Below are positions 1 to 64,000 of a stretch of 64,000 bases of DNA, piece by piece. The stretch comes from Halolamina sp. CBA1230 (GTDB lineage: Archaea > Halobacteriota > Halobacteria > Halobacteriales > Haloferacaceae): positions 434,001-498,000 of the forward strand of contig NZ_CP054587.1 of the NCBI RefSeq assembly GCF_002025255.2. Reading direction: 5' to 3'. The number at the start of each line of letters is the position of its first letter. Position 1 is the first letter of the stretch. The notes under the pieces were generated by a model. It had not been told where the DNA came from and did no database searches. It worked only from the letters and a program-made list of their open reading frames with translations. Made by a program: the position numbers and the translations under genes.

Positions 1-2670
1 CACCGTCGACTCGGGGGTCTCGGTCTCGAACGTCACCTCGGGGTAGGTCGCCCGGACGCGTTCGATCTCCGCCCGGAGCTCCGTGCCGAGGTCGATCGGC
101 TCGAGTTCGGTGTCACCCTCGCCGGTGAGCGTCCGCAGCACGGTCCGGACGCGGCCGACGATCTCCTCGACGTCGTCGCTCCACCGGACGATCGTCTCGG
201 CGTCCCGTCGCTGCTCGCCCTCGAGTTCGGCTTCGAGGAACTCCGCACGTCCGCGGATGACGGTGACGGCGTTGAGCACGTCGTGTCGCAGGATCGAGTT
301 GAAGAACTCCATCCGGTCGGTCTGGCGTTCGAGCAGGCGCTCGCGCTCGGCTCGCCCCAGCGCGACCTGGGCGTTCGCTGCCAGCAGCTTCGCCAGCGCG
401 ACGTCGTTGTCGCTGAACGCGTCCGACTCCCGGGAGCCAACGTTCATCACGCCGTACTCGCCCAGGGGCAGGACGAGTTCGCTCCGGAGGTCGCTGTCGG
501 GGTTGTGGAGCCCGGATTCCTCGTGGAGGTCGGCGGCGACGATCGGATCGCCCGTCTCGTAGGCCCGCCACGAGAGGCTCTCGCCCTCGGTGTAGGTGGG
601 GGTCTCGTCGAAGAACGCCCGCGCGGCCGCCGTCTCGGCGACCGGTTCGAGCCGCTCGCCGTCGCGGAGCCAGACGCCGGCGATCGGGTGATCGAGCACG
701 CGCTCGACCGTCTCCACGACGATGTCACACACCGCCGTCTCGTCGCCCGCCTCGACCATCTCGCGGGTCGCCTCGTGGAGGTCGGCGATCCCCTGCTCGT
801 GGCGCTTGCGTTCGGTCACGTCGCGGCTGTTGATCACGAACCCGTCGATAACCGAGTCCGGCGGCTGCTGGATCCCCCGTGACTCGACCCAGCACCACGA
901 GCCGTCGGCGTGCCGGAAGCGGTACTCGACGTCGATGTTCCCGGCGCTGCCGTGAGCCAGCTCAGCGAACCGTTCGAGCACTTTCTCGCGGTCCTCGGGG
1001 TGGACGTACTCGAAAGCCGTGTCGCCGACGAGCGACTCCGGATCGTAGCCGAACACCCGTTCGGCGGAGGGGCTCTGATACTGGTAGATCCCGTTCGTGT
1101 CGAGCACGGTGAGGATGTCGTTGGACTGCTCGACGAACGCCCGGTACCGTTCCTCCTGCTCCTTGCGCTCGGTGATGTCGGTGACCGTTCCGAAGTGGTA
1201 GGTTGTGCCCTCGATCTCCGCACAGGTCGTCACTGTCTCGACGGGCACCTCCTCCCCATCGTACTCGTAGACGGTCTCCTCGGTGCGTGTCTCACCCTCC
1301 TCGAAGGAGTCCCAGTACCGCTCGAACCCCTCGCGGTTGAGGTCGGGTTTGAGCTCCCACAGCGGCATCCCGATCAGCGACTCCCTGTCCGTGCCGAGGA
1401 TCTCCGCGAACGCCTCGTTCGCGTACTCGAACTCCCCGTCGTCCCCGTGGGCGGCGACGCCGACTCCGATCGTGTCGACCAACGCCTCGAGGAACTCAAG
1501 CTCCCGATCGCGCTCCTTGCGCTCGGTGATGTCGCGAACGAACGCGAGTATCTCCAGTTCGCCGCCGATGTGTGTGCGCTTGAGGCTCACCTCGCTCCAG
1601 AGGACGGTGCCGTCCGCCCGTTGGAGTGGCCAGTCGAACTGCTGTGTGGTCCCCTCGAGCACCTGCCGGATCCGCTCCATCGCCGCCTCCTGCCCGAACG
1701 ACGGGTCGTCGGCGCTGATGGCCTCGATCGACGTGCCCGAGAGCCGGTCGGGGTCGTAGCCCAGCATCTCGGCGTAGCGCTGGTTCACCTGCTCCAGCGT
1801 CCCCGTCTCGGGATCGACGACCGCGATGCCGTCCTCGGCCTTGTCGAAGATGTCCCGGTACTCCGCCGGCGCGAGATCCCACTCGCCCATCCGTGCCCGC
1901 TTGGAGATGTCGCGCATGATCCCGATCAGCCGGAGCTCCCCGTCGTGTTCGAACTCGCCGAACGACACCGACAGCTGGACCGACGAGTCGTCCTTCCGGC
2001 GCGCGGTGAACAGCAGGTTCGTCCAGTCCGTCGTCCGCTCGCCGGTCTCGACGTACTGCTTGAAGGCTTCCAAGTGTGGCTCCTGCAGCCGCTCGGGCAT
2101 GATCGTCGTCAGCAACTCGCCCTCGAGTTCGGCGGGCGAGTAGCCGAACACGTCCTCGACCGCCGGGTTCGCGAACCGGACCCGGCTGTCGGCGTCGATC
2201 GTCACGATGGCGTCGGCGGAGTGTTCGGTGATCGCTTGGAACTGTGTCCGGGTCCGCTCGGCCTCGTGTTCCATCCGGTCGCTCTCGACGGCGTTGACGA
2301 TACGGTTGGCCAACACCGCGTACTGGCCAGACCCTCCCTCCTTCTGGAGGTAGTCGGTGACGCCCGCGGAGATAGCCTCGCTCGCGATCTCCTCGGACCC
2401 TTTCCCCGTGAACAGGATGAACGGGAGGTCCGGACCGCGGTCGCGGACGGTCTCGAGGAGCTCGATACCGTCCGTCTCCGGCATCTCGTAGTCCGAGACG
2501 ACGCAGTCGAACGTCCCGTCGGCGAGCAGCTTCAGCGCCTCGTCGGCGCCGGTCGCCGTCTCGACGTCGAGTTGGTCGTCCTCCCGTTCGAGGAACGTTG
2601 CGACCAGATCCGCGAACTCCGGCTCGTCGTCGACGTGGAGAACGCGGATCGAGTCTGCGGATTGCTGCAT
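1..2670 (-). CDS. Receiver-PAS(x4)-GAF sensor histidine kinase, C-terminus outside window
   Basis: The translation begins MQQSADSIRVLHVDDEPE, a response-regulator receiver domain (about residues 1-125) with D14/D15, phosphoacceptor D60 in VVSDYEMP and a late Lys near 114. Four PAS-type sensing domains follow (roughly 140-635), most ending in a DITERK-like motif. A GAF-like domain (about 640-770) and a dimerisation/phosphoacceptor region with FNSILRHDVLNAV (near residue 793) come next. The catalytic ATPase domain would lie beyond base 1, so the gene is cut by the window edge. No membrane segments are visible, so it is probably a cytoplasmic redox, light or ligand sensor. The architecture is common in haloarchaea; the signal sensed cannot be read from sequence. 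Confidence 0.93.
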   Translation of the reverse strand, partial: MQQSADSIRVLHVDDEPEFADLVATFLEREDDQLDVETATGADEALKLLADGTFDCVVSDYEMPETDGIELLETVRDRGPDLPFILFTGKGSEEIASEAISAGVTDYLQKEGGSGQYAVLANRIVNAVESDRMEHEAERTRTQFQAITEHSADAIVTIDADSRVRFANPAVEDVFGYSPAELEGELLTTIMPERLQEPHLEAFKQYVETGERTTDWTNLLFTARRKDDSSVQLSVSFGEFEHDGELRLIGIMRDISKRARMGEWDLAPAEYRDIFDKAEDGIAVVDPETGTLEQVNQRYAEMLGYDPDRLSGTSIEAISADDPSFGQEAAMERIRQVLEGTTQQFDWPLQRADGTVLWSEVSLKRTHIGGELEILAFVRDITERKERDRELEFLEALVDTIGVGVAAHGDDGEFEYANEAFAEILGTDRESLIGMPLWELKPDLNREGFERYWDSFEEGETRTEETVYEYDGEEVPVETVTTCAEIEGTTYHFGTVTDITERKEQEERYRAFVEQSNDILTVLDTNGIYQYQSPSAERVFGYDPESLVGDTAFEYVHPEDREKVLERFAELAHGSAGNIDVEYRFRHADGSWCWVESRGIQQPPDSVIDGFVINSRDVTERKRHEQGIADLHEATREMVEAGDETAVCDIVVETVERVLDHPIAGVWLRDGERLEPVAETAAARAFFDETPTYTEGESLSWRAYETGDPIVAADLHEESGLHNPDSDLRSELVLPLGEYGVMNVGSRESDAFSDNDVALAKLLAANAQVALGRAERERLLERQTDRMEFFNSILRHDVLNAVTVIRGRAEFLEAELEGEQRRDAETIVRWSDDVEEIVGRVRTVLRTLTGEGDTELEPIDLGTELRAEIERVRATYPEVTFETETPESTV

Positions 2671-2759
2671 CGTTGAGTACCCGTTGTCTGAGAGTATCTA
2701 CGAACAGGGATAACCGTGTGGACCGACGGACAGGGCATCGAACGGAGCGGAGAGATCCG

Positions 2760-4400
2760 TTACGGCGACGAAAGGGAGTCTCCGACAGCGTGTCTGTCCG
2801 CCAGGTACTCCCGGGCCGCCTCGCGGATCACCTCCTCCGGGCCGACCACACACTCCCGGCGGAGATCCGGGAACTCCCCGTCGAGCATCGCCGCCACTTC
2901 GCCCTCCATCTCGGCGGCGTCGGCGAGCGTTCGACCCTCGAGGTACTCGGAGACGAGGCTCGCGACCGCACGGCTCACCGCACAGCTCTCGCTCTCGAAC
3001 GCCAGCCGTTCGATCGTGCCGTCGGCGGCCACGTCGACGTGGAACTCCCCGTCGTCGCCGCAGGTGGTCTCCTCGGAGGATTTCACCAGCGACGGGTCGG
3101 CGAGGCTACCGGTGTTCCGGGGGTCGCGGTGGTGGTCGTACAGTCGATCGGCGTAGCGATCCCGCAGGTGGGCGTCGACTTTCGACTCGGCGCCGTCGAT
3201 CGCGTCCAGCAGCCGGTCGATCTCCTCGGTCGTGTTGTACACGTAGAACGACGCCCGGACCGACCCCGGCACGTCGAGTTGGTCGTGTAGCGGCTGGGTG
3301 CAGTGGTCGCCCGCACGGACGGCGATCCCGCGCTCGTTCAGGATCGAGGAGAGGTCGTGGCCGTGGACGCCGTCGACGTTGAAGCTCACCAGCCCCGTCC
3401 GTTCCTCGCCCGGTTCCGGACCGTACGTCTCCACGTCGTCGCGGGCCGCCAGCCGTTCGAGCGCGTACTGCGCGAGGCGGTTCTCGTGCTCGCGTACCCA
3501 GTCCATCCCCAGGTCGTCGAGGTACTCCGCCGCGGCCGCGAGCGCGATCCCCTCCGCGATCGGCGGCGTGCCGGCCTCGAACTTCCAGGGGAGGCCGTTC
3601 CACGTCGAGCGGTCGAACGTGACGTGCTGGATCATCGCGCCACCGTAGAGGAACGGCTCCATCCCCTCCAGCAGCTCCTTCCGGCCGTACAGCCCGCCGA
3701 TCCCCGTGGGGCCGGCCATCTTGTGGCCCGAGAACGCGAAGAAGTCCGCGCCCATCGCCTCCACGTCGACCGGCCGCGTCGGCGCGGACTGGGCGCCGTC
3801 GACGACGAGCACGGCGCCGGCGTCGTGGGCGAGCTCCGCGAACGTCCGGACCGGGAGCACCGTCCCGAGCACGTTCGAGACGTGCGGCACCGACACCAGT
3901 TCGACGTCGTCGTCGATCAGCGACTTCGCGTGTTCCTGGTCGACGTGGCCGTCGTCGGTGAGCTGTACGAACCGCAGCTCCGCGCCGGTCCGTTCGGCGA
4001 CCTGCTGCCACGTCACCAGCGAGGCGTGATGCTCCATCTCCGTGGTGACGATGGCGTCGCCGGGGCCGAACTCCGGGAGTGCAAGACCGTGGGCGACGAG
4101 GTTGATGCTCTCGGTGGTGTTGCGGGTGAAGATCATCTCCTCGCGCCCGCCGCTCGCGCCGACGAACGCGGCGAGGCGGTCGTGGGCGTCCTCGTAGGCG
4201 AGCGACGCCTCGTGGCTGAGTTCGTGGATGCCGCGGTGGACGTTCGCGTTGTAGCCGGCGTAGAACGCCTCGAACGTCTCGTACACCTCTCGGGGCGTCT
4301 GCGTCGTGGCGGCGTTGTCGAGGTAGGTGAGCGGTTCGCCGTTCACCTCGCGGTCGAGGACGGGGAACGCCTCGCGCACGTCGGCGACCTGTGGGGACAT
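2760..4400 (-). CDS. sufS: Cysteine desulfurase SufS fused to SufU/IscU-like domain
   Basis: The N-terminal ~410 residues are a class V PLP aminotransferase of the SufS type: the PLP lysine is in FSGHKMAGPTG and the catalytic cysteine in VRAGDHCTQPLH. The C-terminal ~130 residues resemble the SufU/IscU/NifU scaffold, with three cysteines in TTCGDDGEF, ESCAVSRA and RRECVVG. The fusion would couple sulfur release from cysteine to Fe-S assembly or persulfide transfer. An upstream in-frame start at 4445 exists, but ATG 4400 is preferred because it precedes the family start (MSPQVADVREAFPVLD) and lies 26-31 nt below a TTTTAA box, as expected for a leaderless haloarchaeal message. The family assignment is firm; the partner acceptor is inferred. 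Confidence 0.92.
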   Translation of the reverse strand: MSPQVADVREAFPVLDREVNGEPLTYLDNAATTQTPREVYETFEAFYAGYNANVHRGIHELSHEASLAYEDAHDRLAAFVGASGGREEMIFTRNTTESINLVAHGLALPEFGPGDAIVTTEMEHHASLVTWQQVAERTGAELRFVQLTDDGHVDQEHAKSLIDDDVELVSVPHVSNVLGTVLPVRTFAELAHDAGAVLVVDGAQSAPTRPVDVEAMGADFFAFSGHKMAGPTGIGGLYGRKELLEGMEPFLYGGAMIQHVTFDRSTWNGLPWKFEAGTPPIAEGIALAAAAEYLDDLGMDWVREHENRLAQYALERLAARDDVETYGPEPGEERTGLVSFNVDGVHGHDLSSILNERGIAVRAGDHCTQPLHDQLDVPGSVRASFYVYNTTEEIDRLLDAIDGAESKVDAHLRDRYADRLYDHHRDPRNTGSLADPSLVKSSEETTCGDDGEFHVDVAADGTIERLAFESESCAVSRAVASLVSEYLEGRTLADAAEMEGEVAAMLDGEFPDLRRECVVGPEEVIREAAREYLADRHAVGDSLSSP

Positions 4401-4425
4401 GCGACCACGGTTCGTTTCGGCCGAG

Positions 4426-4431
4426 TTAAAA
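4426..4431 (-). promoter_or_regulatory. TATA-like box for the SufS-SufU gene
   Basis: TTTTAA on the minus strand lies about 26-31 nt upstream of ATG 4400, the spacing expected if transcription starts at or next to the start codon. It supports the downstream start choice. Confidence 0.5.
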
Positions 4432-4477
4432 GTTCGCGAGGACAACGCCTATCCCCGGCGACTGCCATCTCCCGGTG

Positions 4478-4834
4478 ATGGACGACGACCGCGCGTTCGC
4501 GCTCGAATCCCGGCTCACCAACCACGGCTGCTACCTCCAGTCGATCACCGTCGAGGGCGGCAGCTACGAACTCACCTACCAGTCCGCCGCCGCCGACCAG
4601 CACGGCGAGATCCCCCACCAGCAGGTCGGCGACGTGGTCAACGACTTCCGTAAGCTGTTCGACCAGCGCGACTGGCCCGTCCGGAGCGTCGAGGCGACGG
4701 TTACCGGCCTCGACGACGAGCGGCTCGGCTCGTGGCGCGCCGACGCCGAGTGGTTCGAGGCGCTGGAGGCCGGCGAGATAGACGAGGTGACGTTCTCTCG
4801 GCGCGTGCTTGACAGCCTCGAACGCGACGCCTAA
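4478..4834 (+). CDS. Conserved haloarchaeal hypothetical protein
   Basis: A 118-residue acidic soluble protein with no transmembrane segment, starting MDDDRAFALESRLTNHG. A GTG immediately upstream (4475) is an alternative start. I do not recognise a characterised family. The pattern of a short beta region (CYLQSITVEGGSYELTYQS) followed by helices rich in Asp/Glu suggests a small globular domain. It is divergent from the SufS-SufU gene, with an 77-base gap, and converges with the next gene, overlapping its 3' end by four bases. Codon use and acidity match the genome, so it is likely a real gene; function unknown. Confidence 0.8.
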   Translation: MDDDRAFALESRLTNHGCYLQSITVEGGSYELTYQSAAADQHGEIPHQQVGDVVNDFRKLFDQRDWPVRSVEATVTGLDDERLGSWRADAEWFEALEAGEIDEVTFSRRVLDSLERDA

Positions 4835-5106
4835 CCCCCCGCTCGCATCGCTTTCCGCGAGAAGTCCTCGATCAGCTCCTCGAACGCGTCCTCGCTCAGG
4901 TCGTCGGCCTCGAACACGACGGTGACCTCGGTGAGCTCCATCGAGGGTCCGATCTCGACTTTCTCCGCGGCGAGCTCGGCCCGCCAGCCGTCGCCCTCGA
5001 CGGTGGTGTCGTCACCGGAACCGTCGACGGCACTGCCGCCGAGGTTCTTCAGGTAGTTCCGCGCCAGCCGTATCGAGATCCCGCGGAACTGTTTCTCGCG
5101 GCGCAT
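4831..5106 (-). CDS. Small conserved protein coupled to the SAMP gene
   Basis: A 91-residue protein starting MRREKQFRGISIRLARNYL. Its ATG shares one base with the stop codon of the ubiquitin-like gene (TGATG), so the two are translationally coupled. The N-terminal basic helix and C-terminal alpha/beta part (ELTEVTVVFEADDLSEDAF) resemble the small domain sometimes found with archaeal MoaD-like proteins; that comparison is from memory and is tentative. Its position in a three-gene operon opposite a tungsten-cofactor oxidoreductase suggests a role in cofactor sulfur transfer or in conjugation with the SAMP protein. No catalytic residues are evident. Confidence 0.75.
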   Translation of the reverse strand: MRREKQFRGISIRLARNYLKNLGGSAVDGSGDDTTVEGDGWRAELAAEKVEIGPSMELTEVTVVFEADDLSEDAFEELIEDFSRKAMRAGG

Positions 5107-5384
5107 CAGCCGCCGGCCACCGGCGGGAAGATGCTGAGCCGGTCGCCGTCCCCGAGTTCGGTGTCCATCCCGTCGAGGTGGAGCGCCTCGCGCCCGCTCT
5201 TGAGCACGTTGATGTGGGGCCGCAGGTCGCCGTCCTCGATCAGTTGCCCCTCGAGATCGTCGTACTCCTCCTCCAGCTCCCGGAGCACGTCGCCGATGGT
5301 CGTCCCCTCCGGAAACTCCCGTTCGACGATCTTCCCCCCGACTGCCTGCCGGAACGTCGCGAAAAACCGGAGTTCGACGTTCAT
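5106..5384 (-). CDS. SAMP/MoaD-family ubiquitin-like protein ending in Gly-Gly
   Basis: A 92-residue beta-grasp protein starting MNVELRFFATFRQAVGG and ending SIFPPVAGG, the C-terminal di-glycine needed for adenylation by a UbaA/MoeB-type E1 enzyme. In haloarchaea such proteins act either as small archaeal modifiers conjugated to lysines or as the sulfur-donating small subunit of molybdopterin synthase. The motif HINVLKSGREALHLDGM is close to what I recall of Haloferax SAMP3 more than SAMP1. It sits in the middle of a tightly overlapping operon (4-bp and 1-bp overlaps) that is divergent from an aldehyde:ferredoxin oxidoreductase, which suggests a pterin-cofactor role. Start chosen at the family N-terminus. 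Confidence 0.9.
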   Translation of the reverse strand: MNVELRFFATFRQAVGGKIVEREFPEGTTIGDVLRELEEEYDDLEGQLIEDGDLRPHINVLKSGREALHLDGMDTELGDGDRLSIFPPVAGG

Positions 5385-5764
5385 TTGCCCCCGAATCGGA
5401 TACCGTCCTCGACGAGGCGCTGGTTCCGCTGGCGGTCCAGCGCGTCGCCGAGATCCTCGTGGTCGTACAGTTGGGCGATCAGTTCGGCGTAGAGGTTCCG
5501 CCACGAGATGGCGTAGATCGGCGACTGCCCCCACGCCCGGAGTTCGGGGACGAACTCGTCGAACGTCTCCATCCGGCTCTCGAGGCGTTCGACGGCGTCG
5601 AGCACGTACCCCACCGCCTCGTCGTCGTCCTCGGCGGCCTCGATGGCGTCGTTGATCCGGCGTTCCCAGCCCGCGACCGCCTCGCGCATGTCCTTGCGCG
5701 CGTCGTCGTCGCCGGGCAACGAGTCGAGGATCGGTTCCGGCGCACCCAGTGAGACCGTCTCCAT
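5381..5764 (-). CDS. Conserved hypothetical protein, first gene of the SAMP operon
   Basis: A 127-residue acidic protein starting METVSLGAPEPILDS. It is mostly helical by inspection, with no cysteine cluster, signal peptide or membrane segment. Its last four bases (ATGA) overlap the SAMP-like start codon, so the genes are co-translated. ATG 5764 is chosen over an ATG at 5779 because a TTTATC box lies 25-30 nt upstream of it, implying a leaderless transcript. It contains a distinctive Trp/Tyr stretch (WGQSPIYAISWRNLYAELI), suggesting a protein-binding surface. I do not recognise the family; the association with SAMP and oxidoreductase genes points to tungsten/molybdenum cofactor enzyme maturation. 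Confidence 0.82.
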   Translation of the reverse strand: METVSLGAPEPILDSLPGDDDARKDMREAVAGWERRINDAIEAAEDDDEAVGYVLDAVERLESRMETFDEFVPELRAWGQSPIYAISWRNLYAELIAQLYDHEDLGDALDRQRNQRLVEDGIRFGGK

Positions 5765-5788
5765 AGGCCCGAGTGGCACCCCGACGCG

Positions 5789-5794
5789 GATAAA
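5789..5794 (-). promoter_or_regulatory. TATA-like box of the SAMP operon
   Basis: TTTATC on the minus strand ends 25 nt upstream of ATG 5764, giving a predicted start of transcription at the A of the start codon. Confidence 0.55.
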
Positions 5795-5815
5795 CCTCCC
5801 GACGGCGAAAACCGA

Positions 5816-5843
5816 CGGATGGCGCCGACCTCGGCGCCGTCCG
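5816..5843. promoter_or_regulatory. 28-bp imperfect palindrome between divergent SAMP and oxidoreductase genes
   Basis: GGCGCCGA (5821-5828) and TCGGCGCC (5831-5838) form a perfect 8+8 dyad separated by CC. The symmetry continues outward with CGGA/TCCG after one mismatched position. It lies in the 167-bp divergent intergenic region and could be a regulator binding site for both transcripts. It is equally able to form an RNA hairpin. Confidence 0.45.
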
Positions 5844-5856
5844 ATAGGTGGGTTTC

Positions 5857-5874
5857 GTAACCAGTATCGGTTAC
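5857..5874. promoter_or_regulatory. Inverted repeat GTAACC-N6-GGTTAC upstream of the oxidoreductase
   Basis: Perfect 6-bp arms GTAACC (5857-5862) and GGTTAC (5869-5874) with a 6-bp spacer, about 58-75 bp upstream of ATG 5932. The shape is that of an operator for a dimeric regulator. The regulator is unknown. Confidence 0.45.
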
Positions 5875-5931
5875 TTCCCCGTGAGAACGCCTAACAGCCG
5901 ACGGGCCCTATGTAAGGAACGAGCATTACCT

Positions 5932-7869
5932 ATGACTGATCTCGGCGGCTTCCAGGACCACGTCGCTCGCATCGACCTGAACGCGGGCGACGTCGACTAC
6001 GAGAGCATCGACGACGAGGACGCCCGCAAGTACATCGGCGCGCGCGGCCTCGGCGTGAAGTACGCGTTCGACAACGGCCCCGACGTCGAACCGCTGGGCG
6101 AGGAGAACCTCCTCGCCTTCATGAACGGACCGCTCACGGGGACCCAGGCGCCGATGAGCGGTCGCATCGCCGTCGTCACCAAATCCCCGCTGACGGACAC
6201 GGTGACCGACTCCCACCACGGCGGATGGAGCGGCGCCCGCCTGAAGTGGGCCGGCTTCGACGGCCTGCTGTTCGAGGGGAAGGCGGAGGACCCCGTCTAC
6301 GCCGTCGTCGAGGACGGCGAGATCGAACTCCGGGACGCCGACCACCTCTGGGGGTACGGCGTCCACGACACGATGGACGCCGTCGAGGCCGAAGTCGACG
6401 GCGCGTACGGCAAGAACCTCTCGACGATGGCGATCGGCCCCGGCGGCGAGAACCAGGTGCGCTACGCCTGCATCATCAACGAGGACGACCGCGCCTCCGG
6501 GCGGGGCGGCACCGGCGCGGTTATGGGGTCGAAGAACCTCAAAGCCGTCGTCGTCAAGTCCGGGACCGAGATGCCCAAGCCCGCCGACCGCGAGACGTTC
6601 ATGGAGGGCCACAAGGCGGCGATGCAGGCGATCCAGGAGTCCGACGTGACCGCGCCCAACGAGGGCGGGCTCTCGGTGTACGGGACGAACGTGCTGATGA
6701 ACCTCACCGAGGAGATGGACGGGCTCCCGACCCGGAACGGGCGGTTCACCTCCACCAGCATGGAGGCCGAGGAGGAGCCGGACGAACCCAACATCGACTC
6801 CGAGAAGGTCTCCGGCGAGAACGTCGAGGAGAACATCCTCGTCGACGACCCGACGTGTCACTCCTGCCCGGTCGCCTGTAAGAAGGAGGTCGAGGTCGAC
6901 GTCCACCACAAGGGCCAGGATCTCAACATCCGGATGGAGTCCTACGAGTACGAGTCCGCGTGGGCGCTGGGCCCGAACTCGATGAACGACGACCGGGACA
7001 AGACCGCGCTGCTGATGGACCGCTGTAACGACTACGGCATCGACACCATCGACAGCGGGAACATGCTCGCGTTCGCGATGGAGGCCGCCGAGAAAGGGTA
7101 CCTCGACGAGTTCGACGAGACCCTGGAGTGGGGCGACGTGGACGCGATGGTCGAGATGCTCGAGAAGATCGCGGGCCGCGAGACCGACCTCGCGGACGTG
7201 CTCGCGGAGGGGCAGAAGCGCGCCGCCGCCGAACTCGACGCCCACGACTGCCGCCTCGACGTGAAGGGGCAGTCTATCGCCGCCTACGACCCGCGCGGCC
7301 TGAAGGGGATGGGGATCGGCTACGCCACCTCGAACCGCGGCGCCTGCCACCTGCGCGGCTACACGCCCGCGGCGGAGATCCTCGGCATCCCGGAGAAGGT
7401 CGACCCCACCGAGTGGGAGGGGAAGGGCGAACTCACCGCGACGTTCCAGGACCTCCACGCCATCTCGGACTCCTTCGACATCTGCAAGTTCAACGCCTTC
7501 GCGGAGGGTGTCGAGGAGTACATCGACCAGTACAACGGGATGACCGGCCGCTCCGTCGGCGAGGAGGAGCTGATGGAGGCCGGCGAGCGCGTGTACAACC
7601 TCGAACGCTACTACAACAACCTCGCCGGATTCGACGGCGACGACGACTCGCTGCCGGACCGCTTCGTCGAGGGCGCCGAGGACGCGGTGCCCGCCGGCGG
7701 CGGGATCGCGGGCGAACTCTGCGAACTCGACGCGATGAAGGAGGAGTACTACGACCACCGCGGCTGGGTCGACGGCGTCGTCCCCGACGAGAAACTCGAC
7801 GACCTGGGGATCGACGTCGGCCCGGGCACCGGCGTCTCCGCGAGCGGCACGGCGCCGGCCGACGATTGA
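5932..7869 (+). CDS. aor: Tungsten-type aldehyde:ferredoxin oxidoreductase
   Basis: A 645-residue member of the AOR family, which oxidises aldehydes to carboxylic acids with ferredoxin using a bis-pterin tungsten cofactor and a [4Fe-4S] cluster. The N-terminal pterin-binding domain shows YIGARGLGVKYAF and GPLTGTQAPMSGR. The cluster ligands are C309, C312 and C316 in TCHSCPVACKK plus C518 in FDICKFNAF. The second pterin motif region DPRGLKGMGIGYATSNRG is present. Length matches the family. ATG 5932 (MTDLGGFQDHV) is preferred over an upstream in-frame codon. The gene diverges from the SAMP-like operon across a region with two palindromes, suggesting linked regulation. The substrate aldehyde is not identifiable. 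Confidence 0.95.
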   Translation: MTDLGGFQDHVARIDLNAGDVDYESIDDEDARKYIGARGLGVKYAFDNGPDVEPLGEENLLAFMNGPLTGTQAPMSGRIAVVTKSPLTDTVTDSHHGGWSGARLKWAGFDGLLFEGKAEDPVYAVVEDGEIELRDADHLWGYGVHDTMDAVEAEVDGAYGKNLSTMAIGPGGENQVRYACIINEDDRASGRGGTGAVMGSKNLKAVVVKSGTEMPKPADRETFMEGHKAAMQAIQESDVTAPNEGGLSVYGTNVLMNLTEEMDGLPTRNGRFTSTSMEAEEEPDEPNIDSEKVSGENVEENILVDDPTCHSCPVACKKEVEVDVHHKGQDLNIRMESYEYESAWALGPNSMNDDRDKTALLMDRCNDYGIDTIDSGNMLAFAMEAAEKGYLDEFDETLEWGDVDAMVEMLEKIAGRETDLADVLAEGQKRAAAELDAHDCRLDVKGQSIAAYDPRGLKGMGIGYATSNRGACHLRGYTPAAEILGIPEKVDPTEWEGKGELTATFQDLHAISDSFDICKFNAFAEGVEEYIDQYNGMTGRSVGEEELMEAGERVYNLERYYNNLAGFDGDDDSLPDRFVEGAEDAVPAGGGIAGELCELDAMKEEYYDHRGWVDGVVPDEKLDDLGIDVGPGTGVSASGTAPADD

Positions 7870-7872
7870 AGA

Positions 7873-7939
7873 TGTCGCCGACGCGGGCAGCCGGCGACGA
7901 CTGACGGTGTCGCCGACGCGAACAGCCGGCGACGACTGA
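7873..7939. repeat. Two tandem 32-bp hairpin repeats (35-bp period) after the oxidoreductase
   Basis: TGTCGCCGACGCG followed by two variable bases and then CAGCCGGCGACGACTGA occurs at 7873-7904 and again at 7908-7939, differing only at the two central bases (GG versus AA). Each copy folds through GTCGCCG and CCGGCGAC arms. The last codons of the oxidoreductase (7852-7869) resemble the 3' part of the unit, so the repeat may have arisen by duplication of the gene end. It lies between convergent genes and could act as a bidirectional terminator. Confidence 0.75.
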
Positions 7940-7954
7940 GAACCGACCGCGCGG

Positions 7955-8176
7955 CTACTCCGCGGCTTCGACTTCGTCGGCGCCGCGCTGGAACCGCTCT
8001 TTGAGCTCCTCCGCGGGCCCGACCTTCTCCGCGATCGTCGCGCCGATAAGCGCGCCGAACCCGGCGGCGGTGCTCGCGGCGTTCTTCCCGATCAGCCCGC
8101 CGAGACCGCCGCCGATGGCGGCGCCCGCGGCGGCGAACTGTGCGCGTCGGATCGTGCGCTGAATGCGTTCTTTCAC
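7955..8176 (-). CDS. Small glycine-zipper-like protein
   Basis: A 73-residue protein starting MKERIQRTIRRAQFAAAG. A basic amphipathic N-terminus is followed by a Gly/Ala-rich segment (GAAIGGGLGGLIGKNAAST then AAGFGALIGATIAEKVG) that fits a glycine-zipper helical hairpin able to associate with a membrane. The C-terminus is acidic. The gene converges on the oxidoreductase and has a very short leader to the divergent alcohol dehydrogenase side. I know of no function; the composition is consistent with an expressed haloarchaeal small membrane-associated protein. Confidence 0.7.
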   Translation of the reverse strand: MKERIQRTIRRAQFAAAGAAIGGGLGGLIGKNAASTAAGFGALIGATIAEKVGPAEELKERFQRGADEVEAAE

Positions 8177-8279
8177 GCACGACAGTATCCACTGCCGGAA
8201 GAAAAACCCGTCGGCGGTCCGTCACGGCGCCGATCGCCCCGATCCGCGCCTTTTTGCTCTCACTCCCCCCACGACGGGT

Positions 8280-9308
8280 ATGCGGACTGCACACATCACC
8301 CAGTACGGTGCCCCCGAAGACGCGCTCTCGGTCGTCGACGCCGAGACGCCCGAACCGGGACCGGACGAGGTCCGTGTGGCCGTCGAGGCGGTCGCGCTGA
8401 ACCACCTCGACGTGTTCGCCCGGAAGGGACATCCCGAGGACGACGGCGCGTTCCCGAAACGGACCGGCAGCGACATGGCGGGGGTCGTCGACGCCGTCGG
8501 CGACGACGCGGACGACGGCTGGGTCGGCGAGGAGGTGGTGGTCTACCCCGGCGTGAGCTGCCGGGACTGTGAGTTCTGCATGGCGGGCGAGCAGACGATG
8601 TGTCACGACTACCAGATCATCGGCGAGGACCGGCCGGGCGGTCTCGCGGAGTACGCCGTCGTCCCCGAGTGGTGTCTCGAACCCAAACCCGACTCGCTCG
8701 ACTTCGTCACCGCCGCGGCGGTGCCCGTGACGTTCACGACCGCGTGGCGGATGATCGTCGGTGCGGGCGAGCTCCGGCCGGCCGAGACCGCGCTGATCCT
8801 CGGCGCCAGCGGCGGCGTGGGCAACGCCGCGCTCCAGATCGCCGAACGGTTGGGCGCGACGACGTTCGCCGCCACCTCCACCGACGAGAAGGCCGCGATC
8901 GTCGGCGAGCACGCCGACGAGCTGATCGACTACACCGAGGTCGCGTTCGACGAGGCCGTGATGGAGCTGACCGACGGCCGCGGCGTCGACCTCGTCGCCG
9001 ATCACGTCGGGCAGGCGACGTGGCAGCAGTCCATCGACTCGCTGGCGATGGGGGGCCGGATGGTGATCTGTGGCGCTACGTCCGGGCCCGACCCCGACAT
9101 CGACATCCGCTCGGTGTACCAACACCACCGCCAGATCCGTGGGGCACCGATGGGGAACCGACAGGAGTTCCGGGACGTCCTCTCGCTCGTCGCCGACGGC
9201 GAGCTCGAGCCGCGGATCGACCGGGTGCTCCCCCTGGATCGGATCGCCGAGGGACACGCCGCCATCGAGAACCGTGACGTGATCGGGAAGGTGGTGATCC
9301 GACCCTGA
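8280..9308 (+). CDS. Zinc-containing alcohol dehydrogenase / quinone oxidoreductase family (MDR)
   Basis: A 342-residue medium-chain dehydrogenase starting MRTAHITQYGAPEDAL. The N-terminal GroES-like catalytic domain includes a structural-zinc loop CRDCEFCMAGEQTMC (four cysteines in C-x2-C-x2-C-x7-C). The Rossmann domain has GASGGVGNAALQIAERLGA. The substrate-site ligand pattern is unlike classical ADH (NHLD where Cys is usual), so it may be a quinone-oxidoreductase-like enzyme with only a structural zinc. Chosen ATG 8280 fits the conserved N-terminus; a longer in-frame reading upstream is not supported. It stands alone, followed by a T-rich stretch. Substrate unknown. Confidence 0.9.
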   Translation: MRTAHITQYGAPEDALSVVDAETPEPGPDEVRVAVEAVALNHLDVFARKGHPEDDGAFPKRTGSDMAGVVDAVGDDADDGWVGEEVVVYPGVSCRDCEFCMAGEQTMCHDYQIIGEDRPGGLAEYAVVPEWCLEPKPDSLDFVTAAAVPVTFTTAWRMIVGAGELRPAETALILGASGGVGNAALQIAERLGATTFAATSTDEKAAIVGEHADELIDYTEVAFDEAVMELTDGRGVDLVADHVGQATWQQSIDSLAMGGRMVICGATSGPDPDIDIRSVYQHHRQIRGAPMGNRQEFRDVLSLVADGELEPRIDRVLPLDRIAEGHAAIENRDVIGKVVIRP

Positions 9309-9440
9309 TCGCGCCGGACGCGTAACATTCACGCCGGGGGTTTGTGGAAACGTATCGGATCGAAAGAATTGGTTGTGGCTCACAACTCGACAGTTGTATC
9401 TCCGGTCTCAGGCTTGTGAACGCGTGTTTTCGACGTGATA

Positions 9441-9450
9441 GTTTTTTTTT
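9441..9450 (+). terminator. T-tract terminator candidate
   Basis: G followed by nine T residues, about 130 bp downstream of the alcohol dehydrogenase stop. T-tracts terminate transcription in archaea. The surrounding 9309-9555 region is locally AT-richer and otherwise holds only the promoter region of the next gene. Confidence 0.4.
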
Positions 9451-9555
9451 GATAGTATCAGACATACACGTTATCTGACCAAAACGTATTTACTGAGCGA
9501 ACGGCACGGGACTGTGTAACGTACCACACCGAACGATGATTCACACACCGTACAC

Positions 9556-10281
9556 ATGATCCGTCGAGACAGCAGTCGAACGTCGGTCGCCACGAAACTC
9601 GTGGTGGGGTTCCTCCTGGTGGGGCTGGTGCTCGGACCGGGCACCGTCGCCGCACAGGAGTCCTCGCCGTCGGTCGATCTGGCGGGGACGTCGATCACCA
9701 TCGACGGCGGCGAGACCAGCACCGTCACCGCCGAGTACGAGTTCGACGTCGCCGAGGCGGGCAGCGGCGAGAGCGCGCTCACGTCGATCAGCGGCACGAT
9801 GTGGGAGCTCCCCGACCGCGACGTGGGTGACATCTCGGCCACGGTCGACGGCGAGAGCGTCGACGCCTCGGTCAACGAGGAGGACCGCCACTGGGCGATC
9901 TCGGTCCCCGTCGGTGACGTCGCCGACGGCGACACCGTGACGGTTACCCTCGAGTACGAGGTCGCCGGGCCGGCCGGCGAAGTGAGGGCCCCCCTCTGGG
10001 TGCCCGAGTACTCCACGCCCGGGCAGGCGAACGTCGTCGACGCGACGATGACGCTCCCCGAGGGAACGACCGTCGCTGGCGGGGCGTTCCCGAGCCCGGC
10101 GACCGTCGACGGGAACACCGCGACGTACGAGCTCCTGCACGTGCCGGGGTTCATCGCGGCTGAGTACGGCGAGTCCGGGCCCGGCATCCTCACCGAGGAC
10201 GCCCTCTACTCGGTCGTCGGCGTCGTGGTGATCGTCGGCTTCGTCGTCGGCGGACTGGCAATCGACCGGAAGACAGCGTGA
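9556..10281 (+). CDS. Exported, membrane-anchored hypothetical protein
   Basis: A 241-residue protein starting MIRRDSSRTSVATKLVVG. A hydrophobic signal segment (VVGFLLVGLVLGPGTVAAQ) precedes an acidic beta-rich ectodomain of about 170 residues. A C-terminal transmembrane helix (YSVVGVVVIVGFVVGGLAI) ends in a short basic tail. This is the layout of a type I surface protein with an extracellular immunoglobulin-like domain. It is seven bases upstream of the symporter small subunit and the symporter, so it is likely co-transcribed with them and may help capture the solute. No known domain is recognised. Confidence 0.82.
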   Translation: MIRRDSSRTSVATKLVVGFLLVGLVLGPGTVAAQESSPSVDLAGTSITIDGGETSTVTAEYEFDVAEAGSGESALTSISGTMWELPDRDVGDISATVDGESVDASVNEEDRHWAISVPVGDVADGDTVTVTLEYEVAGPAGEVRAPLWVPEYSTPGQANVVDATMTLPEGTTVAGGAFPSPATVDGNTATYELLHVPGFIAAEYGESGPGILTEDALYSVVGVVVIVGFVVGGLAIDRKTA

Positions 10282-10288
10282 GAGAGAG

Positions 10289-10438
10289 ATGGCATCACTA
10301 ATCGTAATGCTCACACCGTTCGTCGCGATCGGGCTACTGTTCGTGACGGGCGCGTTACTGTGGGCACGACACAAGGGGCAGGAGGTATCGGAACAGGAAG
10401 TCGGTAGCGAGGACCTCGAACGCGGAGGTGACGCCTGA
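10289..10438 (+). CDS. 49-residue single-span symporter accessory protein
   Basis: ATG 10289 opens a 49-codon frame, MASLIVMLTPFVAIGLLF followed by a second hydrophobic half, the basic WARHKG and an acidic tail. It has one transmembrane helix with a cytoplasmic Lys/Arg/His patch. Its TGA overlaps the ATG of the Na+/solute symporter (TGATG), so the two are translationally coupled. Several bacterial and archaeal SSS transporters carry such a small partner; the assignment here rests on position and topology. It is easy to miss because of its size. Confidence 0.75.
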   Translation: MASLIVMLTPFVAIGLLFVTGALLWARHKGQEVSEQEVGSEDLERGGDA

Positions 10439-11913
10439 TGGCGGTCATCGGCACCGTCGGCTGGGTGTTCATCATCACCCTCGCGCTGTACTTCATGGTC
10501 ATCTTCGGGATCGGGGTGTACGGCTACCTCAAAACCGAGGACGAGGAGGACTTCCTCGTCGCCAACCGGGAGATCGGCCCGGCGGTCGGGGCGGCGACGC
10601 TGTCGGCGACACAGATGAGCGCCGGGACGTTCGTCGGCACGCTCGGGGTCCACTACCTCACGGGCGTGAGCTTCGTCTACATCTGGATCGGGCTCTGGAT
10701 GGGCTGGCTGGTCTCGCTGGTGTTCGTCGCGCCCCAGATGCGGCGCTTCGGCGAGATCACCGTCCCCGACTTCATCGCGGTCCGGTTCGGCGACGACGGC
10801 ACCGGCGGCGACCGTATGCGGGCGTTCTCGGCGCTGCTGATCGTCGTCGCCTACACGGTGTACATCAGCGCACAGTACACCGGCGCCGGGCTGATCTTCC
10901 AGTCGATCTTCGGCGTCTCCACCGAGATGGGGATGGCGATCATGGTCGCGATCATCATCGCCTACACCGCCTTCGGCGGGATGCGTGCGAGCGCGCTGTC
11001 CGACTTCGTCCAGATCATCATCATGACCGTCGGGGCGATCATCTCGATCCCGATCCTGCTGGGCAACATCGGCGGGGTCGGCGAGCTCGAGATGATGCTC
11101 ACCTCGCTCAACCCCGCGCTGCTGGGTTGGGCGATGACCCCGCTCGAGGTCGGCACCATCGCGCTGGCGTTCGGGTTCGGGATGCTGGGCGCGCCGTACG
11201 AGATCGTCCGCATCTACTCGATGCGCGACGAGCAGACGGTGCGGTACGCGATCGGCACGACGCTGATCTTCCAGATCCTGATCGGCGCCGGCGTCGCCGT
11301 CGTCGGGATGAGCATGCGCGTGCTCTACCCCCAGCTCACCACCCCCGACCTCGCGAGCGTGATCATGAGCATCGACGTGCTGGGGCCGATCCTGGGCGCG
11401 CTGGTGATCGGCGCGATCCTCTCGGCGATGCTGAGCACGGTCGACTCGATCATGATCGTCTCGGCGGGCGCGATCGCCCACGACATCTACGCCGAACTGC
11501 TCAACCCCGACGCCAGCGAGAACCGGAAGCTCTGGGCGAACCGCATCTCGGTGATCTTCGTCGGGATCATCCCGTTCTTCCTCGCGCTGTACGGCGAGCT
11601 GCTGGGCGGGCTCGTGCAGTTCATCGTGCTGCTGCAGGCGGCGATCATCGGAGCGACGTTCTCGATGCCGCTGCTGCTCGGCTTACACTGGGACCGCATG
11701 AACACCACCGGCGCGTTCGCCGGGATGATCCTCGGATTCATCTCGGTGCTCGTGTGGCACTTCGGCACCGACGCCGGCGTGATCTCGGGTGTCCTCGCAC
11801 AGATCGACCCGGTCGTCCCGGGCGTGATCATGTGTCTGGTGGGGATGATCGCCGGCTCCTACCTCACCTCGAAACCCTCGCGGGAGGCGCTCGCGCCGTT
11901 CTTCGACGTCTAA
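10438..11913 (+). CDS. Sodium:solute symporter (SSS family)
   Basis: A 491-residue polytopic membrane protein with about 13 hydrophobic segments, starting MAVIGTVGWVFIITLALYF. SSS features include DFLVANREIGPAVGAATLSA near the first helices and conserved small-residue helices (TQMSAGTFVGT). The family couples solute uptake to Na+ entry. The adjacent small partner and exported protein suggest a three-gene transport unit. The following gene is an enolase-superfamily enzyme of the dipeptide-epimerase/muconate-cycloisomerase type 19 bases away, hinting that the solute is a small organic acid or peptide-derived compound; this is inference only. Confidence 0.93.
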   Translation: MAVIGTVGWVFIITLALYFMVIFGIGVYGYLKTEDEEDFLVANREIGPAVGAATLSATQMSAGTFVGTLGVHYLTGVSFVYIWIGLWMGWLVSLVFVAPQMRRFGEITVPDFIAVRFGDDGTGGDRMRAFSALLIVVAYTVYISAQYTGAGLIFQSIFGVSTEMGMAIMVAIIIAYTAFGGMRASALSDFVQIIIMTVGAIISIPILLGNIGGVGELEMMLTSLNPALLGWAMTPLEVGTIALAFGFGMLGAPYEIVRIYSMRDEQTVRYAIGTTLIFQILIGAGVAVVGMSMRVLYPQLTTPDLASVIMSIDVLGPILGALVIGAILSAMLSTVDSIMIVSAGAIAHDIYAELLNPDASENRKLWANRISVIFVGIIPFFLALYGELLGGLVQFIVLLQAAIIGATFSMPLLLGLHWDRMNTTGAFAGMILGFISVLVWHFGTDAGVISGVLAQIDPVVPGVIMCLVGMIAGSYLTSKPSREALAPFFDV

Positions 11914-11932
11914 CCCCCTCGGTGTATTTTCC

Positions 11933-13036
11933 GTGACCCGTCCCATCACCGCCGTCGACGTCGAAACCCGAACGCTCCCGCTCGCGGAGTCGTTCCCGAC
12001 CAGCTACGGCGACCTGCCGACTGACCACTGCTACGTCCGCGTCGACGACGGCGAGACCGTCGGCTACGGCGAGGGCGCCGCACTCCGGACGTTCACTGGC
12101 GAGACGGCCGCGACGATGGCCGTCGCTGCCCGCGAGCAGTACGCGCCGGCCGTCGTCGACGAACCGCCCGACCCTGCGCTCCGGGCGCTGGCTCGCGCCA
12201 GGGAACGGCTCCCGAACCACCCCGGCGCGGCCGTCGCCGTCGAGGCTGCGGTGCTGGATCTGAAAGCCCGCCGGAAGGGTGTCCCGCTCCACGACCTCCT
12301 CGGACCGACCCGACGGACGACCGTCCCGACCGTCAGCGCCGTCGGCGGCGTCGCGCCCGACGAGGCGGTCGAGCGCGTCGAATCCGGGCTCGACGCCGGC
12401 TACACGCGGTTCAAACTGAAAGCGAACGGCGAGCCCCGGGCCGACGCCGAGCGCATCGACGCGGTCGTCGACGCGCTCGCCGCCCGCGGCGACCCCGACG
12501 AGCTCTCGGTCCGGGTCGACGCCAACACGGGCTGGGAGACCGCCGAGCGCGCCGCACGCGCCGTCGAGCGGATCGAGCGTCCGGCGTACGTCGAGTACCT
12601 CGAACAGCCCGTGGCGCCGGCCGCGACCGCCGACCTGCGTCATCTCCGCCGGACCAGCGGGCTGGCCGTGTTCGCCGACGAGTCGATCCACGACCTGCGG
12701 GACGTGCGCGAGCTGCTGGCCGAGCCGGCGGCGGTTTCGGGGATCTGCCTGAAGCTCGCCAAGACGGGGTCGCTGCGGGAGTGGACGACGATGGCCGAGG
12801 TCGCGGCCGACGCTGGCCGCCCGGTGACACCCATCAGCGCGTTCGACACCTCACTCGGCGCCGCGCTCACGCTCCACCTCTGTGCGACCGTCCCGCGACT
12901 CTCCGCGGCCGCGGAGGTCATCCCGGACATGGTCGCCGGGGACCCGGCGACCGAGACGCTCGAGGTCGGCCCCGAGATGGCCGTCCCGGCGGGGCCGGGT
13001 GTCGGCGTCGATCTGCCCGATTCGCTGTTCGACTGA
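11933..13036 (+). CDS. Enolase-superfamily enzyme (MLE / dipeptide epimerase-like)
   Basis: A 367-residue protein from GTG 11933 (MTRPITAVDVETRTLPL). The MLE-subgroup active site is complete: the KxK pair in TRFKLKANG, metal ligands Asp in VRVDANTGW, Glu in YLEQPV and Asp in FADESI, and the opposite-face lysine in ICLKLAKTG. Such enzymes abstract an alpha proton from carboxylates: dipeptide epimerases, muconate cycloisomerases and N-succinylamino acid racemases. The neighbouring symporter and M28-like protein make a peptide or amino acid derivative a plausible substrate. No epimerase-specific residues can be called with confidence. Confidence 0.88.
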   Translation: MTRPITAVDVETRTLPLAESFPTSYGDLPTDHCYVRVDDGETVGYGEGAALRTFTGETAATMAVAAREQYAPAVVDEPPDPALRALARARERLPNHPGAAVAVEAAVLDLKARRKGVPLHDLLGPTRRTTVPTVSAVGGVAPDEAVERVESGLDAGYTRFKLKANGEPRADAERIDAVVDALAARGDPDELSVRVDANTGWETAERAARAVERIERPAYVEYLEQPVAPAATADLRHLRRTSGLAVFADESIHDLRDVRELLAEPAAVSGICLKLAKTGSLREWTTMAEVAADAGRPVTPISAFDTSLGAALTLHLCATVPRLSAAAEVIPDMVAGDPATETLEVGPEMAVPAGPGVGVDLPDSLFD

Positions 13037-13132
13037 TCGGATGCGACCCGCCTTTCAGACCACGTGCTCCCCGTTTTTCACGGTCCTTGCTGCCGTCCAA
13101 ACAGCTATAGCTCCGTCGGTCCACCCTCCGGT

Positions 13133-14860
13133 ATGCTCGAACCGATCGACAGAGAGACCGAGAAGGCGCTCCGAGAGCGCGTCGACCGCGACGAACTCGA
13201 ACGGCACGTCGACGCGTTCGACGGCACCGAGCGGATCTCCGGCACCGACGACGAGTGGGCGGCCGCGGAGTACGTCGTCGAGACGCTGCGGGAGTACGGC
13301 TGTGAGGCCGAGCTGCGTTCGTTCGAGGGGTACATCAGCGTCCCGGAGGACGCCCGCGTCGACGTGACCGCGCCCACCCGGGAGACGTTCGACGAGGCGA
13401 TCACGACGTCCTTCGGCGCGAGCACGCCCCCCAGCGGCGTCTCGGGCGAGGTCGTCCGCCTCGACGACGTGACCGAGGCGTCCGTCGCCGCCGCCGACGT
13501 CGAGGGGAAGATCGTGTTCACGACGGGGCTGCCCACGCCCGAACCGATCACGCTGCTCGACGACGCGGGCGCCGCGGCGGTGATCTACCAGTCCGTCAAC
13601 CCCGACCAGCTCCACGAGATGATCGTCACGCCGGTGTGGGGGACGCCAGGGCTCGACGACGCCGACGAGATCCCGGAGCTCCCGGTGGCCCAGATCGGCC
13701 ACGACGCGGGGAACTGGCTGCTGGAGCGCTGTACCGAGGGCCCCGTCGAGGCGACCGTGACGACGGAAGTCACCACCGAACTGACGACGCTGCCCTGTCC
13801 GGTCGGGCGGGTCGACGGCACCGAGAGCGACCGCTACCTGGTCGTCGGCAACCACGTCGACTCGTGGTACGAGGGGATCACCGACAACGCGACGGCGATG
13901 GCGGCGACGCTCGAACTCGCCCGGATCGCCGCCGCCGACCCGCCGGCGCGGGGGCTGGTGTTCGGCTTCTGGCCCGCCCACTCGACGGGGCGGTACGCCG
14001 GCAGCGCGTGGTGGGCCGACCAGGAGTGGCTGGATCTCCGGGAGAACGGCGTCGCCTACTACCACCTCGACCTCAACGGACTGAAAGGCGCCGACGGGCT
14101 CTGGCACCAGGAGATGGCCGAACTCGGCGAGGAGCACGTCGACGTCCTGGAGACGGCGGGCGACCTGCCGCTGCTCGACGGCGGCGAGGCGGGGTTCCTC
14201 GGCGACGACCGCCCGGCGCGCAACTCCGACCAGTCGTTCTGGGGCGCCGGCCTCTCCTCGCTGCTCTCGGGCGCGCGGCTGGAGCCCGGCGGCGAGGGCG
14301 GCCCCATCGGCGGCGGCTGGTGGTGGCACACCCCCGAGGACACCCGTGACAAGGTCGATCTCGACGTGCTCGCGGAGGAGACACGGATCGGGGTGACGCT
14401 GGCCAGCCGGCTCTGTGACTCGCCGGCGCTCCCCCACGACTACCGGGCGACGGCCGTCGATATCCGCGAGCAGATCGAGGCGATCGAGGCGGAGACGGAC
14501 CGGTCGTTCGACGGCGTCCACGAGGAGATCGATGCGCTGGCGGCCGCGCTGGACGAGGCGTACGACCTGATCGACGCGGTCGACGTCGTCGACTCCGACG
14601 CCGCGGCGGCGGCAGAGGACCTCCAAGTCACGCTGGGGAACAAGCTGATCCCGGCGCTGTACACGAGCCGTCGCGACTACGACCAGGAGCCGGCGCTCCC
14701 CCACGAGCCGCTGCCGGAGCTCCGCCGCGCGGCGGGCGTCGACGGCACGCGCCGGGAGGAGCGGTTCGCGGAGACCACGCTGACCCGTGAGGAGACACGT
14801 CTCCGTCACCGCCTCCGGAACGCGCGAAAGGCGGCGGAGTCGTTCGTGGCGTCGAACTGA
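13133..14860 (+). CDS. M28-family peptidase-like protein with altered catalytic Glu site
   Basis: A 575-residue protein starting MLEPIDRETEKALRERV. A PA-like insert (about residues 80-210) precedes an M28 domain with the zinc ligands in VGNHVDSW and GITDNATAM, Asp in YYHLDLN and His in WWWHTPEDT. The usual Glu-Glu pair before the small-residue GS motif is replaced: the sequence is FWPAHSTGRYAGSAWW, so both the general base and a zinc ligand differ from classical aminopeptidases. I have seen related HS-type M28 homologues annotated simply as M28 peptidases. It follows the enolase-superfamily gene and may act on a related amide or peptide. Peptidase activity is uncertain. Confidence 0.85.
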   Translation: MLEPIDRETEKALRERVDRDELERHVDAFDGTERISGTDDEWAAAEYVVETLREYGCEAELRSFEGYISVPEDARVDVTAPTRETFDEAITTSFGASTPPSGVSGEVVRLDDVTEASVAAADVEGKIVFTTGLPTPEPITLLDDAGAAAVIYQSVNPDQLHEMIVTPVWGTPGLDDADEIPELPVAQIGHDAGNWLLERCTEGPVEATVTTEVTTELTTLPCPVGRVDGTESDRYLVVGNHVDSWYEGITDNATAMAATLELARIAAADPPARGLVFGFWPAHSTGRYAGSAWWADQEWLDLRENGVAYYHLDLNGLKGADGLWHQEMAELGEEHVDVLETAGDLPLLDGGEAGFLGDDRPARNSDQSFWGAGLSSLLSGARLEPGGEGGPIGGGWWWHTPEDTRDKVDLDVLAEETRIGVTLASRLCDSPALPHDYRATAVDIREQIEAIEAETDRSFDGVHEEIDALAAALDEAYDLIDAVDVVDSDAAAAAEDLQVTLGNKLIPALYTSRRDYDQEPALPHEPLPELRRAAGVDGTRREERFAETTLTREETRLRHRLRNARKAAESFVASN

Positions 14861-14885
14861 TCGCCGAAGGATGACCGCGCTCGCC

Positions 14886-15611
14886 TCAGACGAGCCCCGC
14901 GCCGCCGTCGACGTCGACGACCGCGCCGGTCATGTAGCTCGCACGCTCCGAACAGAGGAACGCGATCAGGTCGGCGGCCTCCTCGGGCCGTCCGAGCCGG
15001 CCCAGCGGCACCTCGTCGGTGAACTCGTCGATCCCCGCCTCGGTCCAGAGCCCCGAGTCGGTCGTCAGCGGCGTGTCCATCAGCCCGGGAACGACGCAGT
15101 TCACCCGGACGTGCGGGGCGAGCTGTTTGGCCAGCCCCTTCGTGAGCCCGAACACGCCGGCTTTCGAGGCGGAGTAGTGGACGCCCGCGCTGAGCGACCC
15201 CTGCTTGCCGGCGCCGGAGGAGACGTTGACGATCGCTCCCCGCTCACGCTCGTACATCCGCGGCGCGGCCGCGTGGACGAGGTTGTACTGGCCGGTGAGG
15301 TTCACGTCGAGCACCTCCCGCCACGCCTCGGGCCCCAGATCGCCGATCCACTCGTCGCGGGAGATCGCGGCGTTGTTGACGATCGCGGCCACGTCGGCAC
15401 GGTCCTCCACGTCGCCGACGATCTCGCGGACGCGCTCGTGGTCGCGTACGTCGGCGACGTACCCCACGACGCCGTCGAACTCGGCGGCGACTTCGCCTAC
15501 CGCGTCGTCCACGTCGACGCCGGCGACGAGGTCGTATCGCTCCCGGAGCGAGTCCACGGTCGCGCGCCCGATCCCGCTGGCCGCGCCCGTCACGATCGCT
15601 GCGTCGGTCAT
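14886..15611 (-). CDS. SDR-family oxidoreductase (3-oxoacyl-ACP-reductase-like)
   Basis: A 241-residue classical short-chain dehydrogenase starting MTDAAIVTGAASGIGRA. The nucleotide-binding TGAASGIG is at residues 8-15, the NNAAIS motif follows beta4, and the catalytic Ser and Tyr/Lys are in VNVSSGAGK and VHYSASKAG. An acidic residue after beta2 (GVDVDD) favours NAD(H). The C-terminal DGGAGLV is typical. The gene is convergent with the M28-like gene. It may belong with the Gfo/Idh dehydrogenase 270 bases upstream on the same strand, but there is a large gap. Substrate unknown. Confidence 0.9.
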   Translation of the reverse strand: MTDAAIVTGAASGIGRATVDSLRERYDLVAGVDVDDAVGEVAAEFDGVVGYVADVRDHERVREIVGDVEDRADVAAIVNNAAISRDEWIGDLGPEAWREVLDVNLTGQYNLVHAAAPRMYERERGAIVNVSSGAGKQGSLSAGVHYSASKAGVFGLTKGLAKQLAPHVRVNCVVPGLMDTPLTTDSGLWTEAGIDEFTDEVPLGRLGRPEEAADLIAFLCSERASYMTGAVVDVDGGAGLV

Positions 15612-15881
15612 ACGCTCGGGTCGGCATGGACCGACTTACGTGTTCGCCCGCGGCGCCACCGTCACCGAACACTGCGGCCGGGAACCGTGCATTTATCACG
15701 TTCTCTCGGGTAGGTTCAGCCGTCGACGGAGACGGCGCTTTTCTCGCCGTGACGTCGACAACCCAACACAGCGCTCGCGTGGCGAGGGGTCCGCCACCAT
15801 CGGCGCATCGTCGGGCCGACCACGGGGGCCACCCGGTCCGACACAACTCCGCCTCCTCCGCCTTTCCACCTTTCGCACGTC

Positions 15882-16982
15882 TCAGCGACGGGTGAGCGTG
15901 ACACGTTCGCCCGACTCGGCGGCCTCGTACGCCGCGTCCATGATCGCCACGTCGGTCAGCCCGTCCTGCCCGTCCGGCTCCGGCGGCGTCCCGGTCAGCA
16001 CGCAGTGGGCGAAGTAGTCGAACTCCTCACGGGTCTCGTCGGCTCCGAGCCCGGAGAGCTCCACGTCGCCGTCCTCCGTACTGACACGGACGGTCCGGTC
16101 CGCGCCGGGGACGAACGCGTTCTCGACCCTGATCCGGCCGTCGCTGCCGGCCAGTTCCAGCCACGAGTCGGCGTCGCCGCTGAAGCTCGCGGTGAACTCG
16201 CCGACGACGCCCTCGGGGAACGACGCGAGCACGTGGACGTGTTCGTCGGCGAACCGCGGGCTGTCGGAGTCGTCCGGCCGGTCGCCGAACGGCTCGCTCG
16301 CGTGGGCCATCGCCTCGACGGCGCCGGGGTCGGCGCCGAGCAGGTACCGCGTCGTGTTGAGCGGGTAGACGCCCACGTCCACGAGCGCGCCGCCGCCCGC
16401 GAGTTCGGCGTCGAGACGCCACTGGTCGGGCCTTTTCGAGCCGTCGAGGACGGGGAACGTGAACTCCCCCATCGCCTTCGTCGGGTCGCCGATGCCGCCC
16501 CGCGAGACGAACGAGCCGAGCGCGCGGATCACGGGGTCGGCCTGCATCCGGTAGGCGGTCATCAGCGTCACGCCCGCCTCCTCGCAGGCGTCGACGGCCG
16601 CGACCGCACGCTCGGTCGTCGCTTCGAGGGGTTTCTCGCAGATCACGTGTTTCCCGTGGTTCGCGGCGGTGCGGACGTGGTCGAGGTGGAGCCGGTTCGG
16701 CGTCGCGACGTAGGCCGCGTCGTAGGCGTCGAGCCCCGCGCCCTCGGCGTACGTCTCGTAGCTCAGCGGGACGGCGTCGTGCTCGTCGGCCACGCGCTCG
16801 GCCTTCTCGGGGTCGCCGGAGACGACGGCGCCGACCTCGGCGTAGTCGCCCGCCTCGATCGCGGGGATCGAGACGTTCCGGGCGTAGTTCCCCAGGCCGA
16901 CGACGGCCAGGGGGGCGGTCCCCTCGGGGTCGGTGTCCCAGTCGCGCGTCGAGGCGGCATCGACGAGTGCCTGCAGGTCCAT
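15882..16982 (-). CDS. Gfo/Idh/MocA-family NAD(P)-dependent sugar dehydrogenase
   Basis: A 366-residue protein; ATG 16982 (MDLQALVDAASTRDWD) matches the N-terminus of haloarchaeal sugar dehydrogenases. The Rossmann motif VVGLGNYAR, the catalytic-lysine motif ICEKPLEA and the C-terminal beta sheet region with DVGVYPLNTTRYLLGADP are present. It is a clear paralogue of the xylose-dehydrogenase-like gene at 52000-53079, sharing the RDW N-terminal motif, TAYRMQ/IAYRMQ and GVYPLNT/GLYPLNT. It lies outside the pentose locus next to a divergent cupin. It probably oxidises an aldose or related polyol; the substrate is unresolved. Confidence 0.88.
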   Translation of the reverse strand: MDLQALVDAASTRDWDTDPEGTAPLAVVGLGNYARNVSIPAIEAGDYAEVGAVVSGDPEKAERVADEHDAVPLSYETYAEGAGLDAYDAAYVATPNRLHLDHVRTAANHGKHVICEKPLEATTERAVAAVDACEEAGVTLMTAYRMQADPVIRALGSFVSRGGIGDPTKAMGEFTFPVLDGSKRPDQWRLDAELAGGGALVDVGVYPLNTTRYLLGADPGAVEAMAHASEPFGDRPDDSDSPRFADEHVHVLASFPEGVVGEFTASFSGDADSWLELAGSDGRIRVENAFVPGADRTVRVSTEDGDVELSGLGADETREEFDYFAHCVLTGTPPEPDGQDGLTDVAIMDAAYEAAESGERVTLTRR

Positions 16983-17091
16983 GTCCCGACGTTGGGAGCG
17001 GGCGGGAAAACGGTTGGCGAAGGGGAATCGACCGACGGCTTGGACCGACGAGCAGGGGGAGAGCTTTCCTCTCCGGGCCACACCTTCCCCC

Positions 17092-17580
17092 ATGGAACCG
17101 ATCAACGAAGCCGACCTGCCGTGGACGACGACCGAACGCGGCGAGACCGAGTTCCGCCGGAAAAAGCTCGCCGCCGCGGCGGCGGAAGGCGACCCCGACC
17201 TGGGCTGTAGCCTCTACGAACTCCCGCCCGGGAAGCGCTCGTGGCCGTACCACTACCACACGGGCAACGCCGAAGCGCTCTACGTACTCGCCGGGAGCGG
17301 ACTGCTCCGCGCCAGCGACGACGAACACGAACTTCAGGCGGGCGACTACGTGGCTTGCCCGACCGGTCCCGAGGGTGCCCACCGCGTGGTCAACGACGGC
17401 GACGAACCGCTGCGCTACCTCGCGATGTCGACGATGAACGACCCCGACGTGACCGTCTACCCCGACTCCGAGAAGATCGGCGTGTACGCGGGGTCGCCGC
17501 CCGGCGGCGACGGCGAGCGCGACGTGGACGGCTACTACGACCGCGACGCGACCGTCGACTACTGGGACGGCGAGGAGTGA
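17092..17580 (+). CDS. Cupin-domain protein
   Basis: A 162-residue protein starting MEPINEADLPWTTTERG. A single cupin fold is visible: motif 1 in SWPYHYHTGNAEALYVLAG (His, His, Glu) and motif 2 in GDYVACPTGPEGAHRVVN (His). These residues usually bind one divalent metal. The C-terminal ~40 residues are acidic and Tyr/Asp-rich. It diverges from the Gfo/Idh gene across 109 bases. Related proteins include sugar-phosphate isomerase-like and dioxygenase-like cupins, so the activity cannot be predicted. Confidence 0.88.
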   Translation: MEPINEADLPWTTTERGETEFRRKKLAAAAAEGDPDLGCSLYELPPGKRSWPYHYHTGNAEALYVLAGSGLLRASDDEHELQAGDYVACPTGPEGAHRVVNDGDEPLRYLAMSTMNDPDVTVYPDSEKIGVYAGSPPGGDGERDVDGYYDRDATVDYWDGEE

Positions 17581-17696
17581 GCGGTGGCCTGAGCCGGTCT
17601 TACGCCGGAATCGCCTCGAACTCGTTTCAGTAACGCCGCTTACAGAAACATCATTCAGATTATCTTTTTGGTGGCGTGGGCCGTACATCTACGTGT

Positions 17697-17972
17697 ATGA
17701 GGGACCCCAACCCACGCGGCCCACGACCGACCGTTTCCGATACGAGCGCGCCGGGACTCGGCGACTCGTGGGGGATGTTGCTCGGGACGCTGTTCGCGGG
17801 CGTCGTGCTACTCGGTGGGCTGTTGACCGCCGTCACGTCGCCAGCGCTGTTCACCGGGCTCGTGATCGGCCTCGGCGTCGGCGTCGCGGCCGGCGTCGTC
17901 ACCACGCGACGGCGCGCGTCCCTGGACAGCCAGCTCTGTCTCCCGCGAACGGGCGTCTGTGTCAGGATCTGA
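17697..17972 (+). CDS. Small two-span membrane protein
   Basis: A 91-residue protein starting MRDPNPRGPRPTVSDTS. Two hydrophobic helices (WGMLLGTLFAGVVLLGGLL and FTGLVIGLGVGVAAGVV) are followed by a basic stretch and an unusual tail with two cysteines (LCLPRTGVCVRI). An AT-rich stretch with TTATC lies about 35-40 nt upstream of ATG 17697. It precedes the HTH regulator by 77 bases. No family is recognised; the tail could be membrane-proximal or the true stop could differ. Confidence 0.6.
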   Translation: MRDPNPRGPRPTVSDTSAPGLGDSWGMLLGTLFAGVVLLGGLLTAVTSPALFTGLVIGLGVGVAAGVVTTRRRASLDSQLCLPRTGVCVRI

Positions 17973-18049
17973 ACACACCATCCAACCATTCTTCTTACAT
18001 AAACGCAGTTCACCGAACACTTTTTCGGGTGTGCCCCCAGATTTCACCT

Positions 18050-18934
18050 ATGAGCGAGCGGCTCGAGTCGATTCAGGACTGTGAGGACTGCGTCGAGCCC
18101 GCCGACGCGTTCGGGCTGGTGGCCAACGAGACCCGGCTGTCGATCCTCGAAGCGCTGTGGACCGCCGACTCCTCGCCGGTGCGGTTCTCCGAACTCCGTG
18201 CGGAGGTGGGCATGCGCGACAGCGCGCAGTTCAACTACCACCTCGACAAGCTGACCGACCAGTTCGTCCGGAAGGTCGACGAGGGGTACGAGCTCCGCCA
18301 CGCGGGCGAGAAGGTGGTGCAGGCGGTGCTCGCGGGCTCGTTCACCCAGCACCCGACGCTCGACCCCATCGACGTCGGCGACCCCTGCGTGAACTGCGGC
18401 GCCGACCTCCGGGCGACGTACGAGGACGAACAGCTCTCGATCGCCTGCCCCGACTGTGGCTACGGCCACGGCGAGTACGCGTTCCCGCCGGGCGGGCTGA
18501 CCGACCGCACCGACGAGGAGCGGCTCGCGGCGTTCGACCAGCGCGTCCGCCACCTCCACTGTCTCGCGAAGGACGGCGTCTGCCCCGAGTGTAGCGGCCG
18601 GATGGAGACCACCGTCGAGCGCGCCGAGGGCTGCTGTGTCGGGAGCGAACTCACGGCGATCCACCGCTGCTCGCAGTGCAACCACCAACTCTGTTCGGCG
18701 GTCGGGCTGGCGCTGCTCGACGACAGCGTCGTCGTCGGCTTCCACCGCGAACACGGCGTCTCCCTCTCGGATCGCCCCTACTGGACGCTCCCGTGGTGTG
18801 TCTCCGACGACGCCATCGACCTGGTGAGCGAGCAGCCACAGCGCTTCGAGGTGACGATCGAACTCGACGGCGGGGCGCTGACGGTGACGCTCGACGACGA
18901 CCTGAGCGTGCTCGACACCGAGCGCTCCGCCTGA
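18050..18934 (+). CDS. ArsR-type HTH regulator with C-terminal zinc-ribbon domain
   Basis: A 294-residue protein starting MSERLESIQDCEDCVEP. The N-terminal winged helix (FGLVANETRLSILEALW through FNYHLDKLTDQFVRK) is the ArsR/HTH_20 type. The C-terminal ~190 residues contain several zinc-binding CxxC pairs (DPCVNCGAD, IACPDCGYG, GVCPECSG, HRCSQCNHQ), a layout shared by a group of haloarchaeal regulators. It is followed 76 bases downstream by an ABC exporter pair in the same direction, which it may control. The start lies beneath an AT-rich box (ACTTTTTC). Confidence 0.88.
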   Translation: MSERLESIQDCEDCVEPADAFGLVANETRLSILEALWTADSSPVRFSELRAEVGMRDSAQFNYHLDKLTDQFVRKVDEGYELRHAGEKVVQAVLAGSFTQHPTLDPIDVGDPCVNCGADLRATYEDEQLSIACPDCGYGHGEYAFPPGGLTDRTDEERLAAFDQRVRHLHCLAKDGVCPECSGRMETTVERAEGCCVGSELTAIHRCSQCNHQLCSAVGLALLDDSVVVGFHREHGVSLSDRPYWTLPWCVSDDAIDLVSEQPQRFEVTIELDGGALTVTLDDDLSVLDTERSA

Positions 18935-19010
18935 TCCCCCCGCTTCGGCCCTCCACTCGCCCGCGGTCGATCCCCCAAAGCCTATGCCGGGACCCGACCG
19001 CCACTTCCCC

Positions 19011-19976
19011 ATGGCGACGTCCCCGCCAGCCGTCGAGATCGACGGCCTCCACAAACGGTTCGGCAGCGTGACCGCCCTCCGCGGTATCGACCTCACCGTC
19101 GAACGCGGCGAGGTGTTCGGCTTCCTCGGCCCCAACGGCGCCGGGAAGTCGACCACGATCGACTGCCTGCTCGACTACCTCCGGCCCACCGAGGGAGGAG
19201 TCGAGGTGTTCGGCATCGACGCCCAGCAGGAGTCCGGCCGCGTGCGCCAGCGCGTCGGCGTGCTCCCGGACGGCTACGACACGTTCCCGGAGTACACGGC
19301 CCGCGACCACGTCGCGTACGCCATCGACTCGAAGGACGCGACCGACGACCCCGACGCGCTGCTCGACCGCGTCGGCCTCGCCGGCGAGGAGGAGCGCGTC
19401 GCGGACGACTTCTCGAAGGGGATGACCCAGCGGCTCATGCTCGCGATGGCGCTCGTCGGCGATCCCGACCTGCTCGTGCTCGACGAGCCCTCGACCGGGC
19501 TCGACCCCAACGGCGTTCGGCTGATGCGCGAGATCGTGCGCGAGGAGGTCGACCGCGGCGCGACCGTGTTCTTCTCTAGCCACATTCTCGACCAGGTCGA
19601 ACGCGTGAGCGACCGCGTGGGGATCCTCGCCGACGGCGAACTCGTCGCCGTCGACAGCGTCGAGGGGCTGCGCGGTGCGGGCGCCGTTTCGGCGCTCACG
19701 GTCCACTGCGACCCGCTCACCGAGTCGGCCGTCGACGCCGTCGGGTCGCTCGCCGACGTCGAGTCGGTCGAGGCCGAGGAGGGCCGGATAACGGCCACCT
19801 GTGCCGGCCCGGCGAAAGTCGACGTGCTCGACACGCTCCGGGAGCACGGCGCGGAGATCCGCGACGTCGAGTCAGACGCCGGCTCGCTGGAGTCGGTGTT
19901 CGCGGCGTACACCGGCGAAGGCGGCGACGGCGGCGGCGCGGGTGCGTCGGTCGAGGCCACGGGGGTGGCGGAGTGA
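19011..19976 (+). CDS. ABC transporter ATP-binding protein (ABC-2 exporter type)
   Basis: A 321-residue ATPase starting MATSPPAVEIDGLHKRFG; an in-frame ATG at 18984 would add nine residues. The Walker A is GPNGAGKST, the signature is variant (FSKGMTQRLMLAMAL) and the Walker B with catalytic Glu is LLVLDEPSTGLDP, followed by the H-loop SSHILDQ. A C-terminal ~90-residue regulatory domain is present. Its last four bases overlap the permease start (GTGA), giving an operon. Such pairs export lipids, drugs, copper-linked substrates or peptides; the substrate is unknown. Confidence 0.93.
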   Translation: MATSPPAVEIDGLHKRFGSVTALRGIDLTVERGEVFGFLGPNGAGKSTTIDCLLDYLRPTEGGVEVFGIDAQQESGRVRQRVGVLPDGYDTFPEYTARDHVAYAIDSKDATDDPDALLDRVGLAGEEERVADDFSKGMTQRLMLAMALVGDPDLLVLDEPSTGLDPNGVRLMREIVREEVDRGATVFFSSHILDQVERVSDRVGILADGELVAVDSVEGLRGAGAVSALTVHCDPLTESAVDAVGSLADVESVEAEEGRITATCAGPAKVDVLDTLREHGAEIRDVESDAGSLESVFAAYTGEGGDGGGAGASVEATGVAE

Positions 19977-20770
19977 GCCTCCGTACTGTCGCCGAGAAGT
20001 ACGCCCGCGACACCCGCCGGACCAAATCCGTCTGGGTGGTGACGGCGCTGTTCGTCGCCGTGTTCGGTTTCCTCGGCTGGTCGGGCGCGTACGACTACAA
20101 CGGCGAGGTGCGGGCGCTCGCGGCCGGAGGGATCGGGAACTCCGCGGCGATACTGGTGCCGCTGACGACGCTCGCGCTGGGCAACGGCGCCGTCGCCGGC
20201 GGACGGGAGTCGGGCTCGCTCCGCGTGCTGCTCGCCTTCCCCCACTCCCGACGGGAGGTGGCTGCCGGCGCGTTCCTCGGCCGGCTCGGGCCGCTCCTGC
20301 TCGCGGTCGTCGCCGGTCTCCTCGCGGCGCCGATCACCTACACCGTCCGGGCCGGCCAGCTCCCGGGCGTCGACTACCTCGTCCTCGTCGGGCTCGTGGT
20401 GCTGTGGACGGTGTTCTGTACCTCGCTGGCGGTCGGCATCTCCGCGCTCGTCTCCACGGGTCGGCGCGCCATCGCCGGCGGGCTCGGGACGTACATCGGC
20501 TTCCTCTTCCTCTGGAGCTGGGTGCCGAGCCAGATCGTGCGGCGCCTCTACCCGCGGGAGGAGCGGTACCCGCTCCCGGAGTGGGCGCAGATCTGGAACG
20601 CGCTCGACCCGATCTCGGCGTTCACGGGGGCGACGCGGCTGCTCAACTACCGGCCCGACGAGGCGCTGGCGGTCTACGAGACGATCCCGTTCTCGGCGGC
20701 CGTGGTCGCGGCTTGGGTGCTAGTCCCGATGGCGTTGGCGCTCTGGCGGTTCCCGAACACGGATCTCTGA
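19973..20770 (+). CDS. ABC-2 family permease
   Basis: A 265-residue protein from GTG 19973 (MSLRTVAEKYARDTRRTKS) with six predicted membrane helices, typical of ABC-2/NosY-type permeases. The cytoplasmic motif ESGSLRVLLAFPHSRREVAAG after helix 2 is characteristic of this family (elsewhere GRMDTLLAAPISR). It is translationally coupled to the ATPase. The gene after it is convergent. Confidence 0.9.
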   Translation: MSLRTVAEKYARDTRRTKSVWVVTALFVAVFGFLGWSGAYDYNGEVRALAAGGIGNSAAILVPLTTLALGNGAVAGGRESGSLRVLLAFPHSRREVAAGAFLGRLGPLLLAVVAGLLAAPITYTVRAGQLPGVDYLVLVGLVVLWTVFCTSLAVGISALVSTGRRAIAGGLGTYIGFLFLWSWVPSQIVRRLYPREERYPLPEWAQIWNALDPISAFTGATRLLNYRPDEALAVYETIPFSAAVVAAWVLVPMALALWRFPNTDL

Positions 20771-20863
20771 GGTGTCGACGACAACAAAAAGGACGGCCGA
20801 AAGCGTCAGTCGTCGCAAGCGGAGACGAGACTGAAACGCTGACTCCCTACTCGGTCGCCGGTT

Positions 20864-22387
20864 TCAGTCGTCGTTGGTCTTGATGTCCGCGCTCAGCCCC
20901 TGTGCCATCTCGATGTCCTTCGAGTTGTTCAGGGTCCAGGCGGTGCGCTCGGTGACGGCCTCGATGACCTCACGCGCGCTGGGGTAGCCGTTGCCGGACT
21001 TCTTCACGCCGCCGAAGGGGAGCTGGACCTCGGCGCCGATGCAGGGGAGGTTGCCGTACGCCAGCCCGATCTCCGCGTTGTCGCGGAAGTAGTTGATCTG
21101 GCGGTAGTCCTCCGAGATGATCGCGCCCGCGAGCCCGTACTCGGTGTCGTTGTGGATCTCCACCGCGTCCTCGATGTCGCCGCTGTACTTCAGCAGGGCG
21201 ACGTGCGGGCCGAACACTTCCTCGTGGGTGCAGCGCAGGTCCTCGTGGGGGTCGGCCTCGTAGACGAACGGCCCGACCCAGTGGCCGTCCTCGTGGCCGT
21301 CGGGGATCTCGTTGTCGTCGAGCTCCTCGCGGTCGACGAGCACGTTCACGCCCTCGTCCTTCGCGAGCTGGTTGTAGCTGGAGACCTTCTCCTCGTGCTC
21401 CTCCTCGATCAGCGGGCCCATGAACGTGTTCTCGTCGAGCGGGTCGCCGACGGCGACCTTCTTCGCGTTCTCGACGAAGCGCTCCTTGAACTCGTCGTAC
21501 ACGTCCTCGTGGACGACGAGGCGCTCGGAGGAGACACAGCGTTGGCCGGTCGTCTTGAAGCTCGACATCACCGCGGAGTGGACCGCGACGTCGAGGTCGG
21601 CCTCCTCGGTGACGACGATGTTGTTCTTCCCGCCCATCTCACACGCCGCGAGCTTGCCGGGCTCGCCGCCGACCTTGGAGGCGATCTCGTGGCCGACCTC
21701 GGCGCTGCCCGTGAACAGCACGGTGTCGATCCGGCCGTCGTCGGTGATCGCCGCGCCGGCGTCGCCGAACCCCTGGACCATGTTGAACACGCCGTCGGGG
21801 ATCCCCGAGTCCTCGAACATCTCGGCGATGATCTGGCCACACCACGGCGTCTGCTCGGCGGGCTTCCAGACGACGGTGTTGCCCTCGACCAGCGAGACGG
21901 CCATATGCCAGAACGGGATCGCGACCGGGAAGTTCCACGGCGTGATACAGCCGACGACGCCGCGGGGTTTGCGGCGCATGTAGGCGTCCTTGCTCGGGAT
22001 CTCGGAGGGGACCACGTCGCCCTTCGGGTGGCGGGCGTCGCCGGCGGCCCACTCGACCATGTGCCAGGCCTCGGTCACGTCGGCTTTCCCCTCGGATATC
22101 TCCTTCCCGCACTCCTTGGTGACGATCTCGCCGAGCTCCTCGTGGCGGTCTTTGAGCTCCTGGTAGATGTCCCAGAGGTACTCCGCGCGGTCGATGTGGG
22201 AGAGCGCCTTCCACTCCTCGAACGTGTCGTCGGCGGCGGCGATAGCCTCGTCGACGTCGTCCTCGGTGCCGCGGTGGAACTCCCCGAGCGTGTCGCCGTT
22301 GGCGGGGTTCTCGCTCGTGAACGTCTCCGTGCCGGTGCCTTCGACCCACTCGCCGTCGATGTAGTGCTTGTAGGGTTCGCTGCTCAT
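20864..22387 (-). CDS. NAD(P)-dependent aldehyde dehydrogenase
   Basis: A 507-residue ALDH-superfamily enzyme starting MSSEPYKHYIDGEWVEGTG. The oxyanion and cofactor residues are in TPWNFPVAIP and FTGSAEVGHEI, the general base Glu in CEMGGKNN, and the catalytic cysteine near residue 283 in TTGQRCVSSER. Acidic insertions are abundant. It is monocistronic and convergent with the ABC permease; the 93-base gap holds a CGTCAG/CTGACG-like inverted pattern that may serve termination. The sequence is a broad-substrate ALDH; the specific aldehyde is unknown. It is only distantly like the second ALDH at 50.5 kb. Confidence 0.93.
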   Translation of the reverse strand: MSSEPYKHYIDGEWVEGTGTETFTSENPANGDTLGEFHRGTEDDVDEAIAAADDTFEEWKALSHIDRAEYLWDIYQELKDRHEELGEIVTKECGKEISEGKADVTEAWHMVEWAAGDARHPKGDVVPSEIPSKDAYMRRKPRGVVGCITPWNFPVAIPFWHMAVSLVEGNTVVWKPAEQTPWCGQIIAEMFEDSGIPDGVFNMVQGFGDAGAAITDDGRIDTVLFTGSAEVGHEIASKVGGEPGKLAACEMGGKNNIVVTEEADLDVAVHSAVMSSFKTTGQRCVSSERLVVHEDVYDEFKERFVENAKKVAVGDPLDENTFMGPLIEEEHEEKVSSYNQLAKDEGVNVLVDREELDDNEIPDGHEDGHWVGPFVYEADPHEDLRCTHEEVFGPHVALLKYSGDIEDAVEIHNDTEYGLAGAIISEDYRQINYFRDNAEIGLAYGNLPCIGAEVQLPFGGVKKSGNGYPSAREVIEAVTERTAWTLNNSKDIEMAQGLSADIKTNDD

Positions 22388-22574
22388 GTGTACGGAGAGT
22401 GGGGGCGTCGGCGTGAAAAACCCTGCCGGTCGACGGTCGATCGGTGGGGTGGTAGCTCGGTGAGTGTCGGAGTTATCAGGTCGTTGGGAGGGGGCTATCG
22501 ATCATCCCTCGCGACAGTACTACGTCTGCCCCATTGCGGTGTCCTCCGCGACAGCACCAGCAACACTGCGGAGT

Positions 22575-22842
22575 GAGCATGTCCACTTGTGACCGAAGTG
22601 CGCCGGGCACGAGGCCCGGCGAGGCGCCGAGTCCCCACCCCTCCCCCCGCGGGTGTGACCGTTTCGCCCGCGAGGCGTCCACCGTCACCGAACCGCTGCC
22701 GCGGTCGGCGCGTGACGTGAGCCCCTGCGTGGGCGAACGAGCGCGCGAGGGACGAGTGAGCGAAGCGAACGAGTCGGCTGGGGAGGTGTGAGGGCTGTGC
22801 GGGGCGGTGCAGTCACAAGTGGTCATGCTTCGAGATGCTGTT
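22575..22842. repeat. Structured dispersed repeat, copy 1, with terminal inverted repeats
   Basis: The left end contains CCACTTGTGAC (22582-22592) and the right end its inverse GTCACAAGTGG (22812-22822), continuing as TCATGCTTCGAGATGCTGTT to 22842. The interior holds a CGCCGGGC/GCCCGGCG hairpin with ACGAG between the arms (from about 22607), then CGAGTCCCCACCCCTCCCCC, GCGAGGCGTCCACCG and GTCGGCTGGGGAGG blocks that recur in copy 2 (43086-43505). It has no credible protein. The surrounding 22388-22956 gap holds nothing else I can identify apart from a partial extra right-end-like motif (GAGGTGCTGTTGCGG) just downstream. Confidence 0.8.
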
Positions 22843-22956
22843 GCGGGTGCTGTCCCAGTAGCCACCAATCGAGGTGCTGTTGCGGTCAGGGTTCCACTGA
22901 TCACCGGCCCGAGCCGCGTCCTCTCCTGAAAACAGATCTCCCCGAACTCACGATCA

Positions 22957-23790
22957 TCACTCGGACGCCCGCTCGGCCTCACCCGCCCGCGTCTCGATCT
23001 CACCTTTCAACTCCGCCGCGGCGAACGTGTGGTCCGGACGAACCGAGACGAAATCCAGAAACTCCCTGGCCGCTAGCAGTTCCGCCTCGTCGTAGTGTTC
23101 GAGCGCCGCTTTCACGGCTGATTTCGCGCCGATCAGCGGCTCCAGCGCCGCGAGCGCACACGCGAGGTCGTAGGACTTCGCCGCCGCCATCGTCGCCCCG
23201 CCGTCGTCGTCCTCGCGGACGTTGGTGGCGTCGATGACGTAGATCTCACCCTCGACCACGAGCACGTTCTCCGCCCGCAGGTCGCCGTGGGCCAGCCCGT
23301 GGTCGTGCATCCGCCGGAGCGCCGCGAACACGTCGGGCGCGAGCTCGCGCTCCCGCGCCTCGTCGAGGTCGTCCAGCGCGTCGAACGCCGGGAGGTACTC
23401 CATCACCAGCACGCCCATCCCCTCGATCTCCAGCGCCTCGATCGGCTCCGGGACGTTCACCCCCACCTCGTGCAGGCGCTCGGTCGCCTCCAGTTCGTGC
23501 TCGGCCATCTGGTAGGGGGTGCCGTAGTGGCCGAAAAACCCCTCCGTACCCGAGGAGAACGCGCCGAGGTTCCGGGTCGCCGTGAACAGCGCGTGGACCA
23601 GCGAGTTCTGCTCGGTCACGAGCTTCACGAAGTACTCGTCGTCGAGCACCAGCGGCGTGGAGAGCCAGTTGTCGGCGTCGAGGAACCGGACGTGGACCGA
23701 CTCGCGGTCGTGCCGCTCGGCGAGCGCGCGGACGACCGACTCGATCCGATCCCAGTCCGGGCTCCCCCGGACGACCTTCCGCAGTTCCAT
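22957..23790 (-). CDS. RIO-type / lipopolysaccharide-kinase-like protein kinase
   Basis: A 277-residue protein starting MELRKVVRGSPDWDRIES; GTG 23793 is directly upstream. Kinase motifs: the beta3 lysine in DEYFVKLVTEQ, the catalytic loop HGDLRAENVLV and the metal-binding Asp in IYVIDATNV (D-A-T in place of DFG), which is the arrangement of RIO kinases. No RIO1 or RIO2 N-terminal domain is present. It may phosphorylate a small molecule or protein. It is divergent from the heme peroxidase gene. Confidence 0.85.
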   Translation of the reverse strand: MELRKVVRGSPDWDRIESVVRALAERHDRESVHVRFLDADNWLSTPLVLDDEYFVKLVTEQNSLVHALFTATRNLGAFSSGTEGFFGHYGTPYQMAEHELEATERLHEVGVNVPEPIEALEIEGMGVLVMEYLPAFDALDDLDEARERELAPDVFAALRRMHDHGLAHGDLRAENVLVVEGEIYVIDATNVREDDDGGATMAAAKSYDLACALAALEPLIGAKSAVKAALEHYDEAELLAAREFLDFVSVRPDHTFAAAELKGEIETRAGEAERASE

Positions 23791-23931
23791 CACCTCGCCG
23801 TTGGACGGGCGAGGGGATAAACGACGGTGGCCAAACTGGACGCTTCACGCCGACACGATGGAGACCAACGGCAGACAACGTGTTTCTCAACGTACAGTAG
23901 TATTATGCACACGTAATTGTCAGTCGGTAAC

Positions 23932-25875
23932 ATGGCCCACTATCACGGTCTGGGCGAACAGCGAGGGATGAACGAGGCGGCGACGACCGCCAGCGGCCGT
24001 GTTCGGAGCCACCGCTTCTCTAACCGGTTCGCGGCGCTGGAGCCGTACGCGCCGGGCGATGGGTTCCTCGAATCGCTGGGCGGCGTCCACCTCGACGGCG
24101 GCGACGTCGACGGGCCGATGCTCGGCGACCCGACGAGCGAGGCGGCCGCCGACGCCGACGCGGGGGTCGCCTTTTTCGGCCAGTTCATCGACCACGAGAT
24201 CACGTTCGACCCGACGTCGGAGCTGGAGCAGCGCAACGACCCGCGGGGGCTGCGGAACTTCCGGACGCCAGCACTGGATCTGGACTCGGTGTACGGCGGC
24301 GGCTCGGAGGTCCGGCCGTTCCTCTTCGACGACCGCGACGGGGCGAAACTGCTCACGGCGCCCGCGGCGCCGGAACCGACCGACGAGGACGCGCCGCGGC
24401 CGACACGGTTCGGGGCGACCGACCTCCAGCGGAACAGACAGGGGAGCGCGCTGCTCACCGACCCGCGCAACGACGAGAACCTCGTGGTCTCACAGCTCCA
24501 CCTGACGTTCGCGAAGTTCCACAACCGCGTCGTCGACTACGTCCGATCGGGCGACGGCCACGCGCTCCTGGGCGAGGACGAGTCCGTGTACGACGCCGCG
24601 AAGCGGCTCGTCCGCTGGCACTACCAGTGGCTCGTCCTGCACGAGTTCCTGCCGTCGATCTGTGACGGCGCGGTGTTCGACGACATCGAGAACTCCGGGC
24701 GGTCGTACTTCCTCCGCTCGGACGATCCCGTCTCGATCCCGGTCGAGTTCGCGGGCGCCGCCTACCGCTACGGCCACAGCCAGATTCGGGATCGTTACAC
24801 CGTCAACGACGACGCCACCGACGTGCAGTTCTTCCCCGGCCCCGCACCGGAGAACGCCGAGGCGGTCGCGGCGGCGGTGGCCGGCGATGGCGGCCCGCCA
24901 CCACGTGTCGTCGAGGAGGAGACGAGCCGGAACCTCAACGGGTTCGCCCCCGTCCCCGACGAACTCGTGGTCGACTGGCCCCACTTCTTCGACCACGATC
25001 CCGCCGCCGAGGGGTCGACCGCCCAGCCCGCCCGGCCGATCGACACCGCGATGCCGCCGGCGCTGATGCTGCTCCCGTTCATCAGCCACGGGCCGACGTC
25101 ACTGGCCGCGCGGAACCTCCACCGCGGGAAGGCGCTTGGGCTGCCGTCGGGGCAGGCGGTGGCCGAACGGATGGGGATCGAACCGCTCGACAACGACGAT
25201 ATCCCACTCCCCAGTGGGCAGACGTACGCCGAGTACCTCCGGTCGGTCTACCGGGGGGCGGAGACCGAGGCGCCGCTCTGGCTCTACGTGCTCGGCGAGG
25301 CAGCCGTCCAGGAGGACGGCCACCGTCTCGGCGCGGTCGGCAGTCGGATCGTCGCCGAGGTCATCCACGGGATGGTCGACGCCGACGACCGCGCGTTCGT
25401 CAACGAGGCCCCGGAGTGGACGCCGACGCTCCCCCGGCCCGTCTCGGACGGCGTCGACGACCGCTACCGGTTCGCCGACCTGTTCCAGTTCGCCACCGGA
25501 CCCGCACCGGACGGTCTGGCGCTCGCCGCGATCGACGGCGACGGGAGCGGCGACGCGCCGGGGACCCCCGAGAGCGACCGGACAAACGGCGAGGCGGTGG
25601 TGCTCGAACACACCGGCGCCGGCCCGCTCTCCCTCGGCGGCTATCAGGTCGACTACGAGGAACAGACCGAGACCGTCGACGCGCTCGACGAACCCATCGC
25701 ACCCGGCGAGACGGTCGTGGTTTACACCGGTTCCGGGCCAGCATCGACCGACGACATCGATGCGCGGGTGATCACGTTCGACCGCGACGCCGCCGTGATC
25801 GAGGACGGGGGCGAGTCGGTGGTCGTCCGGACGCCGACGGGCGAGGTGAGCGCGTTCGGTGAGTACGGCGGCTGA
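23932..25875 (+). CDS. Heme peroxidase (animal-type superfamily) fused to a lamin-tail domain
   Basis: A 647-residue protein starting MAHYHGLGEQRGMNEAATT. The first ~540 residues match the animal/peroxicin heme peroxidase superfamily: distal His88 in FFGQFIDHEITFDP, proximal His282 in AAYRYGHSQIRDRY, and HLTFAKFHNRVVD. The last ~100 residues (about 555-647) form a beta-rich lamin-tail domain beginning GEAVVLEHTGAGPLSLGGY and including GETVVVYTGSG. No signal peptide or Tat motif is seen, so it is probably cytosolic unless exported by another route. ATG 23932 is 30 nt below TATTAT. The role may be peroxide or halide chemistry; substrate unknown. Confidence 0.9.
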   Translation: MAHYHGLGEQRGMNEAATTASGRVRSHRFSNRFAALEPYAPGDGFLESLGGVHLDGGDVDGPMLGDPTSEAAADADAGVAFFGQFIDHEITFDPTSELEQRNDPRGLRNFRTPALDLDSVYGGGSEVRPFLFDDRDGAKLLTAPAAPEPTDEDAPRPTRFGATDLQRNRQGSALLTDPRNDENLVVSQLHLTFAKFHNRVVDYVRSGDGHALLGEDESVYDAAKRLVRWHYQWLVLHEFLPSICDGAVFDDIENSGRSYFLRSDDPVSIPVEFAGAAYRYGHSQIRDRYTVNDDATDVQFFPGPAPENAEAVAAAVAGDGGPPPRVVEEETSRNLNGFAPVPDELVVDWPHFFDHDPAAEGSTAQPARPIDTAMPPALMLLPFISHGPTSLAARNLHRGKALGLPSGQAVAERMGIEPLDNDDIPLPSGQTYAEYLRSVYRGAETEAPLWLYVLGEAAVQEDGHRLGAVGSRIVAEVIHGMVDADDRAFVNEAPEWTPTLPRPVSDGVDDRYRFADLFQFATGPAPDGLALAAIDGDGSGDAPGTPESDRTNGEAVVLEHTGAGPLSLGGYQVDYEEQTETVDALDEPIAPGETVVVYTGSGPASTDDIDARVITFDRDAAVIEDGGESVVVRTPTGEVSAFGEYGG

Positions 25876-25890
25876 CCCGGCAGGAGCAGG

Positions 25891-26109
25891 TCACGCGTCG
25901 ACCGCGCCGTCGGCCGTGACCCACTGCCGGATCAGCTCGTTCACGTTGTACAGCAAGATTCCGACCGAGAGCAGCGTGGTCGCGAAGTACACCACCAGCG
26001 CGGGCGGGCCGCCGACCGTGGTGCCGAGGATCCCCCCGGCGAGGCCGACGACGGTGAGTTCGGCCCACGTCACGACGATCCGGGAGCCGAGGTTCGGCGC
26101 CTCAGCCAT
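25891..26109 (-). CDS. Small third gene of the cytochrome bd operon
   Basis: A 72-residue membrane protein starting MAEAPNLGSRIVVTWAELT, with two hydrophobic segments (ELTVVGLAGGILGTTVG and ALVVYFATTLLSVGILLY). It overlaps the end of cydB by eight bases, so it is co-translated. Bacterial bd oxidases have small accessory subunits (CydX, CydS); this one is longer and has two spans. Its position makes an accessory subunit likely, but no sequence similarity to CydX is evident. Confidence 0.78.
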   Translation of the reverse strand: MAEAPNLGSRIVVTWAELTVVGLAGGILGTTVGGPPALVVYFATTLLSVGILLYNVNELIRQWVTADGAVDA

Positions 26110-27097
26110 ACGACGCCTCCTCGTCGATCGGCCCGCTGAACACGGAGTACAGCACGCCGAAGTACGAGAGCACGATCGGGAGCAGAAAGGCCATCATGAT
26201 CGTCATCAGGTTCAGCGGCAGCGTCGAGACGATCCCCTCCGCGACCGAGACCTCCCCCGCGCGGTCGATCATCGGGAACATCGCGGTCGCGATCACGCCC
26301 ACGAGGGCGGCGACCAGCCCCGCCACCGTCGCGAACGCGGCGTGGTACTGTCCCTGTCGCGTGGCGACGACGTACCCCCCAGCGAGCAGGACCGACAGCA
26401 CCACCAGCCCGATCACGGGAACGGAGAGCAGCGCCGACTGGAGCGCGGGCGTCGTGACGTACACCGCGACGAGCGTGAGCGCGACCAGTCCGATGTAGGC
26501 GACGACCGCGCGAACCCCGTAGTAGCTGGCGTCGTCCCGGAGCGACCCCCGCGTTTTGAGCCCGAGGAACGCGGCGCCGTCGGCGACGGTCAGCGTCGCG
26601 ACCGCGATCCCGCCGAGCACGCCCGGAATCGAGAGGATCCCCGCGACGCCGGTGAGCCAGTTGATCGCGAACATCCCCAGCAGGAACGGCGTCACCGCGC
26701 TGCCGACGACGAAGGAGTACCCCCAGTAGCGCCGCCACTGGTCGTCCTCGCGTTCCTCGTACATCTCCGGCGCGAGCCCACGCAGCCCCAGCGCGGCGAG
26801 GATCGCGAACATCAGCAGGTAGTAGCGGCTGAACAGGTTGGCGTACACCGCCGGGAACGCGGCGAACAGCGCGCCGCCGAACACCACCAGCCACACCTCG
26901 TTGCCGTCCCAGAACGGGCCGATCGCGGAGAACAGCTGCTCCTTCTCGTCGTCGTCGTCGCGGGTCGCGAACAGGATGCCGATCCCGAAGTCGAACCCGT
27001 CGAGGAACAGGAACATCCCCAGCACGAAGAACACGAGCCCGAACCAGATCGCCGGCAGCGGCAGCCCGAACAGCGGCCCGCCGGCGAGATCAACCAT
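26102..27097 (-). CDS. cydB: Cytochrome bd ubiquinol oxidase subunit II
   Basis: A 331-residue protein starting MVDLAGGPLFGLPLPAIWF with eight or nine membrane helices. The CydB signature FLFLDGFDFGIGILFA and the WDGNEVWLVVFGGALFAAFP motif are present. It forms a heterodimer with CydA and shows an acidic DDDDEKEQ loop on the cytoplasmic side. Its ATG overlaps the end of cydA by eight bases. The complex reduces oxygen to water with quinol electrons at high affinity. Confidence 0.96.
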   Translation of the reverse strand: MVDLAGGPLFGLPLPAIWFGLVFFVLGMFLFLDGFDFGIGILFATRDDDDEKEQLFSAIGPFWDGNEVWLVVFGGALFAAFPAVYANLFSRYYLLMFAILAALGLRGLAPEMYEEREDDQWRRYWGYSFVVGSAVTPFLLGMFAINWLTGVAGILSIPGVLGGIAVATLTVADGAAFLGLKTRGSLRDDASYYGVRAVVAYIGLVALTLVAVYVTTPALQSALLSVPVIGLVVLSVLLAGGYVVATRQGQYHAAFATVAGLVAALVGVIATAMFPMIDRAGEVSVAEGIVSTLPLNLMTIMMAFLLPIVLSYFGVLYSVFSGPIDEEASYG

Positions 27098-28526
27098 CGG
27101 CGCTCACCTCCGCCTCCGGCGAGGCGTCGTCGGTCGGCGCGTCGTCACTCTCCTCGTCCTCGTCGATCTCGGGCGGACCGTGCTGGATGATCCGCCGGAC
27201 CACGTAGGTGTACAGCGCCAGCAGCAGCGCGTAGCCGCCGACGAAGCCGGCGAGGGTGAACGTCGCCTCGGCGCCGGTGAGGTTCGGCGAGACCCCCTCG
27301 GAGGTTTTCAACACCCCCTGGATCAGCCAGGGCTGGCGACCGACCTCGGTGACGATCCAGCCGGTCTCGACGGCGACGATGCCCAGCAGCGACGAGCCCA
27401 TCAACGCCTTGTGGAGCAGGTCGTCCTCGAGCAGGTCGCCGCGATGCCAGCGGAAGGCGGCCCAGAAAGCGAGCAGGATGAACCAGAACCCCAGGGCGAC
27501 CATGATGCGGAACGCCCAGAACACGAGGGCGACCGGCGGCGCCTGCGTCTCGAAGGAGTTCAGGCCGCGGATCTGTGCCTGCGGGTTGCCGCCGCTCGCG
27601 AGCCATGACGCGCCGCCGGGGATCCCGATCCCGAACAGGTCCTTGCTCCGGGGATCGAGTAGCTGTGAGAAGTCGGTCGGGAACGCGACGATGTACTCCG
27701 GGACGTAGGTGTCGGTCTCCCAGACCGCCTCCATCGCGGCGAACTTCTGGGGCTGAGTCACGTAGACGTGCCGGGCGTACATGTCGCCGTGGATCACCTG
27801 CAGCGGCGCCGTGATGACCAGCGCGACGATCGCGATCTTGAGCGTCTTCACCCAGAACGCCACGTTCTCGACCTCGGTCCCCCGGACGTGGTGTTTGTAC
27901 ACGAAGTAGGCGGCGACGCCGGCCATGAACAGCGCGACCGACTCCACCGCCGAGTTCTGCATGTGGATGAACATGTACTGGAACCGGGGGTTGAAGTACG
28001 CCGCCATGGGGTCGGTCAGGTGGACCACCTCCTGCCCGCCCTCGTTCACCAGTTCGTACCCCCGCGGGGTCTGCATCCAGGAGTTGGCGATCAGGATCCA
28101 GACCGCCGAGAGCCACGTGCCGAGCCCGACCGCGACGCTCGAGAGGAAGTAGAACGCGTCGGAGACGCGATCACGGCCGTAGAGGAAGATGCCGAGGAAC
28201 GTCGCCTCGAGCATGAACGCCATCATCCCCTCCGTCGCCAGCGGGCCGCCGAACAGCTCGCCCGCGAACGTCGAGAACGCCGCGAAGTTGGTGCCGAACT
28301 CGAACTCCAGCACGAGCCCGGTGACGGTGCCGACGACGAAGCTGACCGCGAAGATCTTGACCCAGAACCGACGGAGCCGCTCGTAGATCGCCTCGCCCGT
28401 CCGGATCTCCTTCCAGGTGAAGTAGATCAGAAACGGCGCGAGCCCCATGCTCATCACGGGGAAGATGATGTGGACGATCGTGGTGACGGCGAACTGCAGC
28501 CGACTGGCTGCGACGGGGTCAACCAT
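27090..28526 (-). CDS. cydA: Cytochrome bd ubiquinol oxidase subunit I
   Basis: A 478-residue protein starting MVDPVAASRLQFAVTTIVH. Heme ligands are visible: His19 in TTIVHIIFPV, His in MFIHMQNSAVE and a Met in IMVALGFWF. The quinol-binding loop is of the short type. An upstream in-frame extension to 28697 is unlikely because ATG 28526 fits the family N-terminus. The C-terminal tail is acidic. With cydB and the small third gene it forms a terminal oxidase operon. The oxygen-limited conditions of brine would fit; no regulator site is obvious in the 186-base upstream gap. Confidence 0.96.
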   Translation of the reverse strand: MVDPVAASRLQFAVTTIVHIIFPVMSMGLAPFLIYFTWKEIRTGEAIYERLRRFWVKIFAVSFVVGTVTGLVLEFEFGTNFAAFSTFAGELFGGPLATEGMMAFMLEATFLGIFLYGRDRVSDAFYFLSSVAVGLGTWLSAVWILIANSWMQTPRGYELVNEGGQEVVHLTDPMAAYFNPRFQYMFIHMQNSAVESVALFMAGVAAYFVYKHHVRGTEVENVAFWVKTLKIAIVALVITAPLQVIHGDMYARHVYVTQPQKFAAMEAVWETDTYVPEYIVAFPTDFSQLLDPRSKDLFGIGIPGGASWLASGGNPQAQIRGLNSFETQAPPVALVFWAFRIMVALGFWFILLAFWAAFRWHRGDLLEDDLLHKALMGSSLLGIVAVETGWIVTEVGRQPWLIQGVLKTSEGVSPNLTGAEATFTLAGFVGGYALLLALYTYVVRRIIQHGPPEIDEDEESDDAPTDDASPEAEVSADG

Positions 28527-28712
28527 CGCCCCGGCCCCCTCTCCGGGCCTGCTCCCTCCGGCCGCGTCCGGCCGAGGGAACGACGAGACCCCGCCAGTCC
28601 TCGACGGTACTGTCTGGAGACATTGCTCTGTCCGACGTTCCGAACCTGAGGCAGTTAACTCTGGTCCGTTCCGGCGGGACGCTGGAGGCGAAACCACCTT
28701 ACTCTGGCCCGA

Positions 28713-30980
28713 TCAGCGGCCGTCGGTAGTCGGTGGGCCGGGTCGTGTCGGGAGCTGTGCCCGAAGGTCGGCGTACACGTCCGCACAGGACTCCCCGGGA
28801 TCGCGGTGGTCGGCGACTGTCCCGAGCGTCTCGAAATCACCGACGACGACGAGTCGGCGTTTCGCCCGGGTCAGCGAGACGTTGAATCGGCGCTCGCCCT
28901 CGTCACCGAACGTGAGGAAGCCGGAGCTCCCGCGATCGTTCGAGCGAACGAGCGAGAGCACGACGGCCTCGCGCTCGCTGCCCTGAAACGAGTCGACCGT
29001 GTTGACCTTGACCCCCCTGGTACTGACGTCCCGGTCCGCGAGCGCGTTCTCGATACAGTTGATCTGGCCCGAGTACGGCGTGATGACGCCGATATCCGAC
29101 TGGGACAGACCGCGCTCGCGGAGGCGCGCGACCTCGTCGGCGACGATGTCGGCCTCCGTGGGGTTCCGATAGGAGCTCCCGGCGGTCCGCTCCTCCCCGC
29201 CGGCGACGTCGTACGCGACGAGCGGGTCCAGATCGTCGATCGTCCAGTCGCGGTTCCGGTCGGCGGTCTCCAGCCGACCGCCGTAGAACGCGCCGTTGGG
29301 GAAGTCGACGATCGCCTCGTGCATGCGGTACTGCCGGCGGAGCATCGTCCGAACGCCGTCGTCGTACGTTTCGAGGAGATGCTCGAACAGCGAGACCTCG
29401 GCCTCGCGCCGTTCGAGCTCGTCCGAGGCGAACGGCGAAAGCTGTTTGTGGTCGCCCGCGAGCACCAGCCGGTCCGCACAGGCGTAGGGGATAGTGCTCG
29501 CCGGGATCGACGCCTGCGTCGCCTCGTCGAGCACGGCGATATCGAACTCGTCGACCTCGAACTGGCTGGCCATGCTCGTCGTCGCGCCGACGACGTTCGC
29601 TTCCGCGACGGGACCGTCGGTGTAGCGATCCGCGACGAGATCGCTCTCGGGATGGCCCACTCGGCGGATCTCGACCTCCTCGTGATCCTCGTCGACGGCC
29701 ATCGCGTGGAGCGTTCCGGGGTCCGGCTCGTCGGCCGAACTGGCGCCGACGAGGAGGTTGTCGACCGCCTGGTTCGAGTGGGCACAGGCGAGCACGCGCT
29801 GACCGTCCGCGACGGCCTGCTGGACGATTGCCATCAGGGTCCGGGTCTTGCCCGTCCCCGGCGGCCCGTGGATGCAGTAGACGTCCCGTGCCCGGAGCGC
29901 GCGCGAGGCGGCGAGCGCCTGGAACTCGTTGAGTTCGAGGTCGGTGTCCAGATCGGCGGTGAACTCGGGCGCAAAGCCCAGCGTGCGCTGGCCGGTGAGC
30001 ACCGCCCACTTCTCGGGGGTCGAGCGGACAGCCTCGATCCCGGCGCGCTCGCGGTCGTAGGGGACGCCGTTCAGCAGTGCGAGCACCGAGAACACCGCGC
30101 GGTCGTCGTCGAAGAAGCGCCGGAGTTCGGACTCGTCGGAGGTCCGATCGTCGAAGAAGGAGAGCCCGACCGCGCCGTCGTCGACGGTCGCGACACGGGC
30201 CTCGATCGGGAACGGCGTCTCCTCGCGGTCGATCCACACCGTCGAGGCGTCGGGGTTGGGGAGCACGAGCACCTCCGAGTCGGGGTAGATCCCGTGCTCG
30301 CCGGGGATGTCGATCCGCCGCTGGTCGTCGTCCTCGGGGATGGCGAACACGTGGACGGTGCCGTGGGACTGGGTGACCCGCCGCCCGGTGTAGATCGTCT
30401 CCTCGATGCCGCCCTCGGTCCGGCAGACGTGGCGATAGCCGCGTTCGGCCAGCGTCTCCCGGGTGTCCTCGCGGTCCTGCTCCCGGAGCGTCTCGACGGA
30501 GTCGACGAGCTCGTCCGCGAACGCCGCGCGCTCGTCAGCGTCCATCGTGTGGACGGGCTCGGCACGAACCGCCGTCTGGGTTCCCGACTCGGTCGCGTAC
30601 GCCGGCGGCGGCGACGGCTCGTAGGCGTCGGTCCAGAAGCGGAGCCGCCAGCCAACCGTCGTGCCGCCGATGGCGCTGGGGTCCAGCCGGGCCGGCCCGT
30701 CCTTCCGGGTGTCGTGGTAGACGTACACGGGTGCGAGCCCGCTGGGGCGGTACTCGACGTACTCGCCGGTGAGTTCCGCGGAGTCAGCCCCGTGTAGCGG
30801 GAGCAGCACCGTCCCGTCGTTGGTCACCAGCGAGTCGTACGCTTCGAGGCGTTCGCGGGCGGCCGCGACGGAGGGTTCGTCGACGCCGGCGGGCAACGGG
30901 TCGGTTCCGGCGGTCGCGAGCAGGGAGGGGTCGTCGAGGGCGAGGAACGCGGAGACGGCCGCATCGAGGAGATCCGACAT
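28713..30980 (-). CDS. SF1 DNA/RNA helicase (UPF1/DNA2-like AAA_11/AAA_12)
   Basis: A 755-residue protein starting MSDLLDAAVSAFLALDD. The C-terminal half contains the helicase motifs in order: Walker A HGPPGTGKTRT, Ia (ACAHSNQAVDNLL), motif II VLDEATQAS, III AGDHKQLSPF, motif IV RRQYRMHEAI, V VNTVDSFQGSEREAVVLS and VI NVSLTRAKRRLVVVGD. The N-terminal ~350 residues are haloarchaeal-specific and may bind nucleic acid. Family members unwind 5'-3' and act in repair or RNA metabolism. It is separated from cydA on the same strand. Its start (ATG 30980) abuts the tandem hairpin array. Confidence 0.93.
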   Translation of the reverse strand: MSDLLDAAVSAFLALDDPSLLATAGTDPLPAGVDEPSVAAARERLEAYDSLVTNDGTVLLPLHGADSAELTGEYVEYRPSGLAPVYVYHDTRKDGPARLDPSAIGGTTVGWRLRFWTDAYEPSPPPAYATESGTQTAVRAEPVHTMDADERAAFADELVDSVETLREQDREDTRETLAERGYRHVCRTEGGIEETIYTGRRVTQSHGTVHVFAIPEDDDQRRIDIPGEHGIYPDSEVLVLPNPDASTVWIDREETPFPIEARVATVDDGAVGLSFFDDRTSDESELRRFFDDDRAVFSVLALLNGVPYDRERAGIEAVRSTPEKWAVLTGQRTLGFAPEFTADLDTDLELNEFQALAASRALRARDVYCIHGPPGTGKTRTLMAIVQQAVADGQRVLACAHSNQAVDNLLVGASSADEPDPGTLHAMAVDEDHEEVEIRRVGHPESDLVADRYTDGPVAEANVVGATTSMASQFEVDEFDIAVLDEATQASIPASTIPYACADRLVLAGDHKQLSPFASDELERREAEVSLFEHLLETYDDGVRTMLRRQYRMHEAIVDFPNGAFYGGRLETADRNRDWTIDDLDPLVAYDVAGGEERTAGSSYRNPTEADIVADEVARLRERGLSQSDIGVITPYSGQINCIENALADRDVSTRGVKVNTVDSFQGSEREAVVLSLVRSNDRGSSGFLTFGDEGERRFNVSLTRAKRRLVVVGDFETLGTVADHRDPGESCADVYADLRAQLPTRPGPPTTDGR

Positions 30981-31039
30981 TCGTGTCGGACTGCGTCGGC
31001 ATCGGTGAAAAACTATCCGTCGACGGTGACGGCTCCCGC

Positions 31040-31284
31040 GAACGCTCGCGAGCCGTGATTGGCTACTCGCACAGTCACGGCAACACGCTCGGTGTTCGCG
31101 ACACGGAGGTCACGAACGCTCGCGAGCCGTGATTGGCTACTCGCACAGTCACGGCAATGCGCTCCGTCGCCGAGGCACAAAGGCCTCGGCAGGTCACGAG
31201 CCGCGATTCGGCTTTCACACAGTCACGGCAACACGCTCCGAGGCGACGACACGGAGGTCGTCGCCGGTCACGAGCCGTGACTGG
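31040..31284. repeat. 74-bp tandem hairpin array (about 3.3 units)
   Basis: GAGCC begins at 31050, 31124, 31198 and 31272, an exact 74-bp period. The first ~43 bases of units 1 and 2 are almost identical and unit 3 differs at a few positions. They fold by GCCGTGA and TCACGGC arms. The last ~31 bases vary but form a second hairpin in each unit: stem GGCGACGAC with loop ACGGAG in unit 3, GCCGAGGC with loop ACAAAG in unit 2, and GTTCGCGAC paired with GTCACGAAC (one mismatch), loop ACGGAG, in unit 1. Unit 4 is partial and runs to the deoxyhypusine synthase stop. The array fills the 304-base gap between the helicase start and that stop. No ORF is credible. Confidence 0.85.
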
Positions 31285-32262
31285 CTAGCTGTCCGCGAAC
31301 GCGCCCGCCACCAACAGCGGGAACACGAGCGTCGCCTCGGCCTGCACCTGCGTGTAGTTGGTCTCCTCCTCTTTGATCTTCCCCCACGAGACCGCTTCGT
31401 TCGGCGGCGCGCCCGACAGCGAGCCGTCGCCCTCCATCCCCGTGGAGATGTAGACGGCGTAGTCGGCGCCGCCGCGGAACAGGTTCGTCATGATCGCGTG
31501 GTGTTTGGGGACGCCGCCGCCGACGACCAGCAGCCCCGTGGTGTCCGCAAGCATCCCGTTCTCGATCAGGTCGTCGTAGTCGGCCATGATCTCGATGCCG
31601 ATGTCGGTGTCGTGCTTCTTGCGGTAGTAGTAGAGGAAGTTCCCGACCTCGGCGTCGTTGAGCGCGGGGCAGTACACCGGCACGTCGTTGTCCGCGGCCT
31701 GCTTCAGCACGGAGTCGGGGTCGGAGAGCGTCTCGCCGAGTTCGCGGGAGAACGCCGTCGGCGTGCGGACCTTCTCCTCGGCGAAGAAGTCGTCGAAGAA
31801 GTCGTAGAGGTACTCCTCGAGCCAGACGTAGCGGTCCGAGGGGACGTAGATGTTGCCGAGGCGGTTGATCCCCTCCTCGCGGAGTTCGGCCTCGTCGGCG
31901 TCCCACTCGCCCATCTTGAACGGTTTCGCGGTCTTGATCACGTCCTCGGCGATCGAGCCCGAGGTGGTGATGATCACGTCGACGAACCCCTCGCGCACGA
32001 GGTAGGCGACGACCTCACGCAGCCCCGAGGAGATGATGTTCGAAGTGAGCGTGAGGTAGATCTTCGCGTCCTCTTCGCGCATCTGTTTCGCGATGTCGAC
32101 GGCTTCGGCGAGGTGGGTCGCCTGGAACCCCGTGGTCGCGTACGCCTCGAGCATCTCGCCGAGGTCGAACTCCCCGCGGAAGTCGTACCCCCGGACCGGC
32201 TCGCCGCCGGGCTCGGTGTCGCTGCCCGGAACGACGTGTTCGTGGCTCTCCTGCTCGTCCAT
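31285..32262 (-). CDS. dys: Deoxyhypusine synthase
   Basis: A 325-residue protein starting MDEQESHEHVVPGSDTEPG, with the family features TSNIISSGLREVVAYLV, the NAD-binding TTSGSIAEDVIK, PVYCPALNDAEVG and GNGxxPKHH-like VVGGGVPKHHAIM, and the SGAPPNEAVSWGKI region with the catalytic lysine. The enzyme transfers the aminobutyl group of spermidine (or agmatine-based derivatives in haloarchaea) to a lysine of aIF5A. A longer in-frame reading to 32973 overlaps the acetyltransferase and lacks homology. ATG 32262 gives the expected family length. Confidence 0.95.
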   Translation of the reverse strand: MDEQESHEHVVPGSDTEPGGEPVRGYDFRGEFDLGEMLEAYATTGFQATHLAEAVDIAKQMREEDAKIYLTLTSNIISSGLREVVAYLVREGFVDVIITTSGSIAEDVIKTAKPFKMGEWDADEAELREEGINRLGNIYVPSDRYVWLEEYLYDFFDDFFAEEKVRTPTAFSRELGETLSDPDSVLKQAADNDVPVYCPALNDAEVGNFLYYYRKKHDTDIGIEIMADYDDLIENGMLADTTGLLVVGGGVPKHHAIMTNLFRGGADYAVYISTGMEGDGSLSGAPPNEAVSWGKIKEEETNYTQVQAEATLVFPLLVAGAFADS

Positions 32263-32385
32263 ATCGGCGGTAGCCGGGGGTGCCCCTTGAACTGCGTGGG
32301 TTGGCCCGGCGAGCGCGTCGCTACGGACGTCGAGCCCGACTGCCGCGAAGCGAAGGCCGAAAAGCGCCGTCGGCGTACGACCGGT

Positions 32386-32886
32386 GTGTCTCTCCCGATC
32401 CGTCGATTCCGTCCCGCCGACCGCGACGCCGTCGACGAAACCATCGAGGCTGCCCTCCGTTCCGCCGACGCCTACTTCGAGGACGTGCCCGAACTCGAGG
32501 ACGACGACATCCTCGCCGAGTACGTCGATGCCGGCGGCGAGTTCCTCGTCGGCGAGCGCGAGGGGGAGATCGTCGCGACCGGCGCGTTCCGCCCGCCGAA
32601 GGGGATCGTCACGGAGTTCGTCGACGCCGAGGGCGCGGCCGAACTCAAACGGATGCACGTCCACCCCGACCACCACCGTGAGGGGATCGGGCAGGCGATG
32701 TACGACGAGCTCGAAGCCCGGGCCCGCGAGCGCGGGTTCGCGCGGTTCACCCTCGCGACGACCGGCCGACAGGAGCCGGCCCACGCGTTCTACGAGAGCA
32801 ACGGCTTCGAGCGCGTCGGGTCGACGAGCGAGAACGTGGCGGGGACCAACCTCGCGATCCTGATCTTCGAGAAGACGCTGAACTGA
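32386..32886 (+). CDS. GNAT-family N-acetyltransferase
   Basis: A 166-residue protein from GTG 32386 (MSLPIRRFRPADRDAVDET). The acetyl-CoA pyrophosphate loop is in RMHVHPDHHREGIGQAMY (motif A) and the C-terminal FYESNGFERVGST fits motif B. The upstream part of the longer open frame overlaps the tandem repeats and deoxyhypusine synthase and is not real. The gene is divergent from dys. GNAT substrates vary widely; none can be inferred. Confidence 0.88.
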   Translation: MSLPIRRFRPADRDAVDETIEAALRSADAYFEDVPELEDDDILAEYVDAGGEFLVGEREGEIVATGAFRPPKGIVTEFVDAEGAAELKRMHVHPDHHREGIGQAMYDELEARARERGFARFTLATTGRQEPAHAFYESNGFERVGSTSENVAGTNLAILIFEKTLN

Positions 32887-32962
32887 CCCGCCGATCGGGA
32901 GCAGGCGAATCAGGCTGCGGCAGGCGGTATCTTGATGGCATCGCTGGTCGTTCCTCCACGGA

Positions 32963-33967
32963 ATGCCCGCCATCCGGACCGACGGTCTGACGAAGTACTA
33001 CGGTGACGTCCGGGGGATCGAGGACCTCAGCCTCTCGGTCGAGGAGGGGGAGGTGTTCGGCTTCCTCGGCCCCAACGGCGCCGGGAAGACCACCGCCATC
33101 CGGACGCTGATGGGGTTCCAGTCACCCACCAGTGGGTCGGCGACGGTGCTCGACGCGGACGTGACCGACGCCGAAGCGCTACGGGAGGCCCGCGCCCGCG
33201 TGGGCTACCTCCCGAGCGAACCCGGCTTCGACGAGCGCGTCACCGGGCGACGGCTGCTCGAGTACCACGGGTCGCTCCGCGGGGACGTCCGGAGCGACGA
33301 ACTGCTCGAACTGTTCGACCCGCCGCTGGATCGCCCGGTCGGCGACTACTCCCGCGGGAACCGCCAGATGCTCACCATCGTGCTCGCGTTCATGCACGAC
33401 CCCGACCTGCTGATCATGGACGAACCCACCTCGGGGCTGGACCCGCTGAAACAGGAGACGTTCCTGGAGTTCGTCCGCAACGAGCGCGAGCGCGGCACGA
33501 CCTTCTTCTTCTCCTCGCACGTGCTGAGCGAGGTCCGGAAAGTCTGTGATCGCGTCGGGATCATCCGGAACGGCCGGCTCGTCGAAGTCGCCACGGTCGA
33601 CGACCTGCTGGACCGCAGCGGCAAGCAGGTCCGGGTCACGCTCGGTGACAGCGTCGACGGCGCGGCGTTCGACCTCCCCGGCGCCCACGACGTGACCGTC
33701 GGCGGTCGAACCCGGAAGAAGGGCGAAAATCGTGGGGACGCCGGCCGCGAGGACGGCGTCACGACCGTCTCGTTCACGTACACCGGCGGGTACGAACCGC
33801 TGCTCCGGCGACTGCTCGAACACGACCTGCGGGACCTCTCCATCGAGGAAGCGCCGCTGGAGGACGTGTTCATGCGGTTCTACGACGAGGATCGACACAC
33901 TGCGTCGGAAAACGGCGAGGGCGAACGCGACGGAGACGAGTCCGGCGAGGGGACCGAGGATGCTTGA
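32963..33967 (+). CDS. ABC transporter ATP-binding protein
   Basis: A 334-residue ATPase starting MPAIRTDGLTKYYGDVRG. Walker A is GPNGAGKTT, the signature is variant (YSRGNRQMLTIVLAF) and Walker B/Glu is LLIMDEPTSGLDP. A ~100-residue C-terminal domain ends in a highly acidic and Gly-rich tail (ENGEGERDGDESGEG), unusual in length. Its 3' end overlaps the first permease by eight bases. With two permeases it forms an ABC-2 exporter. Confidence 0.93.
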   Translation: MPAIRTDGLTKYYGDVRGIEDLSLSVEEGEVFGFLGPNGAGKTTAIRTLMGFQSPTSGSATVLDADVTDAEALREARARVGYLPSEPGFDERVTGRRLLEYHGSLRGDVRSDELLELFDPPLDRPVGDYSRGNRQMLTIVLAFMHDPDLLIMDEPTSGLDPLKQETFLEFVRNERERGTTFFFSSHVLSEVRKVCDRVGIIRNGRLVEVATVDDLLDRSGKQVRVTLGDSVDGAAFDLPGAHDVTVGGRTRKKGENRGDAGREDGVTTVSFTYTGGYEPLLRRLLEHDLRDLSIEEAPLEDVFMRFYDEDRHTASENGEGERDGDESGEGTEDA

Positions 33968-34748
33968 GACCGCGCGCTACGAAACCGAGAAGCGCCTGCT
34001 CGGGTCACTCGCGCTCGCCGGCGGGCTCGCGGCGTTCGCGGCGATGATGACGCTGATCGCCCCGGGCCTGCTCGGCGAGGTCGACATGGTCGCGCTGGCC
34101 GAACAGCTCCCCCCAGCGTTCGTCGCGGCGTTCGATCTCGAGAAGATGGGCACGATCGAGGGGTTCCTCGCGATCGAACTCTACCAGTTCCTCTGGCTGA
34201 TCGGCCTCGGCGCGTACGTCGCCTACAGCGCCGGCGGGGCGATCGCGGGCGACGTCGAGACCGGCCGGATGGACACGCTGCTCGCGGCGCCGATCTCCCG
34301 CCAGCGGCTGCTGGCCGAGAACTACCTCGCCCTCCTGACGCCGATCCTGCTCGCCAACGTCGCGGTGTTCGCGACGGTGTTCGCCGCCACGCGGTTCGTC
34401 GGCGAGCCGATCGCGACGGCGGATCTCGTCGCCGTCCACGCGCTCTCGGTCCCGTACTTCCTCTGCTGTGGCGCGTTCGGCACGCTCGCGTCGGTGACGG
34501 CACCGGGACGGCTCGTCGCGGAGGGGGTCGCCGCCGGCGGCGTCGTCGGAACGTTCCTGCTCGAGACGATCGCGACGAGCAGCGACCTCGACTGGCTTGG
34601 CGCGGTCGCGCCGATGCGGTACTACGATCCGACCGCGATCCTCACCGCGAGCGAGTACGATCTCGCCGGCGCCGGGATCTTGCTGGCCGCGACGGCCGTC
34701 CTGTTGGCAGTGAGCGCGCTGTGGTTCCGGGAGGTGGATATCTCGTGA
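33960..34748 (+). CDS. ABC-2 permease (first of two)
   Basis: A 262-residue membrane protein starting MLETARYETEKRLLGSLAL with six helices. The family motif GRMDTLLAAPISRQRLL appears after helix 2. Its 3' end overlaps the next permease by four bases (GTGA). It is homologous to that gene (shared DR/GRMDT-LAAP and HALSVPY motifs), so the two likely arose by duplication and form a heterodimer. Confidence 0.9.
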   Translation: MLETARYETEKRLLGSLALAGGLAAFAAMMTLIAPGLLGEVDMVALAEQLPPAFVAAFDLEKMGTIEGFLAIELYQFLWLIGLGAYVAYSAGGAIAGDVETGRMDTLLAAPISRQRLLAENYLALLTPILLANVAVFATVFAATRFVGEPIATADLVAVHALSVPYFLCCGAFGTLASVTAPGRLVAEGVAAGGVVGTFLLETIATSSDLDWLGAVAPMRYYDPTAILTASEYDLAGAGILLAATAVLLAVSALWFREVDIS

Positions 34749-35560
34749 CCGACCCGCCGGGCTGGCTGTCGGCAACGTGGACCGTCGCGGCGTTCGAGGG
34801 CCGGGAGCGTCTGCGGATGGGTGCCGTCATCGCGGCGCTGCTCGCGGCGTATGGCGCCCTGTTCGTCTGGGTCGGGCCCGACCTCGTCGCGGGCGAGGAG
34901 CTGCAGGGGCTGCTCGACGCGATGCCGCCCGTGATGGTCGAGCTACTGGGGTTCGAGAGCCTCGCGTCGCTGTCGGGGCTGCTCGCCGGCGAGTACTACA
35001 CGTTCGGCTGGCTGGTCGGGCTCGCGGGCTACGTCGCCTACACCGCCGCCGGCTCGGTCGCCGGCGACCTGGAGAGCGACCGGATGGACACCGTGCTCGC
35101 GGCGCCGGTTCCCCGGGGGAGCGTCCTCCTCGGAAACTTCCTCGCGCTGCTGGTTCCGATCCTGATCGTCAACGCCGTCGTCCCGCCGGTGCTGTACGTC
35201 GCCGCGGCCGCCGTGGGCGAGTCGCTCCCGCTCGATCACCTCCTCGCGCTCCACGCGCTCTCGGTGCCGTACCTGCTGTGCTGGGGTGCAGTTGGGCTCC
35301 TGCTGGGCGTGGTGATCGGCCGGAGCCGGGTCGCGGGCCGGATCGCGCTCGCGCTGGTGTTCGCCTCCTGGCTGTTCGAGTCGGTGCTGGACGTGACCGA
35401 CTACGCCGAGGTGGCAGCGATCACGCCGACGCGGTATCTCGACCCGTCGGCCGTGCTGCTCGAGGGTGAGTACGACCTGCTCGGGACGGCCGTGTTGGTC
35501 GCCGCGACAGCGATACTCGTTACGGCGAGTCGAGCGGCGTTCGCACGCCGGGATCTCTAG
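34745..35560 (+). CDS. ABC-2 permease (second of two)
   Basis: A 271-residue membrane protein from GTG 34745 (MTDPPGWLSATWTVAAFEG). It has six helices, the DRMDTVLAAPVPRGS motif and the LHALSVPYLLCW segment shared with its upstream paralogue. GTG start chosen because of the four-base overlap with the preceding stop; an upstream start at 34721 would overlap more. It ends the operon, converging on the methyltransferase. Confidence 0.9.
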   Translation: MTDPPGWLSATWTVAAFEGRERLRMGAVIAALLAAYGALFVWVGPDLVAGEELQGLLDAMPPVMVELLGFESLASLSGLLAGEYYTFGWLVGLAGYVAYTAAGSVAGDLESDRMDTVLAAPVPRGSVLLGNFLALLVPILIVNAVVPPVLYVAAAAVGESLPLDHLLALHALSVPYLLCWGAVGLLLGVVIGRSRVAGRIALALVFASWLFESVLDVTDYAEVAAITPTRYLDPSAVLLEGEYDLLGTAVLVAATAILVTASRAAFARRDL

Positions 35561-35575
35561 CGGTCGGAAGCGCTG

Positions 35576-36136
35576 CTACGGCGCCCGAGCCACGAGCAGG
35601 AACGTCTCCGACCGGCTCGCCGCGAACGCGATCTCGAACCCGCCAGCTTCGAACCGTGTTCTCGCCTCCTCGAGACTGAACCGCTCCGAGACCGGCGGCC
35701 CGGCCTCGCCCGCCCCTGTGGCCGTCCAGTCGGCGACGGCGACGCACCCGTCCGAGGTGACGACGCGTTCGATCTCCGCGATCGACTCCTCGCTCGCGAA
35801 CTCGTGGAACGTCATCGTCGAGAAGGCGCCGTCGAGTTCGCCGTCGTCGAACGGGAGCTCCGCCACCTCGGCGGTGACCAGTTCGACGTTCTCGGGCACG
35901 CCGTTCTCGCGGTAGCGGTCGTGCATCGCCTCCTGCACGTCGACGCCGTACACCGTTCCGGCGTGGGGCGCCACGTCGTCGGTGAAAAAGCCCGTCCCAC
36001 TGCCGAGATCCGCGAGGGTGTCCGTCGCCGCCGCGTCGACCGCCCAGACGAGCTCCTCGGCGGAGACGTAGCGGTAGCGCGAGGCCGCGTCGTCGAGTTT
36101 CGCCGCCCGTTCCGGGTCGAACGTGTGGAATCCCAT
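35576..36136 (-). CDS. Class I SAM-dependent methyltransferase
   Basis: A 186-residue protein starting MGFHTFDPERAAKLDDAAS. The SAM-binding motif I is LADLGSGTGFFTDD, followed by an acidic residue in VYGVDVQEAMHDR, and motif TMTFHEF. It is a small Rossmann-fold methyltransferase (UbiE/Methyltransf_11 type). It is 52 bases downstream of arsC on the same strand, so it could belong to the arsenic operon, for example as an ArsM-like enzyme, but it lacks the cysteine set of ArsM. Substrate unknown. Confidence 0.85.
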   Translation of the reverse strand: MGFHTFDPERAAKLDDAASRYRYVSAEELVWAVDAAATDTLADLGSGTGFFTDDVAPHAGTVYGVDVQEAMHDRYRENGVPENVELVTAEVAELPFDDGELDGAFSTMTFHEFASEESIAEIERVVTSDGCVAVADWTATGAGEAGPPVSERFSLEEARTRFEAGGFEIAFAASRSETFLLVARAP

Positions 36137-36188
36137 CGGTTACACGAGCCCCGCGACCAGTAAAGAGGTAGCGCTACCCGGCCGCGAT

Positions 36189-36626
36189 TCAGCCCGCCAG
36201 TTCGTCGAACAGCGCTTCGACGCGTGTTTCGATCTCGTCGCGGATCGCGGCAACCGCCGCGGGCGAGCGACCGTCCGGGTCGTCGAGGTCCCAGTCGCGG
36301 CTCTCGCCACCCCAGCCGGCGGGGCAGACGTCCGCGGCCGAGCAGCCCATCGTGATGGCGTAGTCGCTCTCCCGGAGTTCGTCGACTGTCACCTCCCGGG
36401 GGATGCGATCCGAGATGGCGATCCCGATCTCGTGCATGGCGTCGACGACCGCCGGATGGACGTGGTCGGCTGGCCGTGTGCCGCCGGTGACCAGGTCGAT
36501 CTCGCTCTGGAGCCCCCGTCGGTCGCGCTCCCGGCGAGCGAACGCGTACGCCATCTGCGAACGGCCGGCGTTCTGCACGCAGACGAAGGCGATGCGGATC
36601 GGGTCGGACGGAGTAGGTTCTGGCAT
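36189..36626 (-). CDS. arsC: Arsenate reductase / low-molecular-weight phosphatase family
   Basis: A 145-residue protein starting MPEPTPSDPIRIAFVCVQN. The C-x5-R phosphate loop is C16-R22 in VCVQNAGRSQMAYA. Further cysteines in ITMGCSAADVCPAG match the thioredoxin-coupled ArsC type, which uses three cysteines to reduce arsenate to arsenite. It is seven bases downstream of the arsenite permease, in the arsR-acr3-arsC operon. Confidence 0.93.
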   Translation of the reverse strand: MPEPTPSDPIRIAFVCVQNAGRSQMAYAFARRERDRRGLQSEIDLVTGGTRPADHVHPAVVDAMHEIGIAISDRIPREVTVDELRESDYAITMGCSAADVCPAGWGGESRDWDLDDPDGRSPAAVAAIRDEIETRVEALFDELAG

Positions 36627-36632
36627 GGTGGA

Positions 36633-37685
36633 TCAGTCGCTCGTCACAGGGCTGCTCACGGCGGCGCTTCCGGGGAACAGTCGGTCTTTCGTCGCCAGCG
36701 CGACCCGGACCAGCGCGAGCATCACCGGCACTTCGATCAGCGGGCCGACGACTGTCGCGAGCGCGACGTTGCTGCCGACGCCGAACACGGCGACGGCGAC
36801 CGCGATCGCGAGTTCGAAGTTGTTCGAGGAGGCCGTGAACGCGACGCTAACGCTCTCGGTGTAGGAGAACCCCAGCACCGCGCTGGCGCCGTAGGCCAGC
36901 GCCCACAGCCCGGTGAAGAAAAGCAGCAGCGGGACCGCGATCAGGACGATCTCCCCGGGGTTGGCGACGATGTAGTCGCCCTTCAGCGCGAACATCACCA
37001 CGACGGTGAACAGTAGGCCGAGAAGCCCGAACGGGCTGATTCGGGGGATCACGCGATCGAAGTACGCGTCCCGGCCGATCGTGCGGAACGCCGTCTTCTG
37101 GGTCAGGTAGCCCAGTACGAGCGGGAGGCCGAGGAACACCCCGACCATCTGGGCGATCAGCGACATCGACACGTCGACCGCGGTGCCGCGCAGCAGCGTC
37201 AGGAACAGGAAGGCGTAGGGGACGAACAGCGCGATCTGGAGCAGGCTGTTCACGCCGACACAGACCGCACAGAGCTCCTGGTTCCCCGCCGCGAGCTCGT
37301 TCCAGATCAGCACCATCGCGATACAGGGTGCGATCCCGACGAGGATGAGGCCGGTGACGAACCCCGGCCGGCCGTCGAGGAACAACGTCGCGAGCCCGTA
37401 CATCACGAACGGCGCGATCAGCCAGTTGAACGCCAGCGTGAGGCCGATCTCTTTGCGCGCGGTGCGGGTCACTTTCGGCACGCGCCCGTAGTCGATCTCG
37501 GCCATGATCGGGAAGATCATCACGAACAGCCCGAGCGCGATCGGGAGGCTGGTCCCGTGCCACGTGACGGCGTTCAGCGCGTCGACGAATTCGGGCGCGA
37601 ACCGACCGAGCCCCACGCCCAGAACCATCGCCAGCCCGATCCAGACGGTGAGGTAGCGGTCCAGAACGCCCAGCGAGTCGCTCAC
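36633..37685 (-). CDS. acr3: Arsenite efflux permease, ACR3 family
   Basis: A 350-residue protein starting MSDSLGVLDRYLTVWIGLA with about ten membrane helices. The ACR3 signature includes GIAPCIAMVLIWNELAAGN with the conserved cysteine, and FTASSNNFELAIAVAVAVFG. It expels arsenite (and perhaps antimonite). It overlaps arsR by four bases and precedes arsC. Confidence 0.95.
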   Translation of the reverse strand: MSDSLGVLDRYLTVWIGLAMVLGVGLGRFAPEFVDALNAVTWHGTSLPIALGLFVMIFPIMAEIDYGRVPKVTRTARKEIGLTLAFNWLIAPFVMYGLATLFLDGRPGFVTGLILVGIAPCIAMVLIWNELAAGNQELCAVCVGVNSLLQIALFVPYAFLFLTLLRGTAVDVSMSLIAQMVGVFLGLPLVLGYLTQKTAFRTIGRDAYFDRVIPRISPFGLLGLLFTVVVMFALKGDYIVANPGEIVLIAVPLLLFFTGLWALAYGASAVLGFSYTESVSVAFTASSNNFELAIAVAVAVFGVGSNVALATVVGPLIEVPVMLALVRVALATKDRLFPGSAAVSSPVTSD

Positions 37686-38071
37686 GCCTCTGTCTCCCGA
37701 TCGGCGACCGCGAGCAGGTCGTCGGCGAAGGCGGTGCTGTCGTAGTAGCGCCAGTTCCCCTCCTTCCGGCGAGTGGCGAGCCCGGCGTTGACGAGATCCG
37801 CGAGCGCGTGGCTGACCGCGCTCTCGCTCACGTCGACGACGGGTTCGAGTTCACAGACACAGAGTTCCCCCTCCGTGGCCGAGAGAATGCGGGTCAGTCG
37901 GTAGCGCGTCTCGTTGCCCAGCGCGGCGAACGCGTCGCGAGGGCCGTCGTCCCCCGACGCGGACGCTGCGAGGTCGACGAGTTCGTCGAGTCGCTGCTGG
38001 ACGTCGGCGTCGCAGCACTCGCCGACCTCCGCCTCGATCCGCCGCCGCAGGCGCGGTTCGGTGTCGCTCAT
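37682..38071 (-). CDS. arsR: ArsR-family metalloregulator
   Basis: A 129-residue winged-helix protein starting MSDTEPRLRRRIEAEVGEC. The arsenite-binding cysteines are in GELCVCELEP (CxC) with additional cysteines in GECCDADVQ. The recognition helix is in DVSESAVSHALADLVNAG, and the wing follows. It leads the ars operon and would repress it until arsenite binds. The intergenic region toward the ABC gene contains a candidate operator. Confidence 0.94.
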   Translation of the reverse strand: MSDTEPRLRRRIEAEVGECCDADVQQRLDELVDLAASASGDDGPRDAFAALGNETRYRLTRILSATEGELCVCELEPVVDVSESAVSHALADLVNAGLATRRKEGNWRYYDSTAFADDLLAVADRETEA

Positions 38072-38091
38072 CGAGCGTTGGTTGAGCGAGC

Positions 38092-38130
38092 GTTCAGATA
38101 GCTGTTCTGGTCTGAACAGTTATTCAGATA
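38092..38130. promoter_or_regulatory. Candidate ArsR operator
   Basis: The motif TTCAGA occurs three times: GTTCAGATA (38092-38100), its inverse TCTGAAC (38111-38117), and TTCAGATA (38123-38130). CTGTTC (38102-38107) and GAACAG (38113-38118) also form a 6-bp dyad. The cluster starts 21 bp upstream of arsR and lies 88 bp before the divergent ABC ATPase gene, matching a promoter-proximal operator. Confidence 0.55.
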
Positions 38131-38217
38131 GATCCCGCCGTTCGAGCGAGCTGTTTCTCCCCGGGAGACGACACGTCGGCATTTATCACCTCGGCGGGAA
38201 ACTCGGTACCCATCAGG

Positions 38218-39129
38218 ATGCCTGCGATCCAGACACACAACGTCTCCAAGCGCTACGGCGACGTGACCGCCGTCGACCGCGTCGACCTCACCGTCGAGGA
38301 GGGGGAGATCTTCGGCTTCCTCGGCCACAACGGCGCGGGGAAGTCGACGGTTATCAACATGCTGCTCGACTTCGCGCGGCCCACCGAGGGCGACGTCGAG
38401 GTGTTCGGCATGGACGCCCGCGAGGAGAGCGTCGCCGTCCGGGAGCGCATGGGCGTACTCCCGGAGGGGTACGACGTGTACGACCGGCTGACCGGCCGCC
38501 AGCACCTCCAGTTCGCGGCGGAGTCGAAAGGCGTCGAGATCGAGCCGATGGCCGTCGCCGAGCGCGTGGGTATCCGCGACGCCGCCGACCGGAAGGCCGG
38601 CGGCTACTCGACGGGGATGACCCAGCGGCTCGTGCTCGGGATGGCGCTGGTCGGCGAGCCCGACCTGCTGATCCTCGACGAGCCGACGTCGGGGCTCGAC
38701 CCCGGGGGCGCCAGACGGATGCGCGAGATCATCCACGAGGAGAACGAGCGCGGCGCGACAGTGTTCTTCTCCAGTCACATCCTCGAACAGATTGAGGCGG
38801 TCTGTGACCGCGTCGGGATCATGCACGAGGGGCGGCTCCAGGCGGTCGACACGATCGACGCGCTCCGGGAGTCCGCCGCCGGCGGGACGAAGCTCCAGAT
38901 CAGCGTCGACGACCCCGACGAGGCCCACCTCGAAACGATCGAGGCCGTCGACGGCGTCGACACGGCGTGGATCGAGGACGAGGCGTTCGCAGTCACCTGC
39001 CCCAACGACGTGAAGATGGACGTGCTGGTCGCGCTCGACGACGCCGGCGTCGACGTGCTCGACTTCTCGACGGAGGAGCCGTCGCTCGAGGACCTGTTCG
39101 TCGAGTACACCGGGGAGGGAGGGCAGTGA
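38218..39129 (+). CDS. ABC transporter ATP-binding protein
   Basis: A 303-residue ATPase starting MPAIQTHNVSKRYGDVTAV. Walker A is GHNGAGKST, the signature is STGMTQRLVLGMA and Walker B/Glu is LLILDEPTSGLDP. It is similar to the ATPase at 19011-19976. The C-terminal ~90-residue domain ends with LEDLFVEYTGEGGQ. Its end overlaps the permease start by four bases. Divergent from arsR. Confidence 0.94.
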   Translation: MPAIQTHNVSKRYGDVTAVDRVDLTVEEGEIFGFLGHNGAGKSTVINMLLDFARPTEGDVEVFGMDAREESVAVRERMGVLPEGYDVYDRLTGRQHLQFAAESKGVEIEPMAVAERVGIRDAADRKAGGYSTGMTQRLVLGMALVGEPDLLILDEPTSGLDPGGARRMREIIHEENERGATVFFSSHILEQIEAVCDRVGIMHEGRLQAVDTIDALRESAAGGTKLQISVDDPDEAHLETIEAVDGVDTAWIEDEAFAVTCPNDVKMDVLVALDDAGVDVLDFSTEEPSLEDLFVEYTGEGGQ

Positions 39130-39947
39130 GTTGGGCCGTCGTCGCCCGGAAGGAGCTCCGGGACGTGTGGGGCTCCCGGCGGACGCGCTGGCTGCTCTGG
39201 GGGGTCGCGGGGCTGTTCCTCGCCGGCGGCTACGCGGTCCCGCTGCTCGGCTCCCCCTCGCCGACGAGCGCCGACTTCGCGTCGTTCGTGGTCGGCTCGG
39301 CCGCGCTGCTGGTGTCGCTGGTCGGCCTGCTGCTCGGGCACCGGACGATCGTCGGCGAGCGCGCCTCGGGGGAGCTGGCGCTGCTGCTCTCGCTGCCGTA
39401 CGACCGACTGGACGTGGTGGTCGGGAAGTTCCTCGCCCGCTGGGGGGCGCTCGGTGCGGCGATCGCCGTCGGCGTCGTCGGCGGCGCCGCGCTGACGAAC
39501 TACCCGTTCGGGAGCTTCGAGGTCGGCACGGTCGGCGCCTTCCTGCTCGGGACGCTGCTGTACGGCGCCGCCTTCGTCGGCGTCGGCCTCGCCATCTCGA
39601 CGGCGACGACCTCTACCGCGGTCGCCAGCAGCGCCGCGTTCGGCGTGTTCGTCCTGTTCGTCGCGGTCTGGTCGCAGCTCCGGGGGGTGTTCACCGCCGC
39701 GCTCGACGCCCTCGGACTCGCGGACGGGACGATGCCGGACTGGGCGCTGTTCCTCTACGGCGCCGAGCCGGGGATGCTGTACCGACGGCTCGTGAACGGC
39801 TTCTTCGCGGGCGTCGAACAGGGGCCCTATCTCGGCCCGGACGCGCCGTGGTACCTCGGCGAGTGGGTCGCCGCGGGCCTGCTCGTCGTCTGGGCGCTCG
39901 GCCCCGCGACGCTCGGCTACCTGCGGTTCCGCTCCACCGACCTATGA
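39126..39947 (+). CDS. ABC-2 permease
   Basis: A 273-residue membrane protein from GTG 39126 (MSWAVVARKELRDVWGSRR) with six helices and the GERASGELALLLSLPYDR motif. Homologous to the third-gene permease of the same operon (shared MSW-AVAR start and SLP-R-LVVGK motif). ATGA at its 3' end overlaps a 20-codon mini-ORF that bridges to the next permease. Confidence 0.9.
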   Translation: MSWAVVARKELRDVWGSRRTRWLLWGVAGLFLAGGYAVPLLGSPSPTSADFASFVVGSAALLVSLVGLLLGHRTIVGERASGELALLLSLPYDRLDVVVGKFLARWGALGAAIAVGVVGGAALTNYPFGSFEVGTVGAFLLGTLLYGAAFVGVGLAISTATTSTAVASSAAFGVFVLFVAVWSQLRGVFTAALDALGLADGTMPDWALFLYGAEPGMLYRRLVNGFFAGVEQGPYLGPDAPWYLGEWVAAGLLVVWALGPATLGYLRFRSTDL

Positions 39948-40006
39948 CCGGACACAGCCAACACGCTGACGCGGGCTCCGACCCGGGTACGGAGGGGCGC
40001 CGATGA
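39944..40006 (+). CDS. 20-residue bridging mini-ORF (possible coupling peptide)
   Basis: ATG 39944 overlaps the preceding permease stop (ATGA), and its TGA overlaps the next permease ATG (ATGA). The encoded peptide begins MTGHSQHADAG and is hydrophilic with His, Gly and Arg. The double overlap suggests it may exist to couple translation of the two permeases. It may equally be chance. Confidence 0.3.
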   Translation: MTGHSQHADAGSDPGTEGRR

Positions 40007-40824
40007 GCTGGCGCGCCGTCGCCCGGAACGACCTCCGGGGCGCGTTCGCGACCCGAGGGGTCTGGGTGCTGACGGCCGGGCTGCTCGCATTGCTGGCGGG
40101 GATGGGGTACGCCGTCCCGCGGCTCGCCGGCTCGCCCGAGACGCCGTTCTCGGCGTACCTCGACGTGCTCGTGGCGGTCGCCGTCCCGCTGTTCCCGCTG
40201 CTCGGGCTGGTGCTTGGCTACCGCGCGGTCGTCGCAGCCCGCGACTCCGGGACGGCCGCGCTGGCGCTCTCGCTGCCGAACTCCCGGCGCGACCTGGTGG
40301 TCGGGAAACTCCTCGCCCGCGCGGCAGCGCTCGCTGGCGCGCTCGGGGTCGCCGGCCTGGCCGCCGGCGGCTACCTGTTCGTCAGCTACGGCGAGTTCGC
40401 GGCGGGGGAGTACCTGCTCGTACTGCTGGCGACGTACGGCTACACGCTCGCCTTCCTCGGGATCGCGGTCGGGCTCTCGACGGGCGTCACCAGCCCGCGC
40501 CGCGTGATCGGTACCGCGTTCGGGGCGTACGTGCTGCTGGCGATGCTCTGGGGGACGCTGATCGATGCCGTGATGATCGTGCTGTTCCGGTTCAGTCCGC
40601 CGATGGAGGCGCCGACGTGGGTGGAGTTCGCGAAGTTCGTCGAGCCCGGAACGAGCCTCAGCTACCTGCTCGCGAGCGAACTCGGCGTGGGGACGGCGCC
40701 GCCGGCAGCGGTCGTGGGCACCGAGCCGTTCGTCTCGGCGGCGGGCGCGCTGACCGCGCTGCTCGCGTGGCTCGCGCTGCCGGTCGTGCTGGGGTACGCT
40801 CGGTTCCAGCGGGACGAGCTCTAG
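40003..40824 (+). CDS. ABC-2 permease
   Basis: A 273-residue membrane protein starting MSWRAVARNDLRGAFATRG with six helices and the RDSGTAALALSLPNSRRDL motif after helix 2. It is the second permease of the operon and paralogous to the gene upstream. It converges on the ASCH-like gene with two bases between stops. Confidence 0.9.
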   Translation: MSWRAVARNDLRGAFATRGVWVLTAGLLALLAGMGYAVPRLAGSPETPFSAYLDVLVAVAVPLFPLLGLVLGYRAVVAARDSGTAALALSLPNSRRDLVVGKLLARAAALAGALGVAGLAAGGYLFVSYGEFAAGEYLLVLLATYGYTLAFLGIAVGLSTGVTSPRRVIGTAFGAYVLLAMLWGTLIDAVMIVLFRFSPPMEAPTWVEFAKFVEPGTSLSYLLASELGVGTAPPAAVVGTEPFVSAAGALTALLAWLALPVVLGYARFQRDEL

Positions 40825-40825
40825 C

Positions 40826-41137
40826 TCAGACCCGTTCGAAGCGGTGTCGGACGATCGGGCTGTCGTCGTCCCACTCGAACTCCTCGTGGGATCGCCGGAG
40901 CATCTCCTTGTACTGTTCCAGATCCCGTGCGCCCTCCTTCCGGGCGTCCTCGTCGGTCATGTCCCCGAGCGACCGGTCGGTCACCTCGACGACCTCGAAC
41001 GTGACACCGTCGATATCGAACGTGTCGCCCTCCTCGGCGTACGCCTGGCCGCGGTGGATCTGGGTCACCTCGCCGTCGAGCGCCCGTTCGCGCATCCGTT
41101 CGCTGGGGAGCAGCGTATCGGCGTGTGCGTCGCTCAT
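40826..41137 (-). CDS. ASCH/PUA-like small protein
   Basis: A 103-residue protein starting MSDAHADTLLPSERMRERA. The pattern ALDGEVTQIHRGQAYAEEGDTFDIDG, then FEVVEVTDRSLGDMTDEDARKEG, matches ASCH-domain proteins of the PUA fold, which may bind RNA or modified nucleotides. It is divergent from the thioredoxin gene by 120 bases. The assignment rests on the beta-barrel pattern and a conserved Gly. Confidence 0.7.
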   Translation of the reverse strand: MSDAHADTLLPSERMRERALDGEVTQIHRGQAYAEEGDTFDIDGVTFEVVEVTDRSLGDMTDEDARKEGARDLEQYKEMLRRSHEEFEWDDDSPIVRHRFERV

Positions 41138-41257
41138 TACCGAATCTGCGGGCTCGCAGCGTAAATAGCTCCGGCCCGGGAACGCGAGTCGACCGCGGGC
41201 GTCGGTGCCGACCGCCGCAGGCGCGGGACGTAAACGCCTCGGGCGCCAATCTTGGGT

Positions 41258-41605
41258 ATGATCGAAGCGTCCGAGAAACCGCACCGACTCGACACCGGCG
41301 ACGAGCTCGCTGAGCTGCGCGCCGAGCGCGACGTGGTGCTCGTCGACTTTTACACGAAGGGCTGTACGCTCTGTCAGTCGATCGAACCGGTCGTCGGCAA
41401 CGTCGCCCGCGCGACGACGGCGACGGTGGCGATGCTCAACCCCCAGACGGATCTGGATCTCGTCGACGAGTACGACATCACCAGCGTGCCGACGCTGCTG
41501 CTGTTCGAGAGTGGCGAGGTCGTGGGGCGGATGGCCAGCGGCTTCGAGGGGACGGAGTCGATCGTCGAGTTCGTGACCGAGCATAGTTCGGCCGAGCGGC
41601 GGTGA
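41258..41605 (+). CDS. Thioredoxin-like protein
   Basis: A 115-residue protein starting MIEASEKPHRLDTGDELAE. The redox motif C36-T-L-C39 lies in VDFYTKGCTLCQSIEP, and the cis-Pro is in YDITSVPTLLLFESG. The CTLC replaces the classic CGPC, which alters redox potential and pKa. No signal peptide, so cytosolic. It may reduce enzymes such as the ArsC-type protein. ATG 41258 preferred over a TTG two codons upstream. Confidence 0.9.
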   Translation: MIEASEKPHRLDTGDELAELRAERDVVLVDFYTKGCTLCQSIEPVVGNVARATTATVAMLNPQTDLDLVDEYDITSVPTLLLFESGEVVGRMASGFEGTESIVEFVTEHSSAERR

Positions 41606-41655
41606 GAGGGACGAACCACCGCGGGATTCATGCCTCCGGACCGCCAACGTCGACC

Positions 41656-43006
41656 ATGGACGAAACCGGGGTGACCGCCAGCCATTCCGACTGATCGCGC
41701 CGTCGTCGCCAAGCGCGTCGACGAAGGCGAGGCCGACCTGGAGGAGATCACCGACCTCACCCGCTCGGCGGGGTACGAGGTGGTCGGCGAACTCAGCCAG
41801 CGGCGGACGCAGGACGCCGCCTACCACTTCGGCGAGGGGAAGGTCGACGAACTCGCTACCCTCGTGCGACGGACCGACGCGGACACGGTCGTCGTCGACA
41901 ACGAGATGGGCCCGTTCCAGACGTACAACGTCGGCGGGAAGCTCCCCGATGGCGTCGACGTGCTCGATCGGTTCACCCTCATCCTCGAACTGTTCGGCCA
42001 GCGCGCCCAGACCCGCAAGGCGCAGTTGCAGGTCGAACTCGCGGAACTGCGCTACGAACTCCCCAGAGCCGAGGCCAAGGCCAGCCTCGCCCAGCGCGAC
42101 GAGCGGCCGGGGTTCATGGGGCTCGGGGAGTACGACGAGTCCCGCGAGCAGGACATCAAGAACCAGATCTCCCGCATCTCGGAGGAACTCGATCAGATCG
42201 CCGAGAAGGAGGAGAAACGGCGGGCCCAGCGCCGCGATCAGGGGTTCGACCTCGTCGCGCTGGCGGGGTACACCAACGCCGGGAAGTCGACGCTGCTCCG
42301 CCGCCTCGCGAGCGAACTCGATGTCGACGAGAACGAGGAACAGCATCCGGATCTCGACGCGACCGCGGAGTCGGAGGACCGCCTGTTCACCACGCTCGGC
42401 ACCACGACGCGGAAGGCCGACACCGGCACGCGGGAGGTGCTGCTGACCGACACGGTCGGGTTCATCTCCGACCTCCCCCACTGGCTGGTGGAGTCGTTCC
42501 AGTCGACGCTGGACTCGGTGTACTACGCCGACCTCGTGCTGCTGGTCGTCGACGCCTCCGAGCCGGTCGAGGAGATGCGCCAGAAGCTCGTCACCTCCCA
42601 CGAGACGCTCTCGGACCGCAACGAGGCGCCGATCGTCACGGTGTTCAACAAGGCCGACAAGCTCTCCGAGCCCGAGATCGAGCGCCGGAAGCGCGCGCTC
42701 TCGGCGCTCGCGCCCAACCCCGTGATCGTCTCGGGCAAGACCGGCGAGCAGGTCGACGCGCTGCGTGATCGTGTCGAACGCGAACTCCCGGACTGGGAGG
42801 AGGAGCGCCTGCTGCTGCCCGTGACCGACGAGGCGATGAGCGTCGTCTCGTGGATCCACGACAACGGGAACGTGCACGAGGAGTCCTACGGCGACCAGCA
42901 GGTCGTGATCGAGTTCGAGGCGCCGCCGTCAGTCGTGTCGAAGGCGCGCTCGAAGGCCGCGGATCTGGAGCCGGTGGCCGTCGACGCCGAGGCTGGGGAA
43001 GTCTGA
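41656..43006 (+). CDS. hflX: HflX-type ribosome-associated GTPase with apparent 5' frameshift
   Basis: The HflX body is clear: N-terminal nucleotide-binding domain (YHFGEGKVDELATLVR, RFTLILELFGQRAQTRKAQLQVE), then the GTPase with G1 GYTNAGKST, G3 DTVGFI, G4 NKAD. The ORF upstream of GTG 41780 continues in frame with AVVAKRVDEGEADLEE, the expected start of the family, but reaches no start codon before a stop near 41672. ATG 41656 opens a different frame (MDETGVTASHSD then TGA). Removing one base in the stretch 41690-41697 joins ASHS to TDRAVVAKR. So the gene is either frameshifted at its start, mis-sequenced, or starts at GTG 41780 with a shortened N-terminus. Confidence 0.8.
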
Positions 43007-43085
43007 GTTTTCGGGTTCTGGTACTGGGTCTTCGGCACGTTCTGCGATTCTGTGATCGTTTGCGCTGACAGCAACCGCGACGGTG

Positions 43086-43505
43086 ACAGCATCTCGAAGC
43101 ATGACCACTTGTGACCGCAGTGCGCCGGACACGAGGTCCATCATCAGAAATCGGAGATTTCTGATTGGCAGACGAGAATCTTCGATTCTCGTCAACGGCG
43201 CAGCGCCGAGTCCCCACCCCTCCCCCCGCGCTCGCCGACCGCTGGCGAGCGCGAGGCGTCCACCGACACCGCACCGCAGTCGCTGTCGGCGCGAAGCGCG
43301 AGCGGCTCCGTCCGCGAGTCAGCGCGAGGGACGACTGACCGAGTGGAACGAGGGAAGGAGTCGGCTGGGGAGGAAGCGAGGCGGGAAAACTCGCCGCAGG
43401 CGAGGCAAACCACCTCGATAGCGAGCGGCGAACGAAGTGAGCCGCGAGCAGTGTGGGCTGTGCGGCGCGGTGCGGTCGCAAGTGGTCGACGATCGAGATG
43501 CTGTT
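43086..43505. repeat. Structured dispersed repeat, copy 2, with terminal inverted repeats
   Basis: The left end ACAGCATCTCGAAGC-ATGACCACTTGTGAC (43086-43115) is the inverse of the right end of copy 1. Its own right end is 43475-43505 (GTCGCAAGTGG onward to GAGATGCTGTT). Inside are GGAC/GTCC around ACGAG, then two adjacent hairpins not in copy 1: CAGAAATC/GATTTCTG and ACGAGAATC/GATTCTCGT (triloop TTC). Further shared blocks follow (CGAGTCCCCACCCCTCCCCC, GCGAGGCGTCCACCG, GTCGGCTGGGGAGG). It fills most of the 43007-43565 gap between hflX and moaC; the rest holds no feature I can support. Confidence 0.85.
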
Positions 43506-43565
43506 ACCGACCCACCTGACAACCATCGAAGTACACCCACCAGCCAAACAGCCAACGAACTGCCG

Positions 43566-44189
43566 TCATAACTCCCGTTTCTCCTTACGCACGACCTCGA
43601 CACCCGATATCTCCGTCCCCGGATACCCACTCGACTCGACCTCGTCGGACTCGTCGACGACCTCCTTCTCGGCGGCCTTCACCATGTCCCAGACCACGCC
43701 GAGGCCGGTCGTCACGCCCTGGATCGCCTCCATCTCGCAGCCGGTCTTCCCAGTCGTCTCGACGGCGACCTCGAGTTCGATCCGGTCGTCCCGCACGTCG
43801 AACGCCGTATCCACGTTCGTGATCGGAATCTGGTGACACATCGGGATCGTCTCCCAGGTGTGTTTCACCGCCTGGATCGCGCCGACCCGCGCGGTCGCGA
43901 GCACGTCACCTTTCCCGATCTCGTCGGCGCGGACGGCGTCGATCGTCGACTCCGTCAGTCGGATCTCTCCCCGAGCGACCGCCCGTCGACCAGTATCGGG
44001 CTTCTCGCCCACGTCGACCATCTGCACGTCGCCGGACTCGGTTGTGTGGGTCAGTTCGTCGTCGGCGCTGTCGTCGGTCGTGTCACCGTCGTCACCCTCG
44101 TCGCCGTCGACCGGATCGTCGATCGCGTCGATGAGGTCCTCGTCCTCGTCGGGCGTCACGCCCGCCACGTCGTCCTCGTTCTCACGCAT
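43566..44189 (-). CDS. moaC: Cyclic pyranopterin monophosphate synthase MoaC with acidic N-terminal extension
   Basis: A 207-residue protein starting MRENEDDVAGVTPDEDEDL. The MoaC domain starts near residue 50 (HTTESGDVQMVDVGEKPDT) with IPMCHQIPITNVDTAFD and the GKTGCEMEAIQGVTTGLGVV motif. MoaC converts the MoaA product to cyclic pyranopterin monophosphate in molybdenum/tungsten cofactor synthesis, which fits the window's AOR. The ~45-residue extension is almost entirely Asp/Glu/Gly and is unusual. It overlaps the upstream nnr gene by eight bases. Confidence 0.93.
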   Translation of the reverse strand: MRENEDDVAGVTPDEDEDLIDAIDDPVDGDEGDDGDTTDDSADDELTHTTESGDVQMVDVGEKPDTGRRAVARGEIRLTESTIDAVRADEIGKGDVLATARVGAIQAVKHTWETIPMCHQIPITNVDTAFDVRDDRIELEVAVETTGKTGCEMEAIQGVTTGLGVVWDMVKAAEKEVVDESDEVESSGYPGTEISGVEVVRKEKREL

Positions 44190-45627
44190 CGTCGTCCCCT
44201 TCGAGCGCGTCCGGGATGGTCTCTTGGAGTTCGGTCGCGCGCAGGCCGTCGCCTCGATCGAGCAGCTCCGCGGCGCGACCGTTGACGTAGCTCCCCACGC
44301 AGGCGGCCTCGAACGGCTCGGCGCGGGCGAGCAGCGCGGCGACGACGCCAGCGAGCGTGTCGCCGGTGCCGCCGACGGTCATCCCCGGCGTGCCGGCCCG
44401 ACAGCGCCGGACCGCCTCGCCGTCGGTGATCACGTCGACCGCACCCTTCGCGAGGATCGTCTGCCCCAACTCCGCGGCGAGATCGCGGATCTCGTCGGCC
44501 GCGGCAGTGAGATCGTCGGTGTCGGGACCACCCAGTTCCGCCAGTTCGGAGCGGTTCGGCGTGAGCACCAGCTCCGCGTCGGTGTCGACCTCCGGCACCA
44601 GCGGGAGCGCGTCGGCGTCGACGACCGCACTCCCGGAGAACGCCGCGAGGAACTGCCGCGCCGCTTCCTCCGTCTCCGGGTGGCGGCCCAGTCCCGGCCC
44701 GAGGATGACGGTGTCGTCGTGACGCTCGGCAGTGTCGACGAGGTCCGGGACGTGTTCGGGCGCGAGGTGATCCGCGGTCTCGGAGTCGTCGCCGTAGGGT
44801 TGGACGATCAGATCCTCGGAGTACCCCGCGATCGGTTCGAACACCGACTCGGGACAGGCGACGAACGCCAGATCCGTGCCCGCGGCGAGCGACGCGCCGG
44901 CGGCGAGGGCGGGTGCGCCGGTGTAGGGGCCGCCGCCGATGACGTAGGTTCGGCCGCTCTCTCCCTTCCGGCTGCCGCCGTCGCCCAACACCTCCACGTC
45001 GCCCGGCCCGACCAGTTCCTCGGCGGCCTCGGGGATGCCGATGTCCGCGACAGTCACGTCGGCGTGCTCCGCGATCCCGGGTTTGAGGTCGTGGAACGTC
45101 ACGACGTGCTCGGCCTCGACCACGCCCCCGGGTGTCGCACCCGTGTCCGCGTCCACGCCCGAGGGGACGTCGACCGCGAGCACGGGCGCCGCGCTGTCGT
45201 TGATCGCGCGGGCGACACTGGCCTCCGGTTCGCGGAGGTCGCCGGTGATCCCGGTGCCGAGCATCGCGTCGACGATCAGGTCCGGATCGTCGAGCGTGAA
45301 CGCGCGGGAGTCGGCCACGGTCTCGGTGTCGATCTCGGCCGCCTGTAGCGCGTCCCAGTTCGCCCGGGCGATGTCGGTGGAGATGCTCTCGGGCCGGCCC
45401 AGCAGGTGGACCGTCACGTCCCGGTCGTCGAGGAAGCGCGCGGCGACGAGCGCGTCGCCGCCGTTGTTCCCCCGGCCACAGACCAGCGCCACCGCGTCGC
45501 CGGGGGTCGTGAGCTCCCGGGTTCGCTCCGCGACCGCGTTGCCCGAGGACTCCATCAGGACCCGGAGCGGCACGCCCAGCGCCGCCGCGTTGCGATCCAC
45601 CGCGGCCATACGCCTGCTCGTGATCAT
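44182..45627 (-). CDS. nnr: Bifunctional NAD(P)H-hydrate epimerase / ADP-dependent dehydratase
   Basis: A 481-residue fusion starting MITSRRMAAVDRNAAALGV. The N-terminal YjeF-like epimerase domain shows GRGNNGGDALVAARFL and VDVPSGVDADTG. The C-terminal ribokinase-like dehydratase domain shows RTYVIGGGPYTGAP, LGPGLGRHPE, LTPNRSELAEL and the GMTVGGTGDTLAGV motif. It repairs hydrated NAD(P)H. A frame extending to 45744 is unlikely; ATG 45627 fits the family start. It overlaps moaC at its 3' end, so the two are co-translated. Confidence 0.94.
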   Translation of the reverse strand: MITSRRMAAVDRNAAALGVPLRVLMESSGNAVAERTRELTTPGDAVALVCGRGNNGGDALVAARFLDDRDVTVHLLGRPESISTDIARANWDALQAAEIDTETVADSRAFTLDDPDLIVDAMLGTGITGDLREPEASVARAINDSAAPVLAVDVPSGVDADTGATPGGVVEAEHVVTFHDLKPGIAEHADVTVADIGIPEAAEELVGPGDVEVLGDGGSRKGESGRTYVIGGGPYTGAPALAAGASLAAGTDLAFVACPESVFEPIAGYSEDLIVQPYGDDSETADHLAPEHVPDLVDTAERHDDTVILGPGLGRHPETEEAARQFLAAFSGSAVVDADALPLVPEVDTDAELVLTPNRSELAELGGPDTDDLTAAADEIRDLAAELGQTILAKGAVDVITDGEAVRRCRAGTPGMTVGGTGDTLAGVVAALLARAEPFEAACVGSYVNGRAAELLDRGDGLRATELQETIPDALEGDDDA

Positions 45628-45724
45628 GCCGACGGCTTCGGTGTGAGGCGGATTAAGGGTGGTGGGCCCACTGCCCGACTCGCGACGCCGGAAGCCATAC
45701 CCGGACGGCCGCCGGAGCGCCTGT

Positions 45725-46552
45725 GTGAAGGAGTACCCAGCCATCCCCGAGGTCGGCGATCCGGACGCCCCCGAGTTCGCGGGCCACCTCTGGCTGCTGG
45801 AGGTAGTCGAGGGCTCGCTCCTGCGGTTCCAACTCCGCGACTCCGGGGCGATCCAGTTCGGCGGCGAGCACCGTCCCTACCGCGACGACGACGCGGTCCC
45901 GCGACAGTGCCGCCGGGCGGTCCGTCACGTTCGGGAACGGCTGGACCGCGCGGCGCTTCGCGAGGCCGTCGACGACGTGACCGATCTCACGTTCGTCGGC
46001 TGGGCGACCCACCGCGACCGGATCGACTACGACTGGGAACGGCTGCCGCCGTTTCTCGGCCTCGACGTGTACCACACCGGCGCCGACGCGTTCCGCCCGC
46101 CCGACGCCGTCCAGGGGATCTACGACCGACTCGGCCTCGACCCCGTGAACGCGGTCGAACGAGAACTACCCAGTCGCGATTTCGACTCGGGGAGCTACTC
46201 GATGCCGGAGTCGGCGTGGTACGACGGTCCTGCCGCCGGCGTCGTAATTCGTGACAAGCGCGGCGGGCGTGCAAAGCTCACAAACTCTGGAATTTCTGAA
46301 CAGTCCAAACCGTTCGACGCCGAGGACGCCGACGCGCTGGCCGCGGCGGTCGCCACGGAGCGTCGGTTCGAACGAGCCGTCGAGCGACTCGAACAGCGCG
46401 GGCAAGCGCCGACAGTCGACAGCCTCCGGGAACGTGTTCTGGAGGACGTTTACCGGGAAGAGCACGGCCGCCTGTTCGAGGGCGGGCACTCGGTCGACGA
46501 GGCGACGTTCCGGACGGCCGTCTCGCGGCGGGCTCAGCGCTTCCTCGGCTGA
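45725..46552 (+). CDS. RNA-ligase-like nucleotidyltransferase lacking the motif-I lysine
   Basis: A 275-residue protein from GTG 45725 (MKEYPAIPEVGDPDAPEFA). The layout matches the RNA ligase/DNA ligase superfamily: motif I position EVVEGSLLRFQL aligns with the usual EKxDGxNxRF, but residue 27 is Val where Lys should form the AMP adduct. A motif III-like PFLGLDVYHTG, motif IV AAGVVIRDKRGG and motif V-like lysine in RAKL follow around residue 170. The C-terminal ~90 residues are a helical acidic domain. With the nucleophile missing it is probably not a ligase, though an annotated homologue family exists in haloarchaea. Function unknown. Confidence 0.7.
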   Translation: MKEYPAIPEVGDPDAPEFAGHLWLLEVVEGSLLRFQLRDSGAIQFGGEHRPYRDDDAVPRQCRRAVRHVRERLDRAALREAVDDVTDLTFVGWATHRDRIDYDWERLPPFLGLDVYHTGADAFRPPDAVQGIYDRLGLDPVNAVERELPSRDFDSGSYSMPESAWYDGPAAGVVIRDKRGGRAKLTNSGISEQSKPFDAEDADALAAAVATERRFERAVERLEQRGQAPTVDSLRERVLEDVYREEHGRLFEGGHSVDEATFRTAVSRRAQRFLG

Positions 46553-46598
46553 GCGGTCCCGGTCCACGTTTATCCGTCGGCCGCGCATCGACGGCGGC

Positions 46599-47243
46599 AT
46601 GGACACGAGCCGACGGTTCGGACTGGCGGGCGTGATCGTCGCCCTCGCCGCGGCGGCCGGACTGCTCGTGGCGCCGGATCTCCCCGCGGAGATGGCGACC
46701 CACTGGAACCCGGCGGGCGAGCCCGACGCCACGCTGTCGAAACCGATCGCGCTCGGGCTGGTGCCGGGACTGACGGCGCTGCTGCTCGGCGCACTGTACG
46801 TGCTCCCCCGCGTCGACCCGAAGGGCGAGAACATCGAGCGGTTCCGCGCGACGTACGACTGGTTCGTCGTCGGACTCGCCGCGACGCTGAGCGTCGTCCA
46901 CGTCGGTATCGTCGCGTACAACCTCGGCTACCGGTTCCCGTTCGTCTCGCTGGTGCTGGTCGCGGTCGCCGGCCTGCTCTACGCGGCCGGCGTGGTGCTC
47001 GAGCGGGCGGAGCAGAACTGGGTGGTCGGGATCCGTACCCCGTGGACGCTGGAGAGCGAAGCGGTCTGGGAACGCACGCACGCGGTCGGCGCGACGCTGT
47101 TCAAACTCACCGCGCTGGCGGTGCTTCTCGGTGCGGTCTTCCCACAGTTCTCGATGCTCCTGCTGGTCGGCCCGCTGGTGGTGACGACGGTCGCCCTGAC
47201 CGTCTACCCGTACCTGCTCTACCGGCGGCTCGAGGCGGAGTGA
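46599..47243 (+). CDS. DUF1648/SdpI-like membrane protein
   Basis: A 214-residue protein starting MDTSRRFGLAGVIVALAAA with about six membrane helices. The DUF1648 signature PAEMATHWNPAGEPDATLSK follows the first helix, and the C-terminal SdpI-like region (WVVGIRTPWTLESEAVWERT) is typical. Bacterial SdpI confers immunity to a secreted toxin by sensing it; archaeal homologues are uncharacterised. It is 46 bases after the RNA-ligase-like gene and convergent with the XacE-like gene. Confidence 0.88.
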   Translation: MDTSRRFGLAGVIVALAAAAGLLVAPDLPAEMATHWNPAGEPDATLSKPIALGLVPGLTALLLGALYVLPRVDPKGENIERFRATYDWFVVGLAATLSVVHVGIVAYNLGYRFPFVSLVLVAVAGLLYAAGVVLERAEQNWVVGIRTPWTLESEAVWERTHAVGATLFKLTALAVLLGAVFPQFSMLLLVGPLVVTTVALTVYPYLLYRRLEAE

Positions 47244-47247
47244 GGCG

Positions 47248-48111
47248 TCAGACCCCGACGACCGGGTTCACCAGTTCGCCGATCCCCTCGATGTCGATGC
47301 GGACCGTGTCGCCCGGGCGGAGCGTGAACTCGCCCTCAGGGACGAGCGAGGTGCCGGTGAGCAGGACGCCCAGCTCCGGCACCGTGTTGTGGGCCTGCCA
47401 GTAGTCGGCCAGCTCCTCGCAGCTGCGGGCCATCTCGGCGGTCGAGGTCGCGTCGTCGTACACCGTCTCCTCGTCGCGCTCGATCCGCATCGACATCTCG
47501 AGGTCGTGGGGATCGTCGACGCCACCCGCACCGACGACGCACGGACCGATCGAACAGCAGCGGTCGTACACCTTCGCCTGCGGGAGGTACAGTGGGTTCT
47601 CCCCCTCGATGTCGCGGCTGCTCACGTCGTTGCCGACGGTGTAGCCGACGATTTCGCCGTCGTACAGCACCAGCCCCAGTTCGGGTTCGGGGACGTTCCA
47701 GTCGGAGTCGCCGCGGACGCCGATCGCGTCACCCGGGCCGACCGTCCGGCTGGGGGTGGCTTTGAAGAAGATCTCCGGGCGCTCGGCGTCGTACACGTCG
47801 AGGTAGACGTCGGCCATCCCGCTCTCCTCCTCGCGGGCCTGCTCGCTGATCTCGTAGGTGACGCCGGCGGCCCACACCTCCTCCGGAACCACGGGACGGG
47901 CGAGATCGACGACGGAGAACTCGACGGTCGGTGCGTCGGCGAACACGTCTGCGGCCAGCACGTCGACACCGACGTTCGCCACGTCGGCGGCCGCCGCGAG
48001 ATCGCGGAACGAGCCGAGTCGGGGTTTGACTGCCGTCAGATCGCGAGCCTCCGCGTCGTCGACGGCCAGCAGGCGGGCGTCGCCGTCGCGCTCGTGGCGG
48101 TAGTAGCGCAT
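47248..48111 (-). CDS. xacE: FAH-family 2-keto-3-deoxypentonate dehydratase (XacE-like)
   Basis: A 287-residue fumarylacetoacetate-hydrolase-fold protein starting MRYYRHERDGDARLLAVDD. The metal site Glu/Glu/Asp can be placed in VPEPELGLVLYDGE and GNDVSSRDIEGENPLYLP. The KdaD/XacE branch converts 2-keto-3-deoxyxylonate or -arabinonate to 2-oxoglutarate semialdehyde (2,5-dioxopentanoate). Context supports this: the other pathway enzymes lie at 50.5-55.9 kb. ATG 48111 is 25 nt below a TTTATA box, supporting a leaderless transcript and rejecting the longer frame to 48285. Specificity is inferred. Confidence 0.85.
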   Translation of the reverse strand: MRYYRHERDGDARLLAVDDAEARDLTAVKPRLGSFRDLAAAADVANVGVDVLAADVFADAPTVEFSVVDLARPVVPEEVWAAGVTYEISEQAREEESGMADVYLDVYDAERPEIFFKATPSRTVGPGDAIGVRGDSDWNVPEPELGLVLYDGEIVGYTVGNDVSSRDIEGENPLYLPQAKVYDRCCSIGPCVVGAGGVDDPHDLEMSMRIERDEETVYDDATSTAEMARSCEELADYWQAHNTVPELGVLLTGTSLVPEGEFTLRPGDTVRIDIEGIGELVNPVVGV

Positions 48112-48135
48112 GCGGGAACTGCCTCGCGTGGGGGG

Positions 48136-48141
48136 TATAAA
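48136..48141 (-). promoter_or_regulatory. TATA box of the XacE-like gene
   Basis: TTTATA on the minus strand, ending 25 nt upstream of ATG 48111, gives transcription from the start codon. Confidence 0.65.
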
Positions 48142-48157
48142 TCTCGGGGGCGAGCCG

Positions 48158-48191
48158 GGGGCGGTGTTCAGATACGGATGAACACCGCCCC
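48158..48191. repeat. Perfect 13-bp hairpin carrying an IS6 end motif
   Basis: GGGGCGGTGTTCA (48158-48170) pairs perfectly with TGAACACCGCCCC (48179-48191) around an 8-base loop. The sequence GGTGTTCAGATACGGATG in it matches the inverse of the right end of the decayed IS6 element at 50430-50447 except one base. It may be a solo insertion-sequence end or a short MITE-like relic. Confidence 0.6.
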
Positions 48192-48348
48192 GCTCCCGCT
48201 TCCAACATTCAAGATTCGCTGTGTCCAACGTCTCTTTGAGCAGTTCTTGGTTCTGCATAGACACCACAACCAACGAACTGCTCACTTCTCAAACTGGCTT
48301 AATTTGGCAGTGCCACTAATCGTTCTTCCGACCCTTCCTTGAGTCCCA

Positions 48349-48640
48349 TCAGATGGTCACCTCACGTTCGAGGTCCGCCTTCTGTTCGAGGTGGCGGGCG
48401 AGTTCTTCGTATTTCTCGAGCGTTTCGCGCTCGCGCGCGGTCTCGGTTTTCCTCGACGAACGTGGACAGCGAGCATTGTTGACGCCACGCGCCGTCATTC
48501 ATCGACCGGTGCTGCCCGATCGTGACGGGGACGCTCCAGCCCTGGTCGCGAACGAAGCCGGAGTGGCGGTGCTGATTGTCGAGCAGAACGCGAAGGCGGC
48601 GCTTCGCAGATGCGGCCGGGGATACGGTACTCGGGGGGTG
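48349..48640 (-). other. Degraded coding remnant, unrecognised
   Basis: The 48112-48648 gap holds, besides the xacE promoter and the hairpin, a minus-strand stretch that reads like disrupted protein: DNQHRHSGFVRDQGWSVPV in one frame, then in another KTETARERETLEKYEELAR ending at a TGA (48349-48351). The two parts do not share a frame and no start is credible. Composition is less acidic than neighbours. Likely a relic of a mobile or foreign gene. Confidence 0.35.
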
Positions 48641-48648
48641 AGGCAGAT

Positions 48649-48909
48649 TCAGTTCGCCTTTGTCACCGCCTCTTCGACACCCCGCATTACCCCGACGTAC
48701 ATCAGGCTCACGCCGATGAGCAGGAGGCCGATATAGAACGCGAAGAACCACGGCGTCGTAGTTGGCTGTCCACCTGTCGCCTCCATGACCGTATGACCGA
48801 CGAACGTCGTCGCTGCGAACCCTGCTGGCAGGAACCCAGCGAGAAACACTACCACCGGGGGAACACTGTACTCGTCATCCACATCGAGGTGGGATGTTTC
48901 GGATGCCAT
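48649..48909 (-). CDS. Small two-span membrane protein next to an exported protein
   Basis: An 86-residue protein starting MASETSHLDVDDEYSVPPV. Two hydrophobic helices (VVVFLAGFLPAGFAATTFVG and FFAFYIGLLLIGVSLMYVG). It starts four bases after the frameshifted Tat-exported protein on the same strand, so they form a pair. Such a small membrane partner could be an immunity or anchoring factor. GC is lower than average nearby. No family recognised. Confidence 0.7.
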   Translation of the reverse strand: MASETSHLDVDDEYSVPPVVVFLAGFLPAGFAATTFVGHTVMEATGGQPTTTPWFFAFYIGLLLIGVSLMYVGVMRGVEEAVTKAN

Positions 48910-48913
48910 TGTA

Positions 48914-49707
48914 TCACTCGGTTACGTCGCTACGTTTCTTCCAGTAGCCGGTCGAAGTCGACGTGCCGACGGTAATGGGACCTACCCCGAACCCGTAGGT
49001 GATTCCGCCGGGGACGGAGTACTTGTTCCACGAGTGGACGTACGTTCCGTAGATGTTGTGCTCGCCGGACTCCGTCTTCCGGAAGTCGAGGTGTTGCCAG
49101 CTCTGTCGCTCCCAGGACGGCGCGCCGCTTTCGGGATCATCGAACTCCCCGATGATGCCGCGGCCGTAGCGATCACGCTTCCGGAGCGACGTTTGCTCCT
49201 CGAACTCCCACGAGTCGAGCACTGGCTCCCAGTAGTCACCGTTGACGGTAAGCCCGATCCCATCCTTCGACCTGCAGAGTCTACTTTGTGATCCGAGCCA
49301 CTCTCGTCGAATTCGAGCCCCCAATCGGCGTGTGAGCGATACACGTTGTCGTAGTTGTGGAAGGCGAACTGCGAGAACCACGAGGGGTCCTTATCGTACT
49401 CCGACTGCGTCGAGAACCCTCCGCCGCTGTCGGATTCGCCGTTACTGATTCGCGGCATCGCGGCGCGTTGGTGTTCGTACTCGACGCCCTGCTTGTCCAG
49501 CAAACGCTTCGCCTGCTCGTGTTTGTGCTGATTGAGGAGCTCTTGGACTGCCGTCAGGATACCGGCTTCCTCGGCACCGTGACCGTCGCCGCCGGAAGCG
49601 CTCCCGAGCGTTACTGCCGGGCTCGCGATTCCGGCTGCCGCGGCTGCCGTTCCTCTGATGATTCTGCGTCGACTGGACGCCTCCAAGTGGGACCAATCCC
49701 ATGCCAC
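48914..49707 (-). pseudogene. Tat-exported protein, frameshifted
   Basis: The frame opening at 49707 starts MAWDWSHLEASSRRRIIRG, a twin-arginine type signal (RRR followed by a hydrophobic GTAAAAAGIASPAVTLG). It runs to about 49275 through EYDKDPSWFSQFAFHNYDN. A second frame continues from there with KDGIGLTVNGDYWEPVLDSW and ends GPITVGTSTSTGYWKKRSDV plus two residues. One single-base shift near 49265-49280 would join them into about 264 residues. No known family; the Gly/Ser/Thr-rich C-terminus resembles secreted peptides such as halocins only vaguely. Less GC-rich than the core genome. Confidence 0.7.
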
Positions 49708-49757
49708 GGAATATATAAATTACTTAGAGTTAAAAAAATGTTTCCTCTATTGCAGAT

Positions 49758-50447
49758 AGCATTCAGATAAGCTGATTCCATCCGGAGCTGAAGGAACGTA
49801 ACCACTCGTCGGCAGTTTCTCGGTGTACGTTGCTGAAACAGTTCGAGAAACAGGTAGTTCTTCGTATTATCTCTCGAAACACACGTTCGACGCTATTTCT
49901 ACCCTACATTGTACATATCTGAAATTAAGGCGTGTCGAGAGCAGCCATCTTGGAGCGGTGCAGCACCGTCGACGAGAAACACGGCGTCATCAACGTCGTG
50001 TTTCTCGGGTAGTTCGTCAAAGAATGCGTGAGCAAAAGCGTTGGTTCGGACTGGCTCAAGCCTTGGATGTAGCAAATCGTTGGTAGCGGGATCGACAGCA
50101 GCGTACAGCCAATACTGCTCGTCATTCAGTCGGATCACGGTCTCATCAACCGCAACGTGATCCGGATTTCGGCCTTCTTCCGGCTGTAGATCTTCCTTGT
50201 GAACCCAGTTGTGGACGGTTGATCGTGCTCGATTAACACCGAATTTATTGAGAATTGATACGGTATTTGAAAGAGATAGTCCTGCAGATGGAGCTGAATA
50301 CCGAGCTCCATAAACTCAGTCGGTGTTGACTCTCGCTCCACAAAACCTAACTCAGTATCGCTCGAAAACCCGCTGAGTCGGGGTTTTTCTGGCATAGATC
50401 ACGAGAAAACCGCTCCGCCTCACACTCCATCCTTATCTGAACACCGT
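49758..50447 (-). mobile_element. Decayed IS6-family insertion sequence (~690 bp)
   Basis: The right end is CATCCTTATCTGAACACC (50430-50447) and the left end is a degraded inverse, ATTCAGATAAGC (49761-49772), directly after the transposase stop. Size and IR sequence fit the haloarchaeal IS6 group. The enclosed transposase carries two frameshifts. The right end lies 49 bp upstream of the XacF-like ATG. No target-site duplication is evident. Confidence 0.8.
49763..50395 (-). pseudogene. IS6-family transposase, frameshifted
   Basis: Reading on the minus strand, MPEKPRLSGFSSDTELGFVE through GIQLHL is in one frame, then after a shift near 50285 LSLSNTVSILNKFGVNRARS to VDETVIRLNDEQYWLYAAVD (DDE residue D) and EKHDVDDAVFLVDGA continue. 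After a second shift near 49915 the C-terminus RNSVERVFREIIRRT (catalytic E) and ADEWLRSF to a TGA at 49763-49765 appear. This is a full-length but inactive transposase. Confidence 0.88.
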
Positions 50448-50496
50448 TCGAGCCGCAGCGTAAAGGGTTATCCCCGGACCGCCACAACGGGGGTGT

Positions 50497-51933
50497 ATGG
50501 CGAGCAGATCGAACTACATCGACGGCGAGTGGATCGACGCCGAAAGCGGCGACACGTTCGACACGCACGACCCCGCGAACCCCGACGAGGTCGTCGGCAC
50601 CTACCCGCAGTCCGGCGCGGAAGACGCCGAGCGGGCGGTCGAGGCGGCGGCCGCAGCCACCGACGAGTGGGGCGACACGCCCGGCCCGAAGCGCGGCCGA
50701 GTCCTCTCGCGGGCGAGCGGGATCCTCGCGGACGAGAAGGAGGAGCTGACCGAACAGCTCGTCCGGGAGGAGGGGAAGACCGAGCGCGAGGCCGGCGGCG
50801 AGGTCCAGCGCGCCATCGACATCTTCGACTACTACGGCTCGAAAGCCCGCGACATCGGCGGCGAGGTCAAAAGCGCCAGCGGCGGCGACACGGTGCTCCG
50901 AACGAAACAGGAGCCCGTCGGCGTCGCCGGCCTGATCACACCGTGGAACTACCCGATCGCGATCCCGGCGTGGAAGATCGCGCCCGCGCTGGCGGCCGGC
51001 ACCACCGCGGTCATCAAGCCCGCGACGCTCGCGCCCGGTCCGACTCACGCGATCGCCGAGGCGCTCGACGAGGCTGGCCTCCCCGACGGCGCGCTCAACG
51101 TCGTCACCGGCCCCGGCAGCGAGGTCGGCGACGTCGTCGCCGGCCACGAGGACGTCGACGTCGTCTCCTTCACCGGCAGCGCCGAGGTCGGCGACATCGT
51201 CTACGACACCGCGACCGACGACGGCAAGCGCGTCCAGCTGGAGATGGGTGGGAAGAACCCGACCGTCGTCTCCGACTCGGCTGACGTGGAGAAGGCGGCC
51301 AAGATCGTCTCCTGGGGCGCCTTCGGCGTGACCGGGCAGGCCTGTACCGCCTGCTCCCGCGCGATCGTCTACGAGGACGTGTACGACGAGTTCGTCGACG
51401 CCATCGTCGAGCAGGCCGAGGGGATCGAACCCGGCAACGGGCTCGACGGCGGCGACATGGGCCCGCAGGTCAGCAAGGACGAACTCGAGAGCACGCTGGA
51501 GTACGTCGAGATCGGGCAGGACGAGGGCGCGACTCTCGAAACCGGCGGCGACGCGCTCGACCGCAAGGGGTACTTCGTCGAGCCGACGGTGTTCGCCGGC
51601 GTGGAGAACGACAGCCGGATCGCCCAGGAGGAGATCTTCGGGCCGGTGCTGTCGGTGATCCCCGTGAGCGGCTACGACGAGGCGCTCGAAGTGGCCAACG
51701 ACGTCGAGTACGGCCTCTCGGCGGGCATCGTCACGGACGACCACACCGAGGCGAACAGCTTCGTCGACGACATCGAGGCGGGCGTCGTGAAGGTCAATCA
51801 GCAGACCACCGGGGTCGAACTCCACGTCCCCTTCGGCGGGATGAAGGCCTCCTCCAGCGAGACGTACCGCGAGCAGGGCGAGGCCGGGCTGGACTTCTAC
51901 ACCATCTCGAAGACGGTGTACGACAGCTACTGA
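50497..51933 (+). CDS. xacF: 2-oxoglutarate semialdehyde dehydrogenase (XacF-like ALDH)
   Basis: A 478-residue ALDH starting MASRSNYIDGEWIDAESGD. Catalytic Cys283 lies in TGQACTACSRAIV, the pattern of ketoglutarate semialdehyde dehydrogenases, and the general base Glu249 in LEMGGKNPT. The cofactor region TPWNYPIAIP and FTGSAEVGDIV are present. In the haloarchaeal pentose pathway this enzyme oxidises 2,5-dioxopentanoate to 2-oxoglutarate. It is the first gene of a plus-strand run with the sugar dehydrogenase, lactonase candidate and dehydratase. A decayed IS6 element ends 49 bp upstream and separates it from the divergent XacE-like gene. Confidence 0.9.
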   Translation: MASRSNYIDGEWIDAESGDTFDTHDPANPDEVVGTYPQSGAEDAERAVEAAAAATDEWGDTPGPKRGRVLSRASGILADEKEELTEQLVREEGKTEREAGGEVQRAIDIFDYYGSKARDIGGEVKSASGGDTVLRTKQEPVGVAGLITPWNYPIAIPAWKIAPALAAGTTAVIKPATLAPGPTHAIAEALDEAGLPDGALNVVTGPGSEVGDVVAGHEDVDVVSFTGSAEVGDIVYDTATDDGKRVQLEMGGKNPTVVSDSADVEKAAKIVSWGAFGVTGQACTACSRAIVYEDVYDEFVDAIVEQAEGIEPGNGLDGGDMGPQVSKDELESTLEYVEIGQDEGATLETGGDALDRKGYFVEPTVFAGVENDSRIAQEEIFGPVLSVIPVSGYDEALEVANDVEYGLSAGIVTDDHTEANSFVDDIEAGVVKVNQQTTGVELHVPFGGMKASSSETYREQGEAGLDFYTISKTVYDSY

Positions 51934-51999
51934 AGCGGCGTCGCCGCGGCGTCCTCCGTCACAACGTCTTTTTTAGCGCTCCCGTCGAGACGGGCGTCC

Positions 52000-53079
52000 A
52001 TGGATCTCGAGACGCTCGCCGAGTCGTTCGACCGGCGGGACTGGCAGGAACTCGAAGCGACCGACGACCCCGTGCGCTTCGCGATGGTCGGCGTCGGCTG
52101 GTGGACCCGGGAGCAGGCGATGCCCGCGGTCGCGAACGCCGAGCTGTGCGAGACGACCGTGCTCGTCAGCGGCGACACCGAGAAGGCCGCCGACGTGGCG
52201 GCCGACTCGGAGACGGTCGAGCACGCGATCAGCTACGACGCGTTCCACGACGGCGAAGCGAGCGACGCCTACGACGCCGTCTACGTCGTGACGCCGAACG
52301 CGCTCCACCTCCCGTTCGTCGAGACGGCCGCCGAACTCGACAAGGCGATCCTCTGTGAGAAGCCGATGGAGGCGACGATCGAGCGCGCCGAGCGGATGGT
52401 CGAGGTCGTCGCGGAGCACGACGCGACGCTGATGATCGCCTACCGGATGCAGACCGAACCCGCGGTTCGGCGGGCGAAGGAGTTCGTCGACGAAGGGCTG
52501 ATCGGCGAACCGATCTTCGTCAACGGGAACATGACCGAGCCGATCCTCGAACTGGTGCCCGACCCCGACCAGTGGCGGCTGGACGGGGAACTCTCCGGCG
52601 GCTGTGCGGTGATGGATATCGGGCTCTACCCGCTGAACACCGCGCGATTCCTGCTCGGTTCTGACCCCGAGCGCGTTCGCGGGACGGTCGCGTCCGTGAA
52701 CCCCGAGTTCGACGACGTGCCGGACGAACACGCCGCGTTCCAGCTCGACTTCCCGGGGCATACGTTCGCGGTCTGTACCGCTAGCCAGAACGCCCACATG
52801 GCGAGCCACATCGAGGTGCTGGGCACCGAGGGCCGGGTCCGTGTCGAGCCGTCGTTCTACCCGTGGGACGACCGCGCGCTCACGATCGAGCGCGGCGAGA
52901 CGAGCGTCGACATCGCCTTCGAGCAGGCCGACCAGATGGAGGAGGAGTTCGAGTACTTCTCACACTGCCTGCTGACCGGCGAGGACCCTCACCCCGACGG
53001 CGAGCACGGGCTGACCGACATCCGGACGATCAAGGCGGTGTACGAGGCCAGCGAGACCGGCGAAACCGTGGAGCTCTGA
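52000..53079 (+). CDS. xacA: D-xylose / L-arabinose 1-dehydrogenase (Gfo/Idh family, XacA-like)
   Basis: A 359-residue protein starting MDLETLAESFDRRDWQELE. It closely follows what I recall of Haloferax XacA: GVGWWTREQAMPAVANAELC, the catalytic-lysine motif LCEKPMEATIER, and VMDIGLYPLNTARFLLGSDP. It oxidises xylose to xylonolactone with NADP+. A T-rich box (TTTTTTAG, 51969-51976) lies 24-31 nt upstream of ATG 52000. It is paralogous to the gene at 15.9-17.0 kb but more like the characterised enzyme. Confidence 0.9.
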   Translation: MDLETLAESFDRRDWQELEATDDPVRFAMVGVGWWTREQAMPAVANAELCETTVLVSGDTEKAADVAADSETVEHAISYDAFHDGEASDAYDAVYVVTPNALHLPFVETAAELDKAILCEKPMEATIERAERMVEVVAEHDATLMIAYRMQTEPAVRRAKEFVDEGLIGEPIFVNGNMTEPILELVPDPDQWRLDGELSGGCAVMDIGLYPLNTARFLLGSDPERVRGTVASVNPEFDDVPDEHAAFQLDFPGHTFAVCTASQNAHMASHIEVLGTEGRVRVEPSFYPWDDRALTIERGETSVDIAFEQADQMEEEFEYFSHCLLTGEDPHPDGEHGLTDIRTIKAVYEASETGETVEL

Positions 53080-53149
53080 GCCGGGGCGCCGCGTTCGCGG
53101 TCGGAAACACGAGGCGGGTGTTTATGAGTGATCGGGTAACATCGCCTGT

Positions 53150-53725
53150 GTGACCGAAGACTACTCGCTCGAACGCATCGAGCTGACCGACGACAGCTAC
53201 ACCGTCGAGCAGGGGCTGATCCGGAACAAGTTCCGGGCGCTCGACGCCGACGGGAACCTGGTACTGCGCGGGAAACAGAAGATGCTGAAGCTGAAAGAGC
53301 AGTTCCCGTTCGTCGACGAGAACGACCGGGAAGTGTTCGAGGTCAACGCCGGCAGCATGCTCGACGTGGCGGGCGACTACACGCTGACCGACGCCGAGAC
53401 CGACGAGGAGCTGGTGATCCTCGACAACGACTACTCGCTGCTACAGGACACCTGGACGATCCGCGACGCCGACACCGAGGCCAGGCTCGCGGAGATCAAC
53501 TCCCGGGGCGCGCTCACGACGATGGCGCGCAACATCGTCCCGTTCGGCGGCTGGATCCCCCACAAGTACGAGATCACCGACGCCGACGGCGACCACGTCG
53601 GCACCATCGACGGCCAGCTGTCGATCCGTGACCGCTACGAGGTGACGATCGACGACGCGAGCGACGTGCCGACCGAGCCGGTCGTCGCCGCCGCGATGGT
53701 GATCGACGCGATCCAAGAGAACTGA
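53150..53725 (+). CDS. LURP-one-related (tubby-like) protein
   Basis: A 191-residue protein from GTG 53150 (MTEDYSLERIELTDDSYTV). Repeating beta strands (NKFRALDADGNLVLRGKQKM, DYTLTDAETDEELVILDNDY, YEITDADGDHVGTIDGQL) match the LURP-one/tubby-like barrel family. Bacterial and archaeal members are uncharacterised; plant LURP1 is linked to defence. GTTTATG lies about 27 nt upstream. It sits between the dehydrogenase and the lactonase candidate, but may be unrelated to sugar metabolism. Confidence 0.82.
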   Translation: MTEDYSLERIELTDDSYTVEQGLIRNKFRALDADGNLVLRGKQKMLKLKEQFPFVDENDREVFEVNAGSMLDVAGDYTLTDAETDEELVILDNDYSLLQDTWTIRDADTEARLAEINSRGALTTMARNIVPFGGWIPHKYEITDADGDHVGTIDGQLSIRDRYEVTIDDASDVPTEPVVAAAMVIDAIQEN

Positions 53726-53774
53726 TCGCGCTCGGGCACCAACGCTTTGCCCTCCCCCGCCGAACCACGCGGCC

Positions 53775-54644
53775 ATGGTTCACTCGACGTGGGACGACTG
53801 GTTCGTGCGCGACGAGGTGGAGGCGGCTGACCCCAGCGACGGCGTCGTCGGCTGGTATCTCGGCTGTAACGGGTTCGTGCTCCGCTCGGCGTCGACGACG
53901 CTGTACGTCGACCCGTACTTCGGCGACGGCGACCCGCCGAACATCGTCCGGATGATCCCCGTCCCGATCGACCCCGCCGACGCCACGGACTGCGACGCGG
54001 TGCTCGCCACCCACGAGCACATCGACCACATGCACCCGCCGTCCTACGACCCGCTCGTGAACGACCTCGGCGCGGAGCTCTACGCGCCCGAGGCCTCCTA
54101 CGAGGAGCCCCACTACGGCGGCGACATGCGGGCGCCCGACGAGCAGAAACACGTGATCGCCGAGGGCGACGAGTTCGAGGTGGGCGACTTCACCGTCCAC
54201 GTCCGCGGGGCGAACGACCCCGACGCGATCGAGCCGGTGAGCTACGTGATCGAACACGAGTCGGGGACGTTCTTCCACGCCGGCGACAGCCGGCCGGCGC
54301 CGGCGGCGTTCCCCGAGATCGCCGCCGAGTTCGATATCGACGTGGGCGCGCTGGCCTTTGGCTCGGTCGGGAACATCTACGAGCCCGAATCGGGGTACGG
54401 CGAGCGCACGCGGTGGTACATGGACGAGAACCAGATCGTCGAGGCGGCGAACCAACTCGAACTGGACCGGCTGCTCCCGACCCACCACGACATGTGGCAG
54501 GGCGTCGGTGCCGACCCGAAGGTGCTCCACGAACACGCGACCTCGTTCCGCTACCCGCGGGTGTTGGAGGTGCCCCACGTCGGCTGTGCGTTCCGGTTCG
54601 GCGAGCCGGGGATCCAGCGGATGGGCGCACTGGACGGACGATAG
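53775..54644 (+). CDS. Metallo-beta-lactamase-fold hydrolase, candidate pentonolactonase
   Basis: A 289-residue protein starting MVHSTWDDWFVRDEVEAAD. Metal ligands: THEHIDHMH (HxHxDH), a His in PTHHDMW, and Asp/His in FFHAGDSR. The fold and signature resemble UlaG, the L-ascorbate-6-phosphate lactonase. Its position in the pentose cluster, between the dehydrogenase and dehydratase, makes it a candidate for hydrolysing xylonolactone or arabinolactone. I recall the Haloferax pathway using a SMP-30 type lactonase, and none is seen here, so this would be a non-homologous replacement. Function is inferred. Confidence 0.8.
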   Translation: MVHSTWDDWFVRDEVEAADPSDGVVGWYLGCNGFVLRSASTTLYVDPYFGDGDPPNIVRMIPVPIDPADATDCDAVLATHEHIDHMHPPSYDPLVNDLGAELYAPEASYEEPHYGGDMRAPDEQKHVIAEGDEFEVGDFTVHVRGANDPDAIEPVSYVIEHESGTFFHAGDSRPAPAAFPEIAAEFDIDVGALAFGSVGNIYEPESGYGERTRWYMDENQIVEAANQLELDRLLPTHHDMWQGVGADPKVLHEHATSFRYPRVLEVPHVGCAFRFGEPGIQRMGALDGR

Positions 54645-54703
54645 TCGGTCCGGGTCGCCGTGCTTGAGGGGATTTTTAGGGACTGCCCCCGGAGTCGGAG
54701 GCC

Positions 54704-55876
54704 ATGGCACCCACGATCACGAAGATCGAGAGCCGGGAGTTCGAGTACCCGCTGGAGGACGTGGGCACCGACGAACACGGCTTCAACCTCGTCTACGAGC
54801 CGGGCGAGACCACCTACCGCAAACTGTTCGGCGTGAAGATCCACACCGACGAGGGGATCACCGGCGAGTACGTCGGCGGGAACTCCCCCGCCGCCGCGCA
54901 GTACAACATCATCGCGAAGTACCTGATCGGGAAGAACCCGCTCGAACGCGAGAAACACTGGTCGGAGATCAAGCGCGCGCTCCGGAAGTACGACCGGATG
55001 GGGATGGGCCCCATCGACATCGCGCTGTGGGACTTCGCGGGCAAGCACTACGACGCGCCGATCCACGAGCTGCTGGGCACCTACCGCACCGAGATCCCCG
55101 CCTACGCGTCGACGTACCACGGCGACGACGCCGGCGGTCTCGACTCGCCGGAGGCGTTCGCGGACTTCGCGGAGGAGTGTCGCGACGCGGGGTTCGGCGG
55201 CTTCAAGATCCACGGCTGGGGCGGCGGCGACTCCTCCCGTGACCTGGACCGCGAGGTCGAGGCGGTCCACGCCGTCGGCGAGCGCGTCGGCGACGAGATG
55301 GACCTGATGCACGACCCCGCCTGCGAGCTGGAGACGTTCGCCGACGCGCTCGAACTCGGGAAGGCGTGTGACGAACAGGACTTTTTCTGGTACGAGGACC
55401 CGTTCCGCGACGGCGGCATCTCCCAGCACGCCCACCGCAAGCTGTCACAGAAGCTCGATACGCCGATCCTCCAGACCGAGCACGTCCGCGGGCTGGAACT
55501 CAAGTCCGACTTCGCGGCCAACGACGCGACGGACTTCCTCCGTGCGGACCCCGAGTACGACGCCGGGATCACGGGCGCGATGAAGGTCGCCCGCGTCGCC
55601 GAGGCGTTCGGGCTCGACATCGAGTTCCACGCGCCCGGGCCGGCACAGCGCCACTGCATCGCCGCCTGCCGCAACTCCAACTACTACGAGATGGCGCTGG
55701 TCCACCCGTACTGTCAGAACACCCAGCCGCCCGTCTACGAGGGCGGCTACTCCGACATGATGGAGGCCGTCGAAGACGGGACGGTTTCGGTCCCCGAGGG
55801 GCCGGGGCTCGGCGTCGACTACGACTGGGCGTACATCGAGGAGAACACGACCGGCGACGTCCACACCTACGAGTAG
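54704..55876 (+). CDS. xacD: Pentonate dehydratase, enolase superfamily (XacD-like)
   Basis: A 390-residue mandelate-racemase-group enzyme starting MAPTITKIESREFEYPLED. Residues on the active site: KxH in GFKIHGWGG, metal ligands Asp in LMHDPACE, Glu in YEDPFRD and Glu in QTEHVRG, and a His/Asp dyad in RADPEYDAGITG and IEFHAPGPAQ. This arrangement is found in sugar acid dehydratases. It would convert xylonate or arabinonate to 2-keto-3-deoxypentonate, the substrate of the XacE-like enzyme. The order dehydrogenase, lactonase candidate and dehydratase on one strand supports the pathway assignment. Confidence 0.87.
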   Translation: MAPTITKIESREFEYPLEDVGTDEHGFNLVYEPGETTYRKLFGVKIHTDEGITGEYVGGNSPAAAQYNIIAKYLIGKNPLEREKHWSEIKRALRKYDRMGMGPIDIALWDFAGKHYDAPIHELLGTYRTEIPAYASTYHGDDAGGLDSPEAFADFAEECRDAGFGGFKIHGWGGGDSSRDLDREVEAVHAVGERVGDEMDLMHDPACELETFADALELGKACDEQDFFWYEDPFRDGGISQHAHRKLSQKLDTPILQTEHVRGLELKSDFAANDATDFLRADPEYDAGITGAMKVARVAEAFGLDIEFHAPGPAQRHCIAACRNSNYYEMALVHPYCQNTQPPVYEGGYSDMMEAVEDGTVSVPEGPGLGVDYDWAYIEENTTGDVHTYE

Positions 55877-55948
55877 CGGGTGGCGGTGTCTCTCGGAGGA
55901 CGGGTACCGCCGACGGATATTTCGTTCGTCGGGCACAAATCTAACCGC

Positions 55949-56404
55949 ATGAGTTCTGAGAAAGTCATCGACCTGCTGCGCAAGGCGTACGGCGACGAGA
56001 TGGAGACGGTGATGAACTACCAGACCAACGCCATCGTGCTCGACGGCGTCCGCGCCGAGGAGATCAAGGAGAGCCTCCAGACGGACATCCAAGAGGAGCT
56101 CGGCCACGCCGAACAGCTCGGGAACCGGCTCAAACAGCTCGACGCACGCCCGCCCAGCTCCGGCGAGTTCGTCGCGCGACAGGACTCCCTCCAGCCGCCC
56201 GAGGACTCCACGGACGTGCTCTCGGTGATCCGTGGCGTGCTCGACGCCGAGGAGGACGCCATCGACACCTACCGCGAACTGATCGACGCCGCGGAGGCGG
56301 CGGACGACCCGGTGACGGAGGACCTCGCGGTCACGATCCTCGCCGACGAGGAGGCCCACCGCACCGAGTTCCGCGGCTTCGAGAAGGAGTACCAGCAGGA
56401 CTGA
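55949..56404 (+). CDS. Ferritin-like domain protein
   Basis: A 151-residue protein starting MSSEKVIDLLRKAYGDEME. The four-helix ferritin-like fold shows metal ligand patterns EMETVMNYQTNAIVLDG and EELGHAEQLGNR, then EEDAIDTYRELIDA and DEEAHRTEFRGFE (ExxH). It could be a bacterioferritin/rubrerythrin-related or DUF892-like protein acting in iron storage or oxidative stress. ATG 55949 chosen because the upstream part is outside the fold. Followed by a T-tract terminator. Confidence 0.85.
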   Translation: MSSEKVIDLLRKAYGDEMETVMNYQTNAIVLDGVRAEEIKESLQTDIQEELGHAEQLGNRLKQLDARPPSSGEFVARQDSLQPPEDSTDVLSVIRGVLDAEEDAIDTYRELIDAAEAADDPVTEDLAVTILADEEAHRTEFRGFEKEYQQD

Positions 56405-56436
56405 GGAGGGGAAGCGGCGCGCGTCACCACCTTTCG

Positions 56437-56447
56437 TTTTTTTTTTT
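56437..56447 (+). terminator. T11 terminator after the ferritin-like gene
   Basis: Eleven consecutive T residues begin 33 bases after the stop codon, touching the end of the convergent permease gene. Long T-tracts terminate archaeal RNA polymerase. Confidence 0.6.
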
Positions 56448-57406
56448 CACTCGACGGAAACCTGCGGGTCGAGATAGCCGTACAGCACGTCTTGGAGGAA
56501 GCTCCCGGCGATGCCGAGGAACACGATCACGAGCGTCGACCAGGTGACCAGCGACATGTCGCCCTGATCGACCGCCACCAGGCTCGCGCGTGCCAGCCCG
56601 TCGATCGGGAGGATCTCCTCGATCACGTAGATGTTCAACACCAGCACCGCCAGCAGCTCCGTCAGCGACAGCGAGACGATCGGCAGCGCCGCGTTCCGGA
56701 GCACGTGCCGCACGAGCGTAAGCCGGGAGATCCCCTTCGCCCGCAGCATCTTCACGAACTCCCGGCCCGTCTGATCCAGCACGGCCGAGCGACTGAACCG
56801 GAGTTGGCCGGCCAGCAGGCTCACCGCGACCGTGAAGGCAGCGATCACCTGTGGGTGAACGTACGGCCCGCTACCGGTGAGCGGACCCGCGCGGGCAGGG
56901 GAGACGACGGCGAGAACGTACGTGATCACCATGAACACGGGGATCCCGAGCAGCGCGTACGTGCTCAGTCGTGCACTCCAGTCGACGGCGCCGTTCTTCT
57001 CGAACGCTGCCAACACCCCCAGCGGGACACCGAGCACGATGGCGATAGCGACGCCAGGCAGGACGTACTCGAGCGTCGTCACCACCCGCCCGTCGAGCAC
57101 GGCCGCGACCGGTTCGCCGTACGCGACCGATTGTCCCCACTCCAGCGTGGTGAGGTCGATCAGATACCCCAAGTAGTGCTCGTGGAGGGGCTGATCCAGC
57201 CCGCGCTGGGCGACGAACGCCTCCCGGAACCGTTCGATCTCCCGCTCGGTCGCGTTCTGCCACCGCAGGAGCGCGAGCTGCTGGCGGAGGATAATGCGTA
57301 TCTGGAGGATGGTGAACGCGAACATCACCGTCGCGGCGGCGTACACCGAGAAGACGGCGAACGCGAACCGCCGGAGGAGGTAGCTGACGTAGCTCACGGG
57401 GACCAC
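56447..57406 (-). CDS. dppB: Peptide/nickel-type ABC permease, DppB
   Basis: A 319-residue protein from GTG 57406 (MVPVSYVSYLLRRFAFAVF) with six helices. It has the DppB features: a long first loop with GLDQPLHEHYLGYL and the permease coupling loop EFVKMLRAKGISRLTLVRH. It is transcribed opposite to the other importer genes across a shared promoter region, unusual because DppB and DppC normally form a plus-strand pair. An alternative GTG start lies three codons later. The substrate-binding protein is not in the window. Confidence 0.9.
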   Translation of the reverse strand: MVPVSYVSYLLRRFAFAVFSVYAAATVMFAFTILQIRIILRQQLALLRWQNATEREIERFREAFVAQRGLDQPLHEHYLGYLIDLTTLEWGQSVAYGEPVAAVLDGRVVTTLEYVLPGVAIAIVLGVPLGVLAAFEKNGAVDWSARLSTYALLGIPVFMVITYVLAVVSPARAGPLTGSGPYVHPQVIAAFTVAVSLLAGQLRFSRSAVLDQTGREFVKMLRAKGISRLTLVRHVLRNAALPIVSLSLTELLAVLVLNIYVIEEILPIDGLARASLVAVDQGDMSLVTWSTLVIVFLGIAGSFLQDVLYGYLDPQVSVE

Positions 57407-57462
57407 CCGACCACTGATCGAGCGAGCGAAGCGACCGCTGCCATGGCGTTCATCTCCAACAT

Positions 57463-57479
57463 AAAGTCTTATAAACTTT
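57463..57479. promoter_or_regulatory. Palindromic bidirectional TATA region of the divergent dpp genes
   Basis: AAAGTCTTATAAACTTT has matching AAAGT/ACTTT arms around CTTATAA. A TATA element (TTATAAA) can be read on both strands. On the plus strand it predicts a start near 57497, just before ATG 57508; on the minus strand it predicts a start near 57447, about 40 nt before GTG 57406. Confidence 0.65.
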
Positions 57480-57507
57480 CCTGATGGTTCCTGAACCGCG
57501 AAGATCG

Positions 57508-58722
57508 ATGCCCTCCAAAGAGTTCGAGTCTGCCGCCTTCACCGAGGTGGAGTGGGACGCACGCGACAGCCGGTTCACGGTCCGGAAGCGGACGCTCGGC
57601 CTTCTCGCCGCGTTCCTCCTGCTGGCGGCCCTCTACGCCTACGACGCGATCGTCGCGCCCGAGGAGCTCGTCGCGGTCCTGAACTGGGACGTCACCCGCG
57701 CGGACTGGCTACTCCTCGTCGCGAGCGTGTTCGTCGTACGCTACGGACTCTACCCGCTCGCGGCCGACCCCGACCGGACGCGGCGCCTGCTCCGCCGGCT
57801 GCGCTCACACCCGATCGGGTTGGCCGCGCTCCTCTCTCTCGGCGTCCTCACCGCTATCGGCCTCCTGGGCCCGGGGCTGTTCTTCGACACGGGCTACCCC
57901 AAACTCAAGTACCGGCTCCAGCCCCCGGTGTTCACCACTGTGTACGTCGACGACATCCACTACTACAACTGCGTCGGGCAGGTGGCCGACGGCTACTGTC
58001 ACGGGACGTGGCGCTACCCGCTCGGGACGAACCGCTACGGGGAGGGGATGCTCGAACTGCTGGTCTACGGGGTCCGGATCGCGCTACAGGTCAGCCTCCC
58101 GACGGTGGTGCTCATCGGCGTCGTCGGCACGACCGTCGGCGCGGTCGCGGGCTACTACGGCGGCCTGGTCGACGACATCCTGATGCGCTACGTGGATATC
58201 CAGCAGACGGTGCCCGCCATCGTGGTGTACATCCTGCTCGCGACGTTCTTCCTCGGTGATTACGAGGGGGTCGCCGACGGCGGCCTGTTCGCGTTCGTCG
58301 CGGTGTTCGGTCTGCTCAACTGGGGTGGCGTCGCCCGGGTCGTCCGAAGCAACGCGCTCCGACAGCGATCCTCGGGGTACGTGCTGGCCGCGCGGGCGAC
58401 GGGCGCGAGCGACCTGCAGATCCTCCGGGACCGGATCGTCCCGAACGCGCGGGGGACGATCGTCACCGCGCTCAGCCGGCGGGTGCCGCTGCTCGTGCTC
58501 GCACAGGTCGCGCTGGCGTACCTCAGCCTCAGCCGGATCGCCTCGGAGTCGCTCGGCCGGGTCATCCGGGTCGGACTCGTCAGCGATACGATGCCGTGGC
58601 ACCAGAAGTGGTGGGTGACGACGTTCGCGGTCGCGTTGCTCGCGTTCGCCGTCGCGGCGTTCAACGTCTCCGGTGACAGCCTCCGCGACGCGCTCGACAC
58701 GCGGGAGGGGGGGAGCTCGTGA
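57508..58722 (+). CDS. dppC: Peptide/nickel-type ABC permease, DppC
   Basis: A 404-residue protein; ATG 57508 (MPSKEFESAAFTEVEWDAR) is preferred over ATG 57484 because the TATA element predicts transcription from about 57497. Helix 1 (LGLLAAFLLLAALYAYDAI) is followed by further helices and the coupling loop SGYVLAARATGASDLQILRD. It is longer than usual (family ~300) with an N-terminal extra hydrophobic pair (WLLLVASVFVVRYGL). Its end overlaps dppD by four bases. Confidence 0.88.
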   Translation: MPSKEFESAAFTEVEWDARDSRFTVRKRTLGLLAAFLLLAALYAYDAIVAPEELVAVLNWDVTRADWLLLVASVFVVRYGLYPLAADPDRTRRLLRRLRSHPIGLAALLSLGVLTAIGLLGPGLFFDTGYPKLKYRLQPPVFTTVYVDDIHYYNCVGQVADGYCHGTWRYPLGTNRYGEGMLELLVYGVRIALQVSLPTVVLIGVVGTTVGAVAGYYGGLVDDILMRYVDIQQTVPAIVVYILLATFFLGDYEGVADGGLFAFVAVFGLLNWGGVARVVRSNALRQRSSGYVLAARATGASDLQILRDRIVPNARGTIVTALSRRVPLLVLAQVALAYLSLSRIASESLGRVIRVGLVSDTMPWHQKWWVTTFAVALLAFAVAAFNVSGDSLRDALDTREGGSS

Positions 58723-59726
58723 GCGACCCCCTGCTCTCGGTGCGGGATCTCCACACCGAGTTCGACACCGAAGCCGGGGTAGTGAAGGCGGTCGACGGCG
58801 CCTCCTTCGACGTCGACGCCGGCGAGACGGTCTGTCTCGTCGGCGAGTCCGGCTCCGGGAAGACCGTCGCCTGCGAGTCGATCACGCGGCTGATCCCGAC
58901 GGACTCCGGCGCGATCACCGACGGCGAGGTCCGGTTCGACGGCGACGATCTGACCGAGCGGACGGGGTCGGAGCTGACCGAGTACCGCGGGAACCGGATC
59001 GCCCACGTGTTCCAGAACCCACAGGGCGCGCTCGACGACATGTACACGGTCGGCCAACAGATCGTCGAGACCGTCCGGGCCCACCGCGATCTCGACAGGG
59101 AGGCCGCGCGGGCGGAGGCGATCGACCTGCTCGACCGCGTGGGGATTCCCGACGCTGCCGACCGGTTCGACGAGTACCCCCACTCGTTCAGCGGCGGGAT
59201 GAAACAGCGCGTCGTCGTCGCGATCGCGCTCGCCGGCGACCCCGACCTGCTGATCGCGGACGAGCCGACGACAGCGCTCGACGTGACGATCCAGGCCCAG
59301 ATCCTCCGCCTGCTCGACGAGATCCAGAGCGAACGCGGGATGGGGCTGCTGTTCGTGACCCACGACCTCGGCGTCGTCGCGGAGATCGCCGACCGCGTGG
59401 TCGTGATGTACGCCGGGAAGGTGATGGAGGCCGGCGGCGTGTACGAGCTGTTCGAGAACCCCGCCCACCCATACACCAGAGCGTTGCTCGACTGCCTCCC
59501 GGGCCGCGGCCAGGCGTTCGACACGATCGGCGGCACGACGCCCGATCCGACCGATCCGCCCGACGGCTGTCGGTTCCACCCGCGTTGTGAACATGCAGTC
59601 GAGGACTGCCGCGCCGGTGAGCAGCCGGCGTTCGAGCGCGTCGACGACGGCCACGAGGTGTCCTGTCTGCTGTACGGCGACGACCACCACCCACCGATGT
59701 CCTTCCCCGACACGAACGATGACTGA
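58719..59726 (+). CDS. dppD: Peptide/nickel-type ABC ATPase, DppD
   Basis: A 335-residue ATPase from GTG 58719 (MSDPLLSVRDLHTEFDTEA). Walker A GESGSGKTV, signature SFSGGMKQRVVVAIAL and Walker B LLIADEPTTALD. The C-terminal oligopeptide-transporter domain carries Cys residues (GCRFHPRCEHAVEDC and VSCLLYG) of the type that bind an Fe-S cluster. The 3' end overlaps dppF by eight bases (ATGACTGA). Confidence 0.94.
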   Translation: MSDPLLSVRDLHTEFDTEAGVVKAVDGASFDVDAGETVCLVGESGSGKTVACESITRLIPTDSGAITDGEVRFDGDDLTERTGSELTEYRGNRIAHVFQNPQGALDDMYTVGQQIVETVRAHRDLDREAARAEAIDLLDRVGIPDAADRFDEYPHSFSGGMKQRVVVAIALAGDPDLLIADEPTTALDVTIQAQILRLLDEIQSERGMGLLFVTHDLGVVAEIADRVVVMYAGKVMEAGGVYELFENPAHPYTRALLDCLPGRGQAFDTIGGTTPDPTDPPDGCRFHPRCEHAVEDCRAGEQPAFERVDDGHEVSCLLYGDDHHPPMSFPDTNDD

Positions 59727-60933
59727 GGAACCCCTGCTCTCGGTGCGCGATCTGGAGAAACATTACCCGGTCCGGAGCGGCCTGCTGCGCCGCGTCAGCG
59801 ACCACGTGAAAGCCGTCGATGGGATCTCCTTCGACGTGGAGGCCGGCGAGGTCGTTGGCCTCGTCGGGGAGTCCGGCTGTGGGAAGTCGACGGCGGCGAC
59901 GACGCTGCTCCACCTCGAAGAGCCCACCGGCGGGGCGGTCCGGTTCCAGGGCGAACGCGTAGCCGACCAGTCGCGGGCCGAGCGGAAGGCGTTCCGGCGG
60001 AACGCACAGGTCGTGTTCCAGGACCCCGACTCCGCGTTCGACCCGCAGGCGACCGTCGGCGAATCGATCGCCGACCCGCTCGAGACCCACGGCCTGCGCG
60101 ACGAGGCGCGACAGGCGGAGATCGTCGCCGACGTGCTCGAACGCATCGGGCTCTCCGCGGACGACGCCGACCGCTACCCCCACGAGTTCTCCGGCGGGCA
60201 GAAACAGCGTATCGCGCTGGCCCGCGCGCTCGTGCTCGACCCGGACCTGCTGGTCGCAGACGAGCCCGTGAGCGCGCTGGACGTGAGCATCCAGGCCGAC
60301 ATCCTCTCGCTGCTCGCGGACCTCCGGGACGAACTCGACCTGGGGATCCTGCTGATCAGCCACGACCTCGACGTGGTGCGGCAGATCTGTGACCGCGTCG
60401 CGGTGATGTACCTCGGCGAGATCGTCGAGGTCGGGCCGACCGAGGCGCTGTTCGAGAACCCCCAGCACCCCTACACGGAGGCGCTGCTCGACGCCATCCC
60501 CGACCCCGACCCGCGGAACCGAGGCGATCCGGTCGAACTCCGCGGGGACGTCCCCGACCCCATCGACCCGCCGGCGGGCTGTTCGTTCCACCCGCGCTGT
60601 CCGCAAGTGATCCCGCCGGAAGAGTATGCGTTCGACGACGGCGAGTACAGAGCGGTGCTCGACCTCCGGCTCGCGCTGCGGGACGACGATATCGACACGG
60701 ATCGCCACGACACGACGACGGCGATCCGTGAGGCGTACGACGTCCCGGGGACGCTCGCCGACGACGACGCCGAGGCGGTGCTGGAGGGCGCGATCGACGA
60801 CGTGCTGGACGGCGACCGGGAGCGTGCGCTCGACCGACTCGACGCGTTCGAGACGCCGTGTGAGCACGAGGATCCGGAGCTTCAGTCGACGAACGAGCGG
60901 CAGTCCGCCGCCTGCCTCCGACATACGCGGTGA
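59719..60933 (+). CDS. dppF: Peptide/nickel-type ABC ATPase, DppF
   Basis: A 404-residue ATPase starting MTEEPLLSVRDLEKHYPVR. Walker A GESGCGKST, signature EFSGGQKQRIALARAL and Walker B LLVADEPVSALD. The C-terminal domain has GCSFHPRCPQV and an extended ~80-residue acidic tail ending CEHEDPELQSTNERQSAACL, longer than standard DppF (~320-350). It completes the operon dppC-dppD-dppF. Confidence 0.92.
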   Translation: MTEEPLLSVRDLEKHYPVRSGLLRRVSDHVKAVDGISFDVEAGEVVGLVGESGCGKSTAATTLLHLEEPTGGAVRFQGERVADQSRAERKAFRRNAQVVFQDPDSAFDPQATVGESIADPLETHGLRDEARQAEIVADVLERIGLSADDADRYPHEFSGGQKQRIALARALVLDPDLLVADEPVSALDVSIQADILSLLADLRDELDLGILLISHDLDVVRQICDRVAVMYLGEIVEVGPTEALFENPQHPYTEALLDAIPDPDPRNRGDPVELRGDVPDPIDPPAGCSFHPRCPQVIPPEEYAFDDGEYRAVLDLRLALRDDDIDTDRHDTTTAIREAYDVPGTLADDDAEAVLEGAIDDVLDGDRERALDRLDAFETPCEHEDPELQSTNERQSAACLRHTR

Positions 60934-60996
60934 TCGTGATGTGGCTGTGCCGGCGTGCTTGGGTTTAACACGGAACATCCCGTAGCTACGGACGCT

Positions 60997-61239
60997 ATGA
61001 CAGCCGTCGAAATCGAGTACTGTGTCCCGTGTGGACACCGCGAGCGAGCACAGGAACTGCAAGGAGCGATCCTCGAGGAGTACGGGCTGAAGGTGGATCG
61101 CGTGGCGTTAGTGACCGGCGACGGCGGCGTGTTCGAGGTCCGGGTCGACGGCGACGAGATCTTCGACATCGACGAGGACGAGTACAACGTGGACGCGATC
61201 GTGGAGGGCGTCGGCGGGTACGTCGAGGCAGCTGCGTGA
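60997..61239 (+). CDS. SelW/SelT/SelH-like Rdx family protein
   Basis: An 80-residue thioredoxin-fold protein starting MTAVEIEYCVPCGHRERAQ. The redox motif C9-V-P-C12 matches the Rdx family, where the second Cys is often selenocysteine in other organisms. The region VFEVRVDGDEIFDIDEDEY forms the following strands. It is 63 bases after dppF but probably separately expressed. The upstream codons of the longer frame are not conserved. Confidence 0.88.
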   Translation: MTAVEIEYCVPCGHRERAQELQGAILEEYGLKVDRVALVTGDGGVFEVRVDGDEIFDIDEDEYNVDAIVEGVGGYVEAAA

Positions 61240-61571
61240 AGACGTAGTCGAACACGAATCGCGGTCGGTTTTCTCCCGCTCTCGCTATACGGATACCGAC
61301 GACGGCAGCTACTCGCTGGAACCATCGGTGGGGACGTTCACGCGTCCAGTCGACGCCGATCCAGGGCTCCTCCGGTTCGTAGTTACCGGGATTGGCCATT
61401 GCCAGCGCTTCCTCGCGGGATCGTGGATGCGATCGTCGCCGATGCCTTACCGCGCCGCTGGCCTGCTGTGAGTACCACCGAGTGGTCAGGTCCGGGAGAG
61501 TGCGGTTGCCTGGGTCTACCGTTCTGTAGGCTCCGCATGGTAAAGTGCTCCCGTAGCGTCGCTTCCCGCAG
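61240..61571 (-). other. Gap with a possible coding relic
   Basis: The 332-base gap between the Rdx gene and the subtilase contains a minus-strand stretch from ATG 61399 reading MANPGNYEPEEPWIGVDWTR, then about 30 more plausible residues (RPHRWFQRVAAVVGIRIAR) before running into the antisense of the Rdx gene with no stop. It looks like a truncated gene start. No other signal is seen apart from the subtilase promoter region. Confidence 0.3.
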
Positions 61572-62849
61572 ATGACCGATCCAGCGTACAGCCGTCGTGG
61601 CGTGCTCCGAGCGGTCGGGAGCGGGTTCGCGGCGGGTTCGCTCGCGACGGTCGGGAGCGGAACGGGGGCGGCGACGCCAACCGCCGACGAACCCGTGACC
61701 GTCAACGTCGGATACGCGTCGGCGAGCGGCCGGAACGCCACACTGGCTCGCGCGTCGACGGTGCAGTACGAGTTCGGTTTCGACGCGCTCACAGTCCAGC
61801 TGCCCGAGTCCGAGATCGACGCGCTGGCGGCCCGGCGCGACGTCCAGTACGTCGAGGAGAACCGCGCTCTCGGCGGCGGCATCACGCCGCGGATCCACCC
61901 CCGCCAGCAGGTCGACGGGCAGCGAGTCCCCTACGGCGTCTCCGTGACGGGCGCCGACGTGGCCGCGGAACAGGGGTACACCGGCAGCGGCGCGAACGTC
62001 GCGATACTCGACACCGGCATCGACAGCACGCATCCCGACCTCGCGGCGAACCTCGGCAGGGGCGCCGCGTTCGTCCCGGGCATCAGCGACATCGAGGAGT
62101 TCGACTTCCCGCCCGGCCAAGACGACGACCTGCTCGTCTCCCACGGCACGCACGTCGCCGGCGTGGTCGGCGGGATCGACAACGACATCGGCGTCGTCGG
62201 CGTCAGTCCCGCGGCGACGCTCCACGCCGTGAAAGTCCTCGTCGGCGTGTTCGGCGGCGGTTCCGTGGCCGGCGTCGCGGCAGGCGTGGAGTTCGTAGCT
62301 GACCGAGGGTGGGACGTCGCGAACCTCAGCCTCGGGGAGGCCGAACGGTCCGAGATGCTCGCGGACGCGGTGGCAGACGCCCACGAGCGGGGCGTCCTGC
62401 TCGTGGCGGCGGCGGGGAACGACGGCGTCCTCGAAAGCGACCCGCCCGCGAGCGACGGCGGATCGACGGTCTCCTACCCGGCGGCGTTCGAGGACGTCGT
62501 CGCCGTGGGTACGACCGACCGGAACGACGACCTCGCAGCGTTCTCCTCGGTCGGTCCGGAGATCGACCTCGTCGCTCCGGGTACGGGCGTGCTGTCGGCG
62601 GCCCTGCCGATCAACATCTACTCGAACGTAGAGCAGCCGGTCCACCGCTACATCAGGCTGTCGGGCACGTCCTTCGCGGCGCCACACGTCGCCGGCGCGG
62701 GCGCACTGCTCATGAGCGACGCCGGCCTCTCGAACGTCGAGGCCCGCGAGCGTCTCCGAGAGTCCGCGGCCGACGTGGACCTGAGCGAGAACGAAGGGGG
62801 GTCCGGCCGCCTCGACGTCGCCGCCGCGCTCGGCGTCGACGCGACATGA
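61572..62849 (+). CDS. Tat-exported S8 family serine protease (subtilase)
   Basis: A 425-residue protein starting MTDPAYSRRGVLRAVGSGF. The twin-arginine motif SRRGVLR followed by GFAAGSLATVGSGTGAA marks Tat export. A propeptide/I9-like segment (about 40-100) precedes the protease. The triad is Asp147 in AILDTGIDS, His191 in SHGTHVAGV and Ser367 in SGTSFAAPHVAG. It is shorter than halolysins and lacks their C-terminal extension. It is probably secreted and salt-dependent. Confidence 0.94.
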   Translation: MTDPAYSRRGVLRAVGSGFAAGSLATVGSGTGAATPTADEPVTVNVGYASASGRNATLARASTVQYEFGFDALTVQLPESEIDALAARRDVQYVEENRALGGGITPRIHPRQQVDGQRVPYGVSVTGADVAAEQGYTGSGANVAILDTGIDSTHPDLAANLGRGAAFVPGISDIEEFDFPPGQDDDLLVSHGTHVAGVVGGIDNDIGVVGVSPAATLHAVKVLVGVFGGGSVAGVAAGVEFVADRGWDVANLSLGEAERSEMLADAVADAHERGVLLVAAAGNDGVLESDPPASDGGSTVSYPAAFEDVVAVGTTDRNDDLAAFSSVGPEIDLVAPGTGVLSAALPINIYSNVEQPVHRYIRLSGTSFAAPHVAGAGALLMSDAGLSNVEARERLRESAADVDLSENEGGSGRLDVAAALGVDAT

Positions 62850-62896
62850 GTGTCGGGACAGCGAGGTCGGAGGGTCCTGTCCCACTCGGCAGATCG

Positions 62897-63147
62897 CTAC
62901 CGACTTCTCGCTCTGTCAGTAGCCGCGACGCGCGGCCCACGGTTTCGGCACCCCTGATCGGCAGGATCTGGGTAGGAGACGGACGTCCCGGCTGCAGTCC
63001 CGGCCTGAAGATGGGGGCGGCTGTCGCAGGAGAGGCAGCGGTGGGCAGTGTTCCGCCGTCGCCGAATATGCGCCGGAAGTCGGCGCTGACGTGGGCGCCG
63101 CAGTGCTGGCAGTTGTCGACGTCGACGCTGGCGGAGAAGTCCATCAT
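62897..63147 (-). pseudogene. Small zinc-finger protein (DUF7563-like), frameshifted
   Basis: From ATG 63144/63147 the frame reads MDFSASVDVDNCQHCGAHVS and ADFRRIFGDGG, then loses homology. Shifting by one base at about 63057 continues NTAHRCLSCDSRPHLQAG, restoring the second CxxC of this haloarchaeal zinc-finger family (C12/C15 and CLSC). The second frame then runs to a stop at 62897 with an uninformative tail. Likely a frameshifted gene or sequencing error. The rest of 62850-63321 holds no other feature I can support. Confidence 0.65.
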
Positions 63148-63321
63148 GCCGACCACCCCGCGTTTGCGAACGGAACCGCCTGACTCCGACGGGCCGCAAC
63201 CCGTGACGGCCTTGTATCGACTGAGAGACCCCCGCCGATGGAAACTGAAAGTGCCGAAAAGGTGCAGTTACGAATCTCTACGTGCTGTTCGGTGTTAGTG
63301 TCGAAACGGGCCGCGAAAGAG

Positions 63322-63396
63322 TGGGCGCTGCAGGATTTGAACCCGCGACAGCTTGGTCCGAAGCCAAGTACTCTGTCCAGGCTGAGCTAAGCGCCC
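63322..63396 (-). tRNA. tRNA-Arg (anticodon TCG)
   Basis: The minus strand folds as a cloverleaf: acceptor GGGCGCT with AGCGCCC, D arm GCTC/GAGT, anticodon stem CTTGG/CCAAG with loop CTTCGGA (anticodon TCG, Arg CGA), T arm GCGGG/CCTGC with loop TTCAAAT. The discriminator base is A and CCA is not encoded. No intron is seen. Confidence 0.94.
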
Positions 63397-63609
63397 TGTA
63401 CCACTCCGTACTGCCGACCCACAGTTAAGTCACTCGGTTCGATTTCCGAATACCGCCGGACACCGTCGACGCCGACGACGCCGTCGTCCATCCACTAATC
63501 ACAAAGAATAATAACGCGTCAGAGCATCTTCCAACCATCCGATGACTCCCGGGCAGCTAGTGCATCGCGTAACCGTAGGATTCACTCGTTCTCTCCTCTA
63601 CGTCGCGTG

Positions 63610-64000
63610 ATGTACGATCTCCAGCCACACCTCGACGCGACCGTCGAGCCCGGGACCAACATCCTCCTCACGGGGCCGCCGCTCTCCGGGAAGCGGGCGC
63701 TCTGTCTCGATCTGCTGGCCGCCGGCACGGAGAAGGGCGGGGGGTCGATCATCGTCACCACCAAGGACAGCGGCGACCGGATGCTGGAGCAGTTCGCCAC
63801 GCGGACGAGCTACGAGAGCCGGCCCGTCGCGGTCGTCGACTGTGTCACCAAACAGCAGGGCGACGACGTGCCCGAGCGCGACCGGGTGAAGTACGCCTCC
63901 TCGCCGGTGGACATGACCGGGATCGGGATCCAGCTCTCGGAGTTCCTGGAGGCGTTCTACCAGGACCGGAACATCACCCACAACCGCGTGATGCTCCACT
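63610..64000 (+). CDS. RecA-superfamily signalling ATPase (DUF7504-like), partial
   Basis: From ATG 63610 the frame reads MYDLQPHLDATVEPGTNILL and stays open to the window end (130 codons). Walker A GPPLSGKRA and IIVTTKDSGDRMLEQF, VAVVDCVTKQQGDD, and KYASSPVDMTGIGIQLSEFL match the haloarchaeal RecA/KaiC-like ATPases linked to signal transduction. The gene is truncated by the window edge. Confidence 0.85.
   Translation, partial: MYDLQPHLDATVEPGTNILLTGPPLSGKRALCLDLLAAGTEKGGGSIIVTTKDSGDRMLEQFATRTSYESRPVAVVDCVTKQQGDDVPERDRVKYASSPVDMTGIGIQLSEFLEAFYQDRNITHNRVMLH

Follow-up and report, generated by a model that had tools for sequence, protein, structure and literature searches.

Nested double-hairpin repeats lying mostly directly behind stop codons in the genus Halolamina

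Judged from its sequence, the tandem array found behind the deoxyhypusine synthase (DHS) gene of Halolamina sp. CBA1230 belongs to a dispersed family whose unit, a 67-nt nested double hairpin, is conserved in structure above sequence; the first unit, in one orientation, usually has the stop codon of a host gene 0-2 nt ahead of it, and units follow each other head-to-tail. The best explanation, to be held tentatively, is that the repeats may well be a Halolamina-specific, REP-like structured family maintained as a 3'-UTR element. The analysis covers the searched and fetched genome stretches.

The array and its host gene

The window (the whole stretch of 64,000 nucleotides that was analysed) carries a tandem array at 31039-31287 with a period of 74 and 3.4 copies (TRF). 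The exact 74-bp period reported in the first-pass annotation was re-found in the sequence, with GAGCC at 31050, 31124, 31198 and 31272, as were the three distinct inner stems, each with its matching complement and with near-constant loops. The array folds better than its shuffles on either strand (z -4.5 and -5.5), and it matched no Rfam family above the gathering score and no tRNA. A separate tandem repeat of the window (7854-7939; period 35 bp, 2.4 copies) has an internal palindrome-like unit.

The units are read on the minus strand. Unit 1 (31218..31284), the stop-proximal 67-nt double hairpin, has outer arms paired without mismatch and the best score of the genome with covariance model R1 (91.1 bits). 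Unit 2 (31144..31210, minus strand, 70.8 bits) has a different inner stem (GCCGAGGC/GCCTCGGC) and a partially decayed 5' outer arm, and unit 3 (31070..31136, minus strand, 80.6 bits) has the inner stem GTTCGTGAC/GTCGCGAAC. The array is closed by a partial unit composed of a 5' arm only (31029..31062, minus strand; nhmmer match L001:1530-1563), an ending seen at many other arrays too. Past the array, the sequence reads as a palindrome, CCGTCGACGG, followed by TTTTT (31008..31026, minus strand), which is terminator-like. The "first hairpin" described previously (GCCGTGA/TCACGGC) is a pairing that exists, but it spans neighbouring units, a unit's 3' arm pairing with the following unit's 5' arm, and the register was corrected. 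As the main fold this inter-unit hairpin was rejected, its Watson-Crick pairing across the family being 68% compared to 96% for the units' own outer arms (first units of multi-unit arrays). The array itself is thus as the first-pass annotation had it, while the unit register is not, and the dispersed genus-wide family had been missed.

The host gene (31285..32262, minus strand) codes for a DHS of 325 aa (NF003052 443.8 bits, cut-off 380) with a putative start at 32262. Its TAG stop codon (31285-31287) abuts unit 1, the array beginning at the first base past the stop. The array had been presented as an element upstream of an SF1 helicase, the IGHMBP2-like product of the neighbouring gene (28713..30980, minus strand; TIGR00376 310.7 bits, under the cut-off of 348.9). 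Its partner is instead the preceding gene, DHS. The helicase is not a conserved partner because DHS is followed by something other than a helicase in three related species with a close DHS: the following gene differs in G004 and G003, and G001 has yet another sequence there. Since the partial 5' arm and the palindrome with TTTTT lie past the third unit, the array is probably located within the 3' UTR of DHS. The DHS end carries 3.4 units here, 1 in G003 and 0 in G004, G001 and G002. In G005 and G006 (L139, L138) the best DHS match has merely 38-39% identity, the close orthologue being absent or in an assembly gap.

Unit structure and covariation

The true unit is a 67-nt minus-strand double hairpin in which a 10-bp outer stem surrounds an inner stem of 8-9 bp. 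Its minus-strand order is CCAGTCACGGCKCGTGACC, inner stem, loop CTCCGT, inner stem, ACGGAGCGTGTTGCCGTGACTGTG and a spacer of ~5-7 nt. The inner stem is hypervariable yet almost perfectly paired, with 154 distinct 8-base sequences among the inner arms of 256 units. Standard pairs occupy 93.6% of pair cells in the 52 starting units versus 78.6% in shuffles. In 126 later-fetched units, few of which were in the training set and whose alignment, being fitted to the model, leans towards it, 95.0% of cells are paired versus 74.7% in shuffles, and two-sided changes number 531 versus 140; shifting the partner by one base in this alignment lowers pairing to 23-27%. Two-sided changes in such excess over shuffles bear out the earlier proposal of a tandem structured element whose covarying stems are under selection for a folded structure. 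The outer stem covaries as well: 18 orthologous first-unit pairs contain 17 two-sided compensatory changes, and outer-stem changes at orthologous ends pass 11 times via G.U and twice via A.C.

Orthologous gene ends often differ in the entire inner hairpin while the outer arms are retained, and some inner stems are shared by several loci. In three pairs of orthologous first units (L132 and L135, L103 and L181, L114 and L175) the inner hairpin is wholly different and the outer arms are kept, as if units traded inner hairpins in the manner of cassettes. Complementarity between the loop CTCCGT and an ACGGAG flank is common; a loop-to-flank pseudoknot is nevertheless not supported, because variant loops often have no matching flank.

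Distribution in the genus Halolamina

Searching at the DNA level located other copies of the repeat, both at further places in this genome and within the genus. The first-pass annotation had suggested a covariance-model search; this search, with model R1 built from 52 units, finds further copies and a covariation signal. At least 70 units in ~36 arrays are present in this genome (E<=0.01), all but one of them on the main chromosome. The sole plasmid-borne unit found (L131, G000 C2:173743-173808) is decayed and lies between a cysteine-synthase-like gene and an IS200/IS605 tnpA-tnpB pair. All seven Halolamina genomes carry the family, with numbers ranging from at least 20 to at least 101 units each and a total, as a lower bound, of ~450 units across the seven species.

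Among 170 genomes of the taxonomic family, matches at E<=1e-5 were obtained in the seven Halolamina and in one other genome, which has a single weak hit; the repeat is virtually absent from the 163 non-Halolamina genomes. None of the hairpins read behind eL15 in other genera of the family is unit-like. No description of these repeats was found in Rfam 15 or in the open-access literature searched. The repeat is apparently an undescribed hairpin-repeat family that is limited to the genus Halolamina.

Placement relative to genes

Of the 148 distinct arrays in the seven species, 109 start between -3 and +5 nt from a same-strand stop codon, with 53 arrays at 0, 23 at +1 and 22 at +2. About 30 of the 36 arrays of this genome start within a few bases of such a stop. 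Random placement of each array inside its own gap gave an expectation of 4.7 out of 29 and a maximum of 12 in 200000 trials, with genes called by a purpose-written codon-score script so that individual gaps may be wrong. All multi-unit arrays examined are head-to-tail, and T-runs, where found, are located past the array. The copies being usually directly behind the stop codon, an action of the array on the end of the host gene's message is suggested. Hosts include genes for S8e, eL15 (identified by an Rfam leader match and by sequence), proteasome, A-type ATP synthase, pyrophosphatase, superoxide dismutase, lipoyl synthase and universal stress protein.

In ~15 of the remaining arrays a second hairpin element is positioned ahead of or inside the first 5' arm and the stop codon is at least 47 nt upstream. 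Twelve arrays (L019, L035, L100, L119, L129, L131, L232, L236, L241, L251, L266, L268), which represent four independent sites, precede a divergent gene, with 42-46 nt between the beginning of the array and that gene's start codon. By eye, a TTTAA or TTTTA of TATA-like character was recognized between array and start at two of the sites, and the divergent-start arrays apparently sit just outside the core promoter.

Gain, loss and spread

The number of units at orthologous gene ends is 0, 1 or several, and many hosts have a mix of filled and empty ends; the element is therefore not essential. At filled ends TAA is commoner and TGA rarer than at empty ends and in other genes (TAA 54, TAG 30 and TGA 25 for host stops; TAA 85, TAG 125 and TGA 198 for other genes). 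At the DHS gene of G003 an old TGA has seemingly been displaced to behind the unit. Inter-unit spacers resemble the gene end of their own host above those of other hosts (p=0.037 for stop-hosted arrays, <0.0005 for all arrays). This resemblance, together with the solo 5' arms that end arrays, suggests that arrays grow by a duplication that takes in gene-end sequence. Where units from separate loci within a genome were compared, none were near-identical (maximum 92.5%, mean 65%), so the family has not spread in a recent burst.

A second dispersed hairpin family, GCCAACCAGAA(N)TTCTGGTGACG, is inserted inside 67-nt unit palindromes, often beside another hairpin (L123, L127, L128, L160, L188, L191, L125, L175, L038; G000 C1:2695418-2695448). 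Exact-pattern copies number 18 in G000, 26 in G003, 14 in G004 and 0 in G001. This family is reminiscent of Haloquadratum, where the palindromes of PATEs are targets for insertion of SMR-A repeats (PMC3119063).

First and later units

If the sense transcript is the target of selection, G.U pairs should be tolerated above A.C on the gene-sense strand. The outer stems of first units display this asymmetry (G.U 46, A.C 16; p=1.8e-4 with related loci pooled, which makes p-values optimistic), while later units of the same arrays have no G.U preference (G.U 66, A.C 77), a difference that speaks against mutational strand bias. With first units restricted to those strictly stop-hosted, the counts are G.U 24 and A.C 10 (p=0.024; p=0.013 versus later units). 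In multi-unit arrays, Watson-Crick pairing of the outer stem reaches 96% in first units; in later units, whose inner stems hardly decay, the figure is 73-74%. The 3' arm of a later unit fits the first 5' arm more closely in 56 cases and its own in 21. The G.U bias and better outer pairing of first units and the match of later 3' arms to the first 5' arm favour selection on a sense RNA hairpin beside the stop codon. First-unit inner stems are without bias (G.U 12, A.C 15), and DNA-level maintenance of the palindrome may thus also act.

Possible roles and alternatives

In the preferred reading, a 3'-UTR element, the array would be transcribed together with the host mRNA. The first outer stem would fold at the edge of the terminating ribosome and, once folded, would modulate termination and ribosome release or shield the mRNA 3' end from exonucleases, the later units being possibly spare 3' arms or decaying remnants. 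In haloarchaea it is the 3' UTR that determines which direction translational regulation takes (PMC2636863). Against the 3'-UTR element speak the 12 arrays at divergent starts, which are not behind a stop, the many empty orthologous gene ends, the first-unit inner stems without G.U bias and the weaker bias of strictly stop-hosted units. A more elaborate version, rather unlikely at present, is that the post-stop hairpin couples termination to mRNA fate: the ribosome would open the first 5' arm, any one of the several tandem 3' arms could re-close it and unit number would tune housekeeping output. Should this doubtful coupling operate, the repeats would be a genus-wide archaeal cis-acting RNA system.

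A competing explanation, possible though on the doubtful side, is that of a selfish non-autonomous palindrome (REP/PATE/MITE-like) which inserts at gene ends, often bringing a TAA or TAG stop, and is tolerated, any mRNA effect being incidental and tandem copies coming from recombination. It would account for orthologous sites both filled and empty, for the TAA enrichment and TGA depletion at filled ends, for spacers that resemble the host's own gene end and for the seemingly displaced DHS TGA of G003, and it has known precedents in REPs and in haloarchaeal PATEs and SMRs (PMC3733652, PMC3119063). However, no RAYT scored over the cut-off, intact transposases are without a flanking unit except for a single decayed one, the compared loci have no near-identical copies that would indicate recent spread, and the pairing and G.U bias of first units are left unexplained. 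An unlikely alternative is a DNA-level boundary element, in which cruciforms or protein binding would stop polymerases or structure the DNA where genes meet, the 5' arm facing the protected gene end or promoter. Such an element unites both placements under a single rule, the 5' arm abutting either the stop codon or the upstream edge of the promoter, and agrees with inner stems that are near-perfectly Watson-Crick, with few wobbles and, in first units, no strand bias. The wobble of first-unit outer stems is strand-asymmetric, though, and a stop codon is no DNA-level signal, yet the spacing to it is exact to 0-2 nt in most arrays.

Covariation could also arise in neutral leftovers whose arms are kept complementary by template-switch correction and inter-unit recombination. 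The wholesale change of inner hairpins at orthologous loci where outer arms persist and the recurrence of inner stems are as expected from such processes; exact stop abutment, fixed orientation and a G.U bias confined to first units are not explained by them, which makes this account improbable. An ordinary local tandem duplication without relatives retains practically no credence: the array is tandem and head-to-tail and 5' flanks are common to two of its units, but ~450 units with one conserved structure and placement in seven species form a genus-wide family that excludes it.

Several hundred units in seven species, mostly at known genes, constitute a natural set in which the same gene end exists in empty, single-unit and multi-unit versions. 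These versions render two questions directly testable, one being what a structured sequence does when it directly follows a stop codon in archaea, the other the selfish or functional nature of REP-like repeats. The contrast in G.U tolerance between first and later units provides a simple test of RNA-level selection versus DNA palindrome correction in repeat families.

Comparison with known systems

Integron attC sites are structure-conserved hairpins found behind stop codons in a fixed orientation. The Halolamina units are also structure-conserved, behind stops and in one orientation; unlike attC, their hosts are housekeeping genes and units are consecutive, without genes between them. Identity with attC was rejected as no integrase scored over the cut-off (TIGR02249 best 26.1 bits, cut-off 265). 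Intrinsic terminators are GC-rich hairpins behind genes, a description that also fits the Halolamina units, with the difference that these have no T4 run (0 of 279 units). In view of its absence the array is not a classical terminator.

The Haloquadratum PATEs are likewise transposase-free haloarchaeal palindromes, into which a second short repeat inserts, as here; they share ends with IS605-type transposons and are without target duplication (PMC3119063). A PATE-type link to the resident IS200 was searched for with model R1 at ten transposase loci, which yielded one decayed neighbouring copy only. A REP mobilized by a RAYT or by IS200 was rejected: NF047646 gave no RAYT match over the cut-off in the genome, the resident TnpA is of the IS200 type, and one decayed unit flanks TnpA, none otherwise.

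The array would work like a stop-proximal REP, yet is not classed as a REP. REP/BIME elements are short extragenic palindromes in many copies behind genes, foldable in mRNA and in some cases near stops (PMC3733652), features that the Halolamina repeats share. They differ in being a single hairpin of 20-40 bp with an unpaired GTAG or CGTC tag, compared to a 67-nt nested double hairpin with a hypervariable inner stem in Halolamina, where the TAG or TAA that precedes the first arm belongs in most cases to the host gene as its stop codon and is not a REP tag. REP/BIME are mostly inverted dimers (PMC3733652), whereas Halolamina arrays are head-to-tail. The Halolamina repeats are further distinguished by their 0-2 nt distance from the stop in most arrays, by conservation of structure over sequence and by being archaeal and genus-limited. 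The closest experimental precedent comes from E. coli, where REPs no farther than 15 nt from a stop codon reportedly stall ribosomes (Liang 2015, as cited in PMC12306157); 109 of 148 Halolamina arrays, at -3 to +5 nt, lie inside that distance (<=15 nt from the stop).
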